Positions 1 through 48,088 of a stretch of DNA of 48,088 nucleotides are shown piece after piece. Made by a program: the position numbers and the translations under genes. Origin of the DNA: a virus; the IMG/VR virus record IMGVR_UViG_3300050016_000029, positions 1-48,088 of that record. One strand, written 5' to 3'. Each line of letters opens with the position of its first letter. Positions within the stretch are counted from its first letter, which is position 1. The notes beneath the pieces are model-generated. The model was not told where the DNA came from and searched no databases. It worked only from the letters and a program-made list of their open reading frames with translations.

Positions 1-136
1 GTTCTTGCCAGAAGGCGCTTGGGACCAAGGGTTCACCTCCAGGGTAATCATGGTCTTCAGCGATGAGCGGATCGTAGGAGACGACTTCGCTGCGCAACAA
101 CGCGAGTTATCCGCCGACCTACTCGCAGACCTCAAG
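1..136. repeat. Terminal direct repeat, left copy (circular closure)
   Basis: Bases 1-136 match 47953-48088 except at one position (A at 10, C at 47962). The difference is synonymous (CCA/CCC, Pro). It is either assembly overlap of a circular or circularly permuted genome, or a short direct terminal repeat; sequence alone cannot separate these. The perfectly identical run is 126 bp. Confidence 0.9.
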
Positions 137-625
137 CACATTAACACCCTTACTGGAGAGGTAAGGGTTACCGAAGACTACCGCACCCTCGTCAACCAAT
201 GGAGAGCCCTAGGTGAACCGCCTGTCCCAACTCATCCAAAACTTATCCACTACGCGACCCGTCGCCGTGCTCATCTTTACAAGCTATCTATTATTAGTGC
301 TATTGATCGGAGTGATCTGCTTCTACTTACTCGTGATGACTTTAACAGAGCTATGAATTGGTTGGCTGAGGCGGAGGCGTATATGCCAGACCTGTTCAAG
401 GCTGGGGCGGCAGGGTCAGACGCAAAGGCGATGGATGAAATCTATCACTTCGTTATGGTCAGTGGTAAAACCCCAGAACACAAGCTCTTGAACTTCGCAA
501 GAGAAAGAGTACCCGCACATTCCGTTATGCGGGTACTCGATATTATGGAACGGTCAGCTATGATCAAAGTCTCCCACACCGACAAAGCCGGAGCTAGGGT
601 GTGGGAAGCAGTTATCCGTGGATAG
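1..625 (+). CDS. AAA+ ATPase/helicase-like protein, C-terminal part (gene crosses the contig junction)
   Basis: This is the 3' part of the gene that begins near 47390; the frame is kept across the junction because the unit length (47,952) is divisible by three. The part seen here starts inside the ATPase core: a GTTP sensor-1-like strand lies just before the break in the other copy, and GFTSRVIMVFSDER with a likely arginine finger follows here. A helical C-terminal region of about 180 residues comes next. Joined, the protein is about 395 aa. It is the last gene of the early block and lies directly after the DNA polymerase, which suggests a replicative helicase or helicase loader (DUF3987-like primase-helicase families look similar). 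The function is inferred from the motifs only. Its 3' end overlaps a convergent late gene. Confidence 0.8.
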   Translation, partial: FLPEGAWDQGFTSRVIMVFSDERIVGDDFAAQQRELSADLLADLKHINTLTGEVRVTEDYRTLVNQWRALGEPPVPTHPKLIHYATRRRAHLYKLSIISAIDRSDLLLLTRDDFNRAMNWLAEAEAYMPDLFKAGAAGSDAKAMDEIYHFVMVSGKTPEHKLLNFARERVPAHSVMRVLDIMERSAMIKVSHTDKAGARVWEAVIRG

Positions 626-771
626 GCGCTCCAAAGGCATGCCAACCCAAGAGTAACAGCAAGATGAACAGCAACAATGGGGGGTGCCCAAGCGGGTCCC
701 CAAGACTGTCCAGGCCAACCCATTACCAGCCAGAGTAGCATCAAGATATAGAACGCAAGACCGAGAGACAT
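445..771 (-). CDS. Small membrane protein with two TM segments, last gene of the late operon
   Basis: A 108-aa protein. Residues 2-18 and about 31-48 are hydrophobic and separated by a Trp/Pro-rich loop (WPGQSWGPAWAPP). The rest is polar and has low resemblance to anything I know. A textbook Shine-Dalgarno (GGAGGAAACT) stands directly before the ATG, right after the stop of the preceding gene, which argues that it is translated. Its last 181 bases run antisense to the 3' end of the AAA+ ATPase gene. Position at the end of the lysis cassette and the membrane topology suggest a lysis-related role (second holin or antiholin), but this is a guess. The true C-terminus may be shaped by the overlapping gene. 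Confidence 0.6.
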   Translation of the reverse strand: MSLGLAFYILMLLWLVMGWPGQSWGPAWAPPIVAVHLAVTLGLACLWSAYPRITASHTLAPALSVWETLIIADRSIISSTRITECAGTLSLAKFKSLCSGVLPLTITK

Positions 772-780
772 AGTTTCCTC

Positions 781-1029
781 CTATTTGTTCTCAGCGAATC
801 CATAGTTCTTCAATTCCAGACGGATGATTCGATCTCCGTGCTTCTGGAACTTATCATCATCCTCGCGGCGGTGCTTGTCCATCTCAATATAGATCATACG
901 CTCTAGGGACCGGAACTTGCTTGACAACCAGAGCGTCATGGACACAATTGATGTAGTCCATAGAATAGCGAAGCCTATCACCGCAAGGATGAGATTGGCC
1001 GTGTCGTACAAGTGTTGCTCAGCCACCAC
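781..1029 (-). CDS. Membrane-anchored helical protein (possible inner-membrane spanin or lysis accessory)
   Basis: An 82-aa protein with one strong TM segment (about residues 12-33). A charged, probably helical tail follows, rich in Arg, Lys, Asp and Glu. The likely start is GTG at 1029 (or GTG at 1026), overlapping the previous gene by a few bases. One N-terminal TM plus a coiled tail next to a lipoprotein gene fits an i-spanin/o-spanin pair in general form, but no signature confirms it. Alternatives are a membrane protein of the DUF2730 kind or an accessory holin. Confidence 0.65.
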   Translation of the reverse strand: MVAEQHLYDTANLILAVIGFAILWTTSIVSMTLWLSSKFRSLERMIYIEMDKHRREDDDKFQKHGDRIIRLELKNYGFAENK

Positions 1030-1306
1030 CGCTAGAGCCTACGTCTGAGGCGTGGGTCATCCACCGAAGCTCTTCTTCGGTAGTCATCTTGTGGGGCAGG
1101 AACATTTTCATAGAGAGTAGTTCTGCCGCATCGGCGCTATTGGGCCAAATCTGCTTGGCGATCTTCAAGATCACAGCATAAGCGGCTGGATACTTCTCGA
1201 TCAGGTATACCACAAGCTGTGCACCTGTTTCGATACCTGCAATCGCGCTAGCTGAAACCGAGACCCCCATCAACGAGAGTATTTCTGGTAAGAGTAGGGC
1301 GATCAT
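1019..1306 (-). CDS. Hypothetical protein of the lysis cassette
   Basis: A 95-aa protein. The first 35 residues are hydrophobic and small-residue rich (MIALLLPEILSLMGVSVSASAIAGIETGAQ is the general character, shown only in part by its first few residues MIALLLPEIL). A basic amphipathic middle and a Gly-rich end follow. It starts with ATGA overlapping the lipoprotein stop, so it is coupled to the genes above. Phage genes of this size and make-up sit next to holins in several Rhizobiales phages and prophages. I do not recognise a family. A membrane-associated lysis accessory is the most that can be said. Confidence 0.6.
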   Translation of the reverse strand: MIALLLPEILSLMGVSVSASAIAGIETGAQLVVYLIEKYPAAYAVILKIAKQIWPNSADAAELLSMKMFLPHKMTTEEELRWMTHASDVGSSGGG

Positions 1307-1692
1307 GACACTACCCCTACGTTGGAGGGAGCGTTGATGATTTGGCTAGGTGCTACGTTCGGCACAGGACCTACTGAAGTCCTAACTGCTGCGACTAAGG
1401 GACAGAGTTGGTTAGTGATCGACACGTTTAGCGCCAGCACATTCGACACCTTCGCCGCACCAGCGTTATTAGGCGCGACGATGTTGAGAACATTGGTTAG
1501 GACCCCTGAGGCCGGGGTGATAACCGGCGAACATTCTGCAGTCACCAAGATATTCGCTATCATCAAGATGTCCCTACCGATAATAGGGGCATAGGTCCCA
1601 ACCCAAGTGTTGACCTTAGCGAGGTCCGCTGAGAACTTAGCGCAGCCGCTAAGAGTGAAGGCTACGAGAACTATCGTGAGAAGCTTTCTCAT
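1303..1692 (-). CDS. Phage lipoprotein
   Basis: A 129-aa protein with a lipoprotein signal peptide: MRKLL, a hydrophobic core, then the lipobox LSGC with Cys at residue 17. After export and acylation it would be anchored in the periplasmic face of a membrane. The mature part is mostly hydrophobic/small residues with two further Cys. It overlaps the holin stop as ATGA. Its place directly after a holin fits an outer-membrane spanin-like role, but it is longer than typical Rz1 proteins and not proline rich, so the spanin idea is weak. Confidence 0.7.
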   Translation of the reverse strand: MRKLLTIVLVAFTLSGCAKFSADLAKVNTWVGTYAPIIGRDILMIANILVTAECSPVITPASGVLTNVLNIVAPNNAGAAKVSNVLALNVSITNQLCPLVAAVRTSVGPVPNVAPSQIINAPSNVGVVS

Positions 1693-2060
1693 TGTTTCAC
1701 CACCTTCACGTCGTCACTGCTCATGACTTTGGGATTGGGAGTTGCGTTAGCGATCTCAGGGGTGGTAACCACTGTAGTTCCAGGTTGGCTAGCCACAGTG
1801 TTAACCTGATGCTTCACACTCGCGGACCAAGCTGCGTAGGCGGCAGATAGGCCGATCATCACCGGGCCTAACGCTGTAGCGAAAGCCCCGATAGCGGTTC
1901 CGAGATTCACCGTAGCATCCAGCAGAGCCTGAAACTGCGCTGGGCTAATGTGGATAACACCTAAGGTGAGGATGATTCCGCCTACCCCGCTAGCTACGTT
2001 ACGAAACGCGGCTAGCTGCGGAGGGGATAGTGAGTTCGAGATTTTACCAAGGATACTCAT
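1689..2060 (-). CDS. Holin-like protein, two TM segments
   Basis: A 123-aa protein. Two hydrophobic Gly/Ala-rich helices occur at about residues 24-44 and 50-80, linked by a short turn. A polar tail rich in Thr, Pro and Lys follows. This is the size and topology of small phage holins, which make the inner-membrane lesions that release or activate the endolysin. The endolysin gene is two genes upstream, so the location is right. No sequence signature allows a holin class to be named. Confidence 0.7.
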   Translation of the reverse strand: MSILGKISNSLSPPQLAAFRNVASGVGGIILTLGVIHISPAQFQALLDATVNLGTAIGAFATALGPVMIGLSAAYAAWSASVKHQVNTVASQPGTTVVTTPEIANATPNPKVMSSDDVKVVKQ

Positions 2061-2068
2061 GATAGCTC

Positions 2069-2575
2069 CTATGTTAGCGCGCGACCAATGCCAGCCATAA
2101 CCTTGGCCCTGACATTTAGATCGTATTGAATGTAGGGATGAGAGTCAGACTCAGCATCCAGGACTAGCTTAGTTGTAGCATTTCCTGGCGCCAATGTCAA
2201 CTCGCGGAAGCCTAGGCCACCGGTTTCGAACCAGTAGGGATTGTAGACGCAGAGAGCTTCCTTCACATTGGACCAAAGGGGGCTTGTAGGATAGTAGACT
2301 GAAGGCTGTAGCGCAAACAGATACTTGATAGGCCTACCTGCTTTGGCAGCGATAATAGAAGTGTTATCTGCACCCCAGCTGTAACCTCCTACGATCAGGT
2401 CCCAACCTTGATACTCAGTGCGAAGCATCTCGATGATGCCTGAGAGGCGCCCGCCGTTGTAGGTTAGAACTGTAACCTGCGGATACTTCAGCTTGATCGC
2501 CTTCTGCAACTCAACCATTCCGCCTGAGGTCCACTTGTCCCCTAACCCGAAACCGATAAGGCAGAGGGTACTCAT
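2069..2575 (-). CDS. Alpha/beta-hydrolase-like protein (possible lipase/esterase)
   Basis: A 168-aa protein from the ATG at 2575, which overlaps the endolysin stop as ATGA; a start eight codons earlier is also open but unneeded. An early strand (LCLIGFGLGD) is followed by the nucleophile-elbow-like GYSWGAD around residue 67, with strand-like VGG before it. This resembles the GxSxG of serine hydrolases. A late Asp/His pair (LVLDAESDSHPY) could complete a triad. It lies between endolysin and holin, so it may act on the envelope, as LysB esterases do in mycobacteriophages, though this host is probably Gram-negative. A host-cell esterase activity outside lysis is the alternative. Confidence 0.65.
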   Translation of the reverse strand: MSTLCLIGFGLGDKWTSGGMVELQKAIKLKYPQVTVLTYNGGRLSGIIEMLRTEYQGWDLIVGGYSWGADNTSIIAAKAGRPIKYLFALQPSVYYPTSPLWSNVKEALCVYNPYWFETGGLGFRELTLAPGNATTKLVLDAESDSHPYIQYDLNVRAKVMAGIGRALT

Positions 2576-3090
2576 TCCGTCACCGCCATCTTCAAGCAAG
2601 CTTTCTTACAATCGATGGTCCGCTCAGTCCAGCCTTTGCCGAAGTACCGGAAGGTATGGAGGGAGCGATAGAACGCGAGCCGCTTGCTGGCGTAGGCGGT
2701 AATGAGTTCTACGGGATCGGCGTCAGCGATAGCCTGGAGGGTAATCAATCCAATGTGTCCATCGTCCTTCACACCTAAGGCGCGTTGCAGAAGGATGGTC
2801 GCCCTTGAAGGCCCGGAGTTCACAGCCATATCGAAGAAGCAGAGGTCTACGCCAGCAGGTAGCTGTGGACACCAAGGATCCCAATACTGATGACGGTAGA
2901 TGTCCGCGATCTCAGCGTCGGTAGCTTCCCAGACATCGTGGGTAGGTTCGCCTTTCCTGCGACGATAGGCGTTGTATTCGCGCTGAATCACTCCCCGGCT
3001 AGTGCGGCCACCAGGATCATGCGGATCGTCATCGTTACCTCCCTCATACTTCAGGATGTAAGGTAGGCATACGTCGAATCTGTCTGTCAT
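2572..3090 (-). CDS. Endolysin, glycoside hydrolase family 108 (N-acetylmuramidase)
   Basis: A 172-aa protein of the usual length for single-domain GH108 endolysins. It cleaves the glycan strand of peptidoglycan. The family signature is clear: YEGG with the catalytic Glu16, then DPHDPGGRTSRGV, a Trp-rich middle (YWDPWCPQLP), and DMAVNSGP followed by the ALGVKDDGHIG segment of the C-terminal peptidoglycan-binding-type half. No signal peptide is present, so release through the neighbouring holin is expected. The start is supported by a purine-rich site (AAGGGAAAG) in the 3' end of the preceding gene. Confidence 0.93.
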   Translation of the reverse strand: MTDRFDVCLPYILKYEGGNDDDPHDPGGRTSRGVIQREYNAYRRRKGEPTHDVWEATDAEIADIYRHQYWDPWCPQLPAGVDLCFFDMAVNSGPSRATILLQRALGVKDDGHIGLITLQAIADADPVELITAYASKRLAFYRSLHTFRYFGKGWTERTIDCKKACLKMAVTE

Positions 3091-3091
3091 A

Positions 3092-6000
3092 CTACTTTCC
3101 CTTCATCTGTTGCACATATTCGTTCAGCGACTGCGAGTGCCCCTTAGTATGTCCATAGCGTAGACCAGTAGCCACGCTCCACGGACCCTTTGGCTTCTCA
3201 TGTCCTTGGAAGTAGTTGGTGAGGTACTCTACTATCTTCCCTTCTTGGTTATTTGTCAATCCGTTTAGAAGTCCATTCAAAGCTATAACATCGTGGAAGA
3301 CCTTACCCGCACTAGCCTTGTCAGTGATCTTACCTTTACCTATGTCATGGGCCACGTTGGTGATTGAACTCATAGCAGTAGAGATCAATCCTGCCTCTCC
3401 ACCACGACCACCTAGTAGACCGTGAGCAAAGTCGCGGACACCAACAAGGGAGGAGCTAAGACCTAGGCCCAAGGTCTTTGCGGCTTTCACTCCCCAGGAC
3501 TCCTTGTCATTGTTCGAGTAGGGCGTGACTAACTCCTCAATCAATGCTGGGATAATCAAATACCCAACAAGCATACGCGTAGGTACCACTCCCGCCTTCA
3601 ATGCTTCAGCGTAGTCTCCCTGCTTCGCCATTCCCATAGCGTCCTTATACCTCCACGCGATCTCGTATTGCTTCTGCTGCATGTGATTGAAGAACCCATA
3701 GAGGGAAGTGAACCATTGGCCTAGAGGATTGGCGCGCATTATCGAAGGTCGATTGGTAAGCACTGAGGACCCATGAGCCTGTCGTACAGCCATGTCAGCC
3801 TGTTCGATAGCGGAGCCCTTGTCCATGCCTTCAGCAACGAGCTTCTTATACTGCGCGAGCCATGTGGGGACCGAAGACAACAAGTCACTGATAGAGACTG
3901 GCGTAGCACCAGCCGCTATGTGGATGTCGCGGAAGGAGTCAAAGTTAGATTGTGCCCCACGCAGCTTTAGCTCTTGTCCGTGGCCCTCAATCAACTCGGT
4001 GAAGTTCCGCATACGGCGTTGGAGTTCCATACTGTTATCCATCGCCATTCGCCAGTTAGACTTGTTACCTTCTTCGGAACCTTGCATCAGCGTGGCGAAC
4101 TCGCGGGACCAATTCACAATCCCAACCTGCTGCATAGAGTTTACCAAGGCAGTAGTACCATGCTTCATAACCGTGCCAGGGTTGAAACCAATAAGCCCTG
4201 CAATCAGGTTCTGACGGTAGTACTCCAACGACTGCCCTTGCAACTGTTCAGTAAACGATTTGAAGTTAGCTGCGCCAGCCATATCAGTTAGGAAAGACAT
4301 CATCTCTTCGGCTTGGTGACGGCCGTAATGGGCGATCACTGTCCGCTTGAACTCAGGATCGCGAAAGACCTTCGACACCTGCTGAACCGCTGGGCGCATA
4401 GCGATGTCATGGATCATCTGCTTCATGCGTTGGGGAATGATGTCCATATTGAGTTCGACCGGCGCGACGTATCCAGTACGCTGCTTAGTATAGCCTTGGG
4501 GAGTCGTAGCCTTGTAATATGCACTAGCCTCTGTCTCCCCACCAAGTAGCTTCTTACTCTTACCCGGCCTATACGCGTCGTACTTAACAGGGTTATACCA
4601 ACCTTCGTTGACGTCACCATGTGGGTTGGTGAATGGTTCAAGCGGAAGTTTCTGGATGCCCACGTCGCTAGTCTTGTAAGACATCTCATCGGCCATGCTG
4701 AATAGATCATCAAACACATGGCCCACCTTCTGCATTGTACCCCAGTCTTCCTTGGAAGTGTTACGCTTCAACCAAGCATCAGCGATGTCAGGCTCAACAC
4801 CATAACCCTTGAGAAGCTTCTCCCAACTGGACTTGTTTCCGCGATAGGCGAGTATCCCCATCACGTTCCTCTTCCGCATAGGCAACAACTGACCCGTAAT
4901 AGGATCATGCCAAATCGAATTGTCAACCTGTTTATCCATGTACTCGCGGGTTAGGTTGATCCCGGCGTCGTCAAGCTTCTTCTGGAACTGCTTAAGCAGA
5001 CGGTCCTTATAGTTCGAAGCGCTGGTGAAGGGATAGATTAGGTACTTATGAAAGACCCCATTAGGATCGCCTTTGTCGAAGCGGTTAGCCATAGACTCAA
5101 TATTGATAGCACTCCACCACCACGACTTCGCCTGTTCAGCGCGGGTGTTAAGCTTGCGGTCGTAGGGATACACCTTAGCAGGACCTATGTCCCTAATCTG
5201 CTCTAACATCTCCTTCTTAACATCCGCCCACTCAGCGGCCTCGCCTTGGTGATAGACCTTCTTGTCTTCACGCCCGTACTTTTCAATAGCCTTCACGGAG
5301 TCTCGGACTTGGCGGAACTCTTGAACAGTAAGGTCGTCGTATTGCTTCTTGAAGTTCTCATCAAGCATGAAGTCTGGGACGTGTAAGTCTTGTAGCTCAC
5401 TTTGACTTTTGTCTTCCACAAACTCCTTGAAGCTGTTGTAACCTTCCTTACTAAGGTCGCGTTGGATAGCGTCAAGGTCGCGAGTAGTGCGTTTGCCAAT
5501 GCGAGTGAGCATAGTCTGGATAGCGTTAGAGTACTCGGGCGAGATGTTCTTATTAGGCTTCCCAAGTGTCTTAGCCTTCTTGTCAAAGGCAGCCTTCTCC
5601 TTCTCTAACTTGATAGCTTCGCGAGCCATCATAGTGCTAACCTCTCCGCGCTGCGACTCGCGAAAGGCATCCGCGAACTTGCCATCAAGGAGATGTATTT
5701 CAGCTTGTCTATGAGCCTTACCAGCTTCGGCCAGGTTCTTATTGGAGTCTACATCGCCGTTGATCTTATCTGCGAAGAGCTTCTGAACTCCAGACTTAAT
5801 CTGGTCTTTGGTGAGAGGGTACTGTGCGCTGTCAGGTTTAACGCCGGCACGTTCAGCAGCGGCCAAGACTTGTTCGTGTAGAAGGTTCTCTTGAGTTTCA
5901 GACAGAGCCTGATCCTTCGCTTCATCCAGAATATTCTTCTCTAGATCTCCATACTTACTCTGCATCCTACGCTCAGTCTCAGCGTCGATCAGACGCCGCT

Positions 6001-8767
6001 TGAATAGCTCTGGGCGCATGCCACTCTGTTTGATCTGGTCGTTGTAAGCTGCAAGGTGCGCCACCATCGAATCGCCGGTTTGATAGCCGAAGGAGCTAGC
6101 CATATCGTCAGCAGAGATACCGTCTTCCGAAAAGTATTCTTTAGGGAGACCCTTCCGCTGTTCTGGAGTAAGGCTATCAGGATCAAGCTTTGTACTAAGA
6201 CTCTTATCCCGCAGGAACGTATCAGCCATAACATCAGGCCTAGCGTTCACATCATCCGCAGCCTGCTTGCGTTCTTCTACAGTGTTCCGCTTCCATTCAT
6301 CAGTCTGCTTCTTCCTTTGTTCCTTCTCGGCGCGGGTCTTAGCTGCGGCTAGATCTTCGGCGTTGCGTTTCGCAATCAGCTCTTCGTAGTGGGCAAGTTG
6401 GTCTTTCGTCATCCCTATCGAAGCAGCCTTCTCGAACGGGTCGCGTTCGTCCATAGGAGTCGTAGAGCGTTTAGCTTCGCGCTTAGCCTTCGCGTCCGCC
6501 ACGAACTGCTTGTTGAACGCCTCGATCTCCTTGCCCATATGCAGAGCAGCATCAAGCATGGTATCGCCAATACTACGCCCAAGCATCTTCTCAATAAGGT
6601 TCTTTACAAGCTTACGAATACCATCCCAGACTGTGAACTTGCCTTTGCCTAAACCAATCTCTGCCGCGAGTTCTGGAGATAAAGGAATCTTCGCCAGTTG
6701 AAACTGCAACTCCTGCTTCGAGTACGCCTCAGACATGAACTCATCTGCATTCTGCCAAGCATAAGATACACGGTCACTGGCGGCAGGGTCTACCTTATCA
6801 AGGAAGGCTTTGGTTACGTCAAGGAGTTTATTGGTTTTGTTGAAGATGCCTTCATCTCTGGCAAGAGCTTCAAGAGTAAAGGCATGCACCGCTTCATGAA
6901 ACATAACATACGACATCATCCTAGGATGAGCAACTATATTCTCTGAAATCGCAATCTGGCGTATTTTAGGTATGAATAATCCAGCAGTCTCTCCATCACC
7001 TGCTTGAGGATGATCGACACGTGCGAGCCTATCAACATCAGCTTGAGACATGATCTTAACCGGCACCTGCCCAACCATTTCGCTAAGCTTGGCGCCGACG
7101 AGATCATAAAGCTGTCGCGAGAGCGGGGAGAGATGATCACGCTTAATGAACTGAAGCCCTTCTTTAGTTAAGAAGGATGCCCTTGGTTTTACTACAACAT
7201 CACCGTGCATAACAGGCGAACCGCCTGGCTTGGCTGTGGTAGGGAGTATCTCCTCACGCTTCTCAAGATACTTCTCAAAGCCTGAGGAAGCCGGAAAGGC
7301 CGCTTGGCGAATGGTGTCTACGGCTTGTTGAGTTGCGTCTTCAGGCGGGTGTTTCCATTCATTGACCTTCTTGGTCGCTGCGTCACGGATCGCCCTGAGC
7401 CTTTCCCCCTCATCTAATGAGGCTTCAAGTGCTTGCTTATCCCCACTGTCTCTAATGTCACCAACCGTTTTCCCTTGCTCGTGATAGGCGTCATTTGCCG
7501 CCTTCTCTTCTTCAAGAAGCTTGGTGAACTCGGGATGATCACCTGATACGTCCATCTTTGAAACATCGGCATCTGTGTATTCAGGCTTCAGCTCCTTCGC
7601 CTCCTCCTTCGTCAACCCTTCAGGCCTGACTCGAATATGATCATGAAGCTCTTTGGCCACTTCAGGATCAGCCTTTGCCAACCACTCAGATAGCGGAACC
7701 CGAACATCCCCACCAGTCTGTTTAGCCTCTTCTAACTGCTCGGCGAGGTCAGGAACCATATGCCCTAGAATACCATCTTCTGGCGAAGGTACCTTATCAC
7801 CATACAGCTTCGCTACTGCATCGCCGGAGATCCCTATACTAGCATCCGTATGCTGCTCCACAAACCCAGCAAACATATCTGGGTTCCGCTCATGGGTCTT
7901 GGAAGCTTGGGATTCCTTGAAGGCTTTGTCGAGGTTCTTCAAATCATTCTTCGATTGTTCCTTATGCACCTTATCTATAAGCTCATGCACACCTACAGGT
8001 GGAACCACGCCAGACTCAGCATAGGGACGGGCCTTCTGTAAGGCTTCGCCTAGCTTGGCGTTGTGACCTAGCACCGAAGAAATCATTTCACCTAGCGGCC
8101 CCAACGACGCCATCAACCCTGGGTCCTGTACCGCCTGTGCTATCGTGTCCGCAATCTGTGGCCCACGCTCGTCGCCTGTAAGTTGCTTATAGGCTTCACC
8201 ACCAGCGCCTAAAGCGCCGAAGACAACGCCACTGAGTAGTCTGAATCCGGCTTCGAAGGGATCACTGACGCCAGTAAGTGTAGCGGCCCAACTCGCGGCG
8301 ATAGGGTGAGCGTCTACTTGATCGGGGTCGTTGTAGTCTATCCCAGCCCAACCACCGAGGCGACCTTCGCCTAAGCCAGACTTAAAGGCTTCAACACCAG
8401 CCCCCATGACCGACTTACCAAACTCGCGACTAGGACCCCAAGACCCGAGCTTGCCTAGTGATTGTGACACCGCGTCTAGCTGCCCGTAGTCGTCGTTGGA
8501 TAACTTCGCGGCCATTGGGTGAGACATCACATAGTCTTGGATCTGCGGATTACCTTTGATTATATTCCCAGCTAGGGCAGCCTTATGCTTTTGCTGAAAG
8601 CCTTCAAGGTCGCCTGAGATAGTCGTAGGCGGAACGCCAGTAGCTTCGCCTAGTTCGATTGCTCGTTGAGCATCATCTGGGCTGTCGTTGACAGTAGAAA
8701 CCGCCTGCGACTGCGCTGCTTGAGTGCGCCGCGATAGCCCATCCATGATGTCTACAACATCACTCAT
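3092..8767 (-). CDS. Giant internal/ejection virion protein with HExxH metallopeptidase motif
   Basis: At 1891 aa this is the largest protein here. It contains long charged helical stretches and an FHEAVHAF zinc-peptidase motif (HExxH) with His624, Glu625 and His628. This type of domain is found inside large polyvalent phage proteins. The C-terminal ~500 residues contain hydrophobic segments near MLVGYLIIPALIEEL, which could enter a membrane. Size and position after the 726-aa and 179-aa proteins correspond to the big internal core proteins of podoviruses (the gp16 role in T7), which help DNA cross the envelope. The peptidase may act on the host envelope or on other virion proteins. Function is inferred from layout. 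Confidence 0.85.
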   Translation of the reverse strand: MSDVVDIMDGLSRRTQAAQSQAVSTVNDSPDDAQRAIELGEATGVPPTTISGDLEGFQQKHKAALAGNIIKGNPQIQDYVMSHPMAAKLSNDDYGQLDAVSQSLGKLGSWGPSREFGKSVMGAGVEAFKSGLGEGRLGGWAGIDYNDPDQVDAHPIAASWAATLTGVSDPFEAGFRLLSGVVFGALGAGGEAYKQLTGDERGPQIADTIAQAVQDPGLMASLGPLGEMISSVLGHNAKLGEALQKARPYAESGVVPPVGVHELIDKVHKEQSKNDLKNLDKAFKESQASKTHERNPDMFAGFVEQHTDASIGISGDAVAKLYGDKVPSPEDGILGHMVPDLAEQLEEAKQTGGDVRVPLSEWLAKADPEVAKELHDHIRVRPEGLTKEEAKELKPEYTDADVSKMDVSGDHPEFTKLLEEEKAANDAYHEQGKTVGDIRDSGDKQALEASLDEGERLRAIRDAATKKVNEWKHPPEDATQQAVDTIRQAAFPASSGFEKYLEKREEILPTTAKPGGSPVMHGDVVVKPRASFLTKEGLQFIKRDHLSPLSRQLYDLVGAKLSEMVGQVPVKIMSQADVDRLARVDHPQAGDGETAGLFIPKIRQIAISENIVAHPRMMSYVMFHEAVHAFTLEALARDEGIFNKTNKLLDVTKAFLDKVDPAASDRVSYAWQNADEFMSEAYSKQELQFQLAKIPLSPELAAEIGLGKGKFTVWDGIRKLVKNLIEKMLGRSIGDTMLDAALHMGKEIEAFNKQFVADAKAKREAKRSTTPMDERDPFEKAASIGMTKDQLAHYEELIAKRNAEDLAAAKTRAEKEQRKKQTDEWKRNTVEERKQAADDVNARPDVMADTFLRDKSLSTKLDPDSLTPEQRKGLPKEYFSEDGISADDMASSFGYQTGDSMVAHLAAYNDQIKQSGMRPELFKRRLIDAETERRMQSKYGDLEKNILDEAKDQALSETQENLLHEQVLAAAERAGVKPDSAQYPLTKDQIKSGVQKLFADKINGDVDSNKNLAEAGKAHRQAEIHLLDGKFADAFRESQRGEVSTMMAREAIKLEKEKAAFDKKAKTLGKPNKNISPEYSNAIQTMLTRIGKRTTRDLDAIQRDLSKEGYNSFKEFVEDKSQSELQDLHVPDFMLDENFKKQYDDLTVQEFRQVRDSVKAIEKYGREDKKVYHQGEAAEWADVKKEMLEQIRDIGPAKVYPYDRKLNTRAEQAKSWWWSAINIESMANRFDKGDPNGVFHKYLIYPFTSASNYKDRLLKQFQKKLDDAGINLTREYMDKQVDNSIWHDPITGQLLPMRKRNVMGILAYRGNKSSWEKLLKGYGVEPDIADAWLKRNTSKEDWGTMQKVGHVFDDLFSMADEMSYKTSDVGIQKLPLEPFTNPHGDVNEGWYNPVKYDAYRPGKSKKLLGGETEASAYYKATTPQGYTKQRTGYVAPVELNMDIIPQRMKQMIHDIAMRPAVQQVSKVFRDPEFKRTVIAHYGRHQAEEMMSFLTDMAGAANFKSFTEQLQGQSLEYYRQNLIAGLIGFNPGTVMKHGTTALVNSMQQVGIVNWSREFATLMQGSEEGNKSNWRMAMDNSMELQRRMRNFTELIEGHGQELKLRGAQSNFDSFRDIHIAAGATPVSISDLLSSVPTWLAQYKKLVAEGMDKGSAIEQADMAVRQAHGSSVLTNRPSIMRANPLGQWFTSLYGFFNHMQQKQYEIAWRYKDAMGMAKQGDYAEALKAGVVPTRMLVGYLIIPALIEELVTPYSNNDKESWGVKAAKTLGLGLSSSLVGVRDFAHGLLGGRGGEAGLISTAMSSITNVAHDIGKGKITDKASAGKVFHDVIALNGLLNGLTNNQEGKIVEYLTNYFQGHEKPKGPWSVATGLRYGHTKGHSQSLNEYVQQMKGK

Positions 8768-10944
8768 TTGCTAGCCTCATCTTTGGCTACAGTGCCGCCG
8801 TAGAGCTTCTGGTATTGTTGACGAGTGAACTCTCGGCGGATTTGTTCGTCTGTAGGTACTGGTTCGCCGGGGTGTCGCCCGGGCCACTGCGTCTTGACCT
8901 TCTCTAACAACTCGTCTGGAACCGGCGACTCGAATTGCTTCTGGCTTGATTGCCACCAGTGAGTGTTTTGTTCTTGAAGCAGGCGGGTCCCCATCTGTTG
9001 TTGTTCTTCTAGGGTAGGTTGGCGGCCAGCATGGTTGTCTTGGAAATCTGTTAGAGCGTCTTGTAGCGCGCCTAAGAATTGATCGTGTTGTTCTGCATTG
9101 GCGGTAGTGCGAGTGCCTAAACCAGCAGGGCCCAAGATCGGCTGTAGGTTCTTCATTATCTTCGCGGTTCGCGGATCGCTCCAAGACTCTGCCTTCATCT
9201 TGTTCTGGCGTTCGATCAAAGTCTTCTTCTCGGAGTTAGGAATGTGTTGTTCAGAAGCCATGCGGGTATTCAAGAACTCTTCCCTAGCATCATCGTTGCT
9301 ACTACGAGACATTCCATCTAACCGCTGAAAGCGGTTTAGCCCTTCTGAAGTCCAAGCTTGATCGCCCTTCGCGTTCTGCCGCATCTCGGCCAGGAACGGC
9401 TTCTGCTTAATCGGGTCCATGTGATCCCAGGCGTCAGCGACCTTGGGGTCAGTAGCGCGGAGTTCATCTGGGTTGGTAGGTAAGGTTCCACCGTGGCCAC
9501 CGACGATGGCAGCTTGGATAGTGTTGCCGTTGAAGTAGTCTTGGTTGGACTTGAACTGCTTCTGTTGGTTAAAGTCAGCAATGGTGCGAGAGACATAGGC
9601 GTCTTTGACCCTAGCGTTGCCGGGAGCATCCTTATTAGCTTGGGCCTCGGCCCTATCTGCAAGGTTGGCTTCGGTTGGTTCGCGTTGCTTCAGTGCGATC
9701 TGGGGAGGGTTGGATGAGAGTTGGATGTGCACTGGATCTAAAGAGAAGTTTCTTCCTGTGAGAAACTCTAGTCCATACTTCTCCGCATTGTTATGGAGAT
9801 AGTCTAGTACTGGTCCAGGTCGAATGTCAGCAGCTTGGCCTAGTTGGTGCCTCGACTGGCCAGGAGGTGCTGCAAGACCGCCCTTAGCTCCTGGAAGGTA
9901 GGTTACTCCTTCGTAGGTAATAGGATGCTGAACGTAGTTAGCAAAGTATTGCGCCTGTCGCTTAGGATCGCGGAAGAGGTCGGTGATCTCTGCCCGCGAT
10001 CCCGTAGCCTTCTCTGCATCCATCACGGCGGATTGTAACCTATCCGCGAATACAGGATGTAGGCCTCCGCCATCTAGGCCTTTACCACGATCTTCCAAGA
10101 ACTTGGCTGGTGACTTAGCTTCGTCGATAATGGTGCGGGCGGCAGAGCGGGCGCCGGTGCTAGCTAGTTCGCTTTCAACTTTGTTAGTGACCTTGTCGAG
10201 GTCGTTGGAGTGTAGTTGGTGTTTGGATACTGCATCGTCTAGCAATGCCTTAGCGCGTACGGGTTCAGTAGTAGATATGCCGTCAATGCGATTCGCAATA
10301 GCCTTACTCGTAGCTTCGAAGACCTTCTGTTCAGCTTGGTCAGGCGAAGCCCCGCCAACATCAAGCTGGGTATCGCGAACCTGCTTCGCTATCCCCGGAA
10401 GGGTAACCTCATTGAACTCTTTATCGTCTTTGACGTAGCGCGCGCTGTCTTGTAAGGAAGCTACCTTGGCGCTGGAGGCACCCTTGGCGTATTCCTTATT
10501 CTCAGTCGCAGCGTGGCCAGCAGCGTTGAAGCCTAAGCGTGCGACCTGCTGCATAAGCGTAGAGTTAACCTGCTTAGCTACGGTTGGGTTGGAAGCTTGT
10601 CCTACGATGTCTGTTCGAACTTCATTGGAGTCTTTCATCAGCGGTTGATAGCCGTCTACAGCTTGTCTACCTTGACTCGCGCCGTACTGAGCGTGGAGAT
10701 CCCCAAGGCGAGAGATACCTTGCGCCTCTAAGGTATCCTTCTCCGCCGAGTTGTTAAGCTCCTGCATCGCGACAGCGCGGGAGAATAGCTCGTTGCCGAC
10801 GTGTTCGCCTACGTTGCCGAGATGCTGAACAGCTTCGGCGATGTTTGTGCCAAAGGCAGCACCTGGAGTATTGACCTGAGTGCGCGGAGTTGGCTGCCCG
10901 GTTAGCGCGTCTTGGGGAATAGGATTGTATGGTACGTTAGCCAT
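8764..10944 (-). CDS. Internal virion protein with M15-like (D-Ala-D-Ala carboxypeptidase) domain
   Basis: A 726-aa protein. A helical N-terminal region is followed by an M15/VanY-type domain at about residues 290-410. That domain shows SRHQLGQAAD with His366 and Asp373 as likely zinc ligands and LDPVHIQL with His406 as the third. The family cleaves peptidoglycan stem peptides. The C-terminal third is polar, Gln/Lys-rich and probably helical. Being in the block between tail and giant virion protein, it probably opens the cell wall during DNA entry. It overlaps the 1891-aa gene by 4 bp. The catalytic Glu usually found before the last His is replaced by a Pro-Val context, so activity is not certain. 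Confidence 0.85.
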   Translation of the reverse strand: MANVPYNPIPQDALTGQPTPRTQVNTPGAAFGTNIAEAVQHLGNVGEHVGNELFSRAVAMQELNNSAEKDTLEAQGISRLGDLHAQYGASQGRQAVDGYQPLMKDSNEVRTDIVGQASNPTVAKQVNSTLMQQVARLGFNAAGHAATENKEYAKGASSAKVASLQDSARYVKDDKEFNEVTLPGIAKQVRDTQLDVGGASPDQAEQKVFEATSKAIANRIDGISTTEPVRAKALLDDAVSKHQLHSNDLDKVTNKVESELASTGARSAARTIIDEAKSPAKFLEDRGKGLDGGGLHPVFADRLQSAVMDAEKATGSRAEITDLFRDPKRQAQYFANYVQHPITYEGVTYLPGAKGGLAAPPGQSRHQLGQAADIRPGPVLDYLHNNAEKYGLEFLTGRNFSLDPVHIQLSSNPPQIALKQREPTEANLADRAEAQANKDAPGNARVKDAYVSRTIADFNQQKQFKSNQDYFNGNTIQAAIVGGHGGTLPTNPDELRATDPKVADAWDHMDPIKQKPFLAEMRQNAKGDQAWTSEGLNRFQRLDGMSRSSNDDAREEFLNTRMASEQHIPNSEKKTLIERQNKMKAESWSDPRTAKIMKNLQPILGPAGLGTRTTANAEQHDQFLGALQDALTDFQDNHAGRQPTLEEQQQMGTRLLQEQNTHWWQSSQKQFESPVPDELLEKVKTQWPGRHPGEPVPTDEQIRREFTRQQYQKLYGGTVAKDEASK

Positions 10945-11476
10945 TCCACAGTCCTATCTGGTTGCCTTGGAGCCATTTACTCGAAACCGAGCCAGCGGAG
11001 CCTATGATAGAGCTGAACGCGCCGATGTCACCTGCTGTCGTAGCGTTCTTCGCTGCGGCGAGATCAGCCCCTGCCTGTGCGGTGTCTTGGGCAGACTCAA
11101 CCTCGAAGCCGTAGGCCTTGCGACCGGCGTTGGTGCGGATAGTGCTTTGATCTACCATTCCAACAGCTTGTTGGCTATCCCTAACCTGACTTGGACTTCC
11201 GCTATTCACATCTAGATTGCTGGCCCCTTGCGCGGTCTTCTGTTGTCCTATCTGAAACCTCGTCTTCTGCCCTGACTGGAAGGACTGCGACTCACCAGAC
11301 TGAATCGCGTATTCCGCATTCTGCTTCGCGACCTTCGCGTTCATCGTGGCGATGCCAGCTTGGTACTTATACATCGCAGATTGCGACGAGCCACCCATGA
11401 TAGAGCCGAGGGCACCTGTCAATCCGCCCATTAAGCTAGAGCCCATCCCCAGCATGCCAATCATCGGTGCAGCCAT
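10937..11476 (-). CDS. Small internal virion protein (T7 gp14-like position)
   Basis: A 179-aa protein. The first 30 residues are Gly/Met-rich and hydrophobic (GMLGMGSSLMGGL), suggesting membrane insertion. Helical Gln/Ala-rich sequence follows, with another Gly/Ser-rich hydrophobic stretch near the C-terminus. Such proteins form part of the ejectosome in podoviruses and sit beside the two large internal proteins, as here. It overlaps the 726-aa gene by 8 bp. Confidence 0.75.
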   Translation of the reverse strand: MAAPMIGMLGMGSSLMGGLTGALGSIMGGSSQSAMYKYQAGIATMNAKVAKQNAEYAIQSGESQSFQSGQKTRFQIGQQKTAQGASNLDVNSGSPSQVRDSQQAVGMVDQSTIRTNAGRKAYGFEVESAQDTAQAGADLAAAKNATTAGDIGAFSSIIGSAGSVSSKWLQGNQIGLWNG

Positions 11477-11896
11477 TTACTTAGCCCTTATAAAGAATGG
11501 GATTAGCTTCCCTTGAGGTTCGCCAAAGGTAGCGCCGAGGCAACGCAGCCAACGGATAGACTTTGGCGCAGCAGGGTCGGCTACGCCAGTGATTAGCGGA
11601 TATTCTTTCAACATGTCTTCAATCGCGCGTTGAGAGCAGCGCCAGAATAGAAACTCGTTGCCTTCGATTAGCTTCGTAGTGTAGAGCCATAGATGGGCCT
11701 GCGAAGATAACAAGGTAGGAGGGATAAGGCCCCACGCACACGCGCATTCTCCATCAAGTATCCCAACCCAGACCTTTTGGGTGATCGCTAGGCTGATGTC
11801 TAAGGCGCGAGCTTCATGGTCAGTCAGGCCTTCGTGTTTGGTTTCCGCTATTAGCCTGCGCACCAAGGCTACATCGGCGCTTTCAATCTGTATCAC
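11477..11896 (-). CDS. GNAT-fold protein, T7 gp13-like internal virion protein
   Basis: A 139-aa protein with the strand/helix pattern of GNAT acetyltransferases: a short N-terminal helical part, VWVGILDGECACAWGL, LWLYTTKLIEGNEFLFWRCSQRAIED, then a C-terminal RWLRCLGATFGEP segment. That last pattern is typical of the DUF2833/gp13 family encoded with podovirus internal proteins. Catalytic acetyltransferase activity is not implied, since the acetyl-CoA loop is poorly conserved. It lies between tail and internal proteins, as gp13 does. Confidence 0.75.
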   Translation of the reverse strand: MIQIESADVALVRRLIAETKHEGLTDHEARALDISLAITQKVWVGILDGECACAWGLIPPTLLSSQAHLWLYTTKLIEGNEFLFWRCSQRAIEDMLKEYPLITGVADPAAPKSIRWLRCLGATFGEPQGKLIPFFIRAK

Positions 11897-14727
11897 TTCG
11901 GCGTATCTCCGACGGTTACCTCAGGGATCACCCCAAGGATAGTAGCTGGCAGCGGGAATGGTTGCTCAATACAATACTGCCCCGGCACTGTCCAGGTAGG
12001 ATCGAGGATAGTCCTAGCATCGGCTGTGACTAAGCCTGTGACTACGGTGTTGGTAGCCGAGCCTACGTTGCCTACAACCAAGTCCTTCATAGGTACTAGG
12101 TTAGTGAAGGTCGAACCCATACTCAAGCCTAGGGTATCTTCGACCCTAACGGTAACAGCGGAGATCTTCTTCCGCTTACCCTGCGCTGTAGGTTCGCCGA
12201 GGTCTATGGCTAAGGTCTGGAGTTGGGGGAGGAACGCGAGGCCTACGGTGACGACGGAGGCCGCAGTGCCTAGGATGAAGGTACCGGTAGTAGGCATTGT
12301 GAAAGGCGGAATCACTACTCCATCTGCTAGACCTGTTACAGTGGCGGCGGCTAGGTGCTGGGCTCCAGTGAAGGTCGTAGCCGGTGCGCCTTGGTATTGA
12401 ATCCCCGCGTCTACACACCAAGCGTAGGTCGGGTCGCCATCGGTTAGAATTCGCTCGGCGAACCTTTCGATGTACTGCACAGTGTTGCCGTTGATAGTCC
12501 TTTGTGTTACATTATAAACCGCATCTACATCGCCGAAGTCGGTGATAGCCTCAGTGCACACCGTAACAGATTGGTATAGCCCTGTAGTATCACTATGCGC
12601 CCAACCTATCAGCTCTTGCTCCTTCATGAAGGTAAGTGTCAACATCGTTCCATCGTCGCGGATAGTCCATACAACCTTGAAAGGTTCTTCAGCCCAAGCC
12701 CATTGTAAGATTTGGAAACCATAGAACAAATGCGAACTTAGCACAGAGATGTCGGTACCGGTGTAGACCTGCGCGTAGTAGTTGAATACTAAGTAGCGAA
12801 CAATCGACCCCTTAGCTTGGACATATAGCAGATCTGAGTTCGCGATAATAGGTGGAACATCTGACGATCCGTTGTAGGCCTGCGCATTAGCCACAATAGA
12901 CTCTGGCGACACCGCCGACCCTGCACTCCCGCCGTTAATCAACCACGCAGCCTTGTCGCTAAGCATAATCATTCCAGCGGGCATGGAAGACATAGACTTG
13001 ATAGTGTTGAGCTGGCCAGAGACTATCGCGGCTGAGATGGCGTCGTCGGGTTCGATTGGATTGGAGATGTTGAAGTTGTAGTAGCTCCCAGGTTGGCTCA
13101 TATAGAACGACTGCGGAGCTTTAGTGAGACCTGCAAGGACCATGCGTTGTTGGAAGAAGCTGGGGACGCCGGGGTTGCCAGCGGAAGCAGTAGCTAAGGT
13201 TGCGGTCGCTGTAGCAGCCCCACTAGAGAACGATATAGCTGGTGCAGCTAGATACCCAGAACCGGGCGAGATCACGCCTACAATCCCTATGCCCCAAGTC
13301 AGATTGATGTTGCAGACTAAGATCCCATTCGTAGTCCGATTGAACCCTACAGGATTCGTCGGCGTCACGCCACTGAGTAGGCCACCGGGTGCGATTAGCG
13401 CGATGCCAGTGACTTGGTTGGAGCCATTGACTGTCGTCACTTGTACTTGTAGGTTGCCTAACCCCGCAGTAGCTGAAGGTACTAACACTTCGCCTACTGA
13501 AGAATTGTTACCCGAGCCGGGTGCGTTCAGGGTAGCTACAGTAACTTGCAACACAGCTTGTAGGGTAGCTGTCTGACCGCCTGTGGGGGCAGCAGCGGCG
13601 GTAGCAACAGGCACTGTGGTGTAGGTTCCGGCGCTAGTAATTGCAACGCTCTGTACCCCTGCGCCTTGGAAGGGATTCTGGGGAACGGGCGGTCCACTTG
13701 AGAAGTCTTGACCGATGTTGGAGTCTGCGAAGGTGACCCCGGTGCAGTTCCCGGCGAACCCATACTGCGCGCCAGCGGCTACAGGGTTGGAGTAGACGGG
13801 TTCGGCTTTGTATACGTTGTAGCTTACTGCCCCCGGCACGGCGGTCCAGGTAACACTATTGGTTCCAGCTACAGTGCGGAGGTCTAGCTTGGAGGCTAGA
13901 ACACCTGGAGCGGAAGGACTAGACTCTTGACCATTGGCGTCTACGGCAGTTACGATATAGGCATAGTTGACGGTACCCGCGCCTAGTGTGGTAGACGCGA
14001 CAACGTTAGCGGGAGTAGTGATGGAAGAGCCGAAGATGATTGGTAACAAAGTCCAACTCGTCGCTGAGTTCAGCGTTAGCACATAGGGTACATAGCTGGG
14101 ATGGGTTAGCACCATCGCATTGACGTTCTGTGCGAATTTCAATAAGGCAACATCAGCCGCAGCGTAGGGGCTGACTATGGTATACACTCGCTGGGTAGTA
14201 CCACCTGAGGTCCAAGTGCCATAACCCGTAGAGTCGATGGCGACGCCATTGAGGTCTGAAAGGGTAATCGTTCCTGCACTACGCGCGGAGATGATGTAGT
14301 AGTTGCCGTTAAGCTGCGTCATACCTACAACACCGGTGATGTAGACCCAATCGCCTACGGCATAGGTGTTGGCTACGCTTACTACTGCTGGGTTCGCCTT
14401 GGTGACAGCGGTTATGTTCAACCCAGTTTCTATAACCGGCGCGCCGTTGTTATAGAAACGGATATACCTATCCCCGACCTCAAGGACATAGCCTACGGTG
14501 AAGCTAGCTTGAAAGGTGATGACGCGAGGTGGATTTCCAGTGTTGGTCTTGTAGGTTTGTAGTATGTAACGCGAGCCTGTTCGAGTACTGGCACCACCGC
14601 GATAGTCTACGAAGAAGTTGCGAAGTAGTGCAGCAGCAGAGTGGTATTTCGCAAGGTCCACGCGAGCGTTCAGCGCGGGAGCCCATTCCCCCGCGTGAAA
14701 CGCATGCTGCATGGTTGGCTGGGCCAT
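11893..14727 (-). CDS. Tail tube/nozzle protein (T7 gp12-like)
   Basis: A 944-aa protein, starting at the ATG at 14727 that shares an A with the adaptor stop (TAATG). The N-terminus is characteristic of podovirus tail nozzle proteins: HAFHAGEWAPALNARVDLAKY, then RNFFVDYRGGASTRTGSRY (partly quoted). Further on there are Ig-like or immunoglobulin-type repeats rich in Thr, Ala, Gly and Val (about residues 220-480). A conserved FFQQRMVLAGL..PQSFYMSQPG region follows, as in gp12-type proteins. It forms the lower end of the short tail. The inserted Thr/Gly-rich section probably adds surface domains. Confidence 0.88.
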   Translation of the reverse strand: MAQPTMQHAFHAGEWAPALNARVDLAKYHSAAALLRNFFVDYRGGASTRTGSRYILQTYKTNTGNPPRVITFQASFTVGYVLEVGDRYIRFYNNGAPVIETGLNITAVTKANPAVVSVANTYAVGDWVYITGVVGMTQLNGNYYIISARSAGTITLSDLNGVAIDSTGYGTWTSGGTTQRVYTIVSPYAAADVALLKFAQNVNAMVLTHPSYVPYVLTLNSATSWTLLPIIFGSSITTPANVVASTTLGAGTVNYAYIVTAVDANGQESSPSAPGVLASKLDLRTVAGTNSVTWTAVPGAVSYNVYKAEPVYSNPVAAGAQYGFAGNCTGVTFADSNIGQDFSSGPPVPQNPFQGAGVQSVAITSAGTYTTVPVATAAAAPTGGQTATLQAVLQVTVATLNAPGSGNNSSVGEVLVPSATAGLGNLQVQVTTVNGSNQVTGIALIAPGGLLSGVTPTNPVGFNRTTNGILVCNINLTWGIGIVGVISPGSGYLAAPAISFSSGAATATATLATASAGNPGVPSFFQQRMVLAGLTKAPQSFYMSQPGSYYNFNISNPIEPDDAISAAIVSGQLNTIKSMSSMPAGMIMLSDKAAWLINGGSAGSAVSPESIVANAQAYNGSSDVPPIIANSDLLYVQAKGSIVRYLVFNYYAQVYTGTDISVLSSHLFYGFQILQWAWAEEPFKVVWTIRDDGTMLTLTFMKEQELIGWAHSDTTGLYQSVTVCTEAITDFGDVDAVYNVTQRTINGNTVQYIERFAERILTDGDPTYAWCVDAGIQYQGAPATTFTGAQHLAAATVTGLADGVVIPPFTMPTTGTFILGTAASVVTVGLAFLPQLQTLAIDLGEPTAQGKRKKISAVTVRVEDTLGLSMGSTFTNLVPMKDLVVGNVGSATNTVVTGLVTADARTILDPTWTVPGQYCIEQPFPLPATILGVIPEVTVGDTPK

Positions 14728-15809
14728 TAGAAGCTCGACATGTATGGGCCCCAATCGAAGCCTTGAGAGTAGGGTCCGGTGTAGTATTCGGAGTAAGCTA
14801 CACCGCGAACGCGGATGAAGTCTGGGGTTATGTCGTTGATGGTCAGGCCTTCGTTACCATCTACCTTCCGCGCTTCACCGATCATAGCATTGGCTTTGCT
14901 CACGCACATGTTGGCTAGAGCCTTATCGCCAGAGAGGGCTATGGCGAGGTAGGCGCCTACCGTCTGAGCCCAAGCGTCGATGAATAACGGATCCATCACG
15001 TTCGGGTCAGTGATCTGCTTGACGTAGGAGAGGGTAGCGAATTCTTGGTTAGTGAGGATCACGCGTTGGGCGGATTGCGCGCCTTGGGTTAGGGTGAACG
15101 TAGCGCCTGTGCCTACACCCGAAGTAGAGGCTTGGGCGATGGTGCCAGCTTGGACGGCGAAGTAGCTGCCGCCGAGGGGAGTAGCTTCGCCAAGAACTTG
15201 GTTCTGCACTGTAACTGTAGCTACTGCGCTAGCGGCTAAGGTGGCTACTACAAGCACCACCGGCGCGCCAATAGGCGTAGACGAGGTAGGGCCTATAGGC
15301 AGGGTGATAGTGTCCCCTACCGCATACCCAGTCCCACCTGCAACTACCGCCGCCGCAGTCACCGGGTAGAACAGATCTATCTGGACCTTATACCTAATAG
15401 GCGGCGTCCATGATGTAGGCGAGCCGCCGGTAACCGCCGTGGTGATTGGAACTCCACCAGCATAGCCAGTCTGGGTAGCTGGGATGATCCAACAGGCTCG
15501 TAGGCAATCTACGGGATATTGGTACTCGTAGGCCCAAGGCGGCGAAGGTTGGCCGGGGGTCCAGAGGTTGGTGGCTGGCGATAGGTTCTCAGGTGTGCCC
15601 GCGACCGAAGTGATGTAGGTTAGGTTGTTAGTGATAAGCCCACAATCCCACGGCGCCATCCGGAGAAGCTGATCTCGGGTACTAGCCAAGATCAAATTCC
15701 CCTGAATGGCTTCGTTGGAACTCAGGGCTACAAGCTCAGCCGCAGTTACAGTTGTGCGTGAGCCGAAAGCTTGCAGCCCGCGATTGAGTACGTCTACGTT
15801 AGCTGTCAA
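14727..15809 (-). CDS. Head-tail adaptor (T7 gp11-like)
   Basis: A 360-aa protein with the N-terminal helical pattern of gp11/P22 gp4-type adaptors: LVALSSNEAIQGNLILASTRDQLLR, followed by a PWDCGLITN strand and PPWAYEYQYPVDCLRACWI. An Ala/Val/Gly-rich insertion (about residues 120-240) interrupts the fold and is absent from T7 gp11. The C-terminal helical region AWAQTVGAYLAIALSGDKALANMC restores the family pattern. The start is TTG, overlapping the preceding TGA. It precedes the nozzle gene, as is usual. Confidence 0.85.
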   Translation of the reverse strand: MTANVDVLNRGLQAFGSRTTVTAAELVALSSNEAIQGNLILASTRDQLLRMAPWDCGLITNNLTYITSVAGTPENLSPATNLWTPGQPSPPWAYEYQYPVDCLRACWIIPATQTGYAGGVPITTAVTGGSPTSWTPPIRYKVQIDLFYPVTAAAVVAGGTGYAVGDTITLPIGPTSSTPIGAPVVLVVATLAASAVATVTVQNQVLGEATPLGGSYFAVQAGTIAQASTSGVGTGATFTLTQGAQSAQRVILTNQEFATLSYVKQITDPNVMDPLFIDAWAQTVGAYLAIALSGDKALANMCVSKANAMIGEARKVDGNEGLTINDITPDFIRVRGVAYSEYYTGPYSQGFDWGPYMSSF

Positions 15810-16096
15810 CGCTTAGGCCCGTGTTGGAGCTTGTGTTCAGAGCCATGGATGCGATCAGAACCGCCAAGGCCTGGTTTGCCTTCCTCGTGACCGCCACCCA
15901 TGTGGTGGCCTTGGGTACCAGCGTTGCCGTGATTCTTATGCGCGGCGAGGCCTGGACCTTCGTGGTAGAAGGTAGTAGGACCCTTCGGCGGATCGTAAGG
16001 GATTTCCTTCTTCTCCATCCTGCCACCGCTACTAGCCCTAGGCTTCTGGTGAGTATTGGTGTTCGGTCCGAACTCGTCAAGGATGTCTTTGCTCAT
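15806..16096 (-). CDS. His/Gly-rich small protein of the structural block
   Basis: A 96-aa, highly polar protein rich in His, Gly, Lys and Pro (for example HKNHGNAGTQGHHMGGGHEE). It is probably disordered and possibly metal binding. ATGA overlap with the gene before and TTGA overlap with the adaptor behind place it in the coupled operon. Two frames are open here; the 96-aa frame is favoured because of its GAGGG ribosome site and the overlap geometry. No family is recognised. Confidence 0.65.
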   Translation of the reverse strand: MSKDILDEFGPNTNTHQKPRASSGGRMEKKEIPYDPPKGPTTFYHEGPGLAAHKNHGNAGTQGHHMGGGHEEGKPGLGGSDRIHGSEHKLQHGPKR

Positions 16097-16395
16097 GACA
16101 CCCTCGCTGGCGGAACCTGAGCCTTCGGCCTATTCGCAAGTACCGCTTCCTGAGCAACCCTATCATCTGCAGCCTTCTGGATCGCAGCGTCTCGGGCCGC
16201 AACATCCTTCGTATACTGTGCGAGCCTATCCCATGCTTCGTCGTTAAGGAATATAAGCTCGTTCATTGCTTCTGCACTTAGCGACGACAGCTTAGGCGTA
16301 GCTACTGCCATCGCGATGATCTTCAGCAGGTTAACAATATGCTGCGCATCTTCCGCAGCGGTGATGTGTACTTCAACTTCTTTCGGATCAGTCAT
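16093..16395 (-). CDS. Hypothetical helical protein of the structural block
   Basis: A 100-aa acidic, Ala-rich protein, predicted to be mostly helical (AEDAQHIVNLLKIIAMAV, then ELIFLNDEAWDRL). The C-terminus is Pro/Ala-rich. A purine-rich site AAGGGAAAC lies upstream of the ATG, and the stop overlaps the next start as ATGA. No family is recognised; it may be a minor virion protein or an assembly factor. Confidence 0.65.
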   Translation of the reverse strand: MTDPKEVEVHITAAEDAQHIVNLLKIIAMAVATPKLSSLSAEAMNELIFLNDEAWDRLAQYTKDVAARDAAIQKAADDRVAQEAVLANRPKAQVPPARVS

Positions 16396-16396
16396 G

Positions 16397-16600
16397 TTAG
16401 TGTTTCCCTTGTGAACCTGACTTGTGATTGGTGCATCCAGCCATCGGCGCTTCTAGCCCCCGGCCTTCGTAGAGTGAGATTGACTTCTCGCGGACTTGGT
16501 GAATTCCAATCTCAGACACTGCTTCTACTGAAACGGCCCTGGACTTAGGTTCCACCTTCGTCGAAGCGGTGTTGGAGTGGGTAGCGCGTCCTTGTTTCAT
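16397..16600 (-). CDS. Hypothetical basic small protein
   Basis: A 67-aa polar protein with a Cys and scattered Lys/Arg; no hydrophobic segment. It starts with ATGA overlapping the end of the gene before (16597). It ends two bases before the next ATG. No family is recognised. Support comes from tight packing in the operon. Confidence 0.5.
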   Translation of the reverse strand: MKQGRATHSNTASTKVEPKSRAVSVEAVSEIGIHQVREKSISLYEGRGLEAPMAGCTNHKSGSQGKH

Positions 16601-16815
16601 GCTTCTGTCCTTTCGTGATAAGCGCCGCCTTGGTTATTTTCGTGTTCAAGCTCCACCATCAACGCATCATGCGCGCGTTGGACTTCTAAGGCGAACTCCG
16701 GCGGCTTCTGTTGTCCAGTTCGCTCCCAGAACTCTAGGATGTAGATTAGGTTGTGGTAGTGGTGGGTGAGTTTCATGATCTTTGGTGTGACAAGTTTGTT
16801 TTCGTGTGCTGACAT
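16597..16815 (-). CDS. Hypothetical small protein
   Basis: A 72-aa protein with a central helical, aromatic stretch (HHYHNLIYILEFWERTGQQ) and an acidic C-terminal helix. It overlaps the next gene as ATGA. A ribosome site AGGAGATACA precedes the ATG. The composition suggests a folded cytoplasmic protein. No family is recognised. Confidence 0.6.
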   Translation of the reverse strand: MSAHENKLVTPKIMKLTHHYHNLIYILEFWERTGQQKPPEFALEVQRAHDALMVELEHENNQGGAYHERTEA

Positions 16816-16823
16816 TGTATCTC

Positions 16824-17135
16824 CTATGATCCAAATACGTTTCCGCCACCGCCACCCCCAGCAGTGACCGATCCACCAGTCTCCTGCATAGGTGCGCCGA
16901 GGGTAGTGTTGATCGTTCCTAGACCCGCTATCTCAGTCGTTTGGTTTGCTGAGGTCGCAGCGCCAGTAGGCAGCGCGCTAGAGTCTACGATCACATGAGT
17001 AGGCGCGCCAGCAGCTTGGACAGTGTTGATTGAACCGTCGGCGTTGACCACAAGCGGGTTCGACTTCGTTGGGGCTGTCGAAGAGTCTACCCCAAAGAGG
17101 AAATGCCAAAGCCCTTTGTAGATGTCTACGGCCAT
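16824..17135 (-). CDS. Hypothetical protein with Gly-rich tail, possible minor virion protein
   Basis: A 103-aa protein. The N-terminus (MAVDIYKGLWHFLFGV) is amphipathic, followed by a Thr/Ala/Ser-rich middle typical of phage surface proteins and a Gly-rich end (TAGGGGGGNVFGS). It overlaps the preceding coiled-coil gene by one base. A virion role is likely from position and composition, but not proven. Confidence 0.6.
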   Translation of the reverse strand: MAVDIYKGLWHFLFGVDSSTAPTKSNPLVVNADGSINTVQAAGAPTHVIVDSSALPTGAATSANQTTEIAGLGTINTTLGAPMQETGGSVTAGGGGGGNVFGS

Positions 17136-17617
17136 TAGCTAGCGAGCCGGGTCTTCAAGGATTCAATGCTAGAGAGAACTTGGTCGTGTTCGTTTCGGCG
17201 AACCTCAATGGTAGTGATAAGGCCTGCAAGCATGGGTTTGAGTTCTGCGATCCTAGCTTGGATCGCGTCTACTTCCTCTTGGCGCGCAGCCTTAATGTCG
17301 TCCACGATCTTATCGCCTTCAGCCTTAGCGTTGCCAATGATCCCAGCGGCCTGAGCCTTAGCATCTGCGATAATCGCCGTCGCCTGCGACTGTGCCTCAA
17401 TCACCGATGTCTCTGCCTTAATAATCACCGACTTCGCCTTCGTAGCTTCGTCTAGCGCGAGTCGCTGCTCCTTCTTTGCCTTGTCGGCTCGCCCTTCTGC
17501 CGATGTAGCCGCGCTCTCCAACGAACCTAGGTTAGAGATCCCAGCCTTCGCGTCTAGGATAGCCTGTGCCAGCGGCTCTAACTGCTCCAGCGCCGCTTCG
17601 AGTTGGTCTATGTTCAT
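17135..17617 (-). CDS. Coiled-coil protein
   Basis: A 160-aa protein, Ala/Glu/Lys-rich and almost entirely heptad-forming from about residue 30 to the end, with no TM or signal. ATG at 17617 overlaps the stop of the 52-aa gene before it as ATGA. Rod-like proteins like this occur as internal chaperones or trimeric stalks near phage tail genes. No family can be named. Confidence 0.65.
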   Translation of the reverse strand: MNIDQLEAALEQLEPLAQAILDAKAGISNLGSLESAATSAEGRADKAKKEQRLALDEATKAKSVIIKAETSVIEAQSQATAIIADAKAQAAGIIGNAKAEGDKIVDDIKAARQEEVDAIQARIAELKPMLAGLITTIEVRRNEHDQVLSSIESLKTRLAS

Positions 17618-17772
17618 TTGGAACCTTTCTTCTTCCTGAGGATACCAGTACCCTTGTCGGCTTGGTTGAACTCTTTGGCTACTGCGGGTGGAACACCGGC
17701 GCGCTTAGCCTTCTTGGGATCATGCGCTGCCATCGCCATTAGTCGAGCTTGGGCTGGGGATTTGCTGGGCAT
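17614..17772 (-). CDS. 52-aa basic protein of a widespread phage family
   Basis: A 52-aa protein that begins MPSKSPAQARLMAMAAHDPK, continues with AVAKEFNQADKGTG and ends in a Lys cluster. Short proteins of this pattern (SKSxAQxRxMxAAAHxP ... AKEFxxADKG) are common in phage structural operons, although their role is not established. It overlaps the coiled-coil gene as ATGA. The pattern match is strong enough to call it real despite the short length. Confidence 0.8.
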   Translation of the reverse strand: MPSKSPAQARLMAMAAHDPKKAKRAGVPPAVAKEFNQADKGTGILRKKKGSK

Positions 17773-17782
17773 TGGGGGGTTC

Positions 17783-18760
17783 CTATGGGGTATAGGTTAC
17801 AACAATGATACCTTGCGAAGCGTCACCGGTCCCACCAAAGCTACCGCTGCCTCCACCGGAGCCCCCGCCGTAGCCACCTCCGTTACCACCGTTACCTGAG
17901 AAGGTTGATCCACCACCACCTCCAGAACCATGTGATCCGTCCCATTCATTGCCGGTGCCACCGTTGCCTCCGCCGCTAAGGCCTGCACCACCACCTCCAC
18001 CGACTGTCCCAGTAGAGCCTACGCCTGAGTTATTCGCTGCACCAGAGCCGGTACTAGAATGGTTATTACCACCTGCACCGTTGTTGGCCCCTGAACCGGC
18101 CGCGCCAGCAGAACCTCCACCGCCTCCACCACCGCCACCGGACCCATTAGCGGTTGATCCTGCACCACCTACAGCACCTACTCCAAAAGGCCCACCAGCG
18201 CCTCCGCCACCACCACTACCAACGGCACCAGTAGCGCCACCCGCTCCGCCAGAGTTCTTAGTTGTGCCTATGCCAGAAGCAGATGCGCCGCCTAAACCGC
18301 CGGCGGTACTTGCACCAGGATTACCGTTCTTTCCACCTTTAGCCCCAGCCTTTACAGCCGTGCCGGCGATACTAGCGCAGTTGGAAGTAGAATTACAAAG
18401 CCACGTGTCGCCACCAGTGTTTCCGTTTGTTCCACCAACTCCAACGCGGACTGTGACGCCGCCACCTGGAGTAAGGGTTAGACCAGTGATCTTGGAGTAT
18501 GCTCCACCTCCTCCGCCACTGTTCCCCGTTCCAACACCGCCGTTACCTGCTCCCCCTCCGCCAGCAATGACTTCAATAGTGTTGGTAGAGTTATTCCAAT
18601 CTGAAGGAACAGTCCAAGTCGTAGACCCGGTCGTGGTTAGGAAGATTGTTACTGCACTTGTATTAGCCTTCTCTGGGAATAGAATAGGATTAAAGAACTG
18701 CGCATTGAGCGGCAGTGCTAGTCCTATTAGGAGGAGAAGGGAAGCGAAGAACTTCTTCAT
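17783..18760 (-). CDS. Secreted Gly-rich protein with Sec signal peptide
   Basis: A 325-aa protein with a clear signal peptide: MKKFFASLLLLIGLALPLNA, with cleavage expected after the AxA-like LNA (about residue 20). A short adhesin-like domain (WTVPSDW..TIEVIAGGGG) leads into about 200 residues of Gly/Ser/Asn-rich sequence. This resembles Gly-rich domains at the tips of T-even and other tail fibres, which form polyglycine-II type bundles. The signal peptide is odd for a virion protein, since virions assemble in the cytoplasm. It may be an exported surface factor instead. It overlaps the next gene by 4 bp. Confidence 0.75.
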   Translation of the reverse strand: MKKFFASLLLLIGLALPLNAQFFNPILFPEKANTSAVTIFLTTTGSTTWTVPSDWNNSTNTIEVIAGGGGAGNGGVGTGNSGGGGGAYSKITGLTLTPGGGVTVRVGVGGTNGNTGGDTWLCNSTSNCASIAGTAVKAGAKGGKNGNPGASTAGGLGGASASGIGTTKNSGGAGGATGAVGSGGGGGAGGPFGVGAVGGAGSTANGSGGGGGGGGGSAGAAGSGANNGAGGNNHSSTGSGAANNSGVGSTGTVGGGGGAGLSGGGNGGTGNEWDGSHGSGGGGGSTFSGNGGNGGGYGGGSGGGSGSFGGTGDASQGIIVVTYTP

Positions 18761-20379
18761 TGCATAGCCGCTACGCGATAACCGGCGACGGAGTTAATGC
18801 GCCAAACGAAGACGGTGAAGGTGTTAGTGTTGGTTGTGGTTAAGGCGTCGCCAGTGTTGGTGCCTACGGAGAAGCCGGAGAAGGTGATGGTGCCAGCGGA
18901 AGCGTTGTTGGTAACCAAGAGTAAACAGGAGCCATCAGCGGCAGGAGCGGTTAGGGTGAAGTTACCGCCGTTGGTGATGAATTGGTTCGGCCGTGCGCCG
19001 CAGTTGATAGTTAGGTTGCCGGTGGATTGGGTCAGCGAGGTAACGTTCGCGCCGCCAGTAACGGTTTGATTGGCTACGTTCAACGCGGCGATGGTCCCAC
19101 TTGTAGATGGGAAGGTCATCGTTGTAGTGTCAGTGCCAGCTATGGTTATGGAGTTGTTGTAGGTTAGGGTCTTCCCATCAGCGATGGTGATGGTAGAGCC
19201 TGTGGCTGGCGGGGTGAGGGTTAAGGCGTTGATGGAGGTTGCGGTAGCTACGCCAAGGGTCGGTGTGGTTAGGTTTGGCGAGATTGAGAGGACAGCGGCT
19301 GAGCCTGTTCCTACTACGGCAGAGATAGCATTGCCATTGATGGAGAAGGTATTGCCTGCACCAGCAGTGTCGAAGGTTTTGTTGGTTAGGGTGTCGGTGG
19401 TAGCCCTACCAATTAACTGATCCGTCGCTGCTGGTAGCGATAGCGTAGGTGAGCCTAAGGCGCCGGTGACAGGTTGGATCTTCAATGTTCCACTGGTAGC
19501 ATTGCCAAAGGTCAGGGAGCCTAAGGTGCCCGAAGCGCCTAGGGTAGGTGTAGCTGTGAAGGCCGGGGTAGAGCCTGCTAGGACTTGGCCTGCTGCGCCG
19601 GTTATGGTTAGATTGCCGGTGGTGGTGGCTAGTGCTAAAGGAACAGAGACTGTGACCGCCGGGGTGCCTGTACCAGTGCCCCAGGTGATGGTAGGAGTAC
19701 CGGCGGTGCCCTGTACCGTTTGGGTAACAGTTCCGCTAGTGGTGCCCTTGATCGCGAAGGCGCCTGTAGTGCCAGTAGCGCCTAGGGTAAGGGTAGGAGA
19801 TACCCAAGTCATGTTGGCTGAGCCGCCAAAGGCTCCAGCGTTGTTGAACTGAACGTTGGTAGTAGCACCACCGGGCGTAGCACTACCCGCGCAGGCTGCA
19901 CCGGTGTCTACGAAGTTGCCGTTGGCGTCGATCTTAATACAGTTGCCGGTGGAGAGCGAACCTGTAGTGGTGACGAACTTGGTGGTGTTGCCAGAGACTG
20001 TGCCTACTGTCGGGGCTGAGCCTGCGCCTCCACCTATCACTGGTAGGTTCGCGGTGAGCAAGGCTGAGGTAGATAAAGCAGAAGTGCTAGAGAAGTAAGG
20101 AATACCCCCAGAGGTTCCGGTAGTGGTGAAGCCTAGGGTGCCCGTAGTAGTTACCGGCGAACCGGTGACGCCAAAGATAGAAGTCGCAGGAACCCCTAAG
20201 CCTACGCTGGTGACTGTTCCGCTAGAACCTGCTACCGCGTCGTGGACGAATGAGGTAGTCGCGCAAGCGTTAGTGTTGTCGCCACTAGCGCGCTTGGCGC
20301 AGGTTACGTTCTGCGCTACAGCGGGGCCAGTTAGTAGTAGAAGGGCTAAGGCTAAGGCTAAGGCTAACAGCTTTCTCAT
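18757..20379 (-). CDS. Tail-fibre-like repeat protein with Sec signal peptide
   Basis: A 540-aa protein. A strong signal peptide (MRKLLALALALALLLLTG..AVAQ) is followed by a short Cys-containing segment (KRASGDNTNACATTSFVHDA) that resembles the NTxxIATTAFV signature of phage tail-fibre and neck-fibre proteins. The rest is a long Thr/Gly/Ser/Ala beta-repeat region (TGTSGGIPYFSSTSALSTSA and similar), typical of fibres. The C-terminus (FTVFVWRINSVAGYRVAAM) looks like a folded tip. The fibre similarity and the export signal conflict, which is the interesting part. Confidence 0.75.
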   Translation of the reverse strand: MRKLLALALALALLLLTGPAVAQNVTCAKRASGDNTNACATTSFVHDAVAGSSGTVTSVGLGVPATSIFGVTGSPVTTTGTLGFTTTGTSGGIPYFSSTSALSTSALLTANLPVIGGGAGSAPTVGTVSGNTTKFVTTTGSLSTGNCIKIDANGNFVDTGAACAGSATPGGATTNVQFNNAGAFGGSANMTWVSPTLTLGATGTTGAFAIKGTTSGTVTQTVQGTAGTPTITWGTGTGTPAVTVSVPLALATTTGNLTITGAAGQVLAGSTPAFTATPTLGASGTLGSLTFGNATSGTLKIQPVTGALGSPTLSLPAATDQLIGRATTDTLTNKTFDTAGAGNTFSINGNAISAVVGTGSAAVLSISPNLTTPTLGVATATSINALTLTPPATGSTITIADGKTLTYNNSITIAGTDTTTMTFPSTSGTIAALNVANQTVTGGANVTSLTQSTGNLTINCGARPNQFITNGGNFTLTAPAADGSCLLLVTNNASAGTITFSGFSVGTNTGDALTTTNTNTFTVFVWRINSVAGYRVAAMQ

Positions 20380-20735
20380 AGGTTAGTATCCATCACAGTA
20401 AGGGCGTTGTTACTGGCACTGGCTGAAAACGCCTGCCATGCACCTTGGCATTCGCCGGAGATCTCTAGGGTACCTCCGTTGGCGTAAACGCGAAAGCAGC
20501 CGCCAAGGGCACCGGTTGTAGGGGCCAGCGCGACCTGAGAGCCGTTAACGATCACATTCGCCGGGGCGATGAAGATGTCGATGGTGCCGGGGTTGTGGAA
20601 GATAAGCTTCCTTCGCGCGGGGTTGGCTATTGCGACTGATTCTGGCGTGGTGCCTAGATCGTTAAACGCATACACCTTACCGCCGCTGGCGGAGGAGAAG
20701 GTTTGTGATCCGCCTACAATGCCCTCGATGCCCAT
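20376..20735 (-). CDS. Putative minor virion protein
   Basis: A 119-aa protein without signal or TM. It is beta-rich with Gly/Ala/Val (TTPESVAIANPARRKLIFHN, PGTIDIFIAP). The pattern of a strand with NPxRRxLIFxNPG..xIxI is frequently seen in small phage head/fibre accessory proteins. Its position between fibre-like proteins supports a structural role. It overlaps the next gene as ATGA. Confidence 0.65.
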   Translation of the reverse strand: MGIEGIVGGSQTFSSASGGKVYAFNDLGTTPESVAIANPARRKLIFHNPGTIDIFIAPANVIVNGSQVALAPTTGALGGCFRVYANGGTLEISGECQGAWQAFSASASNNALTVMDTNL

Positions 20736-20738
20736 GGC

Positions 20739-21155
20739 CTAGACTCTACGGGCTAGGGGCTTGGGTTGGGGCTTGGGTGCTACCACTACGTCAGGGATTT
20801 GCGAAGCGGTGGCGTGGGTTGGGAGCGATTCGATCGGGTGAACCCATTTGTGTTCTAGGGCACGGCTAATCTGCACCGCCTCGTCGTCAAGCGGCTCCAT
20901 CTCCGGCGTAGGTTCACCACGTAGACCTCGCGCAGATTGGAACAAGATGTCTTTGGGATACACCGGCGACTCTTTGTCACAGACGATGATTTCGCCGGGG
21001 TAGTTGTGATCGGCGTTGTCCCTAGGGTCTAGGTAGAGGGGAACAGCGAATATCTTCCGCCCTTGCTTGCCACTAGAGCGATCGGTTTCCTTGTATTCCC
21101 ATTCGGTGCCCGGGACATGTAGGTAGTGAGGATTGATAAGTCTCCAACGTGCCAT
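20739..21155 (-). CDS. Conserved head-region protein; ends in the L-x-R-R-V signature
   Basis: A 138-aa protein: MARWRLINPHYLHVPGTEWEY (partly quoted), then KIFAVPLYLDPRD and an acidic middle. It ends PKPQPKPLARRV, one of seven copies of the shared C-terminal motif (see findings). Proteins starting MARWRL..HYL.VPGTEWE occur in the structural operons of several podoviruses; the function is unknown. A ribosome site AGGAGAACACA precedes the ATG. Confidence 0.75.
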   Translation of the reverse strand: MARWRLINPHYLHVPGTEWEYKETDRSSGKQGRKIFAVPLYLDPRDNADHNYPGEIIVCDKESPVYPKDILFQSARGLRGEPTPEMEPLDDEAVQISRALEHKWVHPIESLPTHATASQIPDVVVAPKPQPKPLARRV

Positions 21156-21164
21156 TGTGTTCTC

Positions 21165-21278
21165 CTAGTGAAAGTATAACCACGCACACAGGATCATACC
21201 CCATAGCGCGAAGTTGATCCCAAGTGCTGCAAGCATGGTTAGTGGCTTGTGCCTTTGTGTAGACACAAGCCACTCCAT
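21165..21278 (-). CDS. 37-aa single-TM protein
   Basis: It begins MEWLVSTQRHKPLTMLAAL and continues with one hydrophobic helix to the C-terminus (ALGINFALWGMILCAWLYFH). The ATG at 21278 lies two bases beyond the preceding stop. The basic N-terminus suggests N-in topology. It is small but sits in a coupled operon with little spare space. Role unknown. Confidence 0.6.
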   Translation of the reverse strand: MEWLVSTQRHKPLTMLAALGINFALWGMILCAWLYFH

Positions 21279-21279
21279 G

Positions 21280-22377
21280 TTAGCGAGCCCTACGGCAAGA
21301 TAGTTGGCCGTAGCCGTTATCGGTCGATACCGAGAAGGTGTCATTAGCGACAAGGTACTCATTGGTTGTGGCAGATACTGAGATACGGGTAGGACCAATG
21401 AGGTGATCGCGGCCTAGGACACCAGTTACGTTCGCGGCAGTCTGCTCAACGTGAACGGCGGTGGTGCCTTGTGTACCGATAGTCGTAGCCGCTGGGTTGA
21501 TGGCAGACGAGAACACCGTGAAGGAGGTGGACGAAGCCGGAACACGAGAGACTACACCACGACAATCCCAATCACCAGCGGTAAGGGCGATGCCGGTGAC
21601 GGTAGCCGCAGTGGTAGAGGAGAGTGCTACGCCAGAAGTGCGGGTTTGGGTGCCAGTGCTAGAGCCAGTAGTGGTGACGGCAGTACCGGCTAAAGCGTTG
21701 GCGACAGTCGTAGCAACGGTGTAGGTATTGGCGGTAACACTACCCGGTACGACGTAGTAGGTGGTACCAGAGGTGATGCCGGTAGGCAAGCCACCACCGC
21801 TGTTGGTAAAGACTACCGGGCAAGCACCGACGATAGCGTGTGCAGTGTCGGTGAAGACGCCGGGGGCCGCGATGGTGATAGTGACGGTAGCAGTATTGGC
21901 GTTGCTCAAACAGGAGGTAGTGATGACTTCGCCGACGTAGCCAGCTTGAGCATTGTCGTTGGTAGCTGTACCAGCGGCAGCGCCTGGGCCTATGATTTGC
22001 CCGAACCATGCGCTACCAGAGAGTGGGAACAACACTACCCGACCGTAGGTAGAGCAGAAGGTCAAGGTACCTGAAGAGCCGTTGATCGTTTCGCTAGAGG
22101 CGGGGGTTAGTACTAAGCAAGAGTTAGCCCCACCTACGTTACCGAAGGTATCTACAACCTCTAACGAGTTGGTATTACAAGTTTGACCTACGCAGGTTGC
22201 GCTTGCGGAGGGTAAGGAGATTACACGATTGGCGGAGATAGCTACCGTAGGCACCAGCCGAACGTCGGTAGTGAGGACCGTGTAGGCTGCGTTGGGCAGA
22301 GCCGTGTAGGCATCAACAGCTAACGCTGGGGCGACGAAGCCCCAGGTTAGTGCTAGAGCGAGTAGGAGCTTTCTCAT
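21280..22377 (-). CDS. Secreted hypothetical protein with Sec signal peptide
   Basis: A 365-aa protein starting at the ATG at 22377 (ATGA with the gene before), giving MRKLLLALALTWGFVAPALA and a canonical ALA cleavage site. The mature part is Thr/Ala/Gly/Val-rich, predicted beta, with several Cys pairs (ATCVGQTCNTNS), which would form disulfides only if exported. This makes real secretion likely. Family not recognised. It lies in a run of similar signal-peptide genes. Confidence 0.75.
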   Translation of the reverse strand: MRKLLLALALTWGFVAPALAVDAYTALPNAAYTVLTTDVRLVPTVAISANRVISLPSASATCVGQTCNTNSLEVVDTFGNVGGANSCLVLTPASSETINGSSGTLTFCSTYGRVVLFPLSGSAWFGQIIGPGAAAGTATNDNAQAGYVGEVITTSCLSNANTATVTITIAAPGVFTDTAHAIVGACPVVFTNSGGGLPTGITSGTTYYVVPGSVTANTYTVATTVANALAGTAVTTTGSSTGTQTRTSGVALSSTTAATVTGIALTAGDWDCRGVVSRVPASSTSFTVFSSAINPAATTIGTQGTTAVHVEQTAANVTGVLGRDHLIGPTRISVSATTNEYLVANDTFSVSTDNGYGQLSCRRAR

Positions 22378-23012
22378 TGTGCCTGCTCCGTCCACGCGAA
22401 GCTAACTGCGAGGAGGCCTGAGGAGACTGAGATGCCTCCTAGGTTCACGCAGAGTTGCTGAGCGATCCCTCGTAAGACTGGCGCTTGCATGAAGTTGCGC
22501 TCGCGATAGTCGAAGAACGCGAAGGAAGGGTTGACTAGCGCCGAGGTGACGTTGAAAGACACCGTCTGGGCGTCGATCTGCACGGCCGAACCGTCTACGG
22601 TGGGGTTGGCCGTGTAGGCTGTGGTCGTAGCTGACACCGCAGCGTTCTTGGTATCTAGCGGAACAGGTGCGGGGAGGGCGGTGGTAGCCGCAGCGGTTCC
22701 GCCAGTGTTAGCGATAGTGTGGAAGTTGAGCAAGACTGGGAGGGTTATCAACGTTCCTGCGGTGCCCGATACGCGCACAGACTGGACACGGATTGTCTTC
22801 GTAGCCGAGCCAGTGATACACGCGATGTCGGTGGCGCTAGAGGCCGGAGCGATTCCATAACCCATCGCCGCGTAGGAGGTGACGACAGGTTCAGAAGCGC
22901 AAGTGATACCCGGTAGGTTGTTGATGCTGATAGAGCCCGCGCCCACACATTGGGCTTGGGCTGCACCAACGAAGCCTAGGAGGAAGGCTACGCCTAAGAG
23001 AATGCGTTTCAT
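22374..23012 (-). CDS. Secreted hypothetical protein with Sec signal peptide
   Basis: A 212-aa protein starting at the ATG at 23012 with an excellent ribosome site (AGGAGGGAAC). Its signal peptide is MKRILLGVAFLLGFVGAAQA with an AQA cleavage site. The mature part has four Cys, beta-type composition and an FFDYRERNFMQAP segment. A longer open frame upstream uses earlier starts, but the ribosome site and signal peptide decide for 23012. Family not recognised. Confidence 0.78.
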   Translation of the reverse strand: MKRILLGVAFLLGFVGAAQAQCVGAGSISINNLPGITCASEPVVTSYAAMGYGIAPASSATDIACITGSATKTIRVQSVRVSGTAGTLITLPVLLNFHTIANTGGTAAATTALPAPVPLDTKNAAVSATTTAYTANPTVDGSAVQIDAQTVSFNVTSALVNPSFAFFDYRERNFMQAPVLRGIAQQLCVNLGGISVSSGLLAVSFAWTEQAQ

Positions 23013-23020
23013 GTTCCCTC

Positions 23021-23554
23021 CTAGTTCGCTACGTTGATGCCAGCGGGGTATCCGCCAGCAACAGAGTTGTCGGTTGACGAGTAGGGCTGGTCCCAACGGT
23101 CGAGGACGATGTAGGCTGAGACGTTGCCCGCAGTCATCGTCGCGGTTCCAACAGTGTAGAGTAGACGGACGAAGCGCGGGATTGCGATTCCATCCGGCGG
23201 ACGCGGGAAGTCCATGTCCATTAGACGGCTGCCTGCGTTTAGGGTAGCCAAGGCGAACGTCGGACCAGACCACCAAGTGTTGAAGGTACCAGCGGCTCCC
23301 GAGCCGTTGTCGGTTGCGCCTTGAAGGGCGACGGAGAGAGTACCAGCACCGCCAGAGGTGAAGGTCGTGGTGACTTCCACCAAGAGCTTGAGTGCAGGAT
23401 CGTCGCCGATACCCATATCGCGAGCGCCTTGGAGATTGGCGAGTTTGGGAATCGCCGGGCCTCCGAAGTCGATCACGTTGGTAGAGTTCTGTGTACCCGC
23501 AGCGATCGCAAGGGACACAGCGTTGTCGAATTGAAGTAGGGAATCTAGAATCAT
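23021..23554 (-). CDS. Capsid cement/decoration protein, Bbp16-like
   Basis: A 177-aa protein beginning MILDSLLQFDNAVSLAI and continuing NSTNVIDFGG..RDMGIGDDPALKLLVEVTTTFTS. It then has VALQGATDNGSGAAG and VRLLYTVGTATMTAGNVSAYIVLD. This is the pattern of the Bbp16 family, which decorates the capsid of Bordetella phage BPP-1-type viruses. It is immediately downstream of the capsid gene with start and stop touching, exactly as in that group. Confidence 0.85.
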   Translation of the reverse strand: MILDSLLQFDNAVSLAIAAGTQNSTNVIDFGGPAIPKLANLQGARDMGIGDDPALKLLVEVTTTFTSGGAGTLSVALQGATDNGSGAAGTFNTWWSGPTFALATLNAGSRLMDMDFPRPPDGIAIPRFVRLLYTVGTATMTAGNVSAYIVLDRWDQPYSSTDNSVAGGYPAGINVAN

Positions 23555-24597
23555 CAGGTCACCTGTGCTTCGTTGTTCAAGATCGCATCACAAGTACGGA
23601 TCGGGATGCCACGGAAGGTCGTGACTACCTTACCATTGAACTCTTCGAGACGAAGCAAGACGTTAGTCTTATTCATCGCTTGAAGGTCAAGGTAAGTGCG
23701 GATCACGCGGTTGCAGTAGATGACCAGACGGCCTTGGTTGGCCCGGACTTCAGGAGTGTCTGAGGTCTGGATAGCCATGGCGGAGGCTGGGGCGGTCGGG
23801 AGGCGATAGAGCGCGCGGACCAGAAGGTTGATCAGGTTCGCGGCTGAGACGCCGGTGAGTTGGGTGACATCGATGTTCGCGATGCGGGCCATATAGCGCC
23901 AGTCGCGGAGGACTAGGCCGATTTCCCATTTGAAGTGATCGCGATAGGCTTGGTAGGTGTTCGAGGAAGAATCGAGAACAGGCCACTCACCCATGTCGCG
24001 GTGTTGGAGGCCGGTGATCTTACCCTTCGGGAAGGTAGCGTGGAGGGTATCGTTGCCCCAAGTAGCGAGCCAAATGGAAGTGTTGGTGGAAGCGGTTCCG
24101 CCAGCGTCGAGAACGTTGTTGGCGGTTTGGGAGTTGGCGGTGGTGACCGTGGAGTAGCGCGGCGCGAAACCAGTGAAACGTTCCGGGTTCACACCTTGGT
24201 TGCCGTAGATGAGCGTAGCGGCTACCTGCTGCGACATGCCTTCGAGGAAGGCGCGGACTTCGGAAAGCCGGAACTCGGCAGTGTTGCCATTGAGATCCGC
24301 GATGTCCTTGTCGATTACTGCGTAGGTTTCGAGATTCCCGCAGGTATCGACGATTTGGGCGGTGGTAGACTTCGCATTCGGTACGCCTTGGTTGAGCAAG
24401 CGCCAAGTGGCTTGCGGCAGGCCAGTGCGGACAGTGGTCTTGTGGCCAGTAGGCAGGTTGCCTTCGACTACCAACATGTCGTCTAGGATTTCGTTGGTCT
24501 GCGAAAGCAGTTCGATGATAGAGGCTACATGATAGCCGTCATCAAGCCGCTTGGCCCAGTCAGCATACGTTAGGGCTAGATTGCCTATCGTCGCCAT
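23554..24597 (-). CDS. Major capsid protein (HK97-fold)
   Basis: A 347-aa protein with no signal. The N-terminus (ATIGNLALTYADWAKRLDD) and the E-loop/A-domain order are those of podovirus major capsid proteins of the BPP-1/GP7 type. It has RTGLPQATWRLLNQGVP, then IDKDIADLN, YGNQGVNPERFTGFAPRYS and IWLATWGNDTLHATFPKG. Position after scaffold and before cement protein is conclusive. The site AAGGAATC lies 8 bases before the ATG. Confidence 0.92.
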   Translation of the reverse strand: MATIGNLALTYADWAKRLDDGYHVASIIELLSQTNEILDDMLVVEGNLPTGHKTTVRTGLPQATWRLLNQGVPNAKSTTAQIVDTCGNLETYAVIDKDIADLNGNTAEFRLSEVRAFLEGMSQQVAATLIYGNQGVNPERFTGFAPRYSTVTTANSQTANNVLDAGGTASTNTSIWLATWGNDTLHATFPKGKITGLQHRDMGEWPVLDSSSNTYQAYRDHFKWEIGLVLRDWRYMARIANIDVTQLTGVSAANLINLLVRALYRLPTAPASAMAIQTSDTPEVRANQGRLVIYCNRVIRTYLDLQAMNKTNVLLRLEEFNGKVVTTFRGIPIRTCDAILNNEAQVT

Positions 24598-24684
24598 GGG
24601 TTAGATTCCTTCGAAGAGAGGGAGAGGGTAGGGTGGCTGTAGAACCCATCTAGGCTTGGCCGTTCGTCCACGCATGTGGCAGGG

Positions 24685-25422
24685 TTATCCAGTAGCGGAA
24701 GGTAGATTCGGGTATAGAGCTTTGGCAGCAGATTCGGGGGCAGTGCCGGGCTTGGTTTGGCCGTGCTTGGAAGGGCCACCAGCGGTGACAGCTTTGCCTT
24801 CGTTAACCTGCTGCGAGAGTTTGTAGAAAGCCTTGACGAAGGCCAGGTTGTTGCCAGCGCCGGTTAGGTCCATAGCTTCCTTGAACTGCGTTACAAGTGC
24901 AGGGTCGCCTAGGGAGTCTAGGGCGCGACCAATCGAAGCCTTCACCTGATCGAGCTTGCCGCCGATCTCGGGATCAGCTTTGACCTCACCTTGCCACTTC
25001 TCCTGCATCTCCTGCCAAGCCTTGTAGGGAGCTTCGCTAGCTTCAACCGTGAGCTTGGCGTATTGGTCAACAAGCTTCTGGGCTTGGACTTGAGAGAGGC
25101 CTAGTTCTTTGAACAGTGGGGCAGCGTCGGCGACGGCCTTCTCATCTAGGTTGAAGCCTTCGGGAGCTTTGAAGGCTTCATATTTCTCGGGTGCGCCTTC
25201 GGGCTTGGCTTCGGCTTTGTCGCCTTTGTTGAGGAGGGACTTGCTATCATCCTTCTTGTCTTCGACTTTCGATTCGACCTTGGCGTCAGTTGAGGGCTTC
25301 GGCTCGGTCTTCAGTTCCGGCGTCGGAATCGGCTCCACCACCGGCGCTGGTGTCGATACGTCCTTCAACGTCCCGTCTGCCGTTCTGGCTTCCGGCGCGT
25401 TCGCTAGCGGTTGATCTGTCAC
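24685..25422 (-). CDS. Scaffolding protein
   Basis: A 245-aa acidic, Lys/Glu/Ala/Pro-rich protein. The first 80 residues look disordered; a helical central part follows (FKAPEGFNLDEKAVADAAPLF, then YAKLTVEASEAPYKAWQEMQ), with a helical C-terminus. This is typical of phage scaffolding proteins that shape the procapsid around the coat. The start is GTG at 25422 with GAGGGAAG as ribosome site. It overlaps the 3' end of the preceding gene by 137 bp, which is unusual here. Confidence 0.85.
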   Translation of the reverse strand: MTDQPLANAPEARTADGTLKDVSTPAPVVEPIPTPELKTEPKPSTDAKVESKVEDKKDDSKSLLNKGDKAEAKPEGAPEKYEAFKAPEGFNLDEKAVADAAPLFKELGLSQVQAQKLVDQYAKLTVEASEAPYKAWQEMQEKWQGEVKADPEIGGKLDQVKASIGRALDSLGDPALVTQFKEAMDLTGAGNNLAFVKAFYKLSQQVNEGKAVTAGGPSKHGQTKPGTAPESAAKALYPNLPSATG

Positions 25423-25705
25423 TGGCTTCCCTCATCATTAGGATGTATTCGTTGGGACAATAGCGAACGATGTCGGCGAGGTACTGCTGGCCGATATTCA
25501 TTTCGCCACATGCGAAACTCATGATTGCGTTGTCGGTTGAGAATGGGTTGTGGAAGAGGTGGCACCTCTCCAACAGAGCGTATAGCCACTGTCGACCGCC
25601 GGTGTGAGACATCAAGGCGGTGATCACTTCCGCGTTGTGAGCTTCAGCTTGGGCTGAGGCTTTCTCCATAGCGCGGATAGATTTGCGATCAGCAGCGTTG
25701 TTCAC
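25286..25705 (-). CDS. Head-region protein between portal and scaffold
   Basis: A 139-aa protein: a charged N-terminal helix (RKSIRAMEKASAQAEAHNAE), then a conserved-looking middle (GGRQWLYALLERCHLFHNPFS..NAIMSFACGEMNIGQQYLADI). That middle matches the general pattern of a small protein found next to the portal in many podoviruses (ending ..CP..YxxMMxE). The start is GTG at 25705. The last ~45 residues overlap the scaffold gene in another frame. Role unknown. Confidence 0.75.
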   Translation of the reverse strand: MNNAADRKSIRAMEKASAQAEAHNAEVITALMSHTGGRQWLYALLERCHLFHNPFSTDNAIMSFACGEMNIGQQYLADIVRYCPNEYILMMREASDRSTASERAGSQNGRRDVEGRIDTSAGGGADSDAGTEDRAEALN

Positions 25706-27441
25706 TGACCACCCATCGCTGCCTGCGCGGCATTCTTCCCGCCACCTACAGGTATCTCAGCTAGGTTCTTGGCGCCCTTGGCGAGCTTCTCGGCCATGTC
25801 TACCTTCTGCTGTTGCTCTTGCTGCTGCTGGCGATTCTGACGAATCTGCTGCAAAGCCTCAGGCGAGCGAATCAGCTTGGGATCATTATTGAGCTGGGCG
25901 GAGAGTTTGTCAAGGCCGTAGTCGATGTCGATATTGTCCATAGCCTCGGGGCCAGTCACGCCGACGAGGTTCCCAGCTATTCCGAATAGCCGCTCGATGC
26001 CAGAGGCTGCCGCAGCGTCTTGGGCCTTGGCGAGCATGGAGACGAATTCAATATTCATAGCCATGCCTTGGACTTCGGGCGGGGCTGGGGGCAAGATGCC
26101 CGCGCGAGACATCATGGCGAAGACTCTCTCGACAATAGGCTTCAAGACTTCGTTGTCGATGCGTTCGATCACAGGGCCTAGCATAATCATGGACTCGGCG
26201 CGGCGAGCGTCGATCTCGGCGGCGGTGACGTTCGAGCGAGTGACGTACTGGGAGATGGTCTTGAAGAGGTCGTTGAAGAACGTCCGCTTCTGGCGTTCTT
26301 GGACTTCCTTTATATCTTCCATCATCTCGTTGACGGGGAACTTGGTGTCGTAGACCGAGGCGAAGCCGGGCTTGCCTGAAGAAGCGTAGCCAGAGACGTA
26401 GGTGATGCCACCAGGGAGCAGCGAAGCTGGTTGGTTCTTCAACTGAATGTCCGCTACCAACGGCGGGTTCACCATCTTGTCGATGCCTTGGGCCTTGCGC
26501 CGTGCTTGGAGTTGGAGTTGTTTGTTCCCAGGTAGTCCGTCCATCGCTACGCTACGCCCGTAGGCATCGTTGGAGACAAGGTCCCAACGGCCGCAGATGT
26601 TAGGCATCTCGTAGTAGCCAGTCTTGCGAAGGAAGCCTAGGGCGCCAGTGCCACCACCTTGGGGGGCGGCGGACCCGCCCCATTCCCAGTAGCACTCGCG
26701 GAACTTGAAGTTTTCGGAGAAGCCGAACTTCTTAGCCTTGCCATCGTCGTTGGGTTCAATGGAATGGGCAACTATGATCTCGCGGGTGAGGCTCGCGCCA
26801 TCGCCTTGGTCGAAGGCTTCTTGGATCGAAGGCGAACAGTTCTCCTTTCCGAACTCATCTACCACGGCGGAGATGATCATGGTGAACTCGCGATAGAACA
26901 CCGTAGGCCTATACTTGCCATCGATGTCGATGTAGTATTCACCGAAGCAAGGGTTGTAGCAGTTGATGACGTTCTCGAAGTCTTCGTAGATTAGAAGCAC
27001 CGCCGTGCCGAACACCGTGAGGTCGTAGTAGAAGGTAGACATCGAAGTGTAGAAGTTCGACTCAGCGAAGACTAGGTACATCAGCCGCTGACACTCCGCC
27101 AACCACAAGCTTACAGGCGAAGTCTGGGTAGAGTCTATGCGACCGATCTTAAGCTTGACCCAAAGGGAGATTGGCGAAGACTTCCCAGACATAATGCCTG
27201 CGGCTAGATCACGCGCAGCGAGGACACCCGTTTCGTCTAGGATGTGTTGGTTGATAGGCGACCCTCTCGCCATCTGGTTCGGAGTGATGAGCCACTTGTA
27301 CCTACGAGGTAGGTAGTAGTCTGCAAGCTCGCGGCAGTGAGTCCAGACGCTGTAGCGGTTCACCCGCAAGCCTATAAGCCTGCCTTCGCTATAGCGCCTC
27401 AGCGCTTGGTCAACTGCCGAGAGTGCTGGGGCTTGCGCCAT
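25702..27441 (-). CDS. Portal (head-to-tail connecting) protein
   Basis: A 579-aa protein of the T7 gp8/head-tail connecting family. It has the typical N-terminus (LRRYSEGRLIGLRVNRYSVW) and the conserved YYLPRRYKW, LDETGVLAARDLAAGIMSG and FGTAVLLIYEDF segments. A long C-terminal helical domain ends in a Gln-rich stretch (IRQNRQQQQEQQQKVD). It forms the dodecameric ring at the capsid vertex through which DNA is packed and released. It overlaps the two-gene region before it by 32 bp. Confidence 0.92.
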   Translation of the reverse strand: MAQAPALSAVDQALRRYSEGRLIGLRVNRYSVWTHCRELADYYLPRRYKWLITPNQMARGSPINQHILDETGVLAARDLAAGIMSGKSSPISLWVKLKIGRIDSTQTSPVSLWLAECQRLMYLVFAESNFYTSMSTFYYDLTVFGTAVLLIYEDFENVINCYNPCFGEYYIDIDGKYRPTVFYREFTMIISAVVDEFGKENCSPSIQEAFDQGDGASLTREIIVAHSIEPNDDGKAKKFGFSENFKFRECYWEWGGSAAPQGGGTGALGFLRKTGYYEMPNICGRWDLVSNDAYGRSVAMDGLPGNKQLQLQARRKAQGIDKMVNPPLVADIQLKNQPASLLPGGITYVSGYASSGKPGFASVYDTKFPVNEMMEDIKEVQERQKRTFFNDLFKTISQYVTRSNVTAAEIDARRAESMIMLGPVIERIDNEVLKPIVERVFAMMSRAGILPPAPPEVQGMAMNIEFVSMLAKAQDAAAASGIERLFGIAGNLVGVTGPEAMDNIDIDYGLDKLSAQLNNDPKLIRSPEALQQIRQNRQQQQEQQQKVDMAEKLAKGAKNLAEIPVGGGKNAAQAAMGGQ

Positions 27442-27586
27442 CAGCTTGATCCTTGTCGGAGGTTAGGCGGCCCATAGAGTGCATTTGCGCTGCGGCCATA
27501 AGCAGGTATTGGGGCGGGACATCTTGGGCTTGGGCTTGGCCTTTGCCTCTACCCTTAGGTCTGGAAGACTTCGGGACGGAGATCAT
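27410..27586 (-). CDS. 58-aa basic protein upstream of portal
   Basis: Deduced product begins MISVPKSSRPKGRGKG, has an Ala/Gln-rich helix (VPPQYLLMAAAQMHSMGR) and a polar end. ATG at 27586 overlaps the stop of the preceding gene as ATGA, and its 3' end overlaps the portal start by 32 bp. Small proteins with a PQYLLMAAAxMxxxG pattern sit just before portals in many podovirus genomes. It may be a packaging or head accessory protein. Function not known. Confidence 0.7.
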   Translation of the reverse strand: MISVPKSSRPKGRGKGQAQAQDVPPQYLLMAAAQMHSMGRLTSDKDQADGASPSTLGS

Positions 27587-27750
27587 TGGCCTAAGAGAGT
27601 CTTCTGCCCTACCTGATTGCTGGTAGGCATATCGGTTGCGCCGAGGAAGCTTGGAGCCTGCGACTTAGTCTTAGGTTTCGTACCTGTTGGACTTTGCACG
27701 GGCGGAAGCGGGTCGGGGGTCTTAGGCATTGGGGGCATCGCTGGGGTCAT
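27583..27750 (-). CDS. 55-aa Pro-rich protein between terminase and portal
   Basis: Product begins MTPAMPPMPKTPDPLPPVQS and ends with SFLGATDMPTSNQVGQKTLLGQ (partly quoted). The second half resembles the APSFLGxxxxPxxxQxGxKTLLGQ end found in a short protein of many phage packaging operons. It has ATGA overlaps on both sides (TerL before, 58-aa gene after). Probably disordered; function unknown. Confidence 0.75.
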   Translation of the reverse strand: MTPAMPPMPKTPDPLPPVQSPTGTKPKTKSQAPSFLGATDMPTSNQVGQKTLLGQ

Positions 27751-29246
27751 GCTGCCATTCTCTTCGGGTCATAGGGATCGTACTCGCTCTCCACCATAGG
27801 CTTGTGGGGATGGTCGCCACCGGCGTAGGCGTGGGACGCGAGGGGGTAGGCGAAGGTTAGGACGAAGGCATCTACGTCGTCGATGATGATGTCTGGGTTC
27901 GCGTCGAGGATGTCTTCTTTGGCTTCGAGGAGGATTTCGTCTTTCTTGTTGTAGCCGTACTTGATTGCGAGGAGGGCTACCTTTAGGGCAGGGTCGTCGG
28001 GGATGGCGCCAGTGCGGAGCCAAGCGCGAGCCGCGCCGTACATGGCAGCGCGCTTGTTGGCGTACTTCTCGCCGTCGATGCCCCAGGCGCTACCTCCAAC
28101 ATCATCCTTCCCGCCGAACTGAACGTCCCAGCAGAAGAGATGCATTTGACGAACGTTGTCTACTACACCGCCACCTACGCCGCCACCGTCGATGAAGATG
28201 CCATCGGAGTGTAGGCGGAAATGGGTCTCTTGGACCTTGGTGGCGAGTTGGACTGTGGATAGACCGTTGAAGACTTCGCGAATGAAGCTACGAGCGTCAC
28301 GGCCCTTCCTAGGGTAGATCACACTGTTGTTCGCGCCGAAGCGCGCTACGTCTACGCCCAAGGCGAGGGGGTCGGTTATGCTTGTAGTAACCTCCCGCTT
28401 CATCGCGGCTTCGATGTCGCTTACAGAGAAGAACTCCATCAGGCCTTGGCGGGGGAACTGGCCTAGGACGCGGATGCGAACGAAGTCGGAGTCTTCACCG
28501 TAGGCTTGGATCCACTTCGCGATTCTAGACTTATTGGTGATGGACACTGACCGGGAGTCTACTTGGCGAGTCTGCCACTGATCGGCGAAGCGACCTCCGT
28601 AGAAGCATTCTTTGAACCTGCCGATGGAGCGGGTAGGGTTGCCGAAGACTAGCCACATGATCTCGGTGTCGCTGTCAGTCAAAGCCCCCTCTGCCGTTTC
28701 CCAGATAATGTCTGGGATCGCGGAAGCCTCGTCCATTATGAGAATAAGCCGCTTGCCTTTGTTGTGAAGGCCTGCGAAGGCTTCGGTGTTCTTCTCGCTC
28801 CAAGGCACCATGTCGATGCGCCAAGTGCGTTCGCGGGAAGGGTCTTTAGACATGAGGGCCGTGGCGGTGAGGGTGAAGTGTTCGCGGCCGATGAACATGT
28901 TGAACCACTTACCGAGTTCGGCCCAGGTCTTGGTCTTGAGTTGGGTTTCGGTATTGGCGGTGACTACTCCACGAGTGTCTGGGGCGGTGGTGAAGGCCCA
29001 GAGGATAATCCAGGAGACGCAGGCGGACTTGCCTATGCCGTGGCCCGAAGCGGTAGCGTGTTGGATAGCTTCGTTAGGGGTAAGTAGCCCATCGCGAATC
29101 GCGCGTAGCTCTTCCAATTGCCAAGGCTCGGGGCCGGTGAAGTGTTCGAGTGCAGTAGCCGGTTCGCCCCAAGGGAACGCTCCAAGCACGAACGCTTCGG
29201 GATCGCCCTTGCAAGCTGCTAGCCAAGCGATTAGGTCGGGGTTCAT
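27747..29246 (-). CDS. terL: Terminase large subunit
   Basis: A 499-aa ATPase-nuclease that drives DNA packaging. Walker A is SGHGIGKS (Lys73). Walker B is LILIMDEAS, with a coupling segment WLVFGNPTRS. The RNase-H-like nuclease domain begins at GVDVARFGANNS (first catalytic Asp); a second acidic strand is GIFIDGGGVGG and a late acidic site is VDAFVLTFA. It overlaps TerS by 4 bp (ATGA). All expected elements are present and intact. Confidence 0.95.
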   Translation of the reverse strand: MNPDLIAWLAACKGDPEAFVLGAFPWGEPATALEHFTGPEPWQLEELRAIRDGLLTPNEAIQHATASGHGIGKSACVSWIILWAFTTAPDTRGVVTANTETQLKTKTWAELGKWFNMFIGREHFTLTATALMSKDPSRERTWRIDMVPWSEKNTEAFAGLHNKGKRLILIMDEASAIPDIIWETAEGALTDSDTEIMWLVFGNPTRSIGRFKECFYGGRFADQWQTRQVDSRSVSITNKSRIAKWIQAYGEDSDFVRIRVLGQFPRQGLMEFFSVSDIEAAMKREVTTSITDPLALGVDVARFGANNSVIYPRKGRDARSFIREVFNGLSTVQLATKVQETHFRLHSDGIFIDGGGVGGGVVDNVRQMHLFCWDVQFGGKDDVGGSAWGIDGEKYANKRAAMYGAARAWLRTGAIPDDPALKVALLAIKYGYNKKDEILLEAKEDILDANPDIIIDDVDAFVLTFAYPLASHAYAGGDHPHKPMVESEYDPYDPKRMAA

Positions 29247-29932
29247 ACTCGACGCACAAAGGTGGGTTCTGGCTTTGACACCAGAACCCTAGTTGGCCGG
29301 GGAGGAACTGTAGCCGGTGCAGGACGATCCTGTATTGCGACAGGGAGCGGGGATTGGGCAATCCTGCCCTGCACCGGCTTAGCTGTGGAGTCAATGACCT
29401 TGCCTGAGCGAGCTATGGCTTTCTCTAACTGCGTGGCGAAGTCTACGTTGACGTTAACGTTCATCTGCTTCTTGCCGTAGCCGAAGCGATCGGCGGCATC
29501 GCGGCTTATGGCGATTAGTTCTCGGGTGGGAAGTAGCGTTCCATCTTCATCAGCCTCGTCCAGCTTCTCCGCGATCTGGCGTTCCGCCTTGAGCATGTTG
29601 GAAGTAGCCATGTCGAAGTAGTCGTCTACGCTCTCCTTGAACTGCTCAGTGACTTGCTCCCTGTAATGGGAGACAAGGTTCTGGAACGCAGGGTCGGAGC
29701 TATATTGGAGAACCCGGCTGACGCTATACCCAGAGCGAAGCGCGATCTCCTTCACACGTAGGCCAGTGGCGAAGAGCATAGCCATACGGTGGTGGGTATC
29801 GCGGAAGCGCTGGACGATAGGAACGTCAGAGCGGTTCTCTTTAAGCTTCAGGAGATCTTCGCGAGTGAGAGGGCGGACTTCGAGGAGCTTGCGTTCCTTC
29901 GTTTGACGGCCTCGGCGAAGGGCGACGTTCAT
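29243..29932 (-). CDS. terS: Terminase small subunit-like protein; ends in the F-x-R-R-V signature
   Basis: A 229-aa protein starting at ATG 29932, three bases after the previous stop; earlier starts would overlap the membrane-protein gene. A helix-turn-helix (VKEIALRSGYSVSRVLQYS) lies in the first third, followed by a long helical oligomerisation region and a Gly-Lys strand (FGYGKKQMNVNVNVDF). The C-terminal 50 residues are Pro-rich and end PEPTFVRRV. TerS recognises the phage DNA and recruits TerL. The C-terminal tail may be a docking tail (see findings). Confidence 0.85.
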   Translation of the reverse strand: MNVALRRGRQTKERKLLEVRPLTREDLLKLKENRSDVPIVQRFRDTHHRMAMLFATGLRVKEIALRSGYSVSRVLQYSSDPAFQNLVSHYREQVTEQFKESVDDYFDMATSNMLKAERQIAEKLDEADEDGTLLPTRELIAISRDAADRFGYGKKQMNVNVNVDFATQLEKAIARSGKVIDSTAKPVQGRIAQSPLPVAIQDRPAPATVPPRPTRVLVSKPEPTFVRRV

Positions 29933-29934
29933 TG

Positions 29935-30120
29935 CTACCACCCAATATGGTGGTAGTGAGTGAAGACAAGCGCAGCGGTAATCGTAAACCCGATGATAGG
30001 AATCCACCACGGGAACGTGTCGTTGGCTGTTGGTGCATCACTCATCATGGCAGCCATAAATACCACGACAATGGCCGCGATGGTTAGGAGGAACGTGACG
30101 ACAGCAAAGACCAATCCCAT
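29935..30120 (-). CDS. Small membrane protein, two TM segments
   Basis: A 61-aa protein from ATG at 30120, which shares an A with the stop of the nuclease gene (TGATG). It has two hydrophobic segments (residues 2-26 and about 40-56) and a short polar loop. This is a holin-like size and topology, but it is separated from the lysis cassette and lies at the start of the late operon. Small membrane proteins at this location occur in other podoviruses; role unknown. Confidence 0.65.
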   Translation of the reverse strand: MGLVFAVVTFLLTIAAIVVVFMAAMMSDAPTANDTFPWWIPIIGFTITAALVFTHYHHIGW

Positions 30121-30512
30121 CACACTCGCCTCTGGAACGCTTGAGCCACTGGGCGCCTATTGAGGACTACCCCTTGCAAGACGAAGTCTACCGGGATCAC
30201 TACCGAGCCTCGCGTAGCATTATGCTTCTCGTTATATCGCGGCCTGTACTTCGCGATCAACTCTCGCTCTAATGCGTCTAGTTCCTTGAGACCGCAGGAC
30301 TGATAGTGGATGTCATCAAACAGCATAGCCTTCTTCTGAGGCCGCTGCATTCGCTTCTGTCTGGAGAGGTAGTAGGCAGACCTATGTTCGTACCAGCGGC
30401 GAAGCAAGTGGTTACTCTTCCCCACATACACTACATCGCCCTTATGCACCAGGAGGTAAACCCCTGCACTCAACGTAGCCCCTGCGCTAACGAAGCCTTC
30501 AAACGAGGCCAC
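30120..30512 (-). CDS. GIY-YIG nuclease-domain protein; ends in the F-x-R-R-V signature
   Basis: About 130 aa. The start is probably GTG at 30512, preceded by AAGGTGGAG six bases away; a GTG at 30524 is also open. The GIY-YIG core is GVYLLVHKGDVVYVGKSNHLLRRWYEH, quoted in parts: GVY, then YVG, then the conserved Arg, with Glu in LERELIAKY. This is the first gene of the late operon, just downstream of a sigma70-type promoter. It could be a homing or repair nuclease, or the HNH-like packaging partner that stimulates terminase in some phages. The C-terminus is PVAQAFQRRV. Confidence 0.8.
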   Translation of the reverse strand: MASFEGFVSAGATLSAGVYLLVHKGDVVYVGKSNHLLRRWYEHRSAYYLSRQKRMQRPQKKAMLFDDIHYQSCGLKELDALERELIAKYRPRYNEKHNATRGSVVIPVDFVLQGVVLNRRPVAQAFQRRV

Positions 30513-30535
30513 AGTCTTCTCCACCTTGATGGACT

Positions 30536-30564
30536 ATGATGACACACCTACCCGCCATTGTCAA
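30536..30564 (-). promoter_or_regulatory. Late promoter, extended -10 type
   Basis: -35 TTGACA (30564-30559), 17-bp spacer ending GGTGTGT, -10 CATCAT (30541-30536). The perfect -35 and the TGTGT (TGn) element before the -10 compensate for a 4/6 match. It would start transcription near 30529, just before the nuclease gene. Confidence 0.6.
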
Positions 30565-30638
30565 GGGCAGGAAGGAAGTATGGGTAACTCGCAAATCTGA
30601 ATTTGTATAGTGAGGAGTACTGCGCCACGGCCGAAGAC

Positions 30639-30678
30639 AAAATTTTGGCCCCGGGGGCGGTCGTCGCCCTCCGAGGCC
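30639..30678 (-). terminator. Rho-independent terminator of the 91-aa gene
   Basis: On the minus strand a 13-bp GC-rich stem (30678-30647) with one bulged A and an ACGAC loop is followed by AAAATTTT (30646-30639), so the run ends in U. It stands about 20 bp after the stop of the 91-aa gene and isolates it from the late operon. Confidence 0.7.
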
Positions 30679-30698
30679 AGATTACGATTGCTTGTGAG

Positions 30699-30974
30699 CT
30701 ATTGCGCTGCAAGCCAATCGCCTAGGGATTGCTTGGGCTTCGCGGTGCGCGTCGGACGGGCGTCGCCCATGCCGAGGGAGAGTTTGCCAAAGCGGTAGTT
30801 GAAGGCGATGCAATCGGGGTCGACATCGTAGGCGTCGCCCATCTCGCCGCGCGCAGCGGCCTCGAAGGTATCACGCGCGGCTTTCGCCAAGCGATAGGCG
30901 GCCTTGTAGTCGTTGTAGTGCTTGGCAGTATCGTTGCTGAACGTGTCGAGGCTGACGTCATTGAGCCATTTCAT
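30699..30974 (-). CDS. Hypothetical 91-aa protein, monocistronic, first minus-strand gene of the control region
   Basis: Helical, charged protein with no TM: MKWLNDVSLDTFSNDTAKHY (partly quoted) then YRLAKAARDTFEAAARGEMG and a region with a Cys (DPDCIAFNYRFGKLSLGMG). A good ribosome site (AGGAGAAC) precedes the ATG. It has its own terminator and lies beside the palindromic operator, so it is controlled separately from the late block. It is either an early protein or a regulator; no DNA-binding motif can be seen. Confidence 0.75.
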   Translation of the reverse strand: MKWLNDVSLDTFSNDTAKHYNDYKAAYRLAKAARDTFEAAARGEMGDAYDVDPDCIAFNYRFGKLSLGMGDARPTRTAKPKQSLGDWLAAQ

Positions 30975-31054
30975 ATTCGTTCTCCTAGGGCAGCGGGATT
31001 GCCGCCGTTCGATTGCCCAACTATGCGCTATGATTGTGGCGGGATTGTGACGCG

Positions 31055-31076
31055 TTGATCACGATTTCGTGATCAA
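31055..31076. promoter_or_regulatory. Perfect 10-bp-arm palindrome, operator candidate
   Basis: The arms are TTGATCACGA and TCGTGATCAA with two T bases between them. The core ATCAC-N6-GTGAT recurs at 31535-31550. It lies between the 91-aa gene and the plus-strand promoters, so a dimeric regulator could control both. Confidence 0.65.
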
Positions 31077-31198
31077 TTGTTACAACGAGTTGGCACAATC
31101 CTTGCAGCCTCTCCCAAGCCTCTACTGAAACTCCCTCATAGGCTGATAGACCAGACTACCTTGTAACCTACCACACCGCAAGTATGGTCGCCATAACC

Positions 31199-31227
31199 TT
31201 GTCTATCTAATATCTCTCTTATATATA
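31199..31227 (+). promoter_or_regulatory. Candidate plus-strand promoter in the AT-rich stretch
   Basis: TTGTCT (31199-31204), 17-bp spacer, TATATA (31222-31227). No TGTG element. It would read into the early block. The AT-rich repeat makes chance matches easy. Confidence 0.4.
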
Positions 31228-31401
31228 TATACTCAATATGAGCATAAGTCAGGGACACCCCCTCCCTCCCTACAAGCGAGGGCGATGCACATACACGGCG
31301 TCACGGGTTGGATAGGTCTATCAGGCTATCGAGGAGTGTCATGGGGGATTTCGTGGAGGCTTCAGGGGCTACGCTATCCAAACACCGATCCCGATGCGTC
31401 C

Positions 31402-31430
31402 TTGACATTGTGGCGAAAGTGTGGTATACT
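31402..31430 (+). promoter_or_regulatory. Main early promoter, extended -10 type
   Basis: TTGACA (31402-31407), 17-bp spacer ending AAAGTGTGG, TATACT (31425-31430). Near-consensus, with the TG element (TGG) directly before the -10. It reads into the run of small early genes; the second operator-like dyad lies about 105 bp downstream. Confidence 0.8.
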
Positions 31431-31458
31431 GTGTATTCAAAATCGGATTGGGCCTACC

Positions 31459-31590
31459 ATGATCTCGCCATATTGTAATGCTACGAAGGGCGTAGTGCGG
31501 CTGATTGTCGCGGCTCGCGTTCCCGTTTCGTTCGATCACGAAAATGTGATTTGCGCTGCGGTGCACAATCGTGCGATAATGGTTGCTTAA
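31459..31590 (+). CDS. Possible 43-aa leader protein (operator dyad lies inside it)
   Basis: An open frame from ATG at 31459, about 22 bases after the expected transcription start, runs to TAA at 31590. Product begins MISPYCNATKGVVRLIVAA. There is only a weak purine site before it. The ATCAC-N6-GTGAT dyad is inside the frame. A longer frame from 31285 would span the promoter and is not credible. It is equally possible that this is untranslated leader. Confidence 0.35.
   Translation: MISPYCNATKGVVRLIVAARVPVSFDHENVICAAVHNRAIMVA
31535..31550. promoter_or_regulatory. Second ATCAC-N6-GTGAT dyad
   Basis: ATCAC at 31535-31539 and GTGAT at 31546-31550, with the same six-base spacing as in the palindrome at 31055-31076. 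Only the inner 5-bp arms are kept. It lies downstream of the main early promoter. Confidence 0.5.
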
Positions 31591-31604
31591 CTGGAGAACG
31601 CATC

Positions 31605-31739
31605 ATGCTGTTATTCTATGCAAGCGTTAGCGACCATTACGGCTACTACCTCGCTGAGCCAAACACAGGCGAGGCTGAGATATTAGCACCACTCACTTGC
31701 AACGAGTGTGAGTGGATCATTCCCGGCACAGTACAATAG
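31605..31739 (+). CDS. 44-aa early protein
   Basis: ATG at 31605 is preceded by CTGGAGAACGCATC. The product begins MLLFYASVSDHYGYYLAEPN and has a Cys-x-x-Cys (LTCNECEW) near the C-terminus, so a small metal site or redox site is possible. The next gene follows 16 bases later with a perfect ribosome site. Product size and the GGAG site make it credible. Family not known. Confidence 0.6.
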   Translation: MLLFYASVSDHYGYYLAEPNTGEAEILAPLTCNECEWIIPGTVQ

Positions 31740-31755
31740 CGGTTGGAGGTGAGCT

Positions 31756-31968
31756 ATGACCGAAGGATACTTCGTTGAATACAATGGCGAGTGCTGGCAA
31801 TCAGTATTCCCATCTTGTTACGCTGACATGTCTAGTCTGCATCTAACCATAGATGATGCACTGGACTACATGACCAATGAATGTGGTGTGGACCTCAATC
31901 TAATCGTTGTATGCCCACAGCCAGAACTAATTCAAGAATTGGACACTAGCAATCCCGCTAGTTCCTAG
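31756..31968 (+). CDS. 70-aa early protein with strong ribosome site
   Basis: A near-perfect Shine-Dalgarno (TGGAGGTGAGCT) precedes the ATG. The protein begins MTEGYFVEYNGECWQSVFPS, has four Cys in total and an acidic middle (LTIDDALDYMTNECGVD). Its last codons belong to a 31-bp repeat shared with the next gene (see repeats), giving similar ends (DTSNPASS). Probably highly expressed soon after infection. Family unknown. Confidence 0.75.
   Translation: MTEGYFVEYNGECWQSVFPSCYADMSSLHLTIDDALDYMTNECGVDLNLIVVCPQPELIQELDTSNPASS
31930..31960 (+). repeat. 31-bp direct repeat, copy 1
   Basis: Matches 32254-32284 at 28 of 31 positions. It starts ATTCAAGAATT and ends TAGCAATCCCGCTA, and lies at the 3' end of the 70-aa gene. 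Confidence 0.85.
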
Positions 31969-31977
31969 GAGGGTAGT

Positions 31978-32292
31978 ATGATCTTAACCAATGACTACCT
32001 AGTATGGGAGAAGCCGCATCCTGTATTCCCATTATCGGGAGTGCAACGCATCTATCGCTTCCCATCTGGTTACGGTTTATCAGTTGTTAATCCTCCCGAG
32101 TTGCATGGCTACCCGTTCGCTTGGGAGGTAGCAGTTCTCAAGCACGTCAATGAACAAGGTTTTGGCTATGATCTGGATTATACAACGCCTCTCACAAGTG
32201 ATGTAGAGGTGTTTGATAATAACAGAGATACCAATACCTTCATTCACAAAGCTATTCAAGAATTAGCCAGTAGCAATCCCGCTATTGACTAA
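31978..32292 (+). CDS. 104-aa early protein with strong ribosome site
   Basis: ATG follows CTAGGAGGGTAGT. The protein is aromatic and acidic (VWEKPHPVFPLSGVQRIYRF, then GYPFAWEVAVLKHVNEQGFG). It ends SSNPAID through the same 31-bp repeat as the gene before. The early position suggests host takeover. No known family. Confidence 0.75.
   Translation: MILTNDYLVWEKPHPVFPLSGVQRIYRFPSGYGLSVVNPPELHGYPFAWEVAVLKHVNEQGFGYDLDYTTPLTSDVEVFDNNRDTNTFIHKAIQELASSNPAID
32254..32284 (+). repeat. 31-bp direct repeat, copy 2
   Basis: The second copy of the element at 31930-31960, again at a 3' gene end. It includes the GCAATCCCGC motif. Confidence 0.85.
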
Positions 32293-32396
32293 CTGAGCAT
32301 GGCCAAAGCATTCGCAAGTATAGGAACCTCTGCTCTGCACGTTCCTGCGACTACACGCAAATGCAGCGCCTACGCTCACAAAGGAGAGTGACTACA

Positions 32397-33041
32397 ATGC
32401 CTGTACTGCAAATTCCGGTCGTTAAGGCCGGTTCTAAGGACCAAGCCTTCCTACTCGACATCGACGTTGACAAGATCAGCGACGTGTCATATCAGGAAGC
32501 GCTTCGCCTAGGACTGAAGGAGCTTGCTAATCGTGGCATGAGCAAGCTCACCAAGGCCGCGTTTGATGGCGACGAGGCTAAGCTTCGTGCCGCCGCTGAG
32601 AAGGTAGCACAGACTAACCTCGACAACATCAACTCGGGTAACATCCGCGTCTCTGGTGGAAAGAAGAAAGTCGCCACTGGCGCTATTGCAACTGAGGCAC
32701 TGCGGCTTGCGAAAGCCTTGGTGAAGAAAGGACTGAAGGCGCAAGGCTTCAAGGTGTCCGAGGTGAAGACTTCCGACATCACTCGCCTTGCGAAGGAGTA
32801 TCTCGACACGGATGGTGGTTCGGCTCTGATGGATAAGGCCAAGGCCAACATCGCGGAGCGCGAAGCAACTCCTGTTGAAATGGACTTCAAGGCCTTGAAT
32901 GTCCAAATCGACGATAAGAAAGTCCAAGCCAACGCGAAGAAGAAGGCGGAAGGGAAGACTACGCTTTCCGCTAAGCAAGCTGGCAAGCCTGCCACTCGCT
33001 CGAAGAAGGGAGCCAAGCCGGGCAAGGAGGCTCGGGCGTAA
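32397..33041 (+). CDS. 214-aa Lys/Ala-rich early protein
   Basis: ATG at 32397 is preceded by AAAGGAGAGTG. The middle is helical (LRLGLKELANRGMSKLTKAA, LRLAKALVKKGLKAQGFK). The last 50 residues are very basic (AKKKAEGKTTLS, then RSKKGAKPGKEARA), which is histone-H1-like and suggests nucleic acid binding. The N-terminal strand IPVVKAGSKDQAFLLDIDVD is not basic. A strong hairpin follows the stop. Highly expressed DNA- or RNA-binding early protein is the likely role; no family is recognised. Confidence 0.75.
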   Translation: MPVLQIPVVKAGSKDQAFLLDIDVDKISDVSYQEALRLGLKELANRGMSKLTKAAFDGDEAKLRAAAEKVAQTNLDNINSGNIRVSGGKKKVATGAIATEALRLAKALVKKGLKAQGFKVSEVKTSDITRLAKEYLDTDGGSALMDKAKANIAEREATPVEMDFKALNVQIDDKKVQANAKKKAEGKTTLSAKQAGKPATRSKKGAKPGKEARA

Positions 33042-33057
33042 GCTTCTACTATCAATA

Positions 33058-33083
33058 GGAGTGGGGCAATCCCGCCCCACTCC
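33058..33083 (+). terminator. 10-bp intercistronic hairpin (no U run)
   Basis: GGAGTGGGGC pairs perfectly with GCCCCACTCC around a 6-base loop, 17 bases after the stop of the 214-aa gene. No T run follows, so it may be an mRNA-end stabiliser or processing site and not a terminator. Confidence 0.65.
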
Positions 33084-33091
33084 CCATATGT

Positions 33092-33169
33092 CGGGTGCCT
33101 GTCTTGCACAAGGTTCTCATCTAGGTGAGAATGTTCCATTAGTGATAGTGGAACGCGGATAGGCACCCG
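33092..33169 (+). ncRNA. Structured RNA element with three-armed junction and GNRA loop
   Basis: A 9-bp outer helix (CGGGTGCCT 33092-33100 with AGGCACCCG 33161-33169) encloses three arms. Arm 1 is weak (CTT/AAG, 33103-33112). Arm 2 is TTCTCA/TGAGAA (33114-33131). Arm 3 is TTCCATTA/TAGTGGAA (33134-33153) with one G-U pair and a GTGA tetraloop of the GNRA class. It lies 24 bases before the ATG of the coiled-coil gene. It does not fit a tRNA: no T-loop and no 7-base anticodon loop. It could be a cis-regulatory leader, a processed small RNA or a ribozyme; class unknown. Confidence 0.6.
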
Positions 33170-33192
33170 GCACCCTTCTAGGAGCAATCCAA

Positions 33193-33675
33193 ATGGAACA
33201 GGCTATCCAGGTTAGCCCCGTTACGGAGAGCGAAATGGAACAAGCTCGGAATGTCTTCCAGCGTATGATTGACGGAGTGGTCAACGCTAGTGCGGTGGCT
33301 AATCAACTCAATACTCTGGCGAAGCAAGTGGAAGCTATGAACACTGACTTAGAGTTCCTTCGTATGCGTAATAGGGAACTTGATGAGCAGGTCATAGAGG
33401 TACGCAGGCAGCGCGATCAAGCACTAGCTCGCGTTGAAGAACTCGAACGTTCACGCGGTCACGAGTTCGGGGAGGTGGAAGCGTTACAGCGTGAGGTTGA
33501 AAGTTCTCGTGCTGAGTGTGTTGCCCTTCGTGGTGACTTGGTTGATGCCAAGCGTGATCGTGATGACGCGATGTATTCTAATCTCGACTTGAAGGATCGT
33601 TACGACAGTGCTAAGGCCATGATTGATAAGGCTTCGGCAATCTTCTGCCAAGGCAATCCTACGGAATATCGCTAA
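33193..33675 (+). CDS. Coiled-coil early protein, 160 aa
   Basis: Start ATG at 33193 follows CTAGGAGCAATCCAA. From about residue 40 to 150 it is a nearly continuous heptad coiled coil (LAKQVEAMNTDLEFLRMRNRE, quoted partly; RRQRDQALARVEELER). N-terminal 40 residues are less regular. No enzymatic motif. It lies between the structured RNA and a second hairpin, so its message is flanked by structure on both sides. Confidence 0.75.
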   Translation: MEQAIQVSPVTESEMEQARNVFQRMIDGVVNASAVANQLNTLAKQVEAMNTDLEFLRMRNRELDEQVIEVRRQRDQALARVEELERSRGHEFGEVEALQREVESSRAECVALRGDLVDAKRDRDDAMYSNLDLKDRYDSAKAMIDKASAIFCQGNPTEYR

Positions 33676-33682
33676 CCACTAC

Positions 33683-33711
33683 TCCCCACAGTCAGCCAAG
33701 GGCTGTGGGGA
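33683..33711 (+). terminator. 9-bp intercistronic hairpin (no U run)
   Basis: TCCCCACAG (33683-33691) pairs with CTGTGGGGA (33703-33711) around an 11-base loop, just after the stop of the coiled-coil gene. AAAA follows; no T run. Confidence 0.6.
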
Positions 33712-33735
33712 AAAGCTTCAACAATGGAGGGTACG

Positions 33736-33897
33736 ATGCAAAAAGCAAAGAAGATTTGGAGTACGCTTTGTATCTGCACAAGGATCATTGCTGCACGTCA
33801 CTTTGGTCAATACAAACACAACATCTGGGACGGTGAACGGGATTATGCTGTGTACGAATGGCGCGGCCAAGACGTTTGGATACCAACAGGTAGGTAG
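33736..33897 (+). CDS. 53-aa early protein
   Basis: ATG at 33736 has GGAGGG five bases upstream; an in-frame ATG at 33724 is less well placed. The product begins MQKAKKIWSTLCICTRIIAA and ends in an aromatic, polar stretch (YAVYEWRGQDVWIPTGR). It ends just before the next promoter. Small but with an optimal ribosome site, so probably real; function unknown. Confidence 0.65.
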   Translation: MQKAKKIWSTLCICTRIIAARHFGQYKHNIWDGERDYAVYEWRGQDVWIPTGR

Positions 33898-33919
33898 CCT
33901 ATAAGGGAATATCGAAGGC

Positions 33920-33948
33920 TTGACATTTCCTCCAAAGTGTGTTACAAT
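33920..33948 (+). promoter_or_regulatory. Second early promoter, extended -10 type
   Basis: TTGACA (33920-33925), 17-bp spacer ending AAAGTGTGT, TACAAT (33943-33948). It shares the AAAGTGTG element at the same position with the promoter at 31402. It would drive the genes from 33975 on. Confidence 0.75.
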
Positions 33949-33974
33949 GCTTAGGTACAATGGGAGATTGGGTT

Positions 33975-34232
33975 ATGGTACAATCAACACAATCGAGTTC
34001 TACCACTGTAGATCGCCAAGGGCGCGAATACGCTCGCCTGTCTGAGTTGTATGCTGGTATGTATGTACAAGTTGATAGCGGCTTCACTTGTCTAGCACCT
34101 TGGACAATCCATAAGGTCAAGCGGAACGAAGGTCGCCTGTTCATTGGTTGCGCGGATGGTCACCACTATCTCGAAGGCCAACTAGCCGCAAATGGTGATA
34201 GCCTTGTAGGTATCTACTATGGCCATGACTAA
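33975..34232 (+). CDS. 85-aa early protein
   Basis: Start ATG at 33975 is chosen because GGGAGATTGGG precedes it and the promoter above starts transcription around 33955; earlier ATGs would lie in the promoter. The C-terminal 60 residues form a strand-rich pattern (AGMYVQVDSGFTCLAPW, VKRNEGRLFIGCADGHHYLEG), as in small beta-barrel (SH3/KOW-like) proteins. It overlaps the next gene by 14 bp. Family not known. Confidence 0.7.
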   Translation: MVQSTQSSSTTVDRQGREYARLSELYAGMYVQVDSGFTCLAPWTIHKVKRNEGRLFIGCADGHHYLEGQLAANGDSLVGIYYGHD

Positions 34233-34416
34233 CTGGCGCTCCCTCGAAGCCACCATCATAGACACCCTTCGCCGCGAGGGCCACACTATCGCCCTTCACG
34301 ATGACCACTACGTCATGCTCGAAACCTTCCGCGCGGAAGATGGCCGCTATACTCCAATTCCACGCCTAGCACCTACGATTAACCTCACCGCCCTCGCGAA
34401 GGCCTTAGCAGAATGA
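34219..34416 (+). CDS. 65-aa early protein
   Basis: The start is the ATG at 34219 (or 34225, two codons on), overlapping the previous stop. An N-terminal helix (WRSLEATIIDTLRREGHTIA) is followed by a strand pair and a Pro-rich turn, with a C-terminal helix (TALAKALAE). Compact fold likely; function unknown. Confidence 0.6.
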   Translation: MAMTNWRSLEATIIDTLRREGHTIALHDDHYVMLETFRAEDGRYTPIPRLAPTINLTALAKALAE

Positions 34417-34440
34417 CCTACGAAAGCCGGCTGGATTTAC

Positions 34441-34509
34441 ATGGGCAACAATGGCCCAATCGTTTCTTGCCCTCTTTGCAACAACGATGGCAAGCACCCA
34501 AGAGATTAA
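34441..34509 (+). CDS. Possible 22-aa Cys-x-x-Cys mini-protein
   Basis: ATG at 34441 opens a 22-codon frame (MGNNGPIVSCPLCNNDGKHP, then RD). The CPLC motif resembles half a zinc ribbon. Only a weak ribosome site precedes it. It might be a real micro-protein or chance; included with low confidence because the CxxC pattern is typical of zinc ribbons. Confidence 0.3.
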   Translation: MGNNGPIVSCPLCNNDGKHPRD

Positions 34510-34522
34510 CAGAGAACCCCCG

Positions 34523-34777
34523 ATGTCCGACGCAACCGAAAATCTCATCAATAACCAGACGCAGCTAGATGCTGATGGCACGATGGTGGGCGTTTCCCGC
34601 CAAGCCCTTGAGGAAACGCTGGGCGAACTCGAATACGCCTATCGCTGTATCGAGAATGGCTTCGCCACTGGCAATTACGATTTCACCGTATTACGCACTC
34701 GCGCGTCCCTCCACCTAGCCGAACTTGATGGCGGTGTTGGTGCTCGCCGTTCCCTTCTTCTGAAATTGTCACGGTAG
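34523..34777 (+). CDS. 84-aa early protein
   Basis: The start ATG at 34523 gives MSDATENLINNQTQLDADG, then a helical region (VSRQALEETLGELEYAYRCIE) and a basic end (RRSLLLKLSR). Upstream in-frame starts are not needed and would overlap another frame. No family recognised. Confidence 0.6.
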   Translation: MSDATENLINNQTQLDADGTMVGVSRQALEETLGELEYAYRCIENGFATGNYDFTVLRTRASLHLAELDGGVGARRSLLLKLSR

Positions 34778-34781
34778 GCCG

Positions 34782-34976
34782 ATGACCAGACTCGCCCCTA
34801 CGTTCTCCCCAAAGGCCATCGAGGCTGCGGCAAAGGTGATGTTCGAGCATGAGAGACTTGCCGATTTGCCAGAGGTGTATGACTTAGATTTGGAATGGGA
34901 AAAACTCGGTGAGGCGCAAGACTATTGGACTGAGGGCGTCATAGGAATTTTGGAGGCTGCCGCTTTGGCAATTTAG
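34782..34976 (+). CDS. 64-aa acidic early protein
   Basis: A helical acidic protein: SPKAIEAAAKVMFEHERLAD, then an aspartate/tryptophan stretch (DLDLEWEKLGEAQDYWTEG) and a C-terminal helix. It lies 4 bases after the previous stop. Acidic small early proteins can mimic DNA, but this one is too short to claim so. Function unknown. Confidence 0.6.
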   Translation: MTRLAPTFSPKAIEAAAKVMFEHERLADLPEVYDLDLEWEKLGEAQDYWTEGVIGILEAAALAI

Positions 34977-34980
34977 GCCG

Positions 34981-35103
34981 ATGCCCGACATTCACGGAAC
35001 CAGAGAAGAATTGGTTGCTCTTATCGGTGAGCAATACGCCGAGATTAAGCGGCTTCGGGCGGCGCTCAAGACGCTTGAGGAATTGGGAACGCGCAAAGGC
35101 TAA
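34981..35103 (+). CDS. 40-aa coiled-coil mini-protein
   Basis: ATG at 34981, 4 bases after the previous stop. Product MPDIHGTREELVALIGEQYA, then EIKRLRAALKTLEELGTRKG. The end resembles the EIxRLRAALxxLEE tail of many short proteins found in alphaproteobacterial phages. Probably a dimer-forming helix. Tight packing supports it. Confidence 0.6.
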   Translation: MPDIHGTREELVALIGEQYAEIKRLRAALKTLEELGTRKG

Positions 35104-35108
35104 GGTCA

Positions 35109-35282
35109 ATGAAAACCTCTTACGAAATCGCCATCATAGCCTTGCTAGCAACCATAACCGCCGCTTGGGTAGCAGATGCACCGCATCGCTTCCTCGCAAG
35201 CTGCAAACCTACCATCGTTTCCTTATCAATCATTAGCATTCCTTGGGGATGCCCAGGAGGAGATAGACATGTTGTTCGATAA
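35109..35282 (+). CDS. 57-aa single-TM protein
   Basis: ATG at 35109. N-terminal MKTSYEIAIIALLATITAAW looks like a TM or uncleaved signal anchor; a second hydrophobic patch (IVSLSIISIPWG) follows. It overlaps the next gene by 13 bp, and the ribosome site of that gene (AGGAGGAG) lies inside it. Role unknown. Confidence 0.5.
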   Translation: MKTSYEIAIIALLATITAAWVADAPHRFLASCKPTIVSLSIISIPWGCPGGDRHVVR

Positions 35283-35586
35283 GAGATGGTTAAAGCCGAA
35301 GACAATCGAACCCTCGCTTGAAGGGCTGATTGAGTGGTTGGAGAAGCAACCGCCTAAAGGCGAGTATGATTGGAGCGACACAAGCATGTCACCCGGTTGT
35401 GTTGGGCAGCAATACCTTAAAGCGGTGGGACTAACCAAAAAGGACCTATGTTGTTACCTGCCCTTGACCACCTTTATATTCAACGGCGATACTAAGGCTT
35501 GCGCGATTGTAACGCTGGAACGTCCTTGGACCTTCGGCGCAGCCCTAGCCCGTGCGAGGCAGCTATGTCCTTCTTCTCCTTCTTAA
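35270..35586 (+). CDS. 105-aa early protein
   Basis: Start ATG at 35270, preceded by CAGGAGGAGATAGAC, which decides it. It has a WLEKQPPKGEYDWSDTSMSP segment and Cys residues at CVGQ and DLCCY. The ending FGAALARARQLCPSSPS is helical. Family unknown. A longer open frame from 35176 lacks a good site. Confidence 0.65.
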
Positions 35587-35597
35587 GGACTATCATC

Positions 35598-36113
35598 ATG
35601 AAGCGCAAACCTACCTTCTTGTATAACCTACGCACTGAGGGCGATCACTACATCATCACCAAGCATGATGAGGATATGGAGGTAGTCTCGAAGTACAACA
35701 TGAGCGCGGATGGCCATGAGTGTGATTGCCCCCAAGGCCACAAGCCCACCTGCCGCCATCGCAAGATGTTCCCAATGATGCTCGAACGCGTAGACACCGG
35801 CTGGTTCTTCGACTTCGACAACACCGGCCTATGGAGCGATCCTTTTGGAACTGAGACTCCACGCGACTTGGATGTCCCTGTTGATGAGAGTGGCCTTGAA
35901 GCTGATGGCACCGAAGACATGCTTGATGGGCTTGAGAAGGATGAGCTACTTGCGAGCGAAGCGAGTTCGGTTCCTATACCACCCAACCCACCCAACCCAC
36001 TCGAAGCCTTCGACAAGGCTATGCTTGAACCAGTGATTGATCGAACCCTTAAAATCATGAATGAGAAGGGCCTACTTCCGAAGACTGACGCGCCGCTACG
36101 GAGGCGGTTTTGA
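35598..36113 (+). CDS. SWIM zinc-finger-like protein; ends in the L-x-R-R-F signature
   Basis: A 171-aa protein starting at ATG 35598 (AAGGA upstream). The N-terminal part has HECDCPQGHKPTCRHRKMF: Cys42, Cys44, Cys52 and His54, the CxC..CxH pattern of SWIM zinc fingers, which bind DNA or proteins. The rest is an acidic linker (DLDVPVDESGLEADGTED), a Pro-rich turn and a C-terminal helix, ending DAPLRRRF. A known phage or prophage SWIM protein role is not established; DNA-associated is likely. It overlaps the next gene by 4 bp. Confidence 0.75.
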   Translation: MKRKPTFLYNLRTEGDHYIITKHDEDMEVVSKYNMSADGHECDCPQGHKPTCRHRKMFPMMLERVDTGWFFDFDNTGLWSDPFGTETPRDLDVPVDESGLEADGTEDMLDGLEKDELLASEASSVPIPPNPPNPLEAFDKAMLEPVIDRTLKIMNEKGLLPKTDAPLRRRF

Positions 36114-36322
36114 CTACAGTCAAGGATTGGGCCAACACGATTGGTAAGGTCGATATGGATGCTATTGCTAGGATACTTACCGAGTCCAACGCCTTGCTTG
36201 AAGACCTAATGGCGAATGAACCACCGCCCGTACCACGTCCATGGTGGGTGAGAATGCGTATGAACTTGGGCGACTGGCTGATCCTACAAGGCATTCGCCT
36301 CGGAGGCGATTATGACTACTAA
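36110..36322 (+). CDS. 70-aa early protein, TTG start
   Basis: Start TTG at 36110 overlaps the TGA before it; GGAGGCGG is the ribosome site, formed by the Arg codons at the end of the SWIM gene. An acidic N-terminal helix (VDMDAIARILTESNALLED) is followed by a Trp-Pro-rich region (PPPVPRPWWVRMRMNL), perhaps membrane-proximal or amphipathic. Function unknown. Confidence 0.6.
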   Translation: MTTVKDWANTIGKVDMDAIARILTESNALLEDLMANEPPPVPRPWWVRMRMNLGDWLILQGIRLGGDYDY

Positions 36323-36650
36323 GAAGAAGCTTACAGATAGTGTGGCTGTCACTGGCCGCCCTGCGTGGAGCGTAACCTGCTGGGTCGATGACCTATGGCT
36401 CTATGTAGAAATGCCCCTAGCCGAAGGCGCTCCCTATATCTCCAAATTCGCCAAGACCGAAGGGGCATTTGCCAAGGCTCTAGCGATTATGTCTTCCGCT
36501 CACAAGGCAGCCGCGAAACCTACCTACAAGCAAACCGCCGCGCCAACCATTACCCGACGCCATCGTGGCCGCAAGGTAGATGAGTTCACTCCCGCACAGG
36601 AAGCCACTATGGCTGACTTGATCCGGCGCTTCAAAGGTCCAGTTCATTGA
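36312..36650 (+). CDS. 112-aa early protein
   Basis: Start ATG at 36312 overlaps the previous gene by 11 bp. A strand-helix N-terminus (WSVTCWVDDLWLYVEMPLAE) is followed by a basic region (RRHRGRKVDEFTPAQEATMA). The C-terminal part looks helical. Small basic protein of unknown role. Confidence 0.6.
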   Translation: MTTKKKLTDSVAVTGRPAWSVTCWVDDLWLYVEMPLAEGAPYISKFAKTEGAFAKALAIMSSAHKAAAKPTYKQTAAPTITRRHRGRKVDEFTPAQEATMADLIRRFKGPVH

Positions 36651-36925
36651 TAGCCGACGATCTCAACCGCAACATACCTCCAGAATGGGAGGTCACCGCC
36701 ATTATCCTTCGTGGTGATGGCTGGGAGGCCACCGCTGGCGATGCCATAGGCAACTACGTCATGACTACAGCCGTTACCATCGAAGCTGCACTACTGAAAG
36801 CTATAACAGCTATTCTCGAAGGCGACTACTGGTACGTCTCTAAACACAACGCTACCCCAGCCCGCCCTCAGCTACGCCTATCAGACCTAGGCTTCCAATC
36901 TACACCTATCAACCGTCGCTTCTAG
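36647..36925 (+). CDS. 92-aa early protein, TTG start; ends in the I-x-R-R-F signature
   Basis: TTG at 36647 overlaps the previous stop (TTGA). It looks alpha/beta (WEVTAIILRGDGWEATAGDA), with an ending LSDLGFQSTPINRRF. It is one of the four early proteins with the shared C-terminal pattern. No family recognised. Confidence 0.6.
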   Translation: MIADDLNRNIPPEWEVTAIILRGDGWEATAGDAIGNYVMTTAVTIEAALLKAITAILEGDYWYVSKHNATPARPQLRLSDLGFQSTPINRRF

Positions 36926-36935
36926 GGGGACTACT

Positions 36936-37148
36936 ATGAATCCAGCTTACGCCTTAGCCTACTTCGAGGCTATCCGCTCTTGCTCCTACATCGTAGACGC
37001 TGATCTTCGCGATGCGATGATGAGGGAGCTTATGTATATCAACCGAGCTTTGCATCCAGGTGGGAAGGGCAACTCTAAACCTTCCCTAACCGAACCCACT
37101 CACACCGATGGCGCTATAGCCAAAGGCCGCAGGGCCATCGCTAACTAA
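36936..37148 (+). CDS. 70-aa helical early protein
   Basis: ATG at 36936 follows AGGGGGACTACT. MNPAYALAYFEAIRSCSYIV, then DADLRDAMMRELMYINRAL, helical and compact, followed by a polar tail. It is the last gene before the hairpin-rich leader of the porin gene. Function unknown. Confidence 0.6.
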   Translation: MNPAYALAYFEAIRSCSYIVDADLRDAMMRELMYINRALHPGGKGNSKPSLTEPTHTDGAIAKGRRAIAN

Positions 37149-37150
37149 TC

Positions 37151-37204
37151 GCTGGGCGTCCAACCCAGCCTTCCGCGAGTGTACCTGCGCGGGGACAGAC
37201 AGGT
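37151..37204 (+). promoter_or_regulatory. Leader hairpins before the outer-membrane protein gene
   Basis: GCTGGG/CCCAGC (37151-37169) is a 6-bp hairpin. ACCTG (37183-37187) can pair with CAGGT (37200-37204) just before the ribosome site AAAGGAG (37208-37214), and CCGCG/CGCGG can compete with it. This may tune translation. Confidence 0.4.
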
Positions 37205-37220
37205 GCAAAAGGAGACTACA

Positions 37221-37925
37221 ATGCGTTATCGTGCATTACTACTCGGGGGCGCATGTGCACTACTCGCGTTCCCGTCATTCGCAGCCGACCTGCCGGTGAA
37301 GAACCCGCCACAGCCTGTTCCTAACCCTATGGCGGATGTCTTCACTGGATGGTTCCTAGGTGCCGAGGTAGGCGCCGACTGGGGCCATGCGAAACCGTCC
37401 ATCTCAGGAGCGACTAGCATAGACCCGACTGGCTTTGCCGGCGGCGGTTCCCTAGGCTACCGCTCTCAGGTCGCTAACGGATGGTACCTTGGCCTATCCA
37501 CCAGTCTAGACTTAGCTGGCGGCTCTCAGGTCAAAGCTATCAATAACTACACCTCCCTAACCGCCAAGAACGATTGGTTTGGAGCCACGATGGTCCAAGT
37601 CGGCTATCGCGTACTTCCTGACCTTCTCGTCTACGGTGAAGGTGGCGTAGGCTACGGAGCGAAGAAGGCTAAGCTGTTAATCTGCAACACTACCCTAAAC
37701 GACACCGAAGACGGCGTAGGTTGGGCAGTTGGTGCAGGAGCCGACTACAATCTTCGCCATATCACCGGCTATCCTATCTTGGCTACGGTGGAATACCGCC
37801 ATATCGACCTGGGCCAGACTTCCTTTGCCTTCCCGGCTGGTAGCAGCGGCTTCACTGCTGGCGCCAAGGCGAAGATCACCGATGATGCTATCCTTGTAGG
37901 AGCGAAATACAAATTCGGTAGGTAA
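37221..37925 (+). CDS. Outer-membrane beta-barrel protein, Omp25/RopB-like
   Basis: A 234-aa protein starting at ATG 37221 with AAAAGGAG upstream. It has a signal peptide (MRYRALLLGGACALLAFPSF, cleavage after SFA), and the mature start AADLPVK is characteristic of Rhizobiales outer-membrane proteins. The rest is a typical 8-stranded barrel with alternating aromatic residues (FLGAEVGADWGHAKPS, VGYRVLPDLLVYGEGGVGYG, LATVEYRHIDLG) and a C-terminal strand ending YKFGR. It was probably acquired from a host. Possible roles: superinfection exclusion (as lambda Lom-like barrels), envelope remodelling, or receptor masking. It has its own leader and end hairpins. Confidence 0.85.
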   Translation: MRYRALLLGGACALLAFPSFAADLPVKNPPQPVPNPMADVFTGWFLGAEVGADWGHAKPSISGATSIDPTGFAGGGSLGYRSQVANGWYLGLSTSLDLAGGSQVKAINNYTSLTAKNDWFGATMVQVGYRVLPDLLVYGEGGVGYGAKKAKLLICNTTLNDTEDGVGWAVGAGADYNLRHITGYPILATVEYRHIDLGQTSFAFPAGSSGFTAGAKAKITDDAILVGAKYKFGR

Positions 37926-37951
37926 GACCCCCAATACCCCAAGCTACCGAA

Positions 37952-37993
37952 GGCTGGCGGGTCTGTGTACCCTCCAAGGTTGATCCGCCAGCC
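37952..37993 (+). terminator. 9-bp hairpin after the outer-membrane protein gene
   Basis: GGCTGGCGG (37952-37960) pairs perfectly with CCGCCAGCC (37985-37993). The following AACTTCTTT is T-rich, so this is a plausible terminator, perhaps partial since genes continue after it. Confidence 0.6.
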
Positions 37994-38012
37994 AACTTCT
38001 TTAGGAGTTCCA

Positions 38013-38237
38013 ATGACCCCTCCCACCCGCGCCGACCTATTCGCCCAGATCGACGAACACATTATCAAACTCCAAGAGCTAACCGCTTCTATGGCTCACC
38101 TCTACCGCGCAGAGTTCACCAACATCATCGGTTCCAAAGACCGTGCTATGGCCGACGGTTGGCTCGCGATGTCTGAAGCTATGAAGCTTATGCGGCATCA
38201 GGTGATACAGCTTCAGAAAGGCAAGTTCATCCAATGA
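38013..38237 (+). CDS. 74-aa helical protein
   Basis: ATG at 38013 follows TTAGGAGTTCCA. An all-helical product (ADLFAQIDEHIIKLQELTAS and EAMKLMRHQVIQLQKGKF). It overlaps the next gene by 4 bp. Likely a small oligomeric helix-bundle; function unknown. Confidence 0.65.
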   Translation: MTPPTRADLFAQIDEHIIKLQELTASMAHLYRAEFTNIIGSKDRAMADGWLAMSEAMKLMRHQVIQLQKGKFIQ

Positions 38238-38485
38238 GCCTCCGCGTAGCTGGTCCAGACAAGTCCAGAGTCATAGACCTCCTCACCCACGTCCTCCAAC
38301 GCCTAACCTTCTCAGGCATCACTCGCCTACAGCAAGAACAAACAATGCAGCATCTAGCTGCCTTACAAATGATGCCTGAAGAACTAGATGTCTATTGCCG
38401 CCTCGAAGCCTTTGAGAGTGGCATGACTAAGATCACTATAACCGCCACGCCAATCACAAGGCTCCCCGATGCTACAAAGCAATAA
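38234..38485 (+). CDS. 83-aa protein
   Basis: Overlaps the gene before by 4 bp (ATGA) and the helicase gene after by 17 bp. A helical N-terminal half (VIDLLTHVLQRLTFSGITRL) is followed by a strand-rich end (MTKITITATPITRL). Its linkage to the helicase may mean a partner role; no family recognised. Confidence 0.6.
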   Translation: MSLRVAGPDKSRVIDLLTHVLQRLTFSGITRLQQEQTMQHLAALQMMPEELDVYCRLEAFESGMTKITITATPITRLPDATKQ

Positions 38486-39896
38486 ACCCACTGACGAACA
38501 AGCCTCAATCCTAGACCTCGCGCGGCTCTCAGACACTAACCTCGTCTTGAACGCCTTCGCCGGATGCGGGAAGACTACTACCTTAGAGATGGTAACCAAT
38601 GTCGTTAAGCAAAAACCTATCCTCTATCTCGTCTTCAACAAGCGCAATGCCGAAGAAGCTGAAGGTCGCATGGGACCTAACACAACCGTTCGAACCTTCA
38701 ACGGTATGGGCCATAGGGTCTGGACGAAGGTTGTGGGTAAGCCACTTGGCAAACCTGAAACCAAGAAATCCCAAATCATCCTCAGGGAGTTAATTAATGC
38801 CGAAGCGAAGCCGCTCCAAGCGGAAATCTGGGAAAGCTTCTGGGAGATTATATCTGGCGTTGCGATGGCCAAAGCCATTGGTTATATACCCGAAGGGAAA
38901 TATCCTAAAGCCCGGCGACTCGTCTCGCGCGAAGCTCTCCACGCCAAGCTTGACGAAGTCCCCTCAGACCTTACTTCAGACTTCATTGATTCCGTACTCG
39001 AAGCGTCAATCCGCCAATCCTACAAGGGCCACATTGACTATAACGATCAGATTTACATGCCCGCCCTATTTGAAGGATCATTTCCGAAGTTTCCGCTCGT
39101 CCTCATCGATGAAGCGCAAGACCTTAATCCTACAAATCATGCCATGGTTGATAAGCTTGTCAGGGGTCGGGTCATGGCCGTCGGCGATCCGTTCCAATCT
39201 ATTTACGGTTTTAGGGGTGCGGTGCAAGGTGGAATGGGGGCCCTCACCGGAAAGTTCAAGATGCAAGGGGCGGACCTCAGCGTCTCGTTCCGTTGTCCCA
39301 GAGCAGTGGTTGAGGCATCCCGATGGAGGGTTCCCCAATTCAAATGGATAAAGGAAGGTGGTCATGTCGAAAGACTCAGCGATCTTGCTACTCACAGTAT
39401 CCCAGACGGCGCAGCTATTATATGCCGTAACAATGCTCCCTTATTTAGATTGGCACTTCGTTTACTTAGCAATAAGCGCAGCGTGTCTGTCGCTGGTAGT
39501 GATATCGGGCCTCGCCTCATTGCGCTCATGAGGAAGCTAGGGCCTGATTCTATGTTGAAGGCAAGTGTGATGTCTTCCATCGATGGTTGGCTCTCTGAAC
39601 GCCTCGCCAAAGAGTCGAAGACCGCCGAAGACCTAGCTGCATGTATGAAGGTCTTTGCGGAGTTTGGTTCGTCTTTAGGCCAAGCTATCTCCTACGCCGA
39701 GCATCTATTTGGGCAGAAGGGAACTATTCGCCTGTTAACAGGTCACAAAGCTAAGGGCCTAGAGTTCGATACGGTCTATCACCTCGACCCATGGTTGATT
39801 GGAGACGATGAGCAAGAACTCAACCTTCGCTATGTCATTCAGACTCGAAGCGCTAATCGCTACTACGAGATAGATGGAGCTAAGGTCTCGGCATGA
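38469..39896 (+). CDS. SF1 (UvrD/PcrA-like) DNA helicase
   Basis: A 475-aa protein with all helicase motifs: Walker A AGCGKTTT (Lys35), motif Ia YLVFNKRNAEEAE, Walker B LVLIDEAQDL, motif III VGDPFQSIYGFRGA, motif IV SVSFRCPRAV, motif V TGHKAKGLEFDTVYHLD and motif VI NLRYVIQTRSA. At 475 aa it is shorter than cellular UvrD (about 700 aa), as usual for phage forms. It unwinds DNA for replication or recombination-linked repair and sits with the nuclease and Sak4-like ATPase. A near-complete 4-bp overlap links it with the HTH gene. Confidence 0.92.
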   Translation: MLQSNKPTDEQASILDLARLSDTNLVLNAFAGCGKTTTLEMVTNVVKQKPILYLVFNKRNAEEAEGRMGPNTTVRTFNGMGHRVWTKVVGKPLGKPETKKSQIILRELINAEAKPLQAEIWESFWEIISGVAMAKAIGYIPEGKYPKARRLVSREALHAKLDEVPSDLTSDFIDSVLEASIRQSYKGHIDYNDQIYMPALFEGSFPKFPLVLIDEAQDLNPTNHAMVDKLVRGRVMAVGDPFQSIYGFRGAVQGGMGALTGKFKMQGADLSVSFRCPRAVVEASRWRVPQFKWIKEGGHVERLSDLATHSIPDGAAIICRNNAPLFRLALRLLSNKRSVSVAGSDIGPRLIALMRKLGPDSMLKASVMSSIDGWLSERLAKESKTAEDLAACMKVFAEFGSSLGQAISYAEHLFGQKGTIRLLTGHKAKGLEFDTVYHLDPWLIGDDEQELNLRYVIQTRSANRYYEIDGAKVSA

Positions 39897-40102
39897 AATT
39901 CCGCGATGTCCACCGCATCCTTCGCTACCGCTCTTGCGACATCGCGCGCGACCTAGGAGTTAGCCAAGTGCGAGTCCACTACCTAATAGGCCGTCATGTT
40001 GTACCCAAGACCGACCTCGTCGCCTGTCGTCGTCTACTTCCTATGCTCAAAGAACGTCGCTACCTACTCGATGTTGTAATTAAGGAGTTAGAGAGTAAAT
40101 GA
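39893..40102 (+). CDS. Small helix-turn-helix protein
   Basis: 69 aa. A HTH is visible at about residues 13-34: RSCDIARDLGVSQVRVHYLIG. The C-terminus is basic and helical. ATGA overlap with the helicase gene. It could bind phage DNA (regulation, or replication initiation). The palindromes in the control region are possible targets, unproven. Confidence 0.7.
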   Translation: MKFRDVHRILRYRSCDIARDLGVSQVRVHYLIGRHVVPKTDLVACRRLLPMLKERRYLLDVVIKELESK

Positions 40103-40533
40103 GTTTACCTACTTCAAGAGGGTCTTACCGCGATGTCTACGATGTCCTCGACCGTGCAATGGATGACAAAGAAGGCGTCCGTATCCACTTCGATAAAGAA
40201 GGTGACGCCTACTACTTCCGGCTACGAGCCCATCAGGCAAGGAAGCTACATCGCAAAGACAACGCAGCTACCTACGAGCGCGATCATCCTCTCCACGGAG
40301 CTTCCCCATACGACCAACTCGTAGTCCGTATCGTTCCGAATGGCGATGGCGCCTATGTCTACTTAGAGAAGAACCTTGTAGAAGCCTTAGGGGAGATCGA
40401 GTCGCTGAGCGAACTACCCCTAATTGAGCATAGGCCCCAGCTTCTCCTAGAACACAAGCGCGCTGCGGAAGACGATGGGCCTACACATGAACCTGAGGCT
40501 TCGCCTGTAACTGGCTTACGTAGGAGATTCTAA
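40099..40533 (+). CDS. 144-aa protein; ends in the L-x-R-R-F signature
   Basis: Begins MSLPTSRGSYRDVYDVLDRA; a middle strand/helix region (EGDAYYFRLRAHQARKLHRK), then a strand (DQLVVRIVPNGDGAYVYLE) and an acidic tail (AAEDDGPTHEPEASPVTG) ending LRRRF. AAGGAG lies upstream of the ATG within the previous gene. Function unknown; the tail-motif partner may be the same as for other such proteins. Confidence 0.65.
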   Translation: MSLPTSRGSYRDVYDVLDRAMDDKEGVRIHFDKEGDAYYFRLRAHQARKLHRKDNAATYERDHPLHGASPYDQLVVRIVPNGDGAYVYLEKNLVEALGEIESLSELPLIEHRPQLLLEHKRAAEDDGPTHEPEASPVTGLRRRF

Positions 40534-40745
40534 TGGCCATCACCCTAGACACCGCCCTATCACTCCTAGACCGCGCCTTAGAAGAAGAACTAGGCCTATA
40601 CCTCCGAACCGAAGACGCTAAGGCCTACAGGAACGAACTCGACAATCACAAACGCGAACTAACCGATCCAGCCTACGATAAGCTAATGACCTTCGTGCCT
40701 TCGGTGGAGGAATTGTATATAGTGAAGAAGGATGTCACCCTCTAA
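40533..40745 (+). CDS. 70-aa acidic helical protein
   Basis: TAATG overlap with the previous gene, whose AGGAGA serves as ribosome site. Helical (LDTALSLLDRALEEELGLYL, then RNELDNHKRELTDPAYDKLM). The stop shares an A with the next start. Function unknown. Confidence 0.6.
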   Translation: MAITLDTALSLLDRALEEELGLYLRTEDAKAYRNELDNHKRELTDPAYDKLMTFVPSVEELYIVKKDVTL

Positions 40746-40936
40746 TGCCTATTCATCCAGACTCACCTCTAAAGAAGATCACACTCAACCTCTACGAAGC
40801 CGACGTAGCTGAAATGGAACATCGCTATGGCCGAGGCTGGTCCGAACAAGTCCGCCGTCTCGTCAACCAACACTTGAAGAACAAAGAAACCGCCGAGAGC
40901 TTCCTACGAAAGCAGGGATACGACCTTGACCACTGA
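40745..40936 (+). CDS. Ribbon-helix-helix (Arc-like) protein
   Basis: 63 aa. A strand KKITLNLYEAD is followed by two helices (VAEMEHRYGRGWSEQVRRLVNQ is the segment, quoted in part as WSEQVRRLVNQHL). This is the Arc/MetJ/CopG pattern: dimeric DNA-binding regulators. No DNA target is known here. It overlaps the next gene by 11 bp. Confidence 0.7.
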   Translation: MPIHPDSPLKKITLNLYEADVAEMEHRYGRGWSEQVRRLVNQHLKNKETAESFLRKQGYDLDH

Positions 40937-41171
40937 ACCCAACACTATCGATGAGTTAATGGCCCGCATAGACCTCACCATCTTCGAAGGCGGTATTCCC
41001 GGCAAGGTAGACATCGACGCGGTGATTGCCTATCAGCGGAAGCAACGCGCCAATGCCGAATCAGGAGTGAAGACTAAGCGAGGCTCGAATGAAAAGTCTT
41101 CCGCTATCTCCCTAGATCAACTAGGAATGGCCCCTGTAGCGCCTAAGGTAGCAGTGAAGAGGAGGTTTTGA
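40926..41171 (+). CDS. 81-aa protein, TTG start; ends in the V-x-R-R-F signature
   Basis: TTG at 40926 (AGGGA upstream). It has an N-terminal helix (TIDELMARIDLTIFEG), a short VDIDAVIAYQRKQRANAESG segment, then a disordered basic linker and the tail MAPVAPKVAVKRRF. The AGG AGG codons of the tail also form the ribosome site for the nuclease gene. Function unknown. Confidence 0.65.
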   Translation: MTTEPNTIDELMARIDLTIFEGGIPGKVDIDAVIAYQRKQRANAESGVKTKRGSNEKSSAISLDQLGMAPVAPKVAVKRRF

Positions 41172-42151
41172 TGGACGCCAAGGTCAGCGCTCCGTCGCCA
41201 TTCTTACCGGGTACCCATATCCAATTCGCCTGGGATAGCACGTCACTAGGGTTACTTAAGACTTGCCCTCGCCTATACCAATACACCATGATCGAAGGAT
41301 GGGCGGTTCGAGACGAGAGTGTGCATCTATACTTCGGCAGCGAGTATCACCGCGCCCTTCAAGACTATGATGTAGCGAAGGCTAAGGGAGTAGGGCATGA
41401 TCGTGCTGTACGAATGGCCGTCACCGATCTACTTGTTCGCACTCATGGTTGGGACCCCGACCCTGATACTAAAGCCGGGAAGTATAAGAACAGGCGTACA
41501 CTCCTCATGGCAGTCTGCTGGTACCTCGAGAACTTCCGCACTGACCCTACCCAAACCTATATCCTAGAGAATGGGAAACCGGCGGTAGAGTTGAGTTTTA
41601 AGTTTGAGTTGGATTGGGGACCAGCAGAAGGCGGTTTCAATCACGATGCCTTAGGCAAGCCACGCCAACCCTACCTCCTCTGCGGCCACCTAGACCGCGT
41701 AGTCATCTTCAACGACGAACTCTTTGTCATGGACCGTAAGACCTCTACTACCACCCTTTCCCAATTCTACTTCAATCAGTTTCAACCTAACAATCAAATG
41801 TCTCTCTACTCTATCGCTTCCCAAGTCGTGATCCCTTCGCCTGTTCGCGGAGTCATCATCGACGCTTGTCAGATTCTTATGGGTTCAGTTAGATTTGTAA
41901 GAGACATCACCCAAAGGACCAAAGGCACCCTAGCCGAATGGCTGGTAGACCTTCGCTATCACCTCGCCTTGGCTGAAACCTACGCCTCCAAGGGATATTG
42001 GCCGCAGAATGACACTGCTTGTGATAAATATGGAGGCTGCAAGTTTAGGGGAGTCTGTTCGAAGGACCCTAATGTCAGGAAACAATTCCTGAAGGCAGAC
42101 TTCACGCAACTAGAGGAAAGTGAAAAGTGGAACCCCTTGAAGCCACGATAG
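41171..42151 (+). CDS. PD-(D/E)XK nuclease with Fe-S-type cysteines (RecB/Cas4-like)
   Basis: A 326-aa protein starting at ATG 41171 (TGATG). GHLDRVVIF..ELFVMDRKTST carries the Asp and D-x-K of the nuclease core; the Glu is likely in VELSFKFELDW. Four cysteines frame the domain: Cys32 in LKTCPRLY and three in ACDKYGGCKFRGVCS, the arrangement of the 4Fe-4S cluster in Cas4/AddB-type nucleases. It probably resects DNA ends for recombination with the Sak4-like ATPase and the SF1 helicase nearby. Confidence 0.88.
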   Translation: MDAKVSAPSPFLPGTHIQFAWDSTSLGLLKTCPRLYQYTMIEGWAVRDESVHLYFGSEYHRALQDYDVAKAKGVGHDRAVRMAVTDLLVRTHGWDPDPDTKAGKYKNRRTLLMAVCWYLENFRTDPTQTYILENGKPAVELSFKFELDWGPAEGGFNHDALGKPRQPYLLCGHLDRVVIFNDELFVMDRKTSTTTLSQFYFNQFQPNNQMSLYSIASQVVIPSPVRGVIIDACQILMGSVRFVRDITQRTKGTLAEWLVDLRYHLALAETYASKGYWPQNDTACDKYGGCKFRGVCSKDPNVRKQFLKADFTQLEESEKWNPLKPR

Positions 42152-42378
42152 TTCTCAAAGCCACCAAGCTCATAGAATGGTCAACCGGCTCATTCGTCCA
42201 TGAAGGCCGTCTATTTCGTATCCCTATAACCAAGCCCTCTTGGGTCCCCGCTAACGCCGTTACCTCAGCCGTAGAATTGGAGATTCGCCTGTGCCCAGCC
42301 TCGCAGACCACCAGTCCAACGAAACCGTCAAACTCCTACTCACCGGAGACGCCAAGTCTGGAAAGACAGGTTCCCTAA
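42127..42378 (+). CDS. Possible 83-aa protein between nuclease and ATPase genes
   Basis: An open frame from GTG at 42127 with GAGGAAAG upstream. The first 55 residues look protein-like (EATIVLKATKLIEWSTGSF, FRIPITKPSWVPANAVTS). The last 29 codons overlap the Sak4-like gene and look less natural. It fills the only gap between the two genes (about 140 bp). Moderate support only. Confidence 0.45.
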   Translation: MEPLEATIVLKATKLIEWSTGSFVHEGRLFRIPITKPSWVPANAVTSAVELEIRLCPASQTTSPTKPSNSYSPETPSLERQVP

Positions 42379-43148
42379 TCTCGCTTGTGAAGGCTGGATA
42401 CAAGCTCCGTATCCTTGATCTCGATAACCTGCTCGACATCCTCAAGTATCTCGTTCAACAAGAATGCCCAGAGCTAATGGGTAACGTTGAGTACAGAACC
42501 CTTCGTGATAAGCGTAAGGCTACCGCTGCTGGAACTGTTATCGTCGGCCCTCCCAAAGCTTTCATTGAAGCAATCAAGATGCTGGATCATTGGAAATACA
42601 AAGATGATGATGGAACCGAGATAGACTATGGCGTACCCGCTGATTGGGGTCCTGACTGTATCCTTGTGATCGACTCTCTATCACGTCTATGCGACGCTTG
42701 CTATGACTGGCGCGAGCCACTGACTCCCAAAGGCAAGTCTGGTGACTACGATGGTCGCGCTGTCTATGGTGATTCGCAAGACGCCATCGAGAATCTTCTT
42801 GCTACCATCACCAGTCCAACATTCAAAACCAACCTTATCGTCATCGCCCATGGCATGTACATGGACCTACCTGATGGGTCGAAGAAGATATTCCCTCAAG
42901 GTGTAGGGCAGAAGCTCTCGCCGAAGATACCACAATACTTCCCTTCCGTAGTTTACTATTCAAACAGAGGAGGCAAACGCACCTTAAACACAACCTCAAG
43001 TGCAATGATCGATCTCGCAAATCCAAGACCCAACGCAATGGAGAAGACTTACTCTGTTGAAACTGGTTTAGCAGAGTTCTTCGCAGTGCTTAGGGAACCA
43101 CCCACACAACAGAAAGCCAAATCCATCCCACTCAAGAGGACAGCATGA
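42291..43148 (+). CDS. Sak4-like RecA-family ATPase (single-strand annealing/recombination)
   Basis: A 285-aa protein, GTG start at 42291. Walker A is GDAKSGKTGS (Lys25), with a DLDNL strand; Walker B is CILVIDSLSRLCD. A late segment NLIVIAHGMYMDL fits the third RecA-type motif. Size and motif order are those of Sak4/AAA_24 phage ATPases that promote strand annealing together with an SSB. The OB-like protein a few genes on would be its partner. It overlaps the next gene by 4 bp. Confidence 0.85.
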   Translation: MPSLADHQSNETVKLLLTGDAKSGKTGSLISLVKAGYKLRILDLDNLLDILKYLVQQECPELMGNVEYRTLRDKRKATAAGTVIVGPPKAFIEAIKMLDHWKYKDDDGTEIDYGVPADWGPDCILVIDSLSRLCDACYDWREPLTPKGKSGDYDGRAVYGDSQDAIENLLATITSPTFKTNLIVIAHGMYMDLPDGSKKIFPQGVGQKLSPKIPQYFPSVVYYSNRGGKRTLNTTSSAMIDLANPRPNAMEKTYSVETGLAEFFAVLREPPTQQKAKSIPLKRTA

Positions 43149-43360
43149 GCTTAGGTGAAGACAGAGTCCGAATCAAGTTCAACCCATCCGATAACACCTC
43201 AGTCTCGCAGATCAAACAGAAGTCTGCGGAACTGATCGACCTTTGTCAGTCGTTGAAGGACAAGGGCAGTGCAGACGCTGAGCATCAACGGTTGTGGGCG
43301 TTGGCACAAACCCACTACGAAGACGCAGCCATGTGGGCTGTGAAGGCGGCGACGTTCTAA
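43145..43360 (+). CDS. 71-aa helical protein
   Basis: ATGA overlap with the ATPase gene. N-terminal strand (DRVRIKFNPSDNTSVSQIKQ) followed by helices (LIDLCQSLKDKGSADAEHQR, then YEDAAMWAVKAATF). This resembles a small Acb2- or DUF-type helical protein with the pattern ..DxAQxWAVKAAT found in many phages, where the Acb2 family sequesters cyclic nucleotides; the ending AAMWAVKAATF fits this only loosely. Role unproven. Confidence 0.65.
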   Translation: MSLGEDRVRIKFNPSDNTSVSQIKQKSAELIDLCQSLKDKGSADAEHQRLWALAQTHYEDAAMWAVKAATF

Positions 43361-43563
43361 TGCTATCGCGCATGATAAAGGACTTGACGATAGCCAAGGA
43401 AGCCTTGTCCAGAATTCCGGGATATGACAATGAGAAGCTTAGTGAAAGACTCACTGCTCTTGTTGATTCATACATACTGGAATTAGAGCAAATACAAAAG
43501 GACAAGGACTCACTTACTATCCAAGCCACTGAACCAAATCTAGAAGACAAAATCCCATTCTAA
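43360..43563 (+). CDS. 67-aa protein with SSB-like C-terminal tip
   Basis: TAATG start at 43360. Helical (IKDLTIAKEALSRIPGYDNE, ALVDSYILELEQIQKDKDSL), then a flexible TEPNLEDKIPF end. The last residues resemble the acidic Asp-x-Ile-Pro-Phe tip by which bacterial SSB recruits partners. The OB-like protein gene follows 17 bases later. The tip on a separate small protein is unusual. Confidence 0.65.
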   Translation: MLSRMIKDLTIAKEALSRIPGYDNEKLSERLTALVDSYILELEQIQKDKDSLTIQATEPNLEDKIPF

Positions 43564-43580
43564 CAGGAAACCAAAACCAA

Positions 43581-44030
43581 ATGGCAAAAGCACAAGCAAA
43601 ACCAACCTTCGCCTCCATCCTCGACGCACCAGCGACTGAGTTCGAAGCCCCTAAGGCTATGCCTGTAGGGTCTTATGTCGTAGTAGTCTCCGGTCTCCCT
43701 CGCATCGACAAATCTTCGAAGAAGCAGACTGAGTTCGTAGAGTTCACCCTCAACATCCAGTCTGCTCTCGATGACGTTGAACCCGACGAACTGAAGGAGA
43801 TGGGCGGAGTAGCGGGGAAAACTATCAAAGACACCTACTACATCACCGACAACTCTGCCTACCGCCTGAAGGAAACCTTGGTCAACATGGGCATCGACAT
43901 CGAAGGCAAATCCTTCCGCGCGATGTTGGATGAAACACCGGGGAAAACCTACATTATCGTAATCGGACACGAGCCGACTGACGACGGGCGGATCTTTGCC
44001 CGCGTCAAGCGGACGTTGCCGGTAGAGTAG
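43581..44030 (+). CDS. OB-fold-like single-strand DNA-binding protein (candidate)
   Basis: A 149-aa protein with alternating strands (VGSYVVVVSGLPRIDKSSKK, TEFVEFTLNIQSALDD, GKTIKDTYYITDNS, GKTYIIVIGHEPT, GRIFARVKRTL). This is the DUF669-like/OB layout of phage proteins next to Sak4-like ATPases. There is no acidic tip at its C-terminus (it ends TLPVE), which makes the neighbour's SSB-like tip more interesting. Hairpin follows the stop, as for other abundant early proteins. Confidence 0.7.
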   Translation: MAKAQAKPTFASILDAPATEFEAPKAMPVGSYVVVVSGLPRIDKSSKKQTEFVEFTLNIQSALDDVEPDELKEMGGVAGKTIKDTYYITDNSAYRLKETLVNMGIDIEGKSFRAMLDETPGKTYIIVIGHEPTDDGRIFARVKRTLPVE

Positions 44031-44036
44031 TGCGTA

Positions 44037-44068
44037 GGGGCTGGAGGAGGTCACGCGTCTCCAGCCCC
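44037..44068 (+). terminator. 10-bp intercistronic hairpin (no U run)
   Basis: GGGGCTGGAG (44037-44046) pairs perfectly with CTCCAGCCCC (44059-44068) around a 12-base loop just after the OB-like gene. No T run follows. Confidence 0.65.
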
Positions 44069-44085
44069 AAAGCATTGGGTGAAGC

Positions 44086-44472
44086 ATGAAGATGGAATAT
44101 GTTTGCGACTACTGTGATATAAGGGGCGAGTTAAAGCCGGGCGGCTTGATCCCTTGTCTAAATCCAAGTCGCTGCGGCGTGAGGATACAGGAGGGTAAGA
44201 TGGAACGTGATCCGTTATTACAGACTAGACAAGAGACGCACGGCAACTTTCGTGACAACGCTCGCATTAGCCAAAGACTTAAGAGCGAGTTTCGTAAAGA
44301 CCTAGCCGATACTGGACACGCACACCTTCTATACAGGACTCCAGTTCATGCTGAGGCTTTGGACATGATTGCAGTTAAACTGTCTCGCCTACTATCAGGA
44401 CAGCTTAACTTCAAAGACCACTGGGACGACATCGCTGGCTACGCCCGCTTAGGGAGCGAGGCTTGTGAGTGA
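44086..44472 (+). CDS. Zinc-ribbon plus DUF6378-like protein, possible internal start
   Basis: A 128-aa protein. The first 38 residues hold Cys pairs (CDYC and CLNPSRC), a small zinc ribbon. The rest, HGNFRDNARISQRLK, HAEALDMIAVKLSRLLSG and KDHWDDIAGYARLG, matches the DUF6378 family common in phages. A strong ribosome site (AGGAGGGTAAG) precedes an in-frame ATG at 44200, so the DUF6378 part (90 aa) could also be made alone. The biochemical role of the family is not known to me; proximity to replication genes suggests nucleotide or DNA metabolism. Confidence 0.75.
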   Translation: MKMEYVCDYCDIRGELKPGGLIPCLNPSRCGVRIQEGKMERDPLLQTRQETHGNFRDNARISQRLKSEFRKDLADTGHAHLLYRTPVHAEALDMIAVKLSRLLSGQLNFKDHWDDIAGYARLGSEACE

Positions 44473-44629
44473 TCAACAGGGAACTTGGAAACTCCTGTTG
44501 AGTCTGCACTATCACGTTCAGGTCCTCGTCTTCCTCACCGAAGGCGCGGCGAACGAAGCCGAAGATTTCTACTCGAAGCTAGGCTGGCATACCGTAGTTA
44601 TCAATGATGAGTTAGAATCCGATGAGTAA
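44465..44629 (+). CDS. 54-aa protein, GTG start
   Basis: GTG at 44465 overlaps the previous gene by 8 bp and its end overlaps the next gene by 8 bp. The product begins MSDQQGTWKLLLSLHYHVQV and continues LVFLTEGAANEAEDFYSKLG, ending in an acidic tail. The alternating strand and helix look like a real small protein. It fills the gap between two certain genes. Family unknown. Confidence 0.65.
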   Translation: MSDQQGTWKLLLSLHYHVQVLVFLTEGAANEAEDFYSKLGWHTVVINDELESDE

Positions 44630-45722
44630 GCCTATTGTTCTCGTCGGTGAAGCCAAAGGAGAACAAGAAGCTAAGATCAATTCCAGCTTCGTTGGGGCTT
44701 CAGGCATCGAACTCCTTCGTATGCTAGACGAAGCTGGAATCATCTCTCTCACTGGGGCTGACTACGACTCCATCGCTACCTACTACCGCAAGGGCGATCC
44801 TCACAGCATAGATCGCATCTGGCGTAGCCATCCGGAGGTCTACCGAACCAATGTCTTCCAACAACATCCCCCCGCCAACCGAATCGAATCATTCTGCGGG
44901 CCCAAGGCCCAAGCGCTTATTGGATACCCTTTACTCATTAAGGGCAAATACGTCCGTGAGGAATTCCGACCCGAACTCGACCGACTTGCCGAAGAGTTGG
45001 TGGAAATCGACCCCAACCTCATCGTGGCCCTTGGCAACACTCCGCTATGGGCTCTCACTGGTCAAACGGCTATTTCCAAGCGTAGGGGAACCACTTGTCT
45101 ATCTAGCCATACTGCTGCTAGCTTTAAACTCCTTCCTACTTATCATCCTGCTGCTGTTCTTCGGCAATGGGAATTGCGTCCGATAAGTGTGATCGATTTA
45201 GTTAAGGCAAAGCGGGAGAGTGAATACCCAGAGATCCGTCGCCCTCCCCGCGAGGTTTGGATCGAACCAACCCTACAAGACTTGGAGACATTCTATGAAC
45301 AACACATTGTCGGATGCAAAATCCTTTCTGTTGACATTGAGACAAGTGGAAGCCAAGTTACCTGTATTGGATTTGCGACCGGACCGGGACTTGCGATCGT
45401 TCTTCCATTCTATGACTCAAGAAGAAAAGCTAGAAGTTATTGGCATACTCTCGATGACGAACGCAAGGCTTGGGTATATGTTAAAAGAGTGCTCGAACTA
45501 CCTTGTAGGAAACTCTTTCAGAACGGCCTCTACGACATCGCCTTCCTCTGGCGATCAAACGGGATAAAGGTGATGGGTGCGACCCATGATACTATGCTTC
45601 TCCATCATGCCCTTCAGCCTGAGTCCCTTAAAGGTCTAGGCTTCCTAGGTTCGATCTACACCGACGAAGGGAATTGGAAGGATCAGAGGAAGAAGGTTAC
45701 TACTATCAAGGCCGACGAATGA
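44622..45722 (+). CDS. UDG-like domain fused to the N-terminal part of a DEDDy exonuclease (split DNA polymerase, part 1)
   Basis: A 366-aa protein. Residues 1-200 are a family 4-type uracil-DNA glycosylase: VGEAKGEQEA..SSFVGASG (motif 1), LIVALGNTPLWALTG and TYHPAAVLRQ. Residues 230-366 are the start of a proofreading exonuclease: Exo I at VDIETS (Asp238, Glu240) and Exo II at QNGLYDIAFL (Asp305), then DTMLLHHALQPESLKGLGFL. The protein stops before Exo III, which is at the start of the polymerase gene 45955. Fusion of UDG-like and polymerase domains occurs in other phages; here the exonuclease is cut. Confidence 0.88.
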   Translation: MSKPIVLVGEAKGEQEAKINSSFVGASGIELLRMLDEAGIISLTGADYDSIATYYRKGDPHSIDRIWRSHPEVYRTNVFQQHPPANRIESFCGPKAQALIGYPLLIKGKYVREEFRPELDRLAEELVEIDPNLIVALGNTPLWALTGQTAISKRRGTTCLSSHTAASFKLLPTYHPAAVLRQWELRPISVIDLVKAKRESEYPEIRRPPREVWIEPTLQDLETFYEQHIVGCKILSVDIETSGSQVTCIGFATGPGLAIVLPFYDSRRKARSYWHTLDDERKAWVYVKRVLELPCRKLFQNGLYDIAFLWRSNGIKVMGATHDTMLLHHALQPESLKGLGFLGSIYTDEGNWKDQRKKVTTIKADE

Positions 45723-45958
45723 TTAAGCTCTTATTCGTCCCAGAACAATTCCCACGAACCATAGGTCGTGATGAGTGGAAAGAAATCTGGCGTTGGAAGA
45801 GAGTGACTGAACGGGAACTTACAAAGGCTGCCGAGCAACAACGGAATGACTTCATAACATACGGTTCAACTTGGCCTACAGCTGTGAGAGAGCGTATCAT
45901 TAATGAGATGATAAATCCTCCTGTAGTCATACACGATAAACAGGACTTCTTCAAGTGA
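45719..45958 (+). CDS. 79-aa protein inserted in the split exonuclease/polymerase
   Basis: The start ATG at 45719 overlaps the previous stop (ATGA), and its TGA overlaps the GTG of the polymerase (GTGA). The product begins MIKLLFVPEQFPRTIGRDEW, then a basic helix (ERELTKAAEQQRNDF) and an RERIINEMINPPVV segment. No HNH, GIY-YIG or intein motif is visible, so a mobile endonuclease is not supported. It may be a protein that replaced or invaded the loop region, or that bridges the two polymerase parts. Confidence 0.75.
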   Translation: MIKLLFVPEQFPRTIGRDEWKEIWRWKRVTERELTKAAEQQRNDFITYGSTWPTAVRERIINEMINPPVVIHDKQDFFK

Positions 45959-47448
45959 GAATAATCAAAACCCACGAAGTCGACCCTAAAGACATCAAGA
46001 CGCAGTGGGAGCGTGATCAGATTTATAATGGGCTCGACTGTTGTGTGACTGCGGAGGTTCTGGACGAACTCCTCCCACAACTCGATAACCAAACCACCCA
46101 CACCTACGCATTCTCTCGTTCCCTACAAGGTCCAGCACTCGAAATGCGCCTGCGCGGCGTTCTAGTAGACAAAGCCCGAAGGGCAGAGGTGATAGATGAG
46201 TTCTTTGAGAAGCTTGAACAGCTTGAAGCCAACCTTGAACGCATGGCCTTCGAAGGTTGTGGATTACCCAATTTCAACTGGCGATCCAATGCCGACCTCC
46301 AGTTATTGTTTTATGATAAACTCGGTATTCCAATTATTAAAAAGGCAGGGCGACCTACAGTCGATAGAAACGCTCTTGAGAAAATGGAAGCCTACACCGT
46401 AGCCCAACCTCTCGTCTGGCATATGAAGGCTATGCGTGATCTAGGAAAGAAGATTAGTGTACTCAAAACGGAGATAGACCATGATGGACGGATGCGTACT
46501 AGCTATAATATTGCAGGGACCAGCACTGGCCGCTTCAGTTCGAGCTTCTCGGAATTCGGTACAGGCGGAAATCTACAGAACGTGGAAGAGAGCCTTAGAT
46601 CAATCTTCATCGCCGATCCCGGAATGAAGCTGACAAAGTTCGACGCGAAGTCTGGAGAAAGCTTCTGCGTTGGCGCAATAGAGTGGAATCTATTCCATGA
46701 TGGGAGATACCTAGATGTCTGTGAAACTGGAGACCCTCACACAGCAGTTGCTAGAGTTATGTGGCCTGACCTTAGATGGACCGGTGATCTCAGACAAGAT
46801 AGAGATATTGCCGAGCACCCATACTATCGCCATTACACATACCGTTTTATGTGCAAAAAGCTCGGGCACGGTTCGAACTATGGAGGGAAGCCCGATACCC
46901 TCTCAGCCCAAGCCAAGGTCCCAAGACAACTTGTAATTGAGTTCCAACCTAAGTATTTCCAGACGTTCCCCGCTCACCTTCAATGGCAGCATTGGGTCGG
47001 GAATGAGATCAGGCGACATGGGTCGTTGGTGTCCCTCCTAGGCCGCAAGCGCCACTTCTGGGGCCGCAGGAACGACGACTCTACCCTTCGCGAAGCTATC
47101 GCCTACGATCCTCAGTCTAGCCTAGCTGACATAGTAAACACCGCCATGCTCAACATCTGGCACCGTAACATCGCTATCCTCTACATGCACGACCACGACG
47201 CCCTAACCTTCCAATATCCAGAAGCCCACGAAGACACAATCATACCCATCCTACAAGAACACCTCAAAGTACCCATACAACTAGAACACAACCGCGTCAT
47301 GACAATACCATTCGACTGTGTAGTCGGGTACAATAGGGGCAAGTGGGATGCGGAGACTAATCCAGACGGACTCAGGGACTACGAGCCCGGTGACCAAGGC
47401 CGAAGGCGGACCCCGCAAGTTGGCATCTTGGATAGGATCGTTCGTTGA
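45955..47448 (+). CDS. Family A DNA polymerase, with Exo III motif at the N-terminus (split polymerase, part 2)
   Basis: A 497-aa protein, GTG start overlapping the previous TGA. Residues 24-28 (YNGLD) are the Exo III Tyr-x3-Asp, so this chain completes the exonuclease of the gene at 44622. The polymerase part shows GTSTGRFSSS..NLQNV, motif A KFDAKSGESF, motif B RFMCKKLGHGSNYGG and motif C MHDHDALTF. In motif C the position after the catalytic Asp is not Glu, as in several phage polymerases. It replicates the phage genome. About 80 bp before its end the AAA+ gene begins. Confidence 0.9.
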   Translation: MRIIKTHEVDPKDIKTQWERDQIYNGLDCCVTAEVLDELLPQLDNQTTHTYAFSRSLQGPALEMRLRGVLVDKARRAEVIDEFFEKLEQLEANLERMAFEGCGLPNFNWRSNADLQLLFYDKLGIPIIKKAGRPTVDRNALEKMEAYTVAQPLVWHMKAMRDLGKKISVLKTEIDHDGRMRTSYNIAGTSTGRFSSSFSEFGTGGNLQNVEESLRSIFIADPGMKLTKFDAKSGESFCVGAIEWNLFHDGRYLDVCETGDPHTAVARVMWPDLRWTGDLRQDRDIAEHPYYRHYTYRFMCKKLGHGSNYGGKPDTLSAQAKVPRQLVIEFQPKYFQTFPAHLQWQHWVGNEIRRHGSLVSLLGRKRHFWGRRNDDSTLREAIAYDPQSSLADIVNTAMLNIWHRNIAILYMHDHDALTFQYPEAHEDTIIPILQEHLKVPIQLEHNRVMTIPFDCVVGYNRGKWDAETNPDGLRDYEPGDQGRRRTPQVGILDRIVR

Positions 47449-48088
47449 ACACACTTCGAACATCGACAGCCCTGCAATATTCCGTAGGTGGGCGGCGATT
47501 ACTACTCTTGCGGCTGTCTTGGAGCAGAAGGTATGGTTACATAGCGGTGGAGGAATACTATACCCAAACCTCTACGTCTTCCTCGTCGGCCATCCCGGAG
47601 TTGGTAAGACTCGAACAGTCCGCGCTGCAAAATCTTACATCCTCGAAATTCCCGAATTCCATCTTGCCCCCACGTCGATGACCGCTGCGGCACTTATCGA
47701 CATGATGGTCGAGTCTAAGCGGATGGTCATTCGCCTGCCTGAGTCTGCCTTAGAATACAACACCATGATGATCGCAGCAGATGAACTCGGGGCTTTCATT
47801 CATAAGTATGATGATGAGATGATCGCGGTGTTAAGTGCGTTCTACGATCCTGACCCTTATGGGCATAATCGCCGGGGGAAGGATATTCGAATTAAGATCA
47901 AATCGCCACAACTGAATGTTCTCTGTGGGACTACCCCTAGCAACCTTCTGAAGTTCTTGCCCGAAGGCGCTTGGGACCAAGGGTTCACCTCCAGGGTAAT
48001 CATGGTCTTCAGCGATGAGCGGATCGTAGGAGACGACTTCGCTGCGCAACAACGCGAGTTATCCGCCGACCTACTCGCAGACCTCAAG
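47390..48088 (+). CDS. AAA+ ATPase/helicase-like protein, N-terminal part
   Basis: The start is GTG at 47390, inside the polymerase 3' end; an ATG at 47348 with AGGGG eight bases upstream is an alternative. The N-terminus WIGSFVEHTSNIDSPAIFRR, then WAAITTLAAVLEQKVW is typical of phage DUF3987-like helicases. Walker A is VGHPGVGKT (Lys73). MMIAADELGAFI is Walker B, and LNVLCGTTP is sensor 1. The gene continues at base 1 of the window and ends at 625. Confidence 0.85.
   Translation, partial: MTKAEGGPRKLASWIGSFVEHTSNIDSPAIFRRWAAITTLAAVLEQKVWLHSGGGILYPNLYVFLVGHPGVGKTRTVRAAKSYILEIPEFHLAPTSMTAAALIDMMVESKRMVIRLPESALEYNTMMIAADELGAFIHKYDDEMIAVLSAFYDPDPYGHNRRGKDIRIKIKSPQLNVLCGTTPSNLLKFLPEGAWDQGFTSRVIMVFSDERIVGDDFAAQQRELSADLLADLK
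47953..48088. repeat. Terminal direct repeat, right copy
   Basis: The second copy of bases 1-136, one mismatch at 47962. It shows that the window is one full unit of 47,952 bp plus overlap. Confidence 0.9.

Follow-up and report, generated by a model that had tools for sequence, protein, structure and literature searches.

The stretch of viral DNA analyzed here (the window) is 48,088 nucleotides long (IMG/VR virus record IMGVR_UViG_3300050016_000029) and was typed by gene content and gene order as a podovirus of the BPP-1/epsilon15 type. Its genes follow the order terminase, portal, GP7 capsid protein, Bbp16, a gene cassette, tail adaptor, hub, and internal virion proteins. The GP7-type MCP (PF20911, E 9.4e-135) is 48–56% identical to those of BPP-1, phiV10 and relatives, and the portal, Bbp16, tail adaptor and tail hub are collinear with podoviruses of this type. 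BPP-1 (NC_005357) and phiV10 (NC_007804) share with the window the GP7 capsid family, Bbp16 and the order of tail adaptor and hub, but the Bbp16-to-tail-adaptor interval, which spans 7.2 kb in the window, is shorter than 1 kb in BPP-1, phiV10 and vir555. Only one or two small genes are found there in BPP-1 and phiV10, whose fibres are encoded downstream. The cassette, absent from all three, is a difference in gene content and not a group-defining feature. No signal peptide was found among products of the genes downstream of the capsid gene in BPP-1 and phiV10 (for phiV10 by a strict rule). Within the window no tail-fibre gene was recognized other than those of the cassette, and no integrase was found among the proteins searched, which represent part of the ORFs. 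The cassette genes overlap within the late operon, an arrangement that speaks against a moron (lysogenic-conversion) gene. Host matches were to a Terriglobia MAG and a Telmatospirillum MAG and may result from binning.

Table 1. Features of the cassette and its borders (positions in the window).
Feature	Position	Strand	Description
Bbp16 homologue (head decoration)	23021..23554	-	PF21190, E 1.1e-13; left border of the cassette
P6	22374..23012	-	Single jelly-roll (predicted) with 4 Cys; the first of the exported proteins behind Bbp16; signal peptide 22953-23012
P5	21280..22377	-	Predicted exported fibre-like protein; 8 Cys; signal peptide 22318-22377
P4	20739..21155	-	Conserved non-exported cassette protein; present in 50 loci
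P3	20376..20735	-	Non-exported putative adaptor; its stop is overlapped by the P2 start (4 bases)
P2	18757..20379	-	Predicted exported spike/fibre; 6 Cys; receptor-binding candidate
P2 signal peptide	20314..20379	-	22 residues; rule-based Sec test
P2 docking peptide A	20245..20313	-	QNVTCAKRASGDNTNACATTSFV; adjoins the predicted cleavage site on the mature side
P1	17783..18760	-	Gly-rich, predicted to be exported; 2 Cys; its start overlaps the P2 stop; signal peptide 18701-18760
Tail adaptor	14727..15809	-	phrog_394; right border of the cassette

Four ORFs of the cassette (P6, P5, P2 and P1) had been singled out in a preliminary description as carrying Sec signals. All four were located on the minus strand and pass a Sec test based on our own rule set (charged n-region, hydrophobic core, AxA cleavage site), as do few other ORFs of the window. 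Their hydrophobic N-termini are 17–22 residues long. The predicted signal peptides are MKKFFASLLLLIGLALPLNA in P1, MRKLLALALALALLLLTGPAVA in P2 and MKRILLGVAFLLGFVGAAQA in P6, each with a Q directly after the cleavage site, and MRKLLLALALTWGFVAPALA in P5, followed by V. The signal-bearing starts are well supported because those of P5, P2 and P1 overlap the stop codons of P6, P3 and P2, respectively, by 4 bases, while the P6 start is preceded by a GGAGG ribosome-binding site. The several cysteines announced for at least two of the proteins are present (Table 1), and the Gly-rich protein among the four is P1. Neither P1 nor P2 has a match in the Pfam or PHROG libraries; Gly_rich_2 domains were found in other secreted members of the group. 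The segment ATTSFV, earlier regarded as tail-fibre-like, does occupy residues 40–45 of P2. We take this motif to suggest the phage tail fibre repeat PF03406, but P2 and four relatives, searched at E 10, did not match that model. The P6 family (alignment A1, 28 members) has an invariant Q at +1. Its cysteine pairs are gained or lost together, the second partner being located on another strand in three members. The P6 model (pLDDT 82) has jelly-roll-like structure matches (best Z 8.5) that are too general to name a function. Residues 25–120 of P5, which has relatives in loci L048, L078, L008 and L009, resemble the domain of the putative adaptor F7 described below (F7 profile, 26.6 bits).

A scan with the capsid protein identified 80 viral contigs from soil (87–91% identity). 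Their cassettes between Bbp16 and the tail adaptor keep the same plan but vary in content: most comprise from one to eight genes for secreted proteins, together with the non-secreted P4 and an adaptor-type gene. The preliminary description had proposed looking for conservation of the signal peptides in relatives: by the rule-based test the first gene after Bbp16 has one in 70 of 72 loci. None was detected in 329 genes for MCP, Bbp16, portal, P4, P3, tail adaptor and hub of the relatives (for P4, none in 49 homologues), and the genes upstream of the MCP have one in 18 of 674 cases. An 816-aa ORF of locus L074 is a gene-caller artefact whose likely start is a downstream one with a signal peptide. 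The idea that the similar signals arose by duplication or exchange of an N-terminal module was not supported, the DNA similarity of the signals being 0.38 both within one phage and between phages.

Proteins that fold in the periplasm tend toward paired cysteines. Among mature secreted proteins with any cysteine, even and odd counts stand at 172:8 (172 of 180 even), against 56:88 in non-secreted cassette proteins (56 of 144) and 174:233 in other phage proteins (174 of 407); all non-secreted proteins pooled give 230:321. When a single member per family is considered the count is even in 47 of 52 (p 6e-10), and the held-out loci, fetched later, yield 198:17 for secreted versus 212:280 for non-secreted proteins. 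The same all-or-none pattern is found in the two peptides termed docks A and B (see below): dock A has two cysteines in 60 cases and none in three, dock B two in 42 and none in four, and a single cysteine never occurs in either. A Q is present at +1 after the predicted cleavage site in 189 of 257 proteins. Cysteine parity, the all-or-none pairs in the docks and the Q at +1 make export, one of the possibilities raised at first, very probable. The signal peptides are conserved, and sequence statistics strongly support that they are genuine, that the proteins are exported and that their cysteines are paired.

The matches of 80 secreted proteins scanned against Pfam and PHROG are mostly to tail-spike/tail-fibre or carbohydrate-active/lectin-like families. 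Their domains include pectate-lyase-like spike, tail collar, Gly_rich_2, GDSL, LamG and BNR, and tail-fibre/tail-spike PHROGs are matched as well. Pectate-lyase, Gly-rich and collar domains occur in the spike bodies both of the window group and of the receptor-binding proteins (RBPs) of BPP-1/epsilon15-type phages. Spikes of the P2 type have an N-terminal module coupled to the adaptor and a variable body, as in RBPs. P1 follows P2 in the way that gp38 of the T4-like phage S16, a Gly-rich tip adhesin that is not exported, is encoded after its fibre. The likeness is one of position and Gly-richness, P1 having no Pfam match, and P1 is possibly a tip adhesin. The same cassette also contains O-antigen-ligase-like (Wzy_C) genes in seven relatives.

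Two kinds of small non-secreted protein, P3 (alignment A4) and F7 (alignment A5), are encoded next to and upstream of a secreted spike gene, usually with an overlap of 4 or 8 bases between the two genes. The P3 model (pLDDT 89) is a beta sandwich whose best VIA-align match is the spike protein P1 of PM2 (Z 10.3, rmsd 3.1, 91 residues aligned), a fold that alone shows no function; the other matches were general beta-sandwich ones. In locus L045 a fibre-like protein of 524 residues, which has no signal, contains the F7 domain as its N-terminal part, and L071 retains F7 ahead of a fibre-like protein that is not secreted. F7 also matches a baseplate PHROG weakly. Because of this fusion, the L071 arrangement, the baseplate match and the P3 fold, we infer, indirectly, that the P3 and F7 adaptors probably sit on the virion. 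Two observations count against an explanation based on docking: the L022 cassette has the P3 adaptor and no secreted gene, and no adaptor was identified for P6, P5 and the other secreted families.

Spikes encoded behind P3 and F7 differ in the peptide found right after the cleavage site. Behind P3 it approximates Q-N-x-x-C-x-x-R-P-x-G-D-x-S-N-A-C-A-S-T-A-F-V (dock A), behind F7 Q-C-N-G-V-F-P-x-N-T-x-C-G-N (dock B). Profiles trained on the first loci were applied to 84 new adaptor-spike pairs: 46 were P3 with dock A, 33 F7 with dock B, none was crossed and five had no assignment (Fisher p 5e-23, a statistic that ignores relatedness). A reverse search from dock A, blind to P3, found P3 directly upstream of 51 of 57 spikes, and in the same locus for most of the remaining ones. 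On the MCP tree the adaptor type switches at least eight times and the dock matches every time; only four of these switches are on supported branches, for which a sign test is underpowered (p 0.125). Spike bodies within one adaptor type are mostly unrelated, while 18 cross-type pairs have a common body behind different docks. In the seven such pairs inspected the bodies are 27–40% identical and the similarity begins behind the dock. Linked inheritance alone is insufficient to account for the matching of adaptor and spike because bodies are unrelated within a type and related ones occur behind either dock. What undergoes exchange is the body of the spike, which follows the docking peptide, and not the signal-peptide module. 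A specific pairing of the adaptor with the docking peptide is strongly supported by these patterns, albeit indirectly.

Prophages with the same capsid type are found in Acetobacteraceae, whose hosts are cultured. Their fibre gene lies between tail adaptor and hub, whereas the spike genes of the window are found between Bbp16 and the tail adaptor. These fibres have a motif approximating W-x-Q-N-Y-x-P-T-x-x-E-W. The motif is near the very N-terminus of a protein without signal in Komagataeibacter intermedius, Acetobacter musti and several Bombella or Saccharibacter genomes. Fibres that do have a signal peptide, with the motif following its cleavage site after a few residues, occur in Gluconacetobacter entanii (two fibres), Saccharibacter floricola and Bombella pluederhausensis. 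Since the same docking motif occurs with and without a signal, the signal peptide seems to have been added ahead of the docking end of the fibre. The preliminary description had named relatives starting downstream of the signal as evidence against its reading; such relatives do exist in these prophages, but there they show that the signal precedes a docking motif common to both forms.

The explanation that we consider moderately probable is that exported, disulfide-bonded receptor-binding spikes attach to adaptors of the virion when the cell lyses or afterwards. P1, P2, P5 and P6 would be part of a late-operon cassette whose products leave the cytoplasm by Sec, lose their signals to signal peptidase and acquire disulfides in the periplasm. 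As part of this explanation, and with the same confidence, P2 together with P1 is a candidate for the receptor-binding spike or fibre of the phage. P3, made without a signal peptide, would be the adaptor on the virion, and signal peptidase would free the N-terminus of the spike as a docking peptide fitting P3. The virion with its adaptor would be built in the cytoplasm, and the periplasm would hold the mature spike until then. Lysis would bring the two together, and the spike would dock on the adaptor, so that the particle would be finished outside the cytoplasm. Both the docking on the virion and its timing are what we infer from the data above. That a lineage of tailed phages completes its virions in this way, with signal-peptide cleavage as a step of virion maturation, appears to have about an even chance of being correct. 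Against the proposal stands the usual view that tails and fibres of tailed phages are put together in the cytoplasm, and the spikes would have to reach the virions in sufficient number after lysis. Two uses had been offered for the signals at the outset. Tail attachment is favoured because the mature N-terminus of the spike matches a non-exported adaptor; modification of the host surface is less so, despite the O-antigen-ligase-like genes of some cassettes.

The main rival is that the exported proteins never join the virion and are secreted depolymerases or adhesins whose target is the host envelope or extracellular polysaccharide. They could, for instance, clear or block receptors so that progeny avoid debris and superinfecting phages are kept out. 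Pectate-lyase-like, GDSL, LamG and BNR domains agree with such a role, as do the Wzy_C genes of the seven relatives, by which part of the cassette may have a surface-modifying role. A tailspike-fold enzyme exported through a Tat signal is known in bacteria (WceF of Pantoea; PMC7949094) and phages are known to encode envelope proteins such as Lom (PMC12309495). However, this leaves unexplained why the mature N-terminus matches a non-exported adaptor and why the same docking motif is found at the start of unsecreted fibres, and the window would be left with no recognized receptor-binding protein. We regard it as unlikely.

P3 and F7 might instead be cytoplasmic export chaperones that keep the region behind the signal unfolded for Sec and then stay behind. 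Being non-secreted, translationally coupled to the spike and specific for the region beside the signal peptide, they have properties suited to that task. The fusion of the F7 domain to an unsecreted fibre, its presence before another unsecreted fibre-like protein, the weak baseplate match, the resemblance of the P3 beta sandwich to viral spike and cement proteins and the predicted export of an F7-like domain within P5 are all at odds with it, which renders this role improbable. Still less credit is due to the possibility that the N-termini are uncleaved anchors tethering assembly at the inner membrane: their hydrophobic length would suit an anchor, but AxA sites with the frequent Q at +1 and paired cysteines fit proteins that are cleaved and released. 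Some spurious signal-like ORFs do arise in GC-rich DNA; an accident of this kind, or wrong start codons, is nevertheless contradicted by position-specific conservation, stop/start overlaps and cysteine parity, and its probability is negligible.

If docking of exported spikes is correct, exported disulfide-bonded spikes would represent an assembly route unlike the cytoplasmic one and would explain how soil phages get stable spikes. Spike supply would then hinge on host Sec and Dsb, and free spikes could be shared among the phages of one burst. Gene-finding that reads a signal peptide as a non-structural mark would overlook such spikes. The related prophages of cultured Acetobacteraceae make the proposal testable. 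Metagenomes from soil appear to contain the group commonly, and it appears to be unseen among cultured phages. Among 50,697 phage records nothing matched P6, P3, F7 or the docking peptides significantly, and dock A had no homologue in 72,556 plasmids. One weak hit (E 0.4) was the sole exception across these homologue searches.

No description of secreted spikes of tailed phages was found in the literature searched (subscription journals and preprints excluded). The nearest precedents are exported endolysins, Lom and WceF. Lys44 of phage fOg44 is a late endolysin with a genuine Sec signal that stays outside the membrane until lysis (PMC6116005). Endolysins exported by a Sec signal or as SAR proteins are, like the spikes, Sec-exported late proteins, but they are lysis enzymes and neither virion components nor RBPs. 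Lambda Lom is a phage-encoded exported envelope protein whose gene lies beside tail genes (PMC12309495); it differs from the spikes in being a host outer-membrane barrel that is not fibre-like and has no adaptor. WceF of Pantoea stewartii, a glycan hydrolase of tailspike fold exported by Tat (PMC7949094), is a bacterial biofilm enzyme encoded outside any phage structural operon and has no docking partner, in contrast to the spikes described here.

Export of the secreted proteins of the cassette (the genes between Bbp16 and the tail adaptor) may use Tat in addition to Sec, as Tat-type signals are found in cassette proteins of L069 and of L283/L284; in the latter the signal-bearing ORF lies upstream of the spike. 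Cys96 (GECQ) of P3, the small non-exported adaptor, is nearly invariant. The cassette of L022, which carries an inserted HNH-endonuclease-like ORF, contains P3 and lacks any secreted gene.

A scan of non-secreted proteins gave an O-antigen-ligase/polymerase-like (Wzy_C) match in 7 of 22, and the Wzy_C genes of the secreted cassette are possible surface-conversion genes. Binning of L084 with a Terriglobia MAG and of L086 with a Telmatospirillum MAG, both phages being cassette-bearing or closely related, hints at hosts or reflects binning errors.

Features of the window and related loci
Feature	Coordinates	Strand	Remark
P3	20376-20735	-
Outer-membrane beta-barrel protein, signal peptide	37197-37925	+	PF13505, E 2.9e-13
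ORF with lipoprotein-type signal (LSGC)	1303-1692	-	adjoins lysis genes
Tat-type signals (PTRRKFLTG, TRRSVSLGLLG)	L069:9879-10730; L283/L284 886-aa ORF
Wzy_C membrane proteins	L001:6077-7030, L018:12563-13651, L023:2989-4095, L074:12559-13647, L076:9524-10615, and others
HNH-endonuclease-like ORFs inserted in cassette	L022:9058-9495, L071:9372-9833		recognised by eye

The beta-barrel protein, encoded in the replication arm of the window, is possibly a phage-encoded host-surface protein. The ORF with the lipoprotein-type signal, possibly a spanin, matches the Cor PHROG at its start only.

Follow-up and report, generated by a model that had tools for sequence, protein, structure and literature searches.

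The interval that follows one conserved gene in the early region of a group of uncultured phages seems to be reserved for small folded RNAs. It is also the site of an RNA family, with the loop AGCAAU/AGGAU, that is genuine, new and absent from Rfam release 15. Together, this interval (hereafter the slot) and the family found in it form the main result, beyond the element of the window itself, which is most likely a diverged or replaced occupant of the slot.

The window, by which we mean the whole stretch of DNA that was analysed, is a record of 48,088 bases. Its ends carry a terminal repeat of 136 bases, whose copies differ at one base. Comparison of the terminase places the phage with podoviruses of the epsilon15 kind, and the matches, which include Salmonella phages SPN1S and E15, show 41-48% identity. 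IMG/VR contigs contain close protein relatives, and the phage belongs to a group of uncultured soil podoviruses. Among 50,697 annotated phages, no cultured relative with a homologue of gene 32397-33041, which lies upstream of the element, was found. Similarly, a search with its protein in 84,980 cellular genomes revealed no prophage hosts, and Caulobacter phage Kuura, the top DNA-polymerase match, gives no match to the model of the new family (R1). Two further features of the genome were observed. The gene at 37179-37925 (plus strand) is of the OmpA kind of outer-membrane beta-barrel (Pfam OMP_b-brl, 3e-13), which is unusual for a phage early region, and its product is perhaps a receptor-masking protein. 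In addition, two late genes are separated by a 19-bp hairpin with almost perfect pairing (21217-21300, minus strand), which is among the strongest folds of the genome and is probably a terminator or processing site.

The element of the window folds as a compact RNA between two genes of the same strand, and its coordinates are collected in Table 1.

Table 1. Positions in the window of the RNA element, its helices and its neighbours.
Feature	Position	Strand	Remarks
Upstream flanking gene	32397..33041	+	214 aa; conserved, marks the slot; homologue in 39 of 49 related records
10-bp hairpin	33058..33083	+	GGAGUGGGGC AAUCCC GCCCCACUCC; just upstream of the element
Whole RNA element	33089..33172	+	three-way junction, 84 nt, 35 bp, 14 unpaired bases
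P1, 5' strand	33089..33104	+	UGUCGGGUGCCUGUCU; pairs with 33157-33172
P2	33106..33107	+	GC with GC 33155-33156; 2 bp, preceded by bulged U33105
Unpaired ACAAG	33108-33112	+	in the fold of 33089-33172
First arm	33113..33132	+	8 bp (33113-33120/33125-33132), loop CUAG (33121-33124)
Second arm	33133..33154	+	9 bp (33133-33141/33146-33154), GNRA tetraloop GUGA (33142-33145)
P1, 3' strand	33157..33172	+	first letters GGAU (33157-33160), the word preceding P1' in the relatives' RNA family
Shine-Dalgarno-like region of downstream gene	33176..33181	+	just 3' of P1, not sequestered by the element itself
Downstream flanking gene	33193..33675	+	160 aa, coiled-coil-like; start of the next cistron

The 84-nt element has a minimum free energy of -49.4 kcal/mol (z -8.7, with 0 of 200 shuffles as good), and the 78-nt core at 33092-33169 reaches -43.8 (z -7.2). 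Among 24,002 84-nt segments of the genome (step 4, both strands) the element has the lowest energy, and it remains the genome minimum, at -6.1 sd, after GC correction. It occurs once in the genome, begins 48 nt past the stop of gene 32397-33041 and folds less well on the minus strand. These values, which go far beyond chance, uphold the claim of the first-pass annotation that a compact multi-helix RNA with a GNRA loop is present here. The details of that annotation fare unevenly. Its closing helix, 33092-33100 with 33161-33169, pairs exactly but is only the middle of a P1 that extends to 16 bp, G-U pairs included; an arm counted as 6 bp exists but has 8 bp, and the arm with the GUGA loop, counted as 8 bp, has 9 bp. 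A further short arm (CUU GCAC AAG) is absent from both the minimum-energy and the centroid structures, and the two remaining arms are directly adjacent. The separate 10-bp hairpin proposed upstream does fold, and the distance to the coiled-coil gene, given as 24 bases, is 23 nt when counted between 33169 and the ATG at 33193. The annotation also stated that no plus-strand reading frame uses the segment; mechanical open reading frames do cross it (32899-33162 on the plus strand and 32492-33187 on the minus strand), but neither is likely to be a gene, since both overlap the better-supported gene 32397-33041.

The promoter scan found no promoter-like site between gene 32397-33041 and the gene at 33193, and the element is therefore most likely part of the early message, on the coding strand. 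The 214-aa upstream protein has no PHROGs or Pfam match; its predicted model is mostly helical, and a fold search with it gave no significant match. A 38-nt direct repeat (31930-31967 and 32254-32291, 84% identical) marks the 3' ends of two small genes that follow one another, and each copy terminates in a CAATCCCG hairpin. Hairpins with this loop word stand at gene ends or starts at 31945-31962, 32270-32286 and 33058-33083 on the plus strand and at about 31001 on the minus strand, and hairpins like them, followed by T-runs, are seen in the slots of L394 and L395.

Searches for known RNAs were negative. Neither ARAGORN nor Rfam finds a tRNA in the element, in agreement with the earlier view that it does not follow tRNA rules. 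At the gathering score, Rfam release 15 gives no match in the window, and at E <= 10 only three microRNA or lncRNA chance matches fall within 33000-33250. The comparison with self-cleaving ribozymes that had been suggested leaves a ribozyme reading unsupported, as no family of Rfam release 15, its self-cleaving ribozymes included, gives a gathering-score match. In seven relatives the only Rfam match is a tRNA in L093. BLASTN of the element region against phages returned no match, and BLASTN for homologues of the window element over the related loci returned only chance-like words. A crude three-way-junction descriptor was discarded, being unspecific and by construction blind to the window element itself. 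The part of the literature that was covered holds no description of the slot RNA family.

Neither flanking protein, used as a single query against viral contigs, found a relative, and relatives were obtained through an alignment built from the DNA-polymerase and portal neighbours. The alignment search gave 80 loci with homologues of the upstream protein, and the DNA 3' of the homologue's stop codon was read in 78 distinct loci. Downstream of the homologue, these 78 relatives show a median fold z of -2.2, compared to -0.5 at control positions behind the remaining genes of these phages (P 7e-13), where the controls also cover stops that adjoin the next gene directly; the window, with z -9.8, is the strongest of all slots examined. 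This implies that structure of some kind is kept in the slot despite changing sequence families. Most of the 78 loci hold a very strongly covarying RNA family between the two genes, one that differs from the element of the window, and thus it is the site, and not the window sequence, that is conserved for RNA structure.

The architecture of this family is P1-AGCAAU or AGUAAU-P2-variable part-P2'-AGGAU-P1', with a size of about 45-130 nt and an orientation that always follows transcription. In 57 of the 78 distinct loci, [AG]G[CT]AAT and AGGAT are both present and correctly ordered, and the pair is flanked by complementary bases on both sides in about 50 of the 78. For the covariation test, 27 loci with exactly one word pair (26 distinct) were chosen by the motif words and not by pairing. 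In these 26 rows, each of the 13 P1/P2 pairs has changed on its two sides. Of the cells, 83% are paired, compared to 28-37% after a shift of the partner by one to three columns; double changes are seen in 114 cells, compared to 36 in shuffles; and the covariation score is 0.80, compared to 0.20 in shuffles. The loop bases are invariant while the helices are fully variable. Model R1 was built from alignments trimmed to P1, the loops, P2 and four inner bases on each side, with rows chosen with pairing, and only the 26-row covariation count is free of that choice.

The family is found no more than about 400 nt behind the homologue of gene 32397-33041 (L232-L311, L192-L231), in one or two copies per genome, which can be arranged in tandem in the slot, and it sometimes precedes the homologue (L208, L226). 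In whole related genomes R1 gives 21 matches in 28 records, none of them away from the upstream-gene homologue. As an exact pattern, the commonest form is present in 22 viral contigs, 17 of them with a P1 of at least 6 bp. The same pattern occurs in 47 genome contigs from 84,980 cellular genomes, and these matches are ascribed to chance, since none has a P1 longer than 3 bp. Copies with a 9-bp P1 are found in another gene context on the minus strands of two phage contigs, L313 (87 kb; 4183-4239) and L329 (33 kb; 62-118), in neither of which a homologue of the window genes tested was found. On the gene tree the family has seemingly been gained and lost repeatedly, with presence labels that are rough, some loci with a bulged P1 or with an element before the gene being scored as absent, so that a count of these events would not be reliable. 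Within the window, the words GGAACC and GCCTA had raised the suspicion of a degenerate member upstream of the gene (32290-32400); its fold is not unusual (z -0.7), and this candidate was rejected.

Other structured motifs share the slot. An ACG(C)AAGA...UGAUCU internal loop recurs in 25 cases (L163, L168, L177, L186 and others), in which an average of 4.6 out of 5 flanking positions pair, and is often nested in the AGCAAU/AGGAU family. A third motif, P1-GCACC...GGUAUAUCC...GGCC-P1', contains a helix with a UAUAU loop and is seen in about 10 cases (L177, L184, L223, L254, L258, L272, L295). There may be a fourth motif, with AAGC and UCANAGA next to P1, which was noticed by eye only. In L254 a tRNA-Pro gene (3373-3451, plus strand) lies right after a member of the new family, which implies that the slot can host stable RNAs.

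The element of the window resembles the family in its slot after the same gene, its orientation on the same strand, its size, its long P1, variable in the family, and its geometry, in which 5 nt and GGAU interrupt P1 and P2 (P1-5 nt-P2...P2'-GGAU-P1'). The family has a P1 of 6-10 bp or more and the window one of 16 bp, and GGAU stands directly before P1' in the one and at 33157-33160 in the other. All slots were scanned for GG[AG]U in front of a P1 with 7 bp or more, with the 5' word left out, and this recovers the window element at exactly the family spacing; comparable stems elsewhere (P1 >= 9) show such a geometry by chance at a rate of about 0.2%, a figure that is a guide only because GGAU had been seen before the test was made. 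On the other hand, the 5' strand [AG]G[CU]AA, with its invariant G and AA, is replaced by GUCUU in the window, and the U-A pair followed by a P2 of 3-5 bp gives way to G-C and C-G only, 2 bp in all. L191 likewise has G-C in place of the U-A. The two adjacent arms also set the window apart, as does a score below the reporting level: with filters off, R1 gives 14 matches in the window at E <= 10, and the element is not among them. Position by position, the junction of the family reads A-U, G.A, Y-G, A.G, bulged A and U-A, and that of the window G.U, U-A, C-G, U.G, bulged U and G-C, a correspondence by which the latter may be the family junction in fully paired form. The place of the window among its relatives is not fixed by the gene tree. 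We do not file the window element as a member of R1; it is a neighbour of the family by position and geometry.

The first-pass annotation had looked for the helix to persist in relatives that keep the flanking genes, and here the outcome is divided. The relatives nearest by the coiled-coil gene (L276/L390, with 47% over the best segment, L394-L396 and L270) keep both genes without the element, but most of the others hold the different covarying RNA there. In these nearest relatives the slot contains only a strong hairpin, which often shares the loop of the window hairpin 33058-33083. Since they have no such domain, the window element may be an independent gain; a strong hairpin in relatives without the family is expected if the slot must hold structure.

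Based on the results presented above, our leading but tentative reading is that the window element forms an RNA domain of its own between two cistrons of the early transcript, placed in a slot for structured RNAs. It may be a diverged version or a functional replacement of the family, in which the non-canonical loop AGCAA/GGAU would have become a paired GUCUU/GGAU helix with one bulge. The element would be transcribed together with its flanking genes, after which the long P1 and the two stacked arms would form at once, and the folded junction could act as a domain boundary in the mRNA. Such a domain might shield both adjoining message ends, 3' for the upstream gene and 5' for the downstream gene, from nucleases, and a double-strand nuclease could excise it as a stable small RNA. 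Separation and protection of the two early messages would be the simplest function.

The main rival is that the RNAs act in trans. The slot would then be a cluster of small-RNA genes, processed from the early transcript, whose products have a target in the host during takeover (a protein, an RNA or a ligand), which the relatives' RNAs would contact through their AGCAAU/AGGAU loop as the putative binding site. An invariant loop amid variable helices does point to recognition by something specific, beyond mere stability, and the tandem copies (up to two), the other structured motifs and the tRNA of the same slot, as well as the copies in another gene context (L313, L329), are consistent with it. 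However, the window element is without the conserved loop, and strict placement beside one gene is equally expected of a cis element; we regard this reading as possible, with a lower probability than the intercistronic one. An extended form of it is rather doubtful: the early-operon slot of the clade would hold several new structured-RNA classes (at least AGCAAU/AGGAU, ACG(C)AAGA/UGAUCU and the GCACC/GGCC type), with the window as a further class or a loop-swapped variant, and all of them would act in trans in host takeover.

It is unlikely that the element is a structural relic, that is, a decaying or merely stable copy of a former family member with no role beyond gene spacing. The loss of the loop motif with persistence of the geometry, the nearby relatives that manage without the element and the apparent repeated gain and loss, on partly uncertain labels, would suit a relic, but a relic should lose its helices, and this element keeps 35 pairs in a fold that no other segment of the genome and no other slot examined surpasses. 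Less probable still is a scaffold for translation coupling, in which the folded domains bring the upstream stop near the next ribosome-binding site through pairing of UAGGAGC with the GCUUCUA after the stop. In the window, the entire fold between the two genes is closed by this pairing, whose strength comes 4th of 69 when the ribosome-binding sites of other phages are put in its place; in the 69 phages, however, permuted combinations of leader and binding site pair as well as the native ones (P 0.96). A terminator, attenuator or antitermination site, with hairpin and junction tuning early transcription into the downstream genes, is quite improbable: the slot hairpins of L394 and L395 do precede T-runs, but in the window no T-run follows either the hairpin (33084-33092) or the junction (33173-33180), and the terminator scan reports neither. 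Finally, any perfect inverted repeat could act as DNA, but a DNA-level element (a cruciform, or a fold of one strand, with a role in replication or recombination) is very improbable, as is a mobile repeat, for a single-copy sequence with a far better plus-strand fold, given the G-U pairs in the stems of window and relatives and the constant orientation of the relatives' family with transcription.

The intercistronic domain has partial counterparts in well-studied phages. The RNase III sites of the T7 early mRNA are single irregular hairpins that serve as intercistronic processing and stability structures. The window element is alike in being a folded domain between early genes, co-transcribed and adjoining a ribosome-binding site; it differs in being a three-way junction, and it is a candidate processing site. 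The put RNA of HK022 is part of the leader, near the early promoters, and acts on RNA polymerase; by description it is likewise a structured early phage RNA of about 70-80 nt, whereas the window site lies between genes and not in a leader near promoters. T4 carries clusters of phage tRNAs and small stable RNAs in an early or middle transcript. Stable RNAs within a transcript, as with the tRNA in the L254 slot, recall this arrangement, but the window element is no tRNA.

The reading of phage genomes is directed almost wholly at proteins, and here one intergenic site holds structured RNAs whose covariation is as strong as that of known RNA families, none of them in Rfam. The upstream gene provides a concrete handle for locating such RNAs in a widespread group of uncultured phages, and the window element, being very stable, is a convenient case for experiments. 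Should the RNAs act in trans, they would represent a new kind of phage takeover tool; if they act in cis, they would represent an unusually elaborate separation of two early messages.

Follow-up and report, generated by a model that had tools for sequence, protein, structure and literature searches.

A family A DNA polymerase gene of this virus is split inside its proofreading exonuclease domain, and the same split is found in every distinct relative that has both halves. The polymerase split and its conservation are near certain. To the broader picture, wherein the split is ancestral and fixed, the two coupled chains reassemble, and the joint between their genes acts as a recurrent insertion slot, we assign a probability of roughly 0.78.

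The window (the whole 48,088-nucleotide stretch of viral DNA that was analyzed, corresponding to one entire IMG/VR virus record) carries three consecutive ORFs of 366, 79, and 497 amino acids on the plus strand. Their coordinates and lengths, as well as the 4-bp ATGA and GTGA overlaps that connect them, had been described in a first-pass annotation and are exact in the window sequence. The first ORF (44622..45722) encodes a UDG-exonuclease chain, in which a UDG domain (about 44631-45176; Pfam PF03167, E 1e-13) is accompanied by the N-terminal part of a DnaQ-like 3′-5′ exonuclease. Catalytic residues D238 and E240 of Exo I (SVDIET, 45333..45341) are conserved in 153 of the 153 relatives that cover the site, and Exo II (NGLYD, N301 to D305, in the context QNGLYD; 45522..45536) retains its N in 156/156 and its D in 156/157. 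The third ORF (45955..47448), which begins with a GTG start codon, encodes the polymerase chain. It opens with Exo III (YNGLD, Y24-D28, 46024..46038; Y and D in 157/157) and continues into the family A polymerase domain (PF00476, E 9e-31), where the motif A aspartate D230 (46642..46644; 156/156) and the motif C HD pair (H414-D415, 47194..47199; 154/154) are present throughout. Motif B extends from R297 to Y309 (RFMCKKLGHGSNY, 46843..46881), and an alignment of 23 sequences shows no variation at its residues R297, K301, G304, H305, G306, or N308. The polymerase chain also matches pol I structures in the PDB (best E 4e-19). The earlier assignment of Exo I and Exo II to the first of these ORFs and of Exo III to the beginning of the other is thus confirmed, with catalytic residues conserved. 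Between the two lies the inserted 79-aa gene (45719..45958), which overlaps each neighbor by 4 bp, at 45719..45722 (ATGA) and 45955..45958 (GTGA). Downstream, a DUF3987/primase-helicase-like gene on the same strand (47420..48088; PF13148, E 6e-16; phrog_14296, E 2e-34) overlaps the end of the polymerase gene and runs out of the window.

In a PHROG search, the UDG-exonuclease ORF matches phrog_17 at positions 546-796 (E 7.5e-26) and the polymerase ORF matches it at positions 807-1232 (E 6e-40). These are consecutive stretches of a single family. All the parts of a phrog_17-type enzyme are present, including the UDG domain, the DnaQ exonuclease motifs, and polymerase motifs A, B, and C, and they are carried by two ORFs rather than a single polypeptide in every one of the 157 loci, window included.

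These loci were assembled by searching IMG/VR with the polymerase chain, which yielded 84 relatives, and by profile scans that added further relatives, including distant ones seeded with Caulobacter phage Kuura. A separate profile HMM for each half was used to search every locus, and loci with identical polymerase sequences were removed. The halves reside on separate ORFs in 157/157 distinct loci that have both (window included), and none is fused. The break always falls at the same place in the split loci, wherein the upstream chain stops 9-16 residues past an invariant WK and the downstream chain begins 20-33 residues before the invariant YNGLD. Fused relatives align across this junction with a loop in which WK and YN are 16-18 residues apart, and thus the original placement of the break in the loop between Exo II and Exo III holds. 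The same split is present in the isolated phage Kuura, where two small genes part the halves. No relative was found with a continuous frame across the joints, or with the 79 residues as an in-frame part of one protein. A scan of a genome collection with the UDG-exonuclease alignment returned three short MAG contigs only, with no host link.

The fused relatives, which include Microcystis phage Mel-JY34, MW202489, and others along with a further set of viral contigs, form the outgroup and carry the ancestral gene in contiguous form. In both a 170-row FastTree phylogeny and a 45-row mixture-model IQ-TREE phylogeny, a single change in the split/fused trait is required, at 100% support. We therefore read the fused form, which is the general family A architecture as well, as probably ancestral, and the split as the likely result of a single ancient event. 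An ancestor encoding a one-chain UDG-exonuclease/polymerase would have been cut once in the surface loop that connects Exo II to Exo III, and insertion of a free-standing homing endonuclease gene is the most likely mechanism. The new ends would have gained a C-terminal tail (consensus TIKRDE) and an N-terminal leader (M[KR]II.T) at the break. The founding insertion itself is not observed among the relatives.

A homing endonuclease had been considered an explanation that does not apply directly here, and the window genome indeed has no such gene at its break. This conclusion does not extend to the relatives, 17 of which carry an endonuclease gene exactly at the identical junction. These comprise 12 HNH_3, 3 Endonuclease_7, and 2 LAGLIDADG_3 loci, of which three HNH_3 loci (L079, L163, and L170) and one LAGLIDADG_3 locus score below the Pfam cut-off. 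The 17 occurrences require 15 changes on the tree, which suggests that nearly all of them are independent. Counting genes of the three families at E 0.001 or better, the slot contains 15/139 compared with 2/140 in the interval between the SSB and UDG genes (p about 0.001), an enrichment that weakens to p about 0.03 once the SSB-UDG core genes are removed from the control.

We consider insertion of a homing endonuclease to be the probable founding cause, although it may instead have been a later guest, because 90 of the 107 filled slots have no recognizable endonuclease. An origin without homing endonucleases, for example through a pair of stop and start mutations in a permissive loop that genes invaded only later, is possible though on balance unlikely. 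It would account for the absence of endonucleases from most slots and for the roughly one-third that are empty, and gene 43 of T4-like phages demonstrates that a split may predate its endonuclease (PMC2988022). Against it stand the recurrence of endonucleases at the joint between the polymerase halves and the finding that, within the fused lineage, an HNH gene by itself divides this polymerase at another position, separating UDG from exonuclease in two loci (L244 and L250). In five further loci of that lineage (L241, L245, L246, L247, and L252), the polymerase is interrupted immediately ahead of motif A by other small genes.

Whichever event founded it, the joint now behaves as an insertion slot, and the existence of this slot with its endonucleases is well supported. 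At least one gene fills the joint in 107/157 loci, and it is empty in 46, mostly with a 4-bp ATGA-type overlap (23 loci) or a 1-bp TAATG/TGATG overlap (11 loci). Occupancy requires at least 35 changes between the filled and empty states on the tree. The inserts, which part the halves by roughly 100-1700 bp in most loci, were grouped by BLAST into 88 clusters, of which 66 are singletons. The start of the first insert usually overlaps or abuts the upstream stop codon, and the stop of the last insert usually overlaps or abuts the polymerase start. Neither direct repeats nor microhomology were found flanking the inserts, where the mean match is 4.9 of 10 compared with 4.7 at random positions. Homing endonucleases and many unrelated small genes would thus have entered and left the joint since the split. 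The control junction between the polymerase and helicase genes has a gene-sized gap in only 9/143 relatives. The SSB-UDG interval is variable as well, with a gap of at least 90 bp in 108/122 loci, and tolerance of insertions is therefore not confined to the polymerase joint. Among several such places, this joint is the one that lies within an ancestral gene.

Both halves appear to remain under functional constraint. The D/E of Exo I, the D of Exo II, the Y/D of Exo III, and the metal-binding aspartates of the polymerase are kept in essentially all loci, and close pairs such as L057/L060 exhibit dN values of 0.04-0.06 and dS values of 0.56-0.66 in both halves. The proposal that both chains are needed to complete the proofreading site is supported by this conservation, on the strength of which the chains very probably assemble into one enzyme. 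They would thereby reconstitute a single proofreading family A polymerase. In one relative, L018, the UDG-exonuclease, a TAG codon, and the polymerase share one frame, and so its sequence could serve as a natural proxy for the assembled enzyme, modeled as a single chain with TAG read as Q rather than as two chains. The resulting read-through model (pLDDT 91.7, pTM 0.87) falls below a pLDDT of 50 only at residues 356-366, which correspond to the break, and its match to Klenow-type structures spans about 650 columns that include the exonuclease and polymerase together. This predicted structure is compatible with assembly of the two chains into a single enzyme, without constituting proof.

It is conceivable, though doubtful, that the two-subunit design is actively maintained rather than being a tolerated scar, and that the gene in the slot sets the ratio of the chains. 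If this were true, swapping of slot cargo would tune proofreading and uracil surveillance, and the TIKRDE and M[KR]II.T tails would represent an evolved docking interface combined with a ribosome-binding site.

The occupant of the slot in the window is a case in point. The first-pass annotation saw no homing endonuclease, intein, or intron signature in the 79-aa gene, and our searches bear this out, since the protein matches no Pfam or PHROG family and the gene no Rfam family. The homologs that the annotation proposed to look for number two in total. The first (L159:3452-3667, 45-49% identity) occupies the same slot, directly before a polymerase that is 52% identical to that of the window and after a DUF7768-type gene. 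The other (L082:5001-5225, 30% identity) resides at an unrelated location, next to a tRNA-Gln gene on the L073 contig. A core of FPR-x5-EW.EIWRWKR is kept across all three family members, and a model built from these three sequences predicts a helical hairpin with moderate confidence (pLDDT 78). A tblastn search of phage and plasmid collections with the 79-aa protein gave nothing convincing, and a profile scan of viral contigs with the family recovered only the two known homologs.

The nearest relatives of the window, L002 (82% polymerase identity) and L003 (73%), are likewise split, have an empty ATGA joint, and lack the 79-aa gene. The gene is real, and because the joint is empty in these relatives, it appears from such comparisons to be a recently gained passenger of the slot. 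Moreover, since these two closest relatives are split with nothing in the junction, the gene neither caused the split nor is needed for it. We regard as improbable the alternative in which the 79-aa protein serves as a third subunit dedicated to bridging both chains or tuning proofreading. The position of its gene between the two others, to which it is coupled via 4-bp overlaps, and the occurrence of the 45-49% identical homolog at this joint in another phage, whose polymerase is 52% identical, would fit such a role. However, the relatives with 82% and 73% identical polymerases do without the gene, the third member of the family is located elsewhere next to a tRNA-Gln gene, and most filled slots are occupied by unrelated genes.

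The sequence at the end of the UDG-exonuclease gene offers a candidate route for expression across the joint. In the window, the C-terminal tail TIKADE (45702..45719), whose counterpart is not found in fused relatives, is encoded by codons that include a Shine-Dalgarno-like AAGG (45708-45711) located 7 nt ahead of the next start codon, and a similar AGGA (45942-45945) lies inside the insert upstream of the polymerase start. Among relatives, the arginine of the tail is encoded by AGG in 56/88 loci, compared with 302/3526 for the arginines in the remainder of these genes (p about 6e-36). A Shine-Dalgarno-like motif precedes the ORF that follows the UDG-exonuclease at 60-78% of joints versus 15% of random positions. 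Retention of the tail probably reflects, at least in part, a role as a ribosome-binding site for whichever ORF follows. Because the upstream gene supplies its own Shine-Dalgarno sequence near its 3′ end, translation would extend to whatever ORF begins at the stop codon of this gene, and the chains would be produced in series through stop-start coupling, presumably by re-initiation.

Production of a fused polymerase by programmed frameshifting or stop codon read-through is, by comparison, very unlikely. The ATGA overlaps and the single in-frame TAG-ATG case of L018 would be compatible with it in single genomes. Yet empty junctions have offsets of -4 (the commonest junction in relatives, and that of the window between the UDG-exonuclease gene and the insert), -1, 0, +1, +2, and +3, and hence each of the three possible frame relations is represented, so that a conserved fusion by frameshifting is excluded. 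In most loci, furthermore, genes of roughly 100-1700 bp part the halves.

Splicing is even harder to sustain. SPO1-type group I introns with HNH endonucleases reside in phage polymerase genes. Given such precedents, in which group I introns carrying HNH endonucleases interrupt phage polymerase genes (PMC3428280), the joint could in principle mark a single gene interrupted by a group I intron or an intein that is removed by splicing, and we judge this to be extremely unlikely. No group I intron was matched by Rfam in the window or in 18 relatives, a permissive Rfam scan of the joint produced only a chance miRNA match, and so the intron signature across the insert that would have overturned the annotation is not seen. 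The halves also retain their own separate stop and start codons, even at an empty junction. A split intein would have to be accommodated within a tail of only 9-16 residues past WK and a leader of 20-33 residues, and such a tail is too short for splicing blocks. Finally, although overlapping ATGA and GTGA joints are where frameshifts would create such a picture, an artificial split made by sequencing or assembly errors at both joints has a negligible chance of being correct, because the same residues are broken in 157/157 non-identical loci with variable content between the halves, and in the isolated phage Kuura too.

The closest precedents are splits created by free-standing homing endonucleases, including Aeh1 nrdA/mobE, T4 gene 60/mobA, and gene 43 of phages 25 and 44RR (PMC2988022). 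As in the window, a free-standing gene interrupts an essential replication gene and leaves its halves on separate ORFs, whose products must reassemble, as those of the window very probably do; UAAUGA-type coupling is likewise shared with joints of the window type. However, gene 43 encodes a family B polymerase whereas that of the window clade belongs to family A, and the split in the window clade is ancestral and fixed over a large clade, with a joint that is usually empty or holds genes other than endonucleases. HEG islands near phage polymerase genes (PMC10448857) resemble the slot in their unstable content and in the presence of several endonuclease classes at one locus beside DNA polymerase. 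They are described mainly as neighboring genes, whereas the site described here is inside an ancestral coding sequence and mostly receives non-endonuclease genes.

Other relatives of the enzyme differ in whether and where the chain is broken. The unsplit proteins PaBG gp205 (PMC7412058), SPO1 gp31, and Mel-JY34 have the same domain order, and the halves from the window align to consecutive parts of them; they are single chains, with a loop of 16-18 residues at the position of the break in Mel-JY34-type proteins. In OM43 phages MEP401 and MEP402, PolA is likewise divided into two ORFs, which flank a small ORF of unknown function, and the authors suggested an intron (PMC10580990). There the break is inside the polymerase domain rather than the exonuclease, and turnover at the joint goes unmentioned in the portions consulted. 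Kuura gp029-gp026 (OQ067476, PMC9959647) has the same split as the window, with 35-38% identity and different inserts, and the main text of its report makes no mention of it. Our search, to which most subscription journals were external, found no paper on a fixed split of this kind with an accompanying slot.

The system provides more than 150 natural replicates, in which relatives with an empty joint can be paired with filled counterparts, some of them about 87% identical in DNA. These allow one to ask why split genes outlast the loss of their inserts, how insertion tolerates the co-translation of an essential enzyme, and whether separate chains can supply proofreading and polymerization. It differs from the known cases in that the break lies within the exonuclease fold, the split has a single fixed origin over a large clade, and the joint has since become a slot for genes of many kinds. 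Gene splits by free-standing endonucleases have previously been described one case at a time. Here a single split that cuts the catalytic fold of a replicative polymerase is fixed throughout a large clade of uncultured phages, while its joint has filled and emptied repeatedly.

Within the replication region of the window, genes for a Sak4-like annealing ATPase (42291-43148) and an SSB (43581-44030) lie upstream on the same strand. Among relatives, the interval between the SSB and UDG-exonuclease genes carries DUF6378, DUF3310, ParB_N/DNA methylase and Acb2/Tad1-hairpin-type genes.

In some loci of the fused lineage, wherein Exo II and Exo III remain joined, the enzyme is interrupted elsewhere. 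Two such loci, L244 (positions 1343-1681) and L250, encode the UDG domain apart from the exonuclease-polymerase chain, with an HNH gene in between, and this boundary is a second, independent break site in the same enzyme. The polymerases of L241, L245, L246, L247 and L252 are broken immediately upstream of motif A, where the halves are separated by a 50-aa gene, a 90-aa gene, or a 104-aa gene plus a 216-aa one (methyltransferase-like by eye).

The most frequent non-endonuclease cargo of the Exo II-Exo III joint is DUF7768, present in 12 relatives (e.g., L155, L169 and L177), and KTSC domains occupy this position in five further relatives. In relative L070, the joint holds a gene (positions 4756-4998) whose protein resembles the T7 gp5.9 RecBCD inhibitor (Pfam PF25708, 1e-13). 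Thus, the joint is able to hold anti-host cargo.
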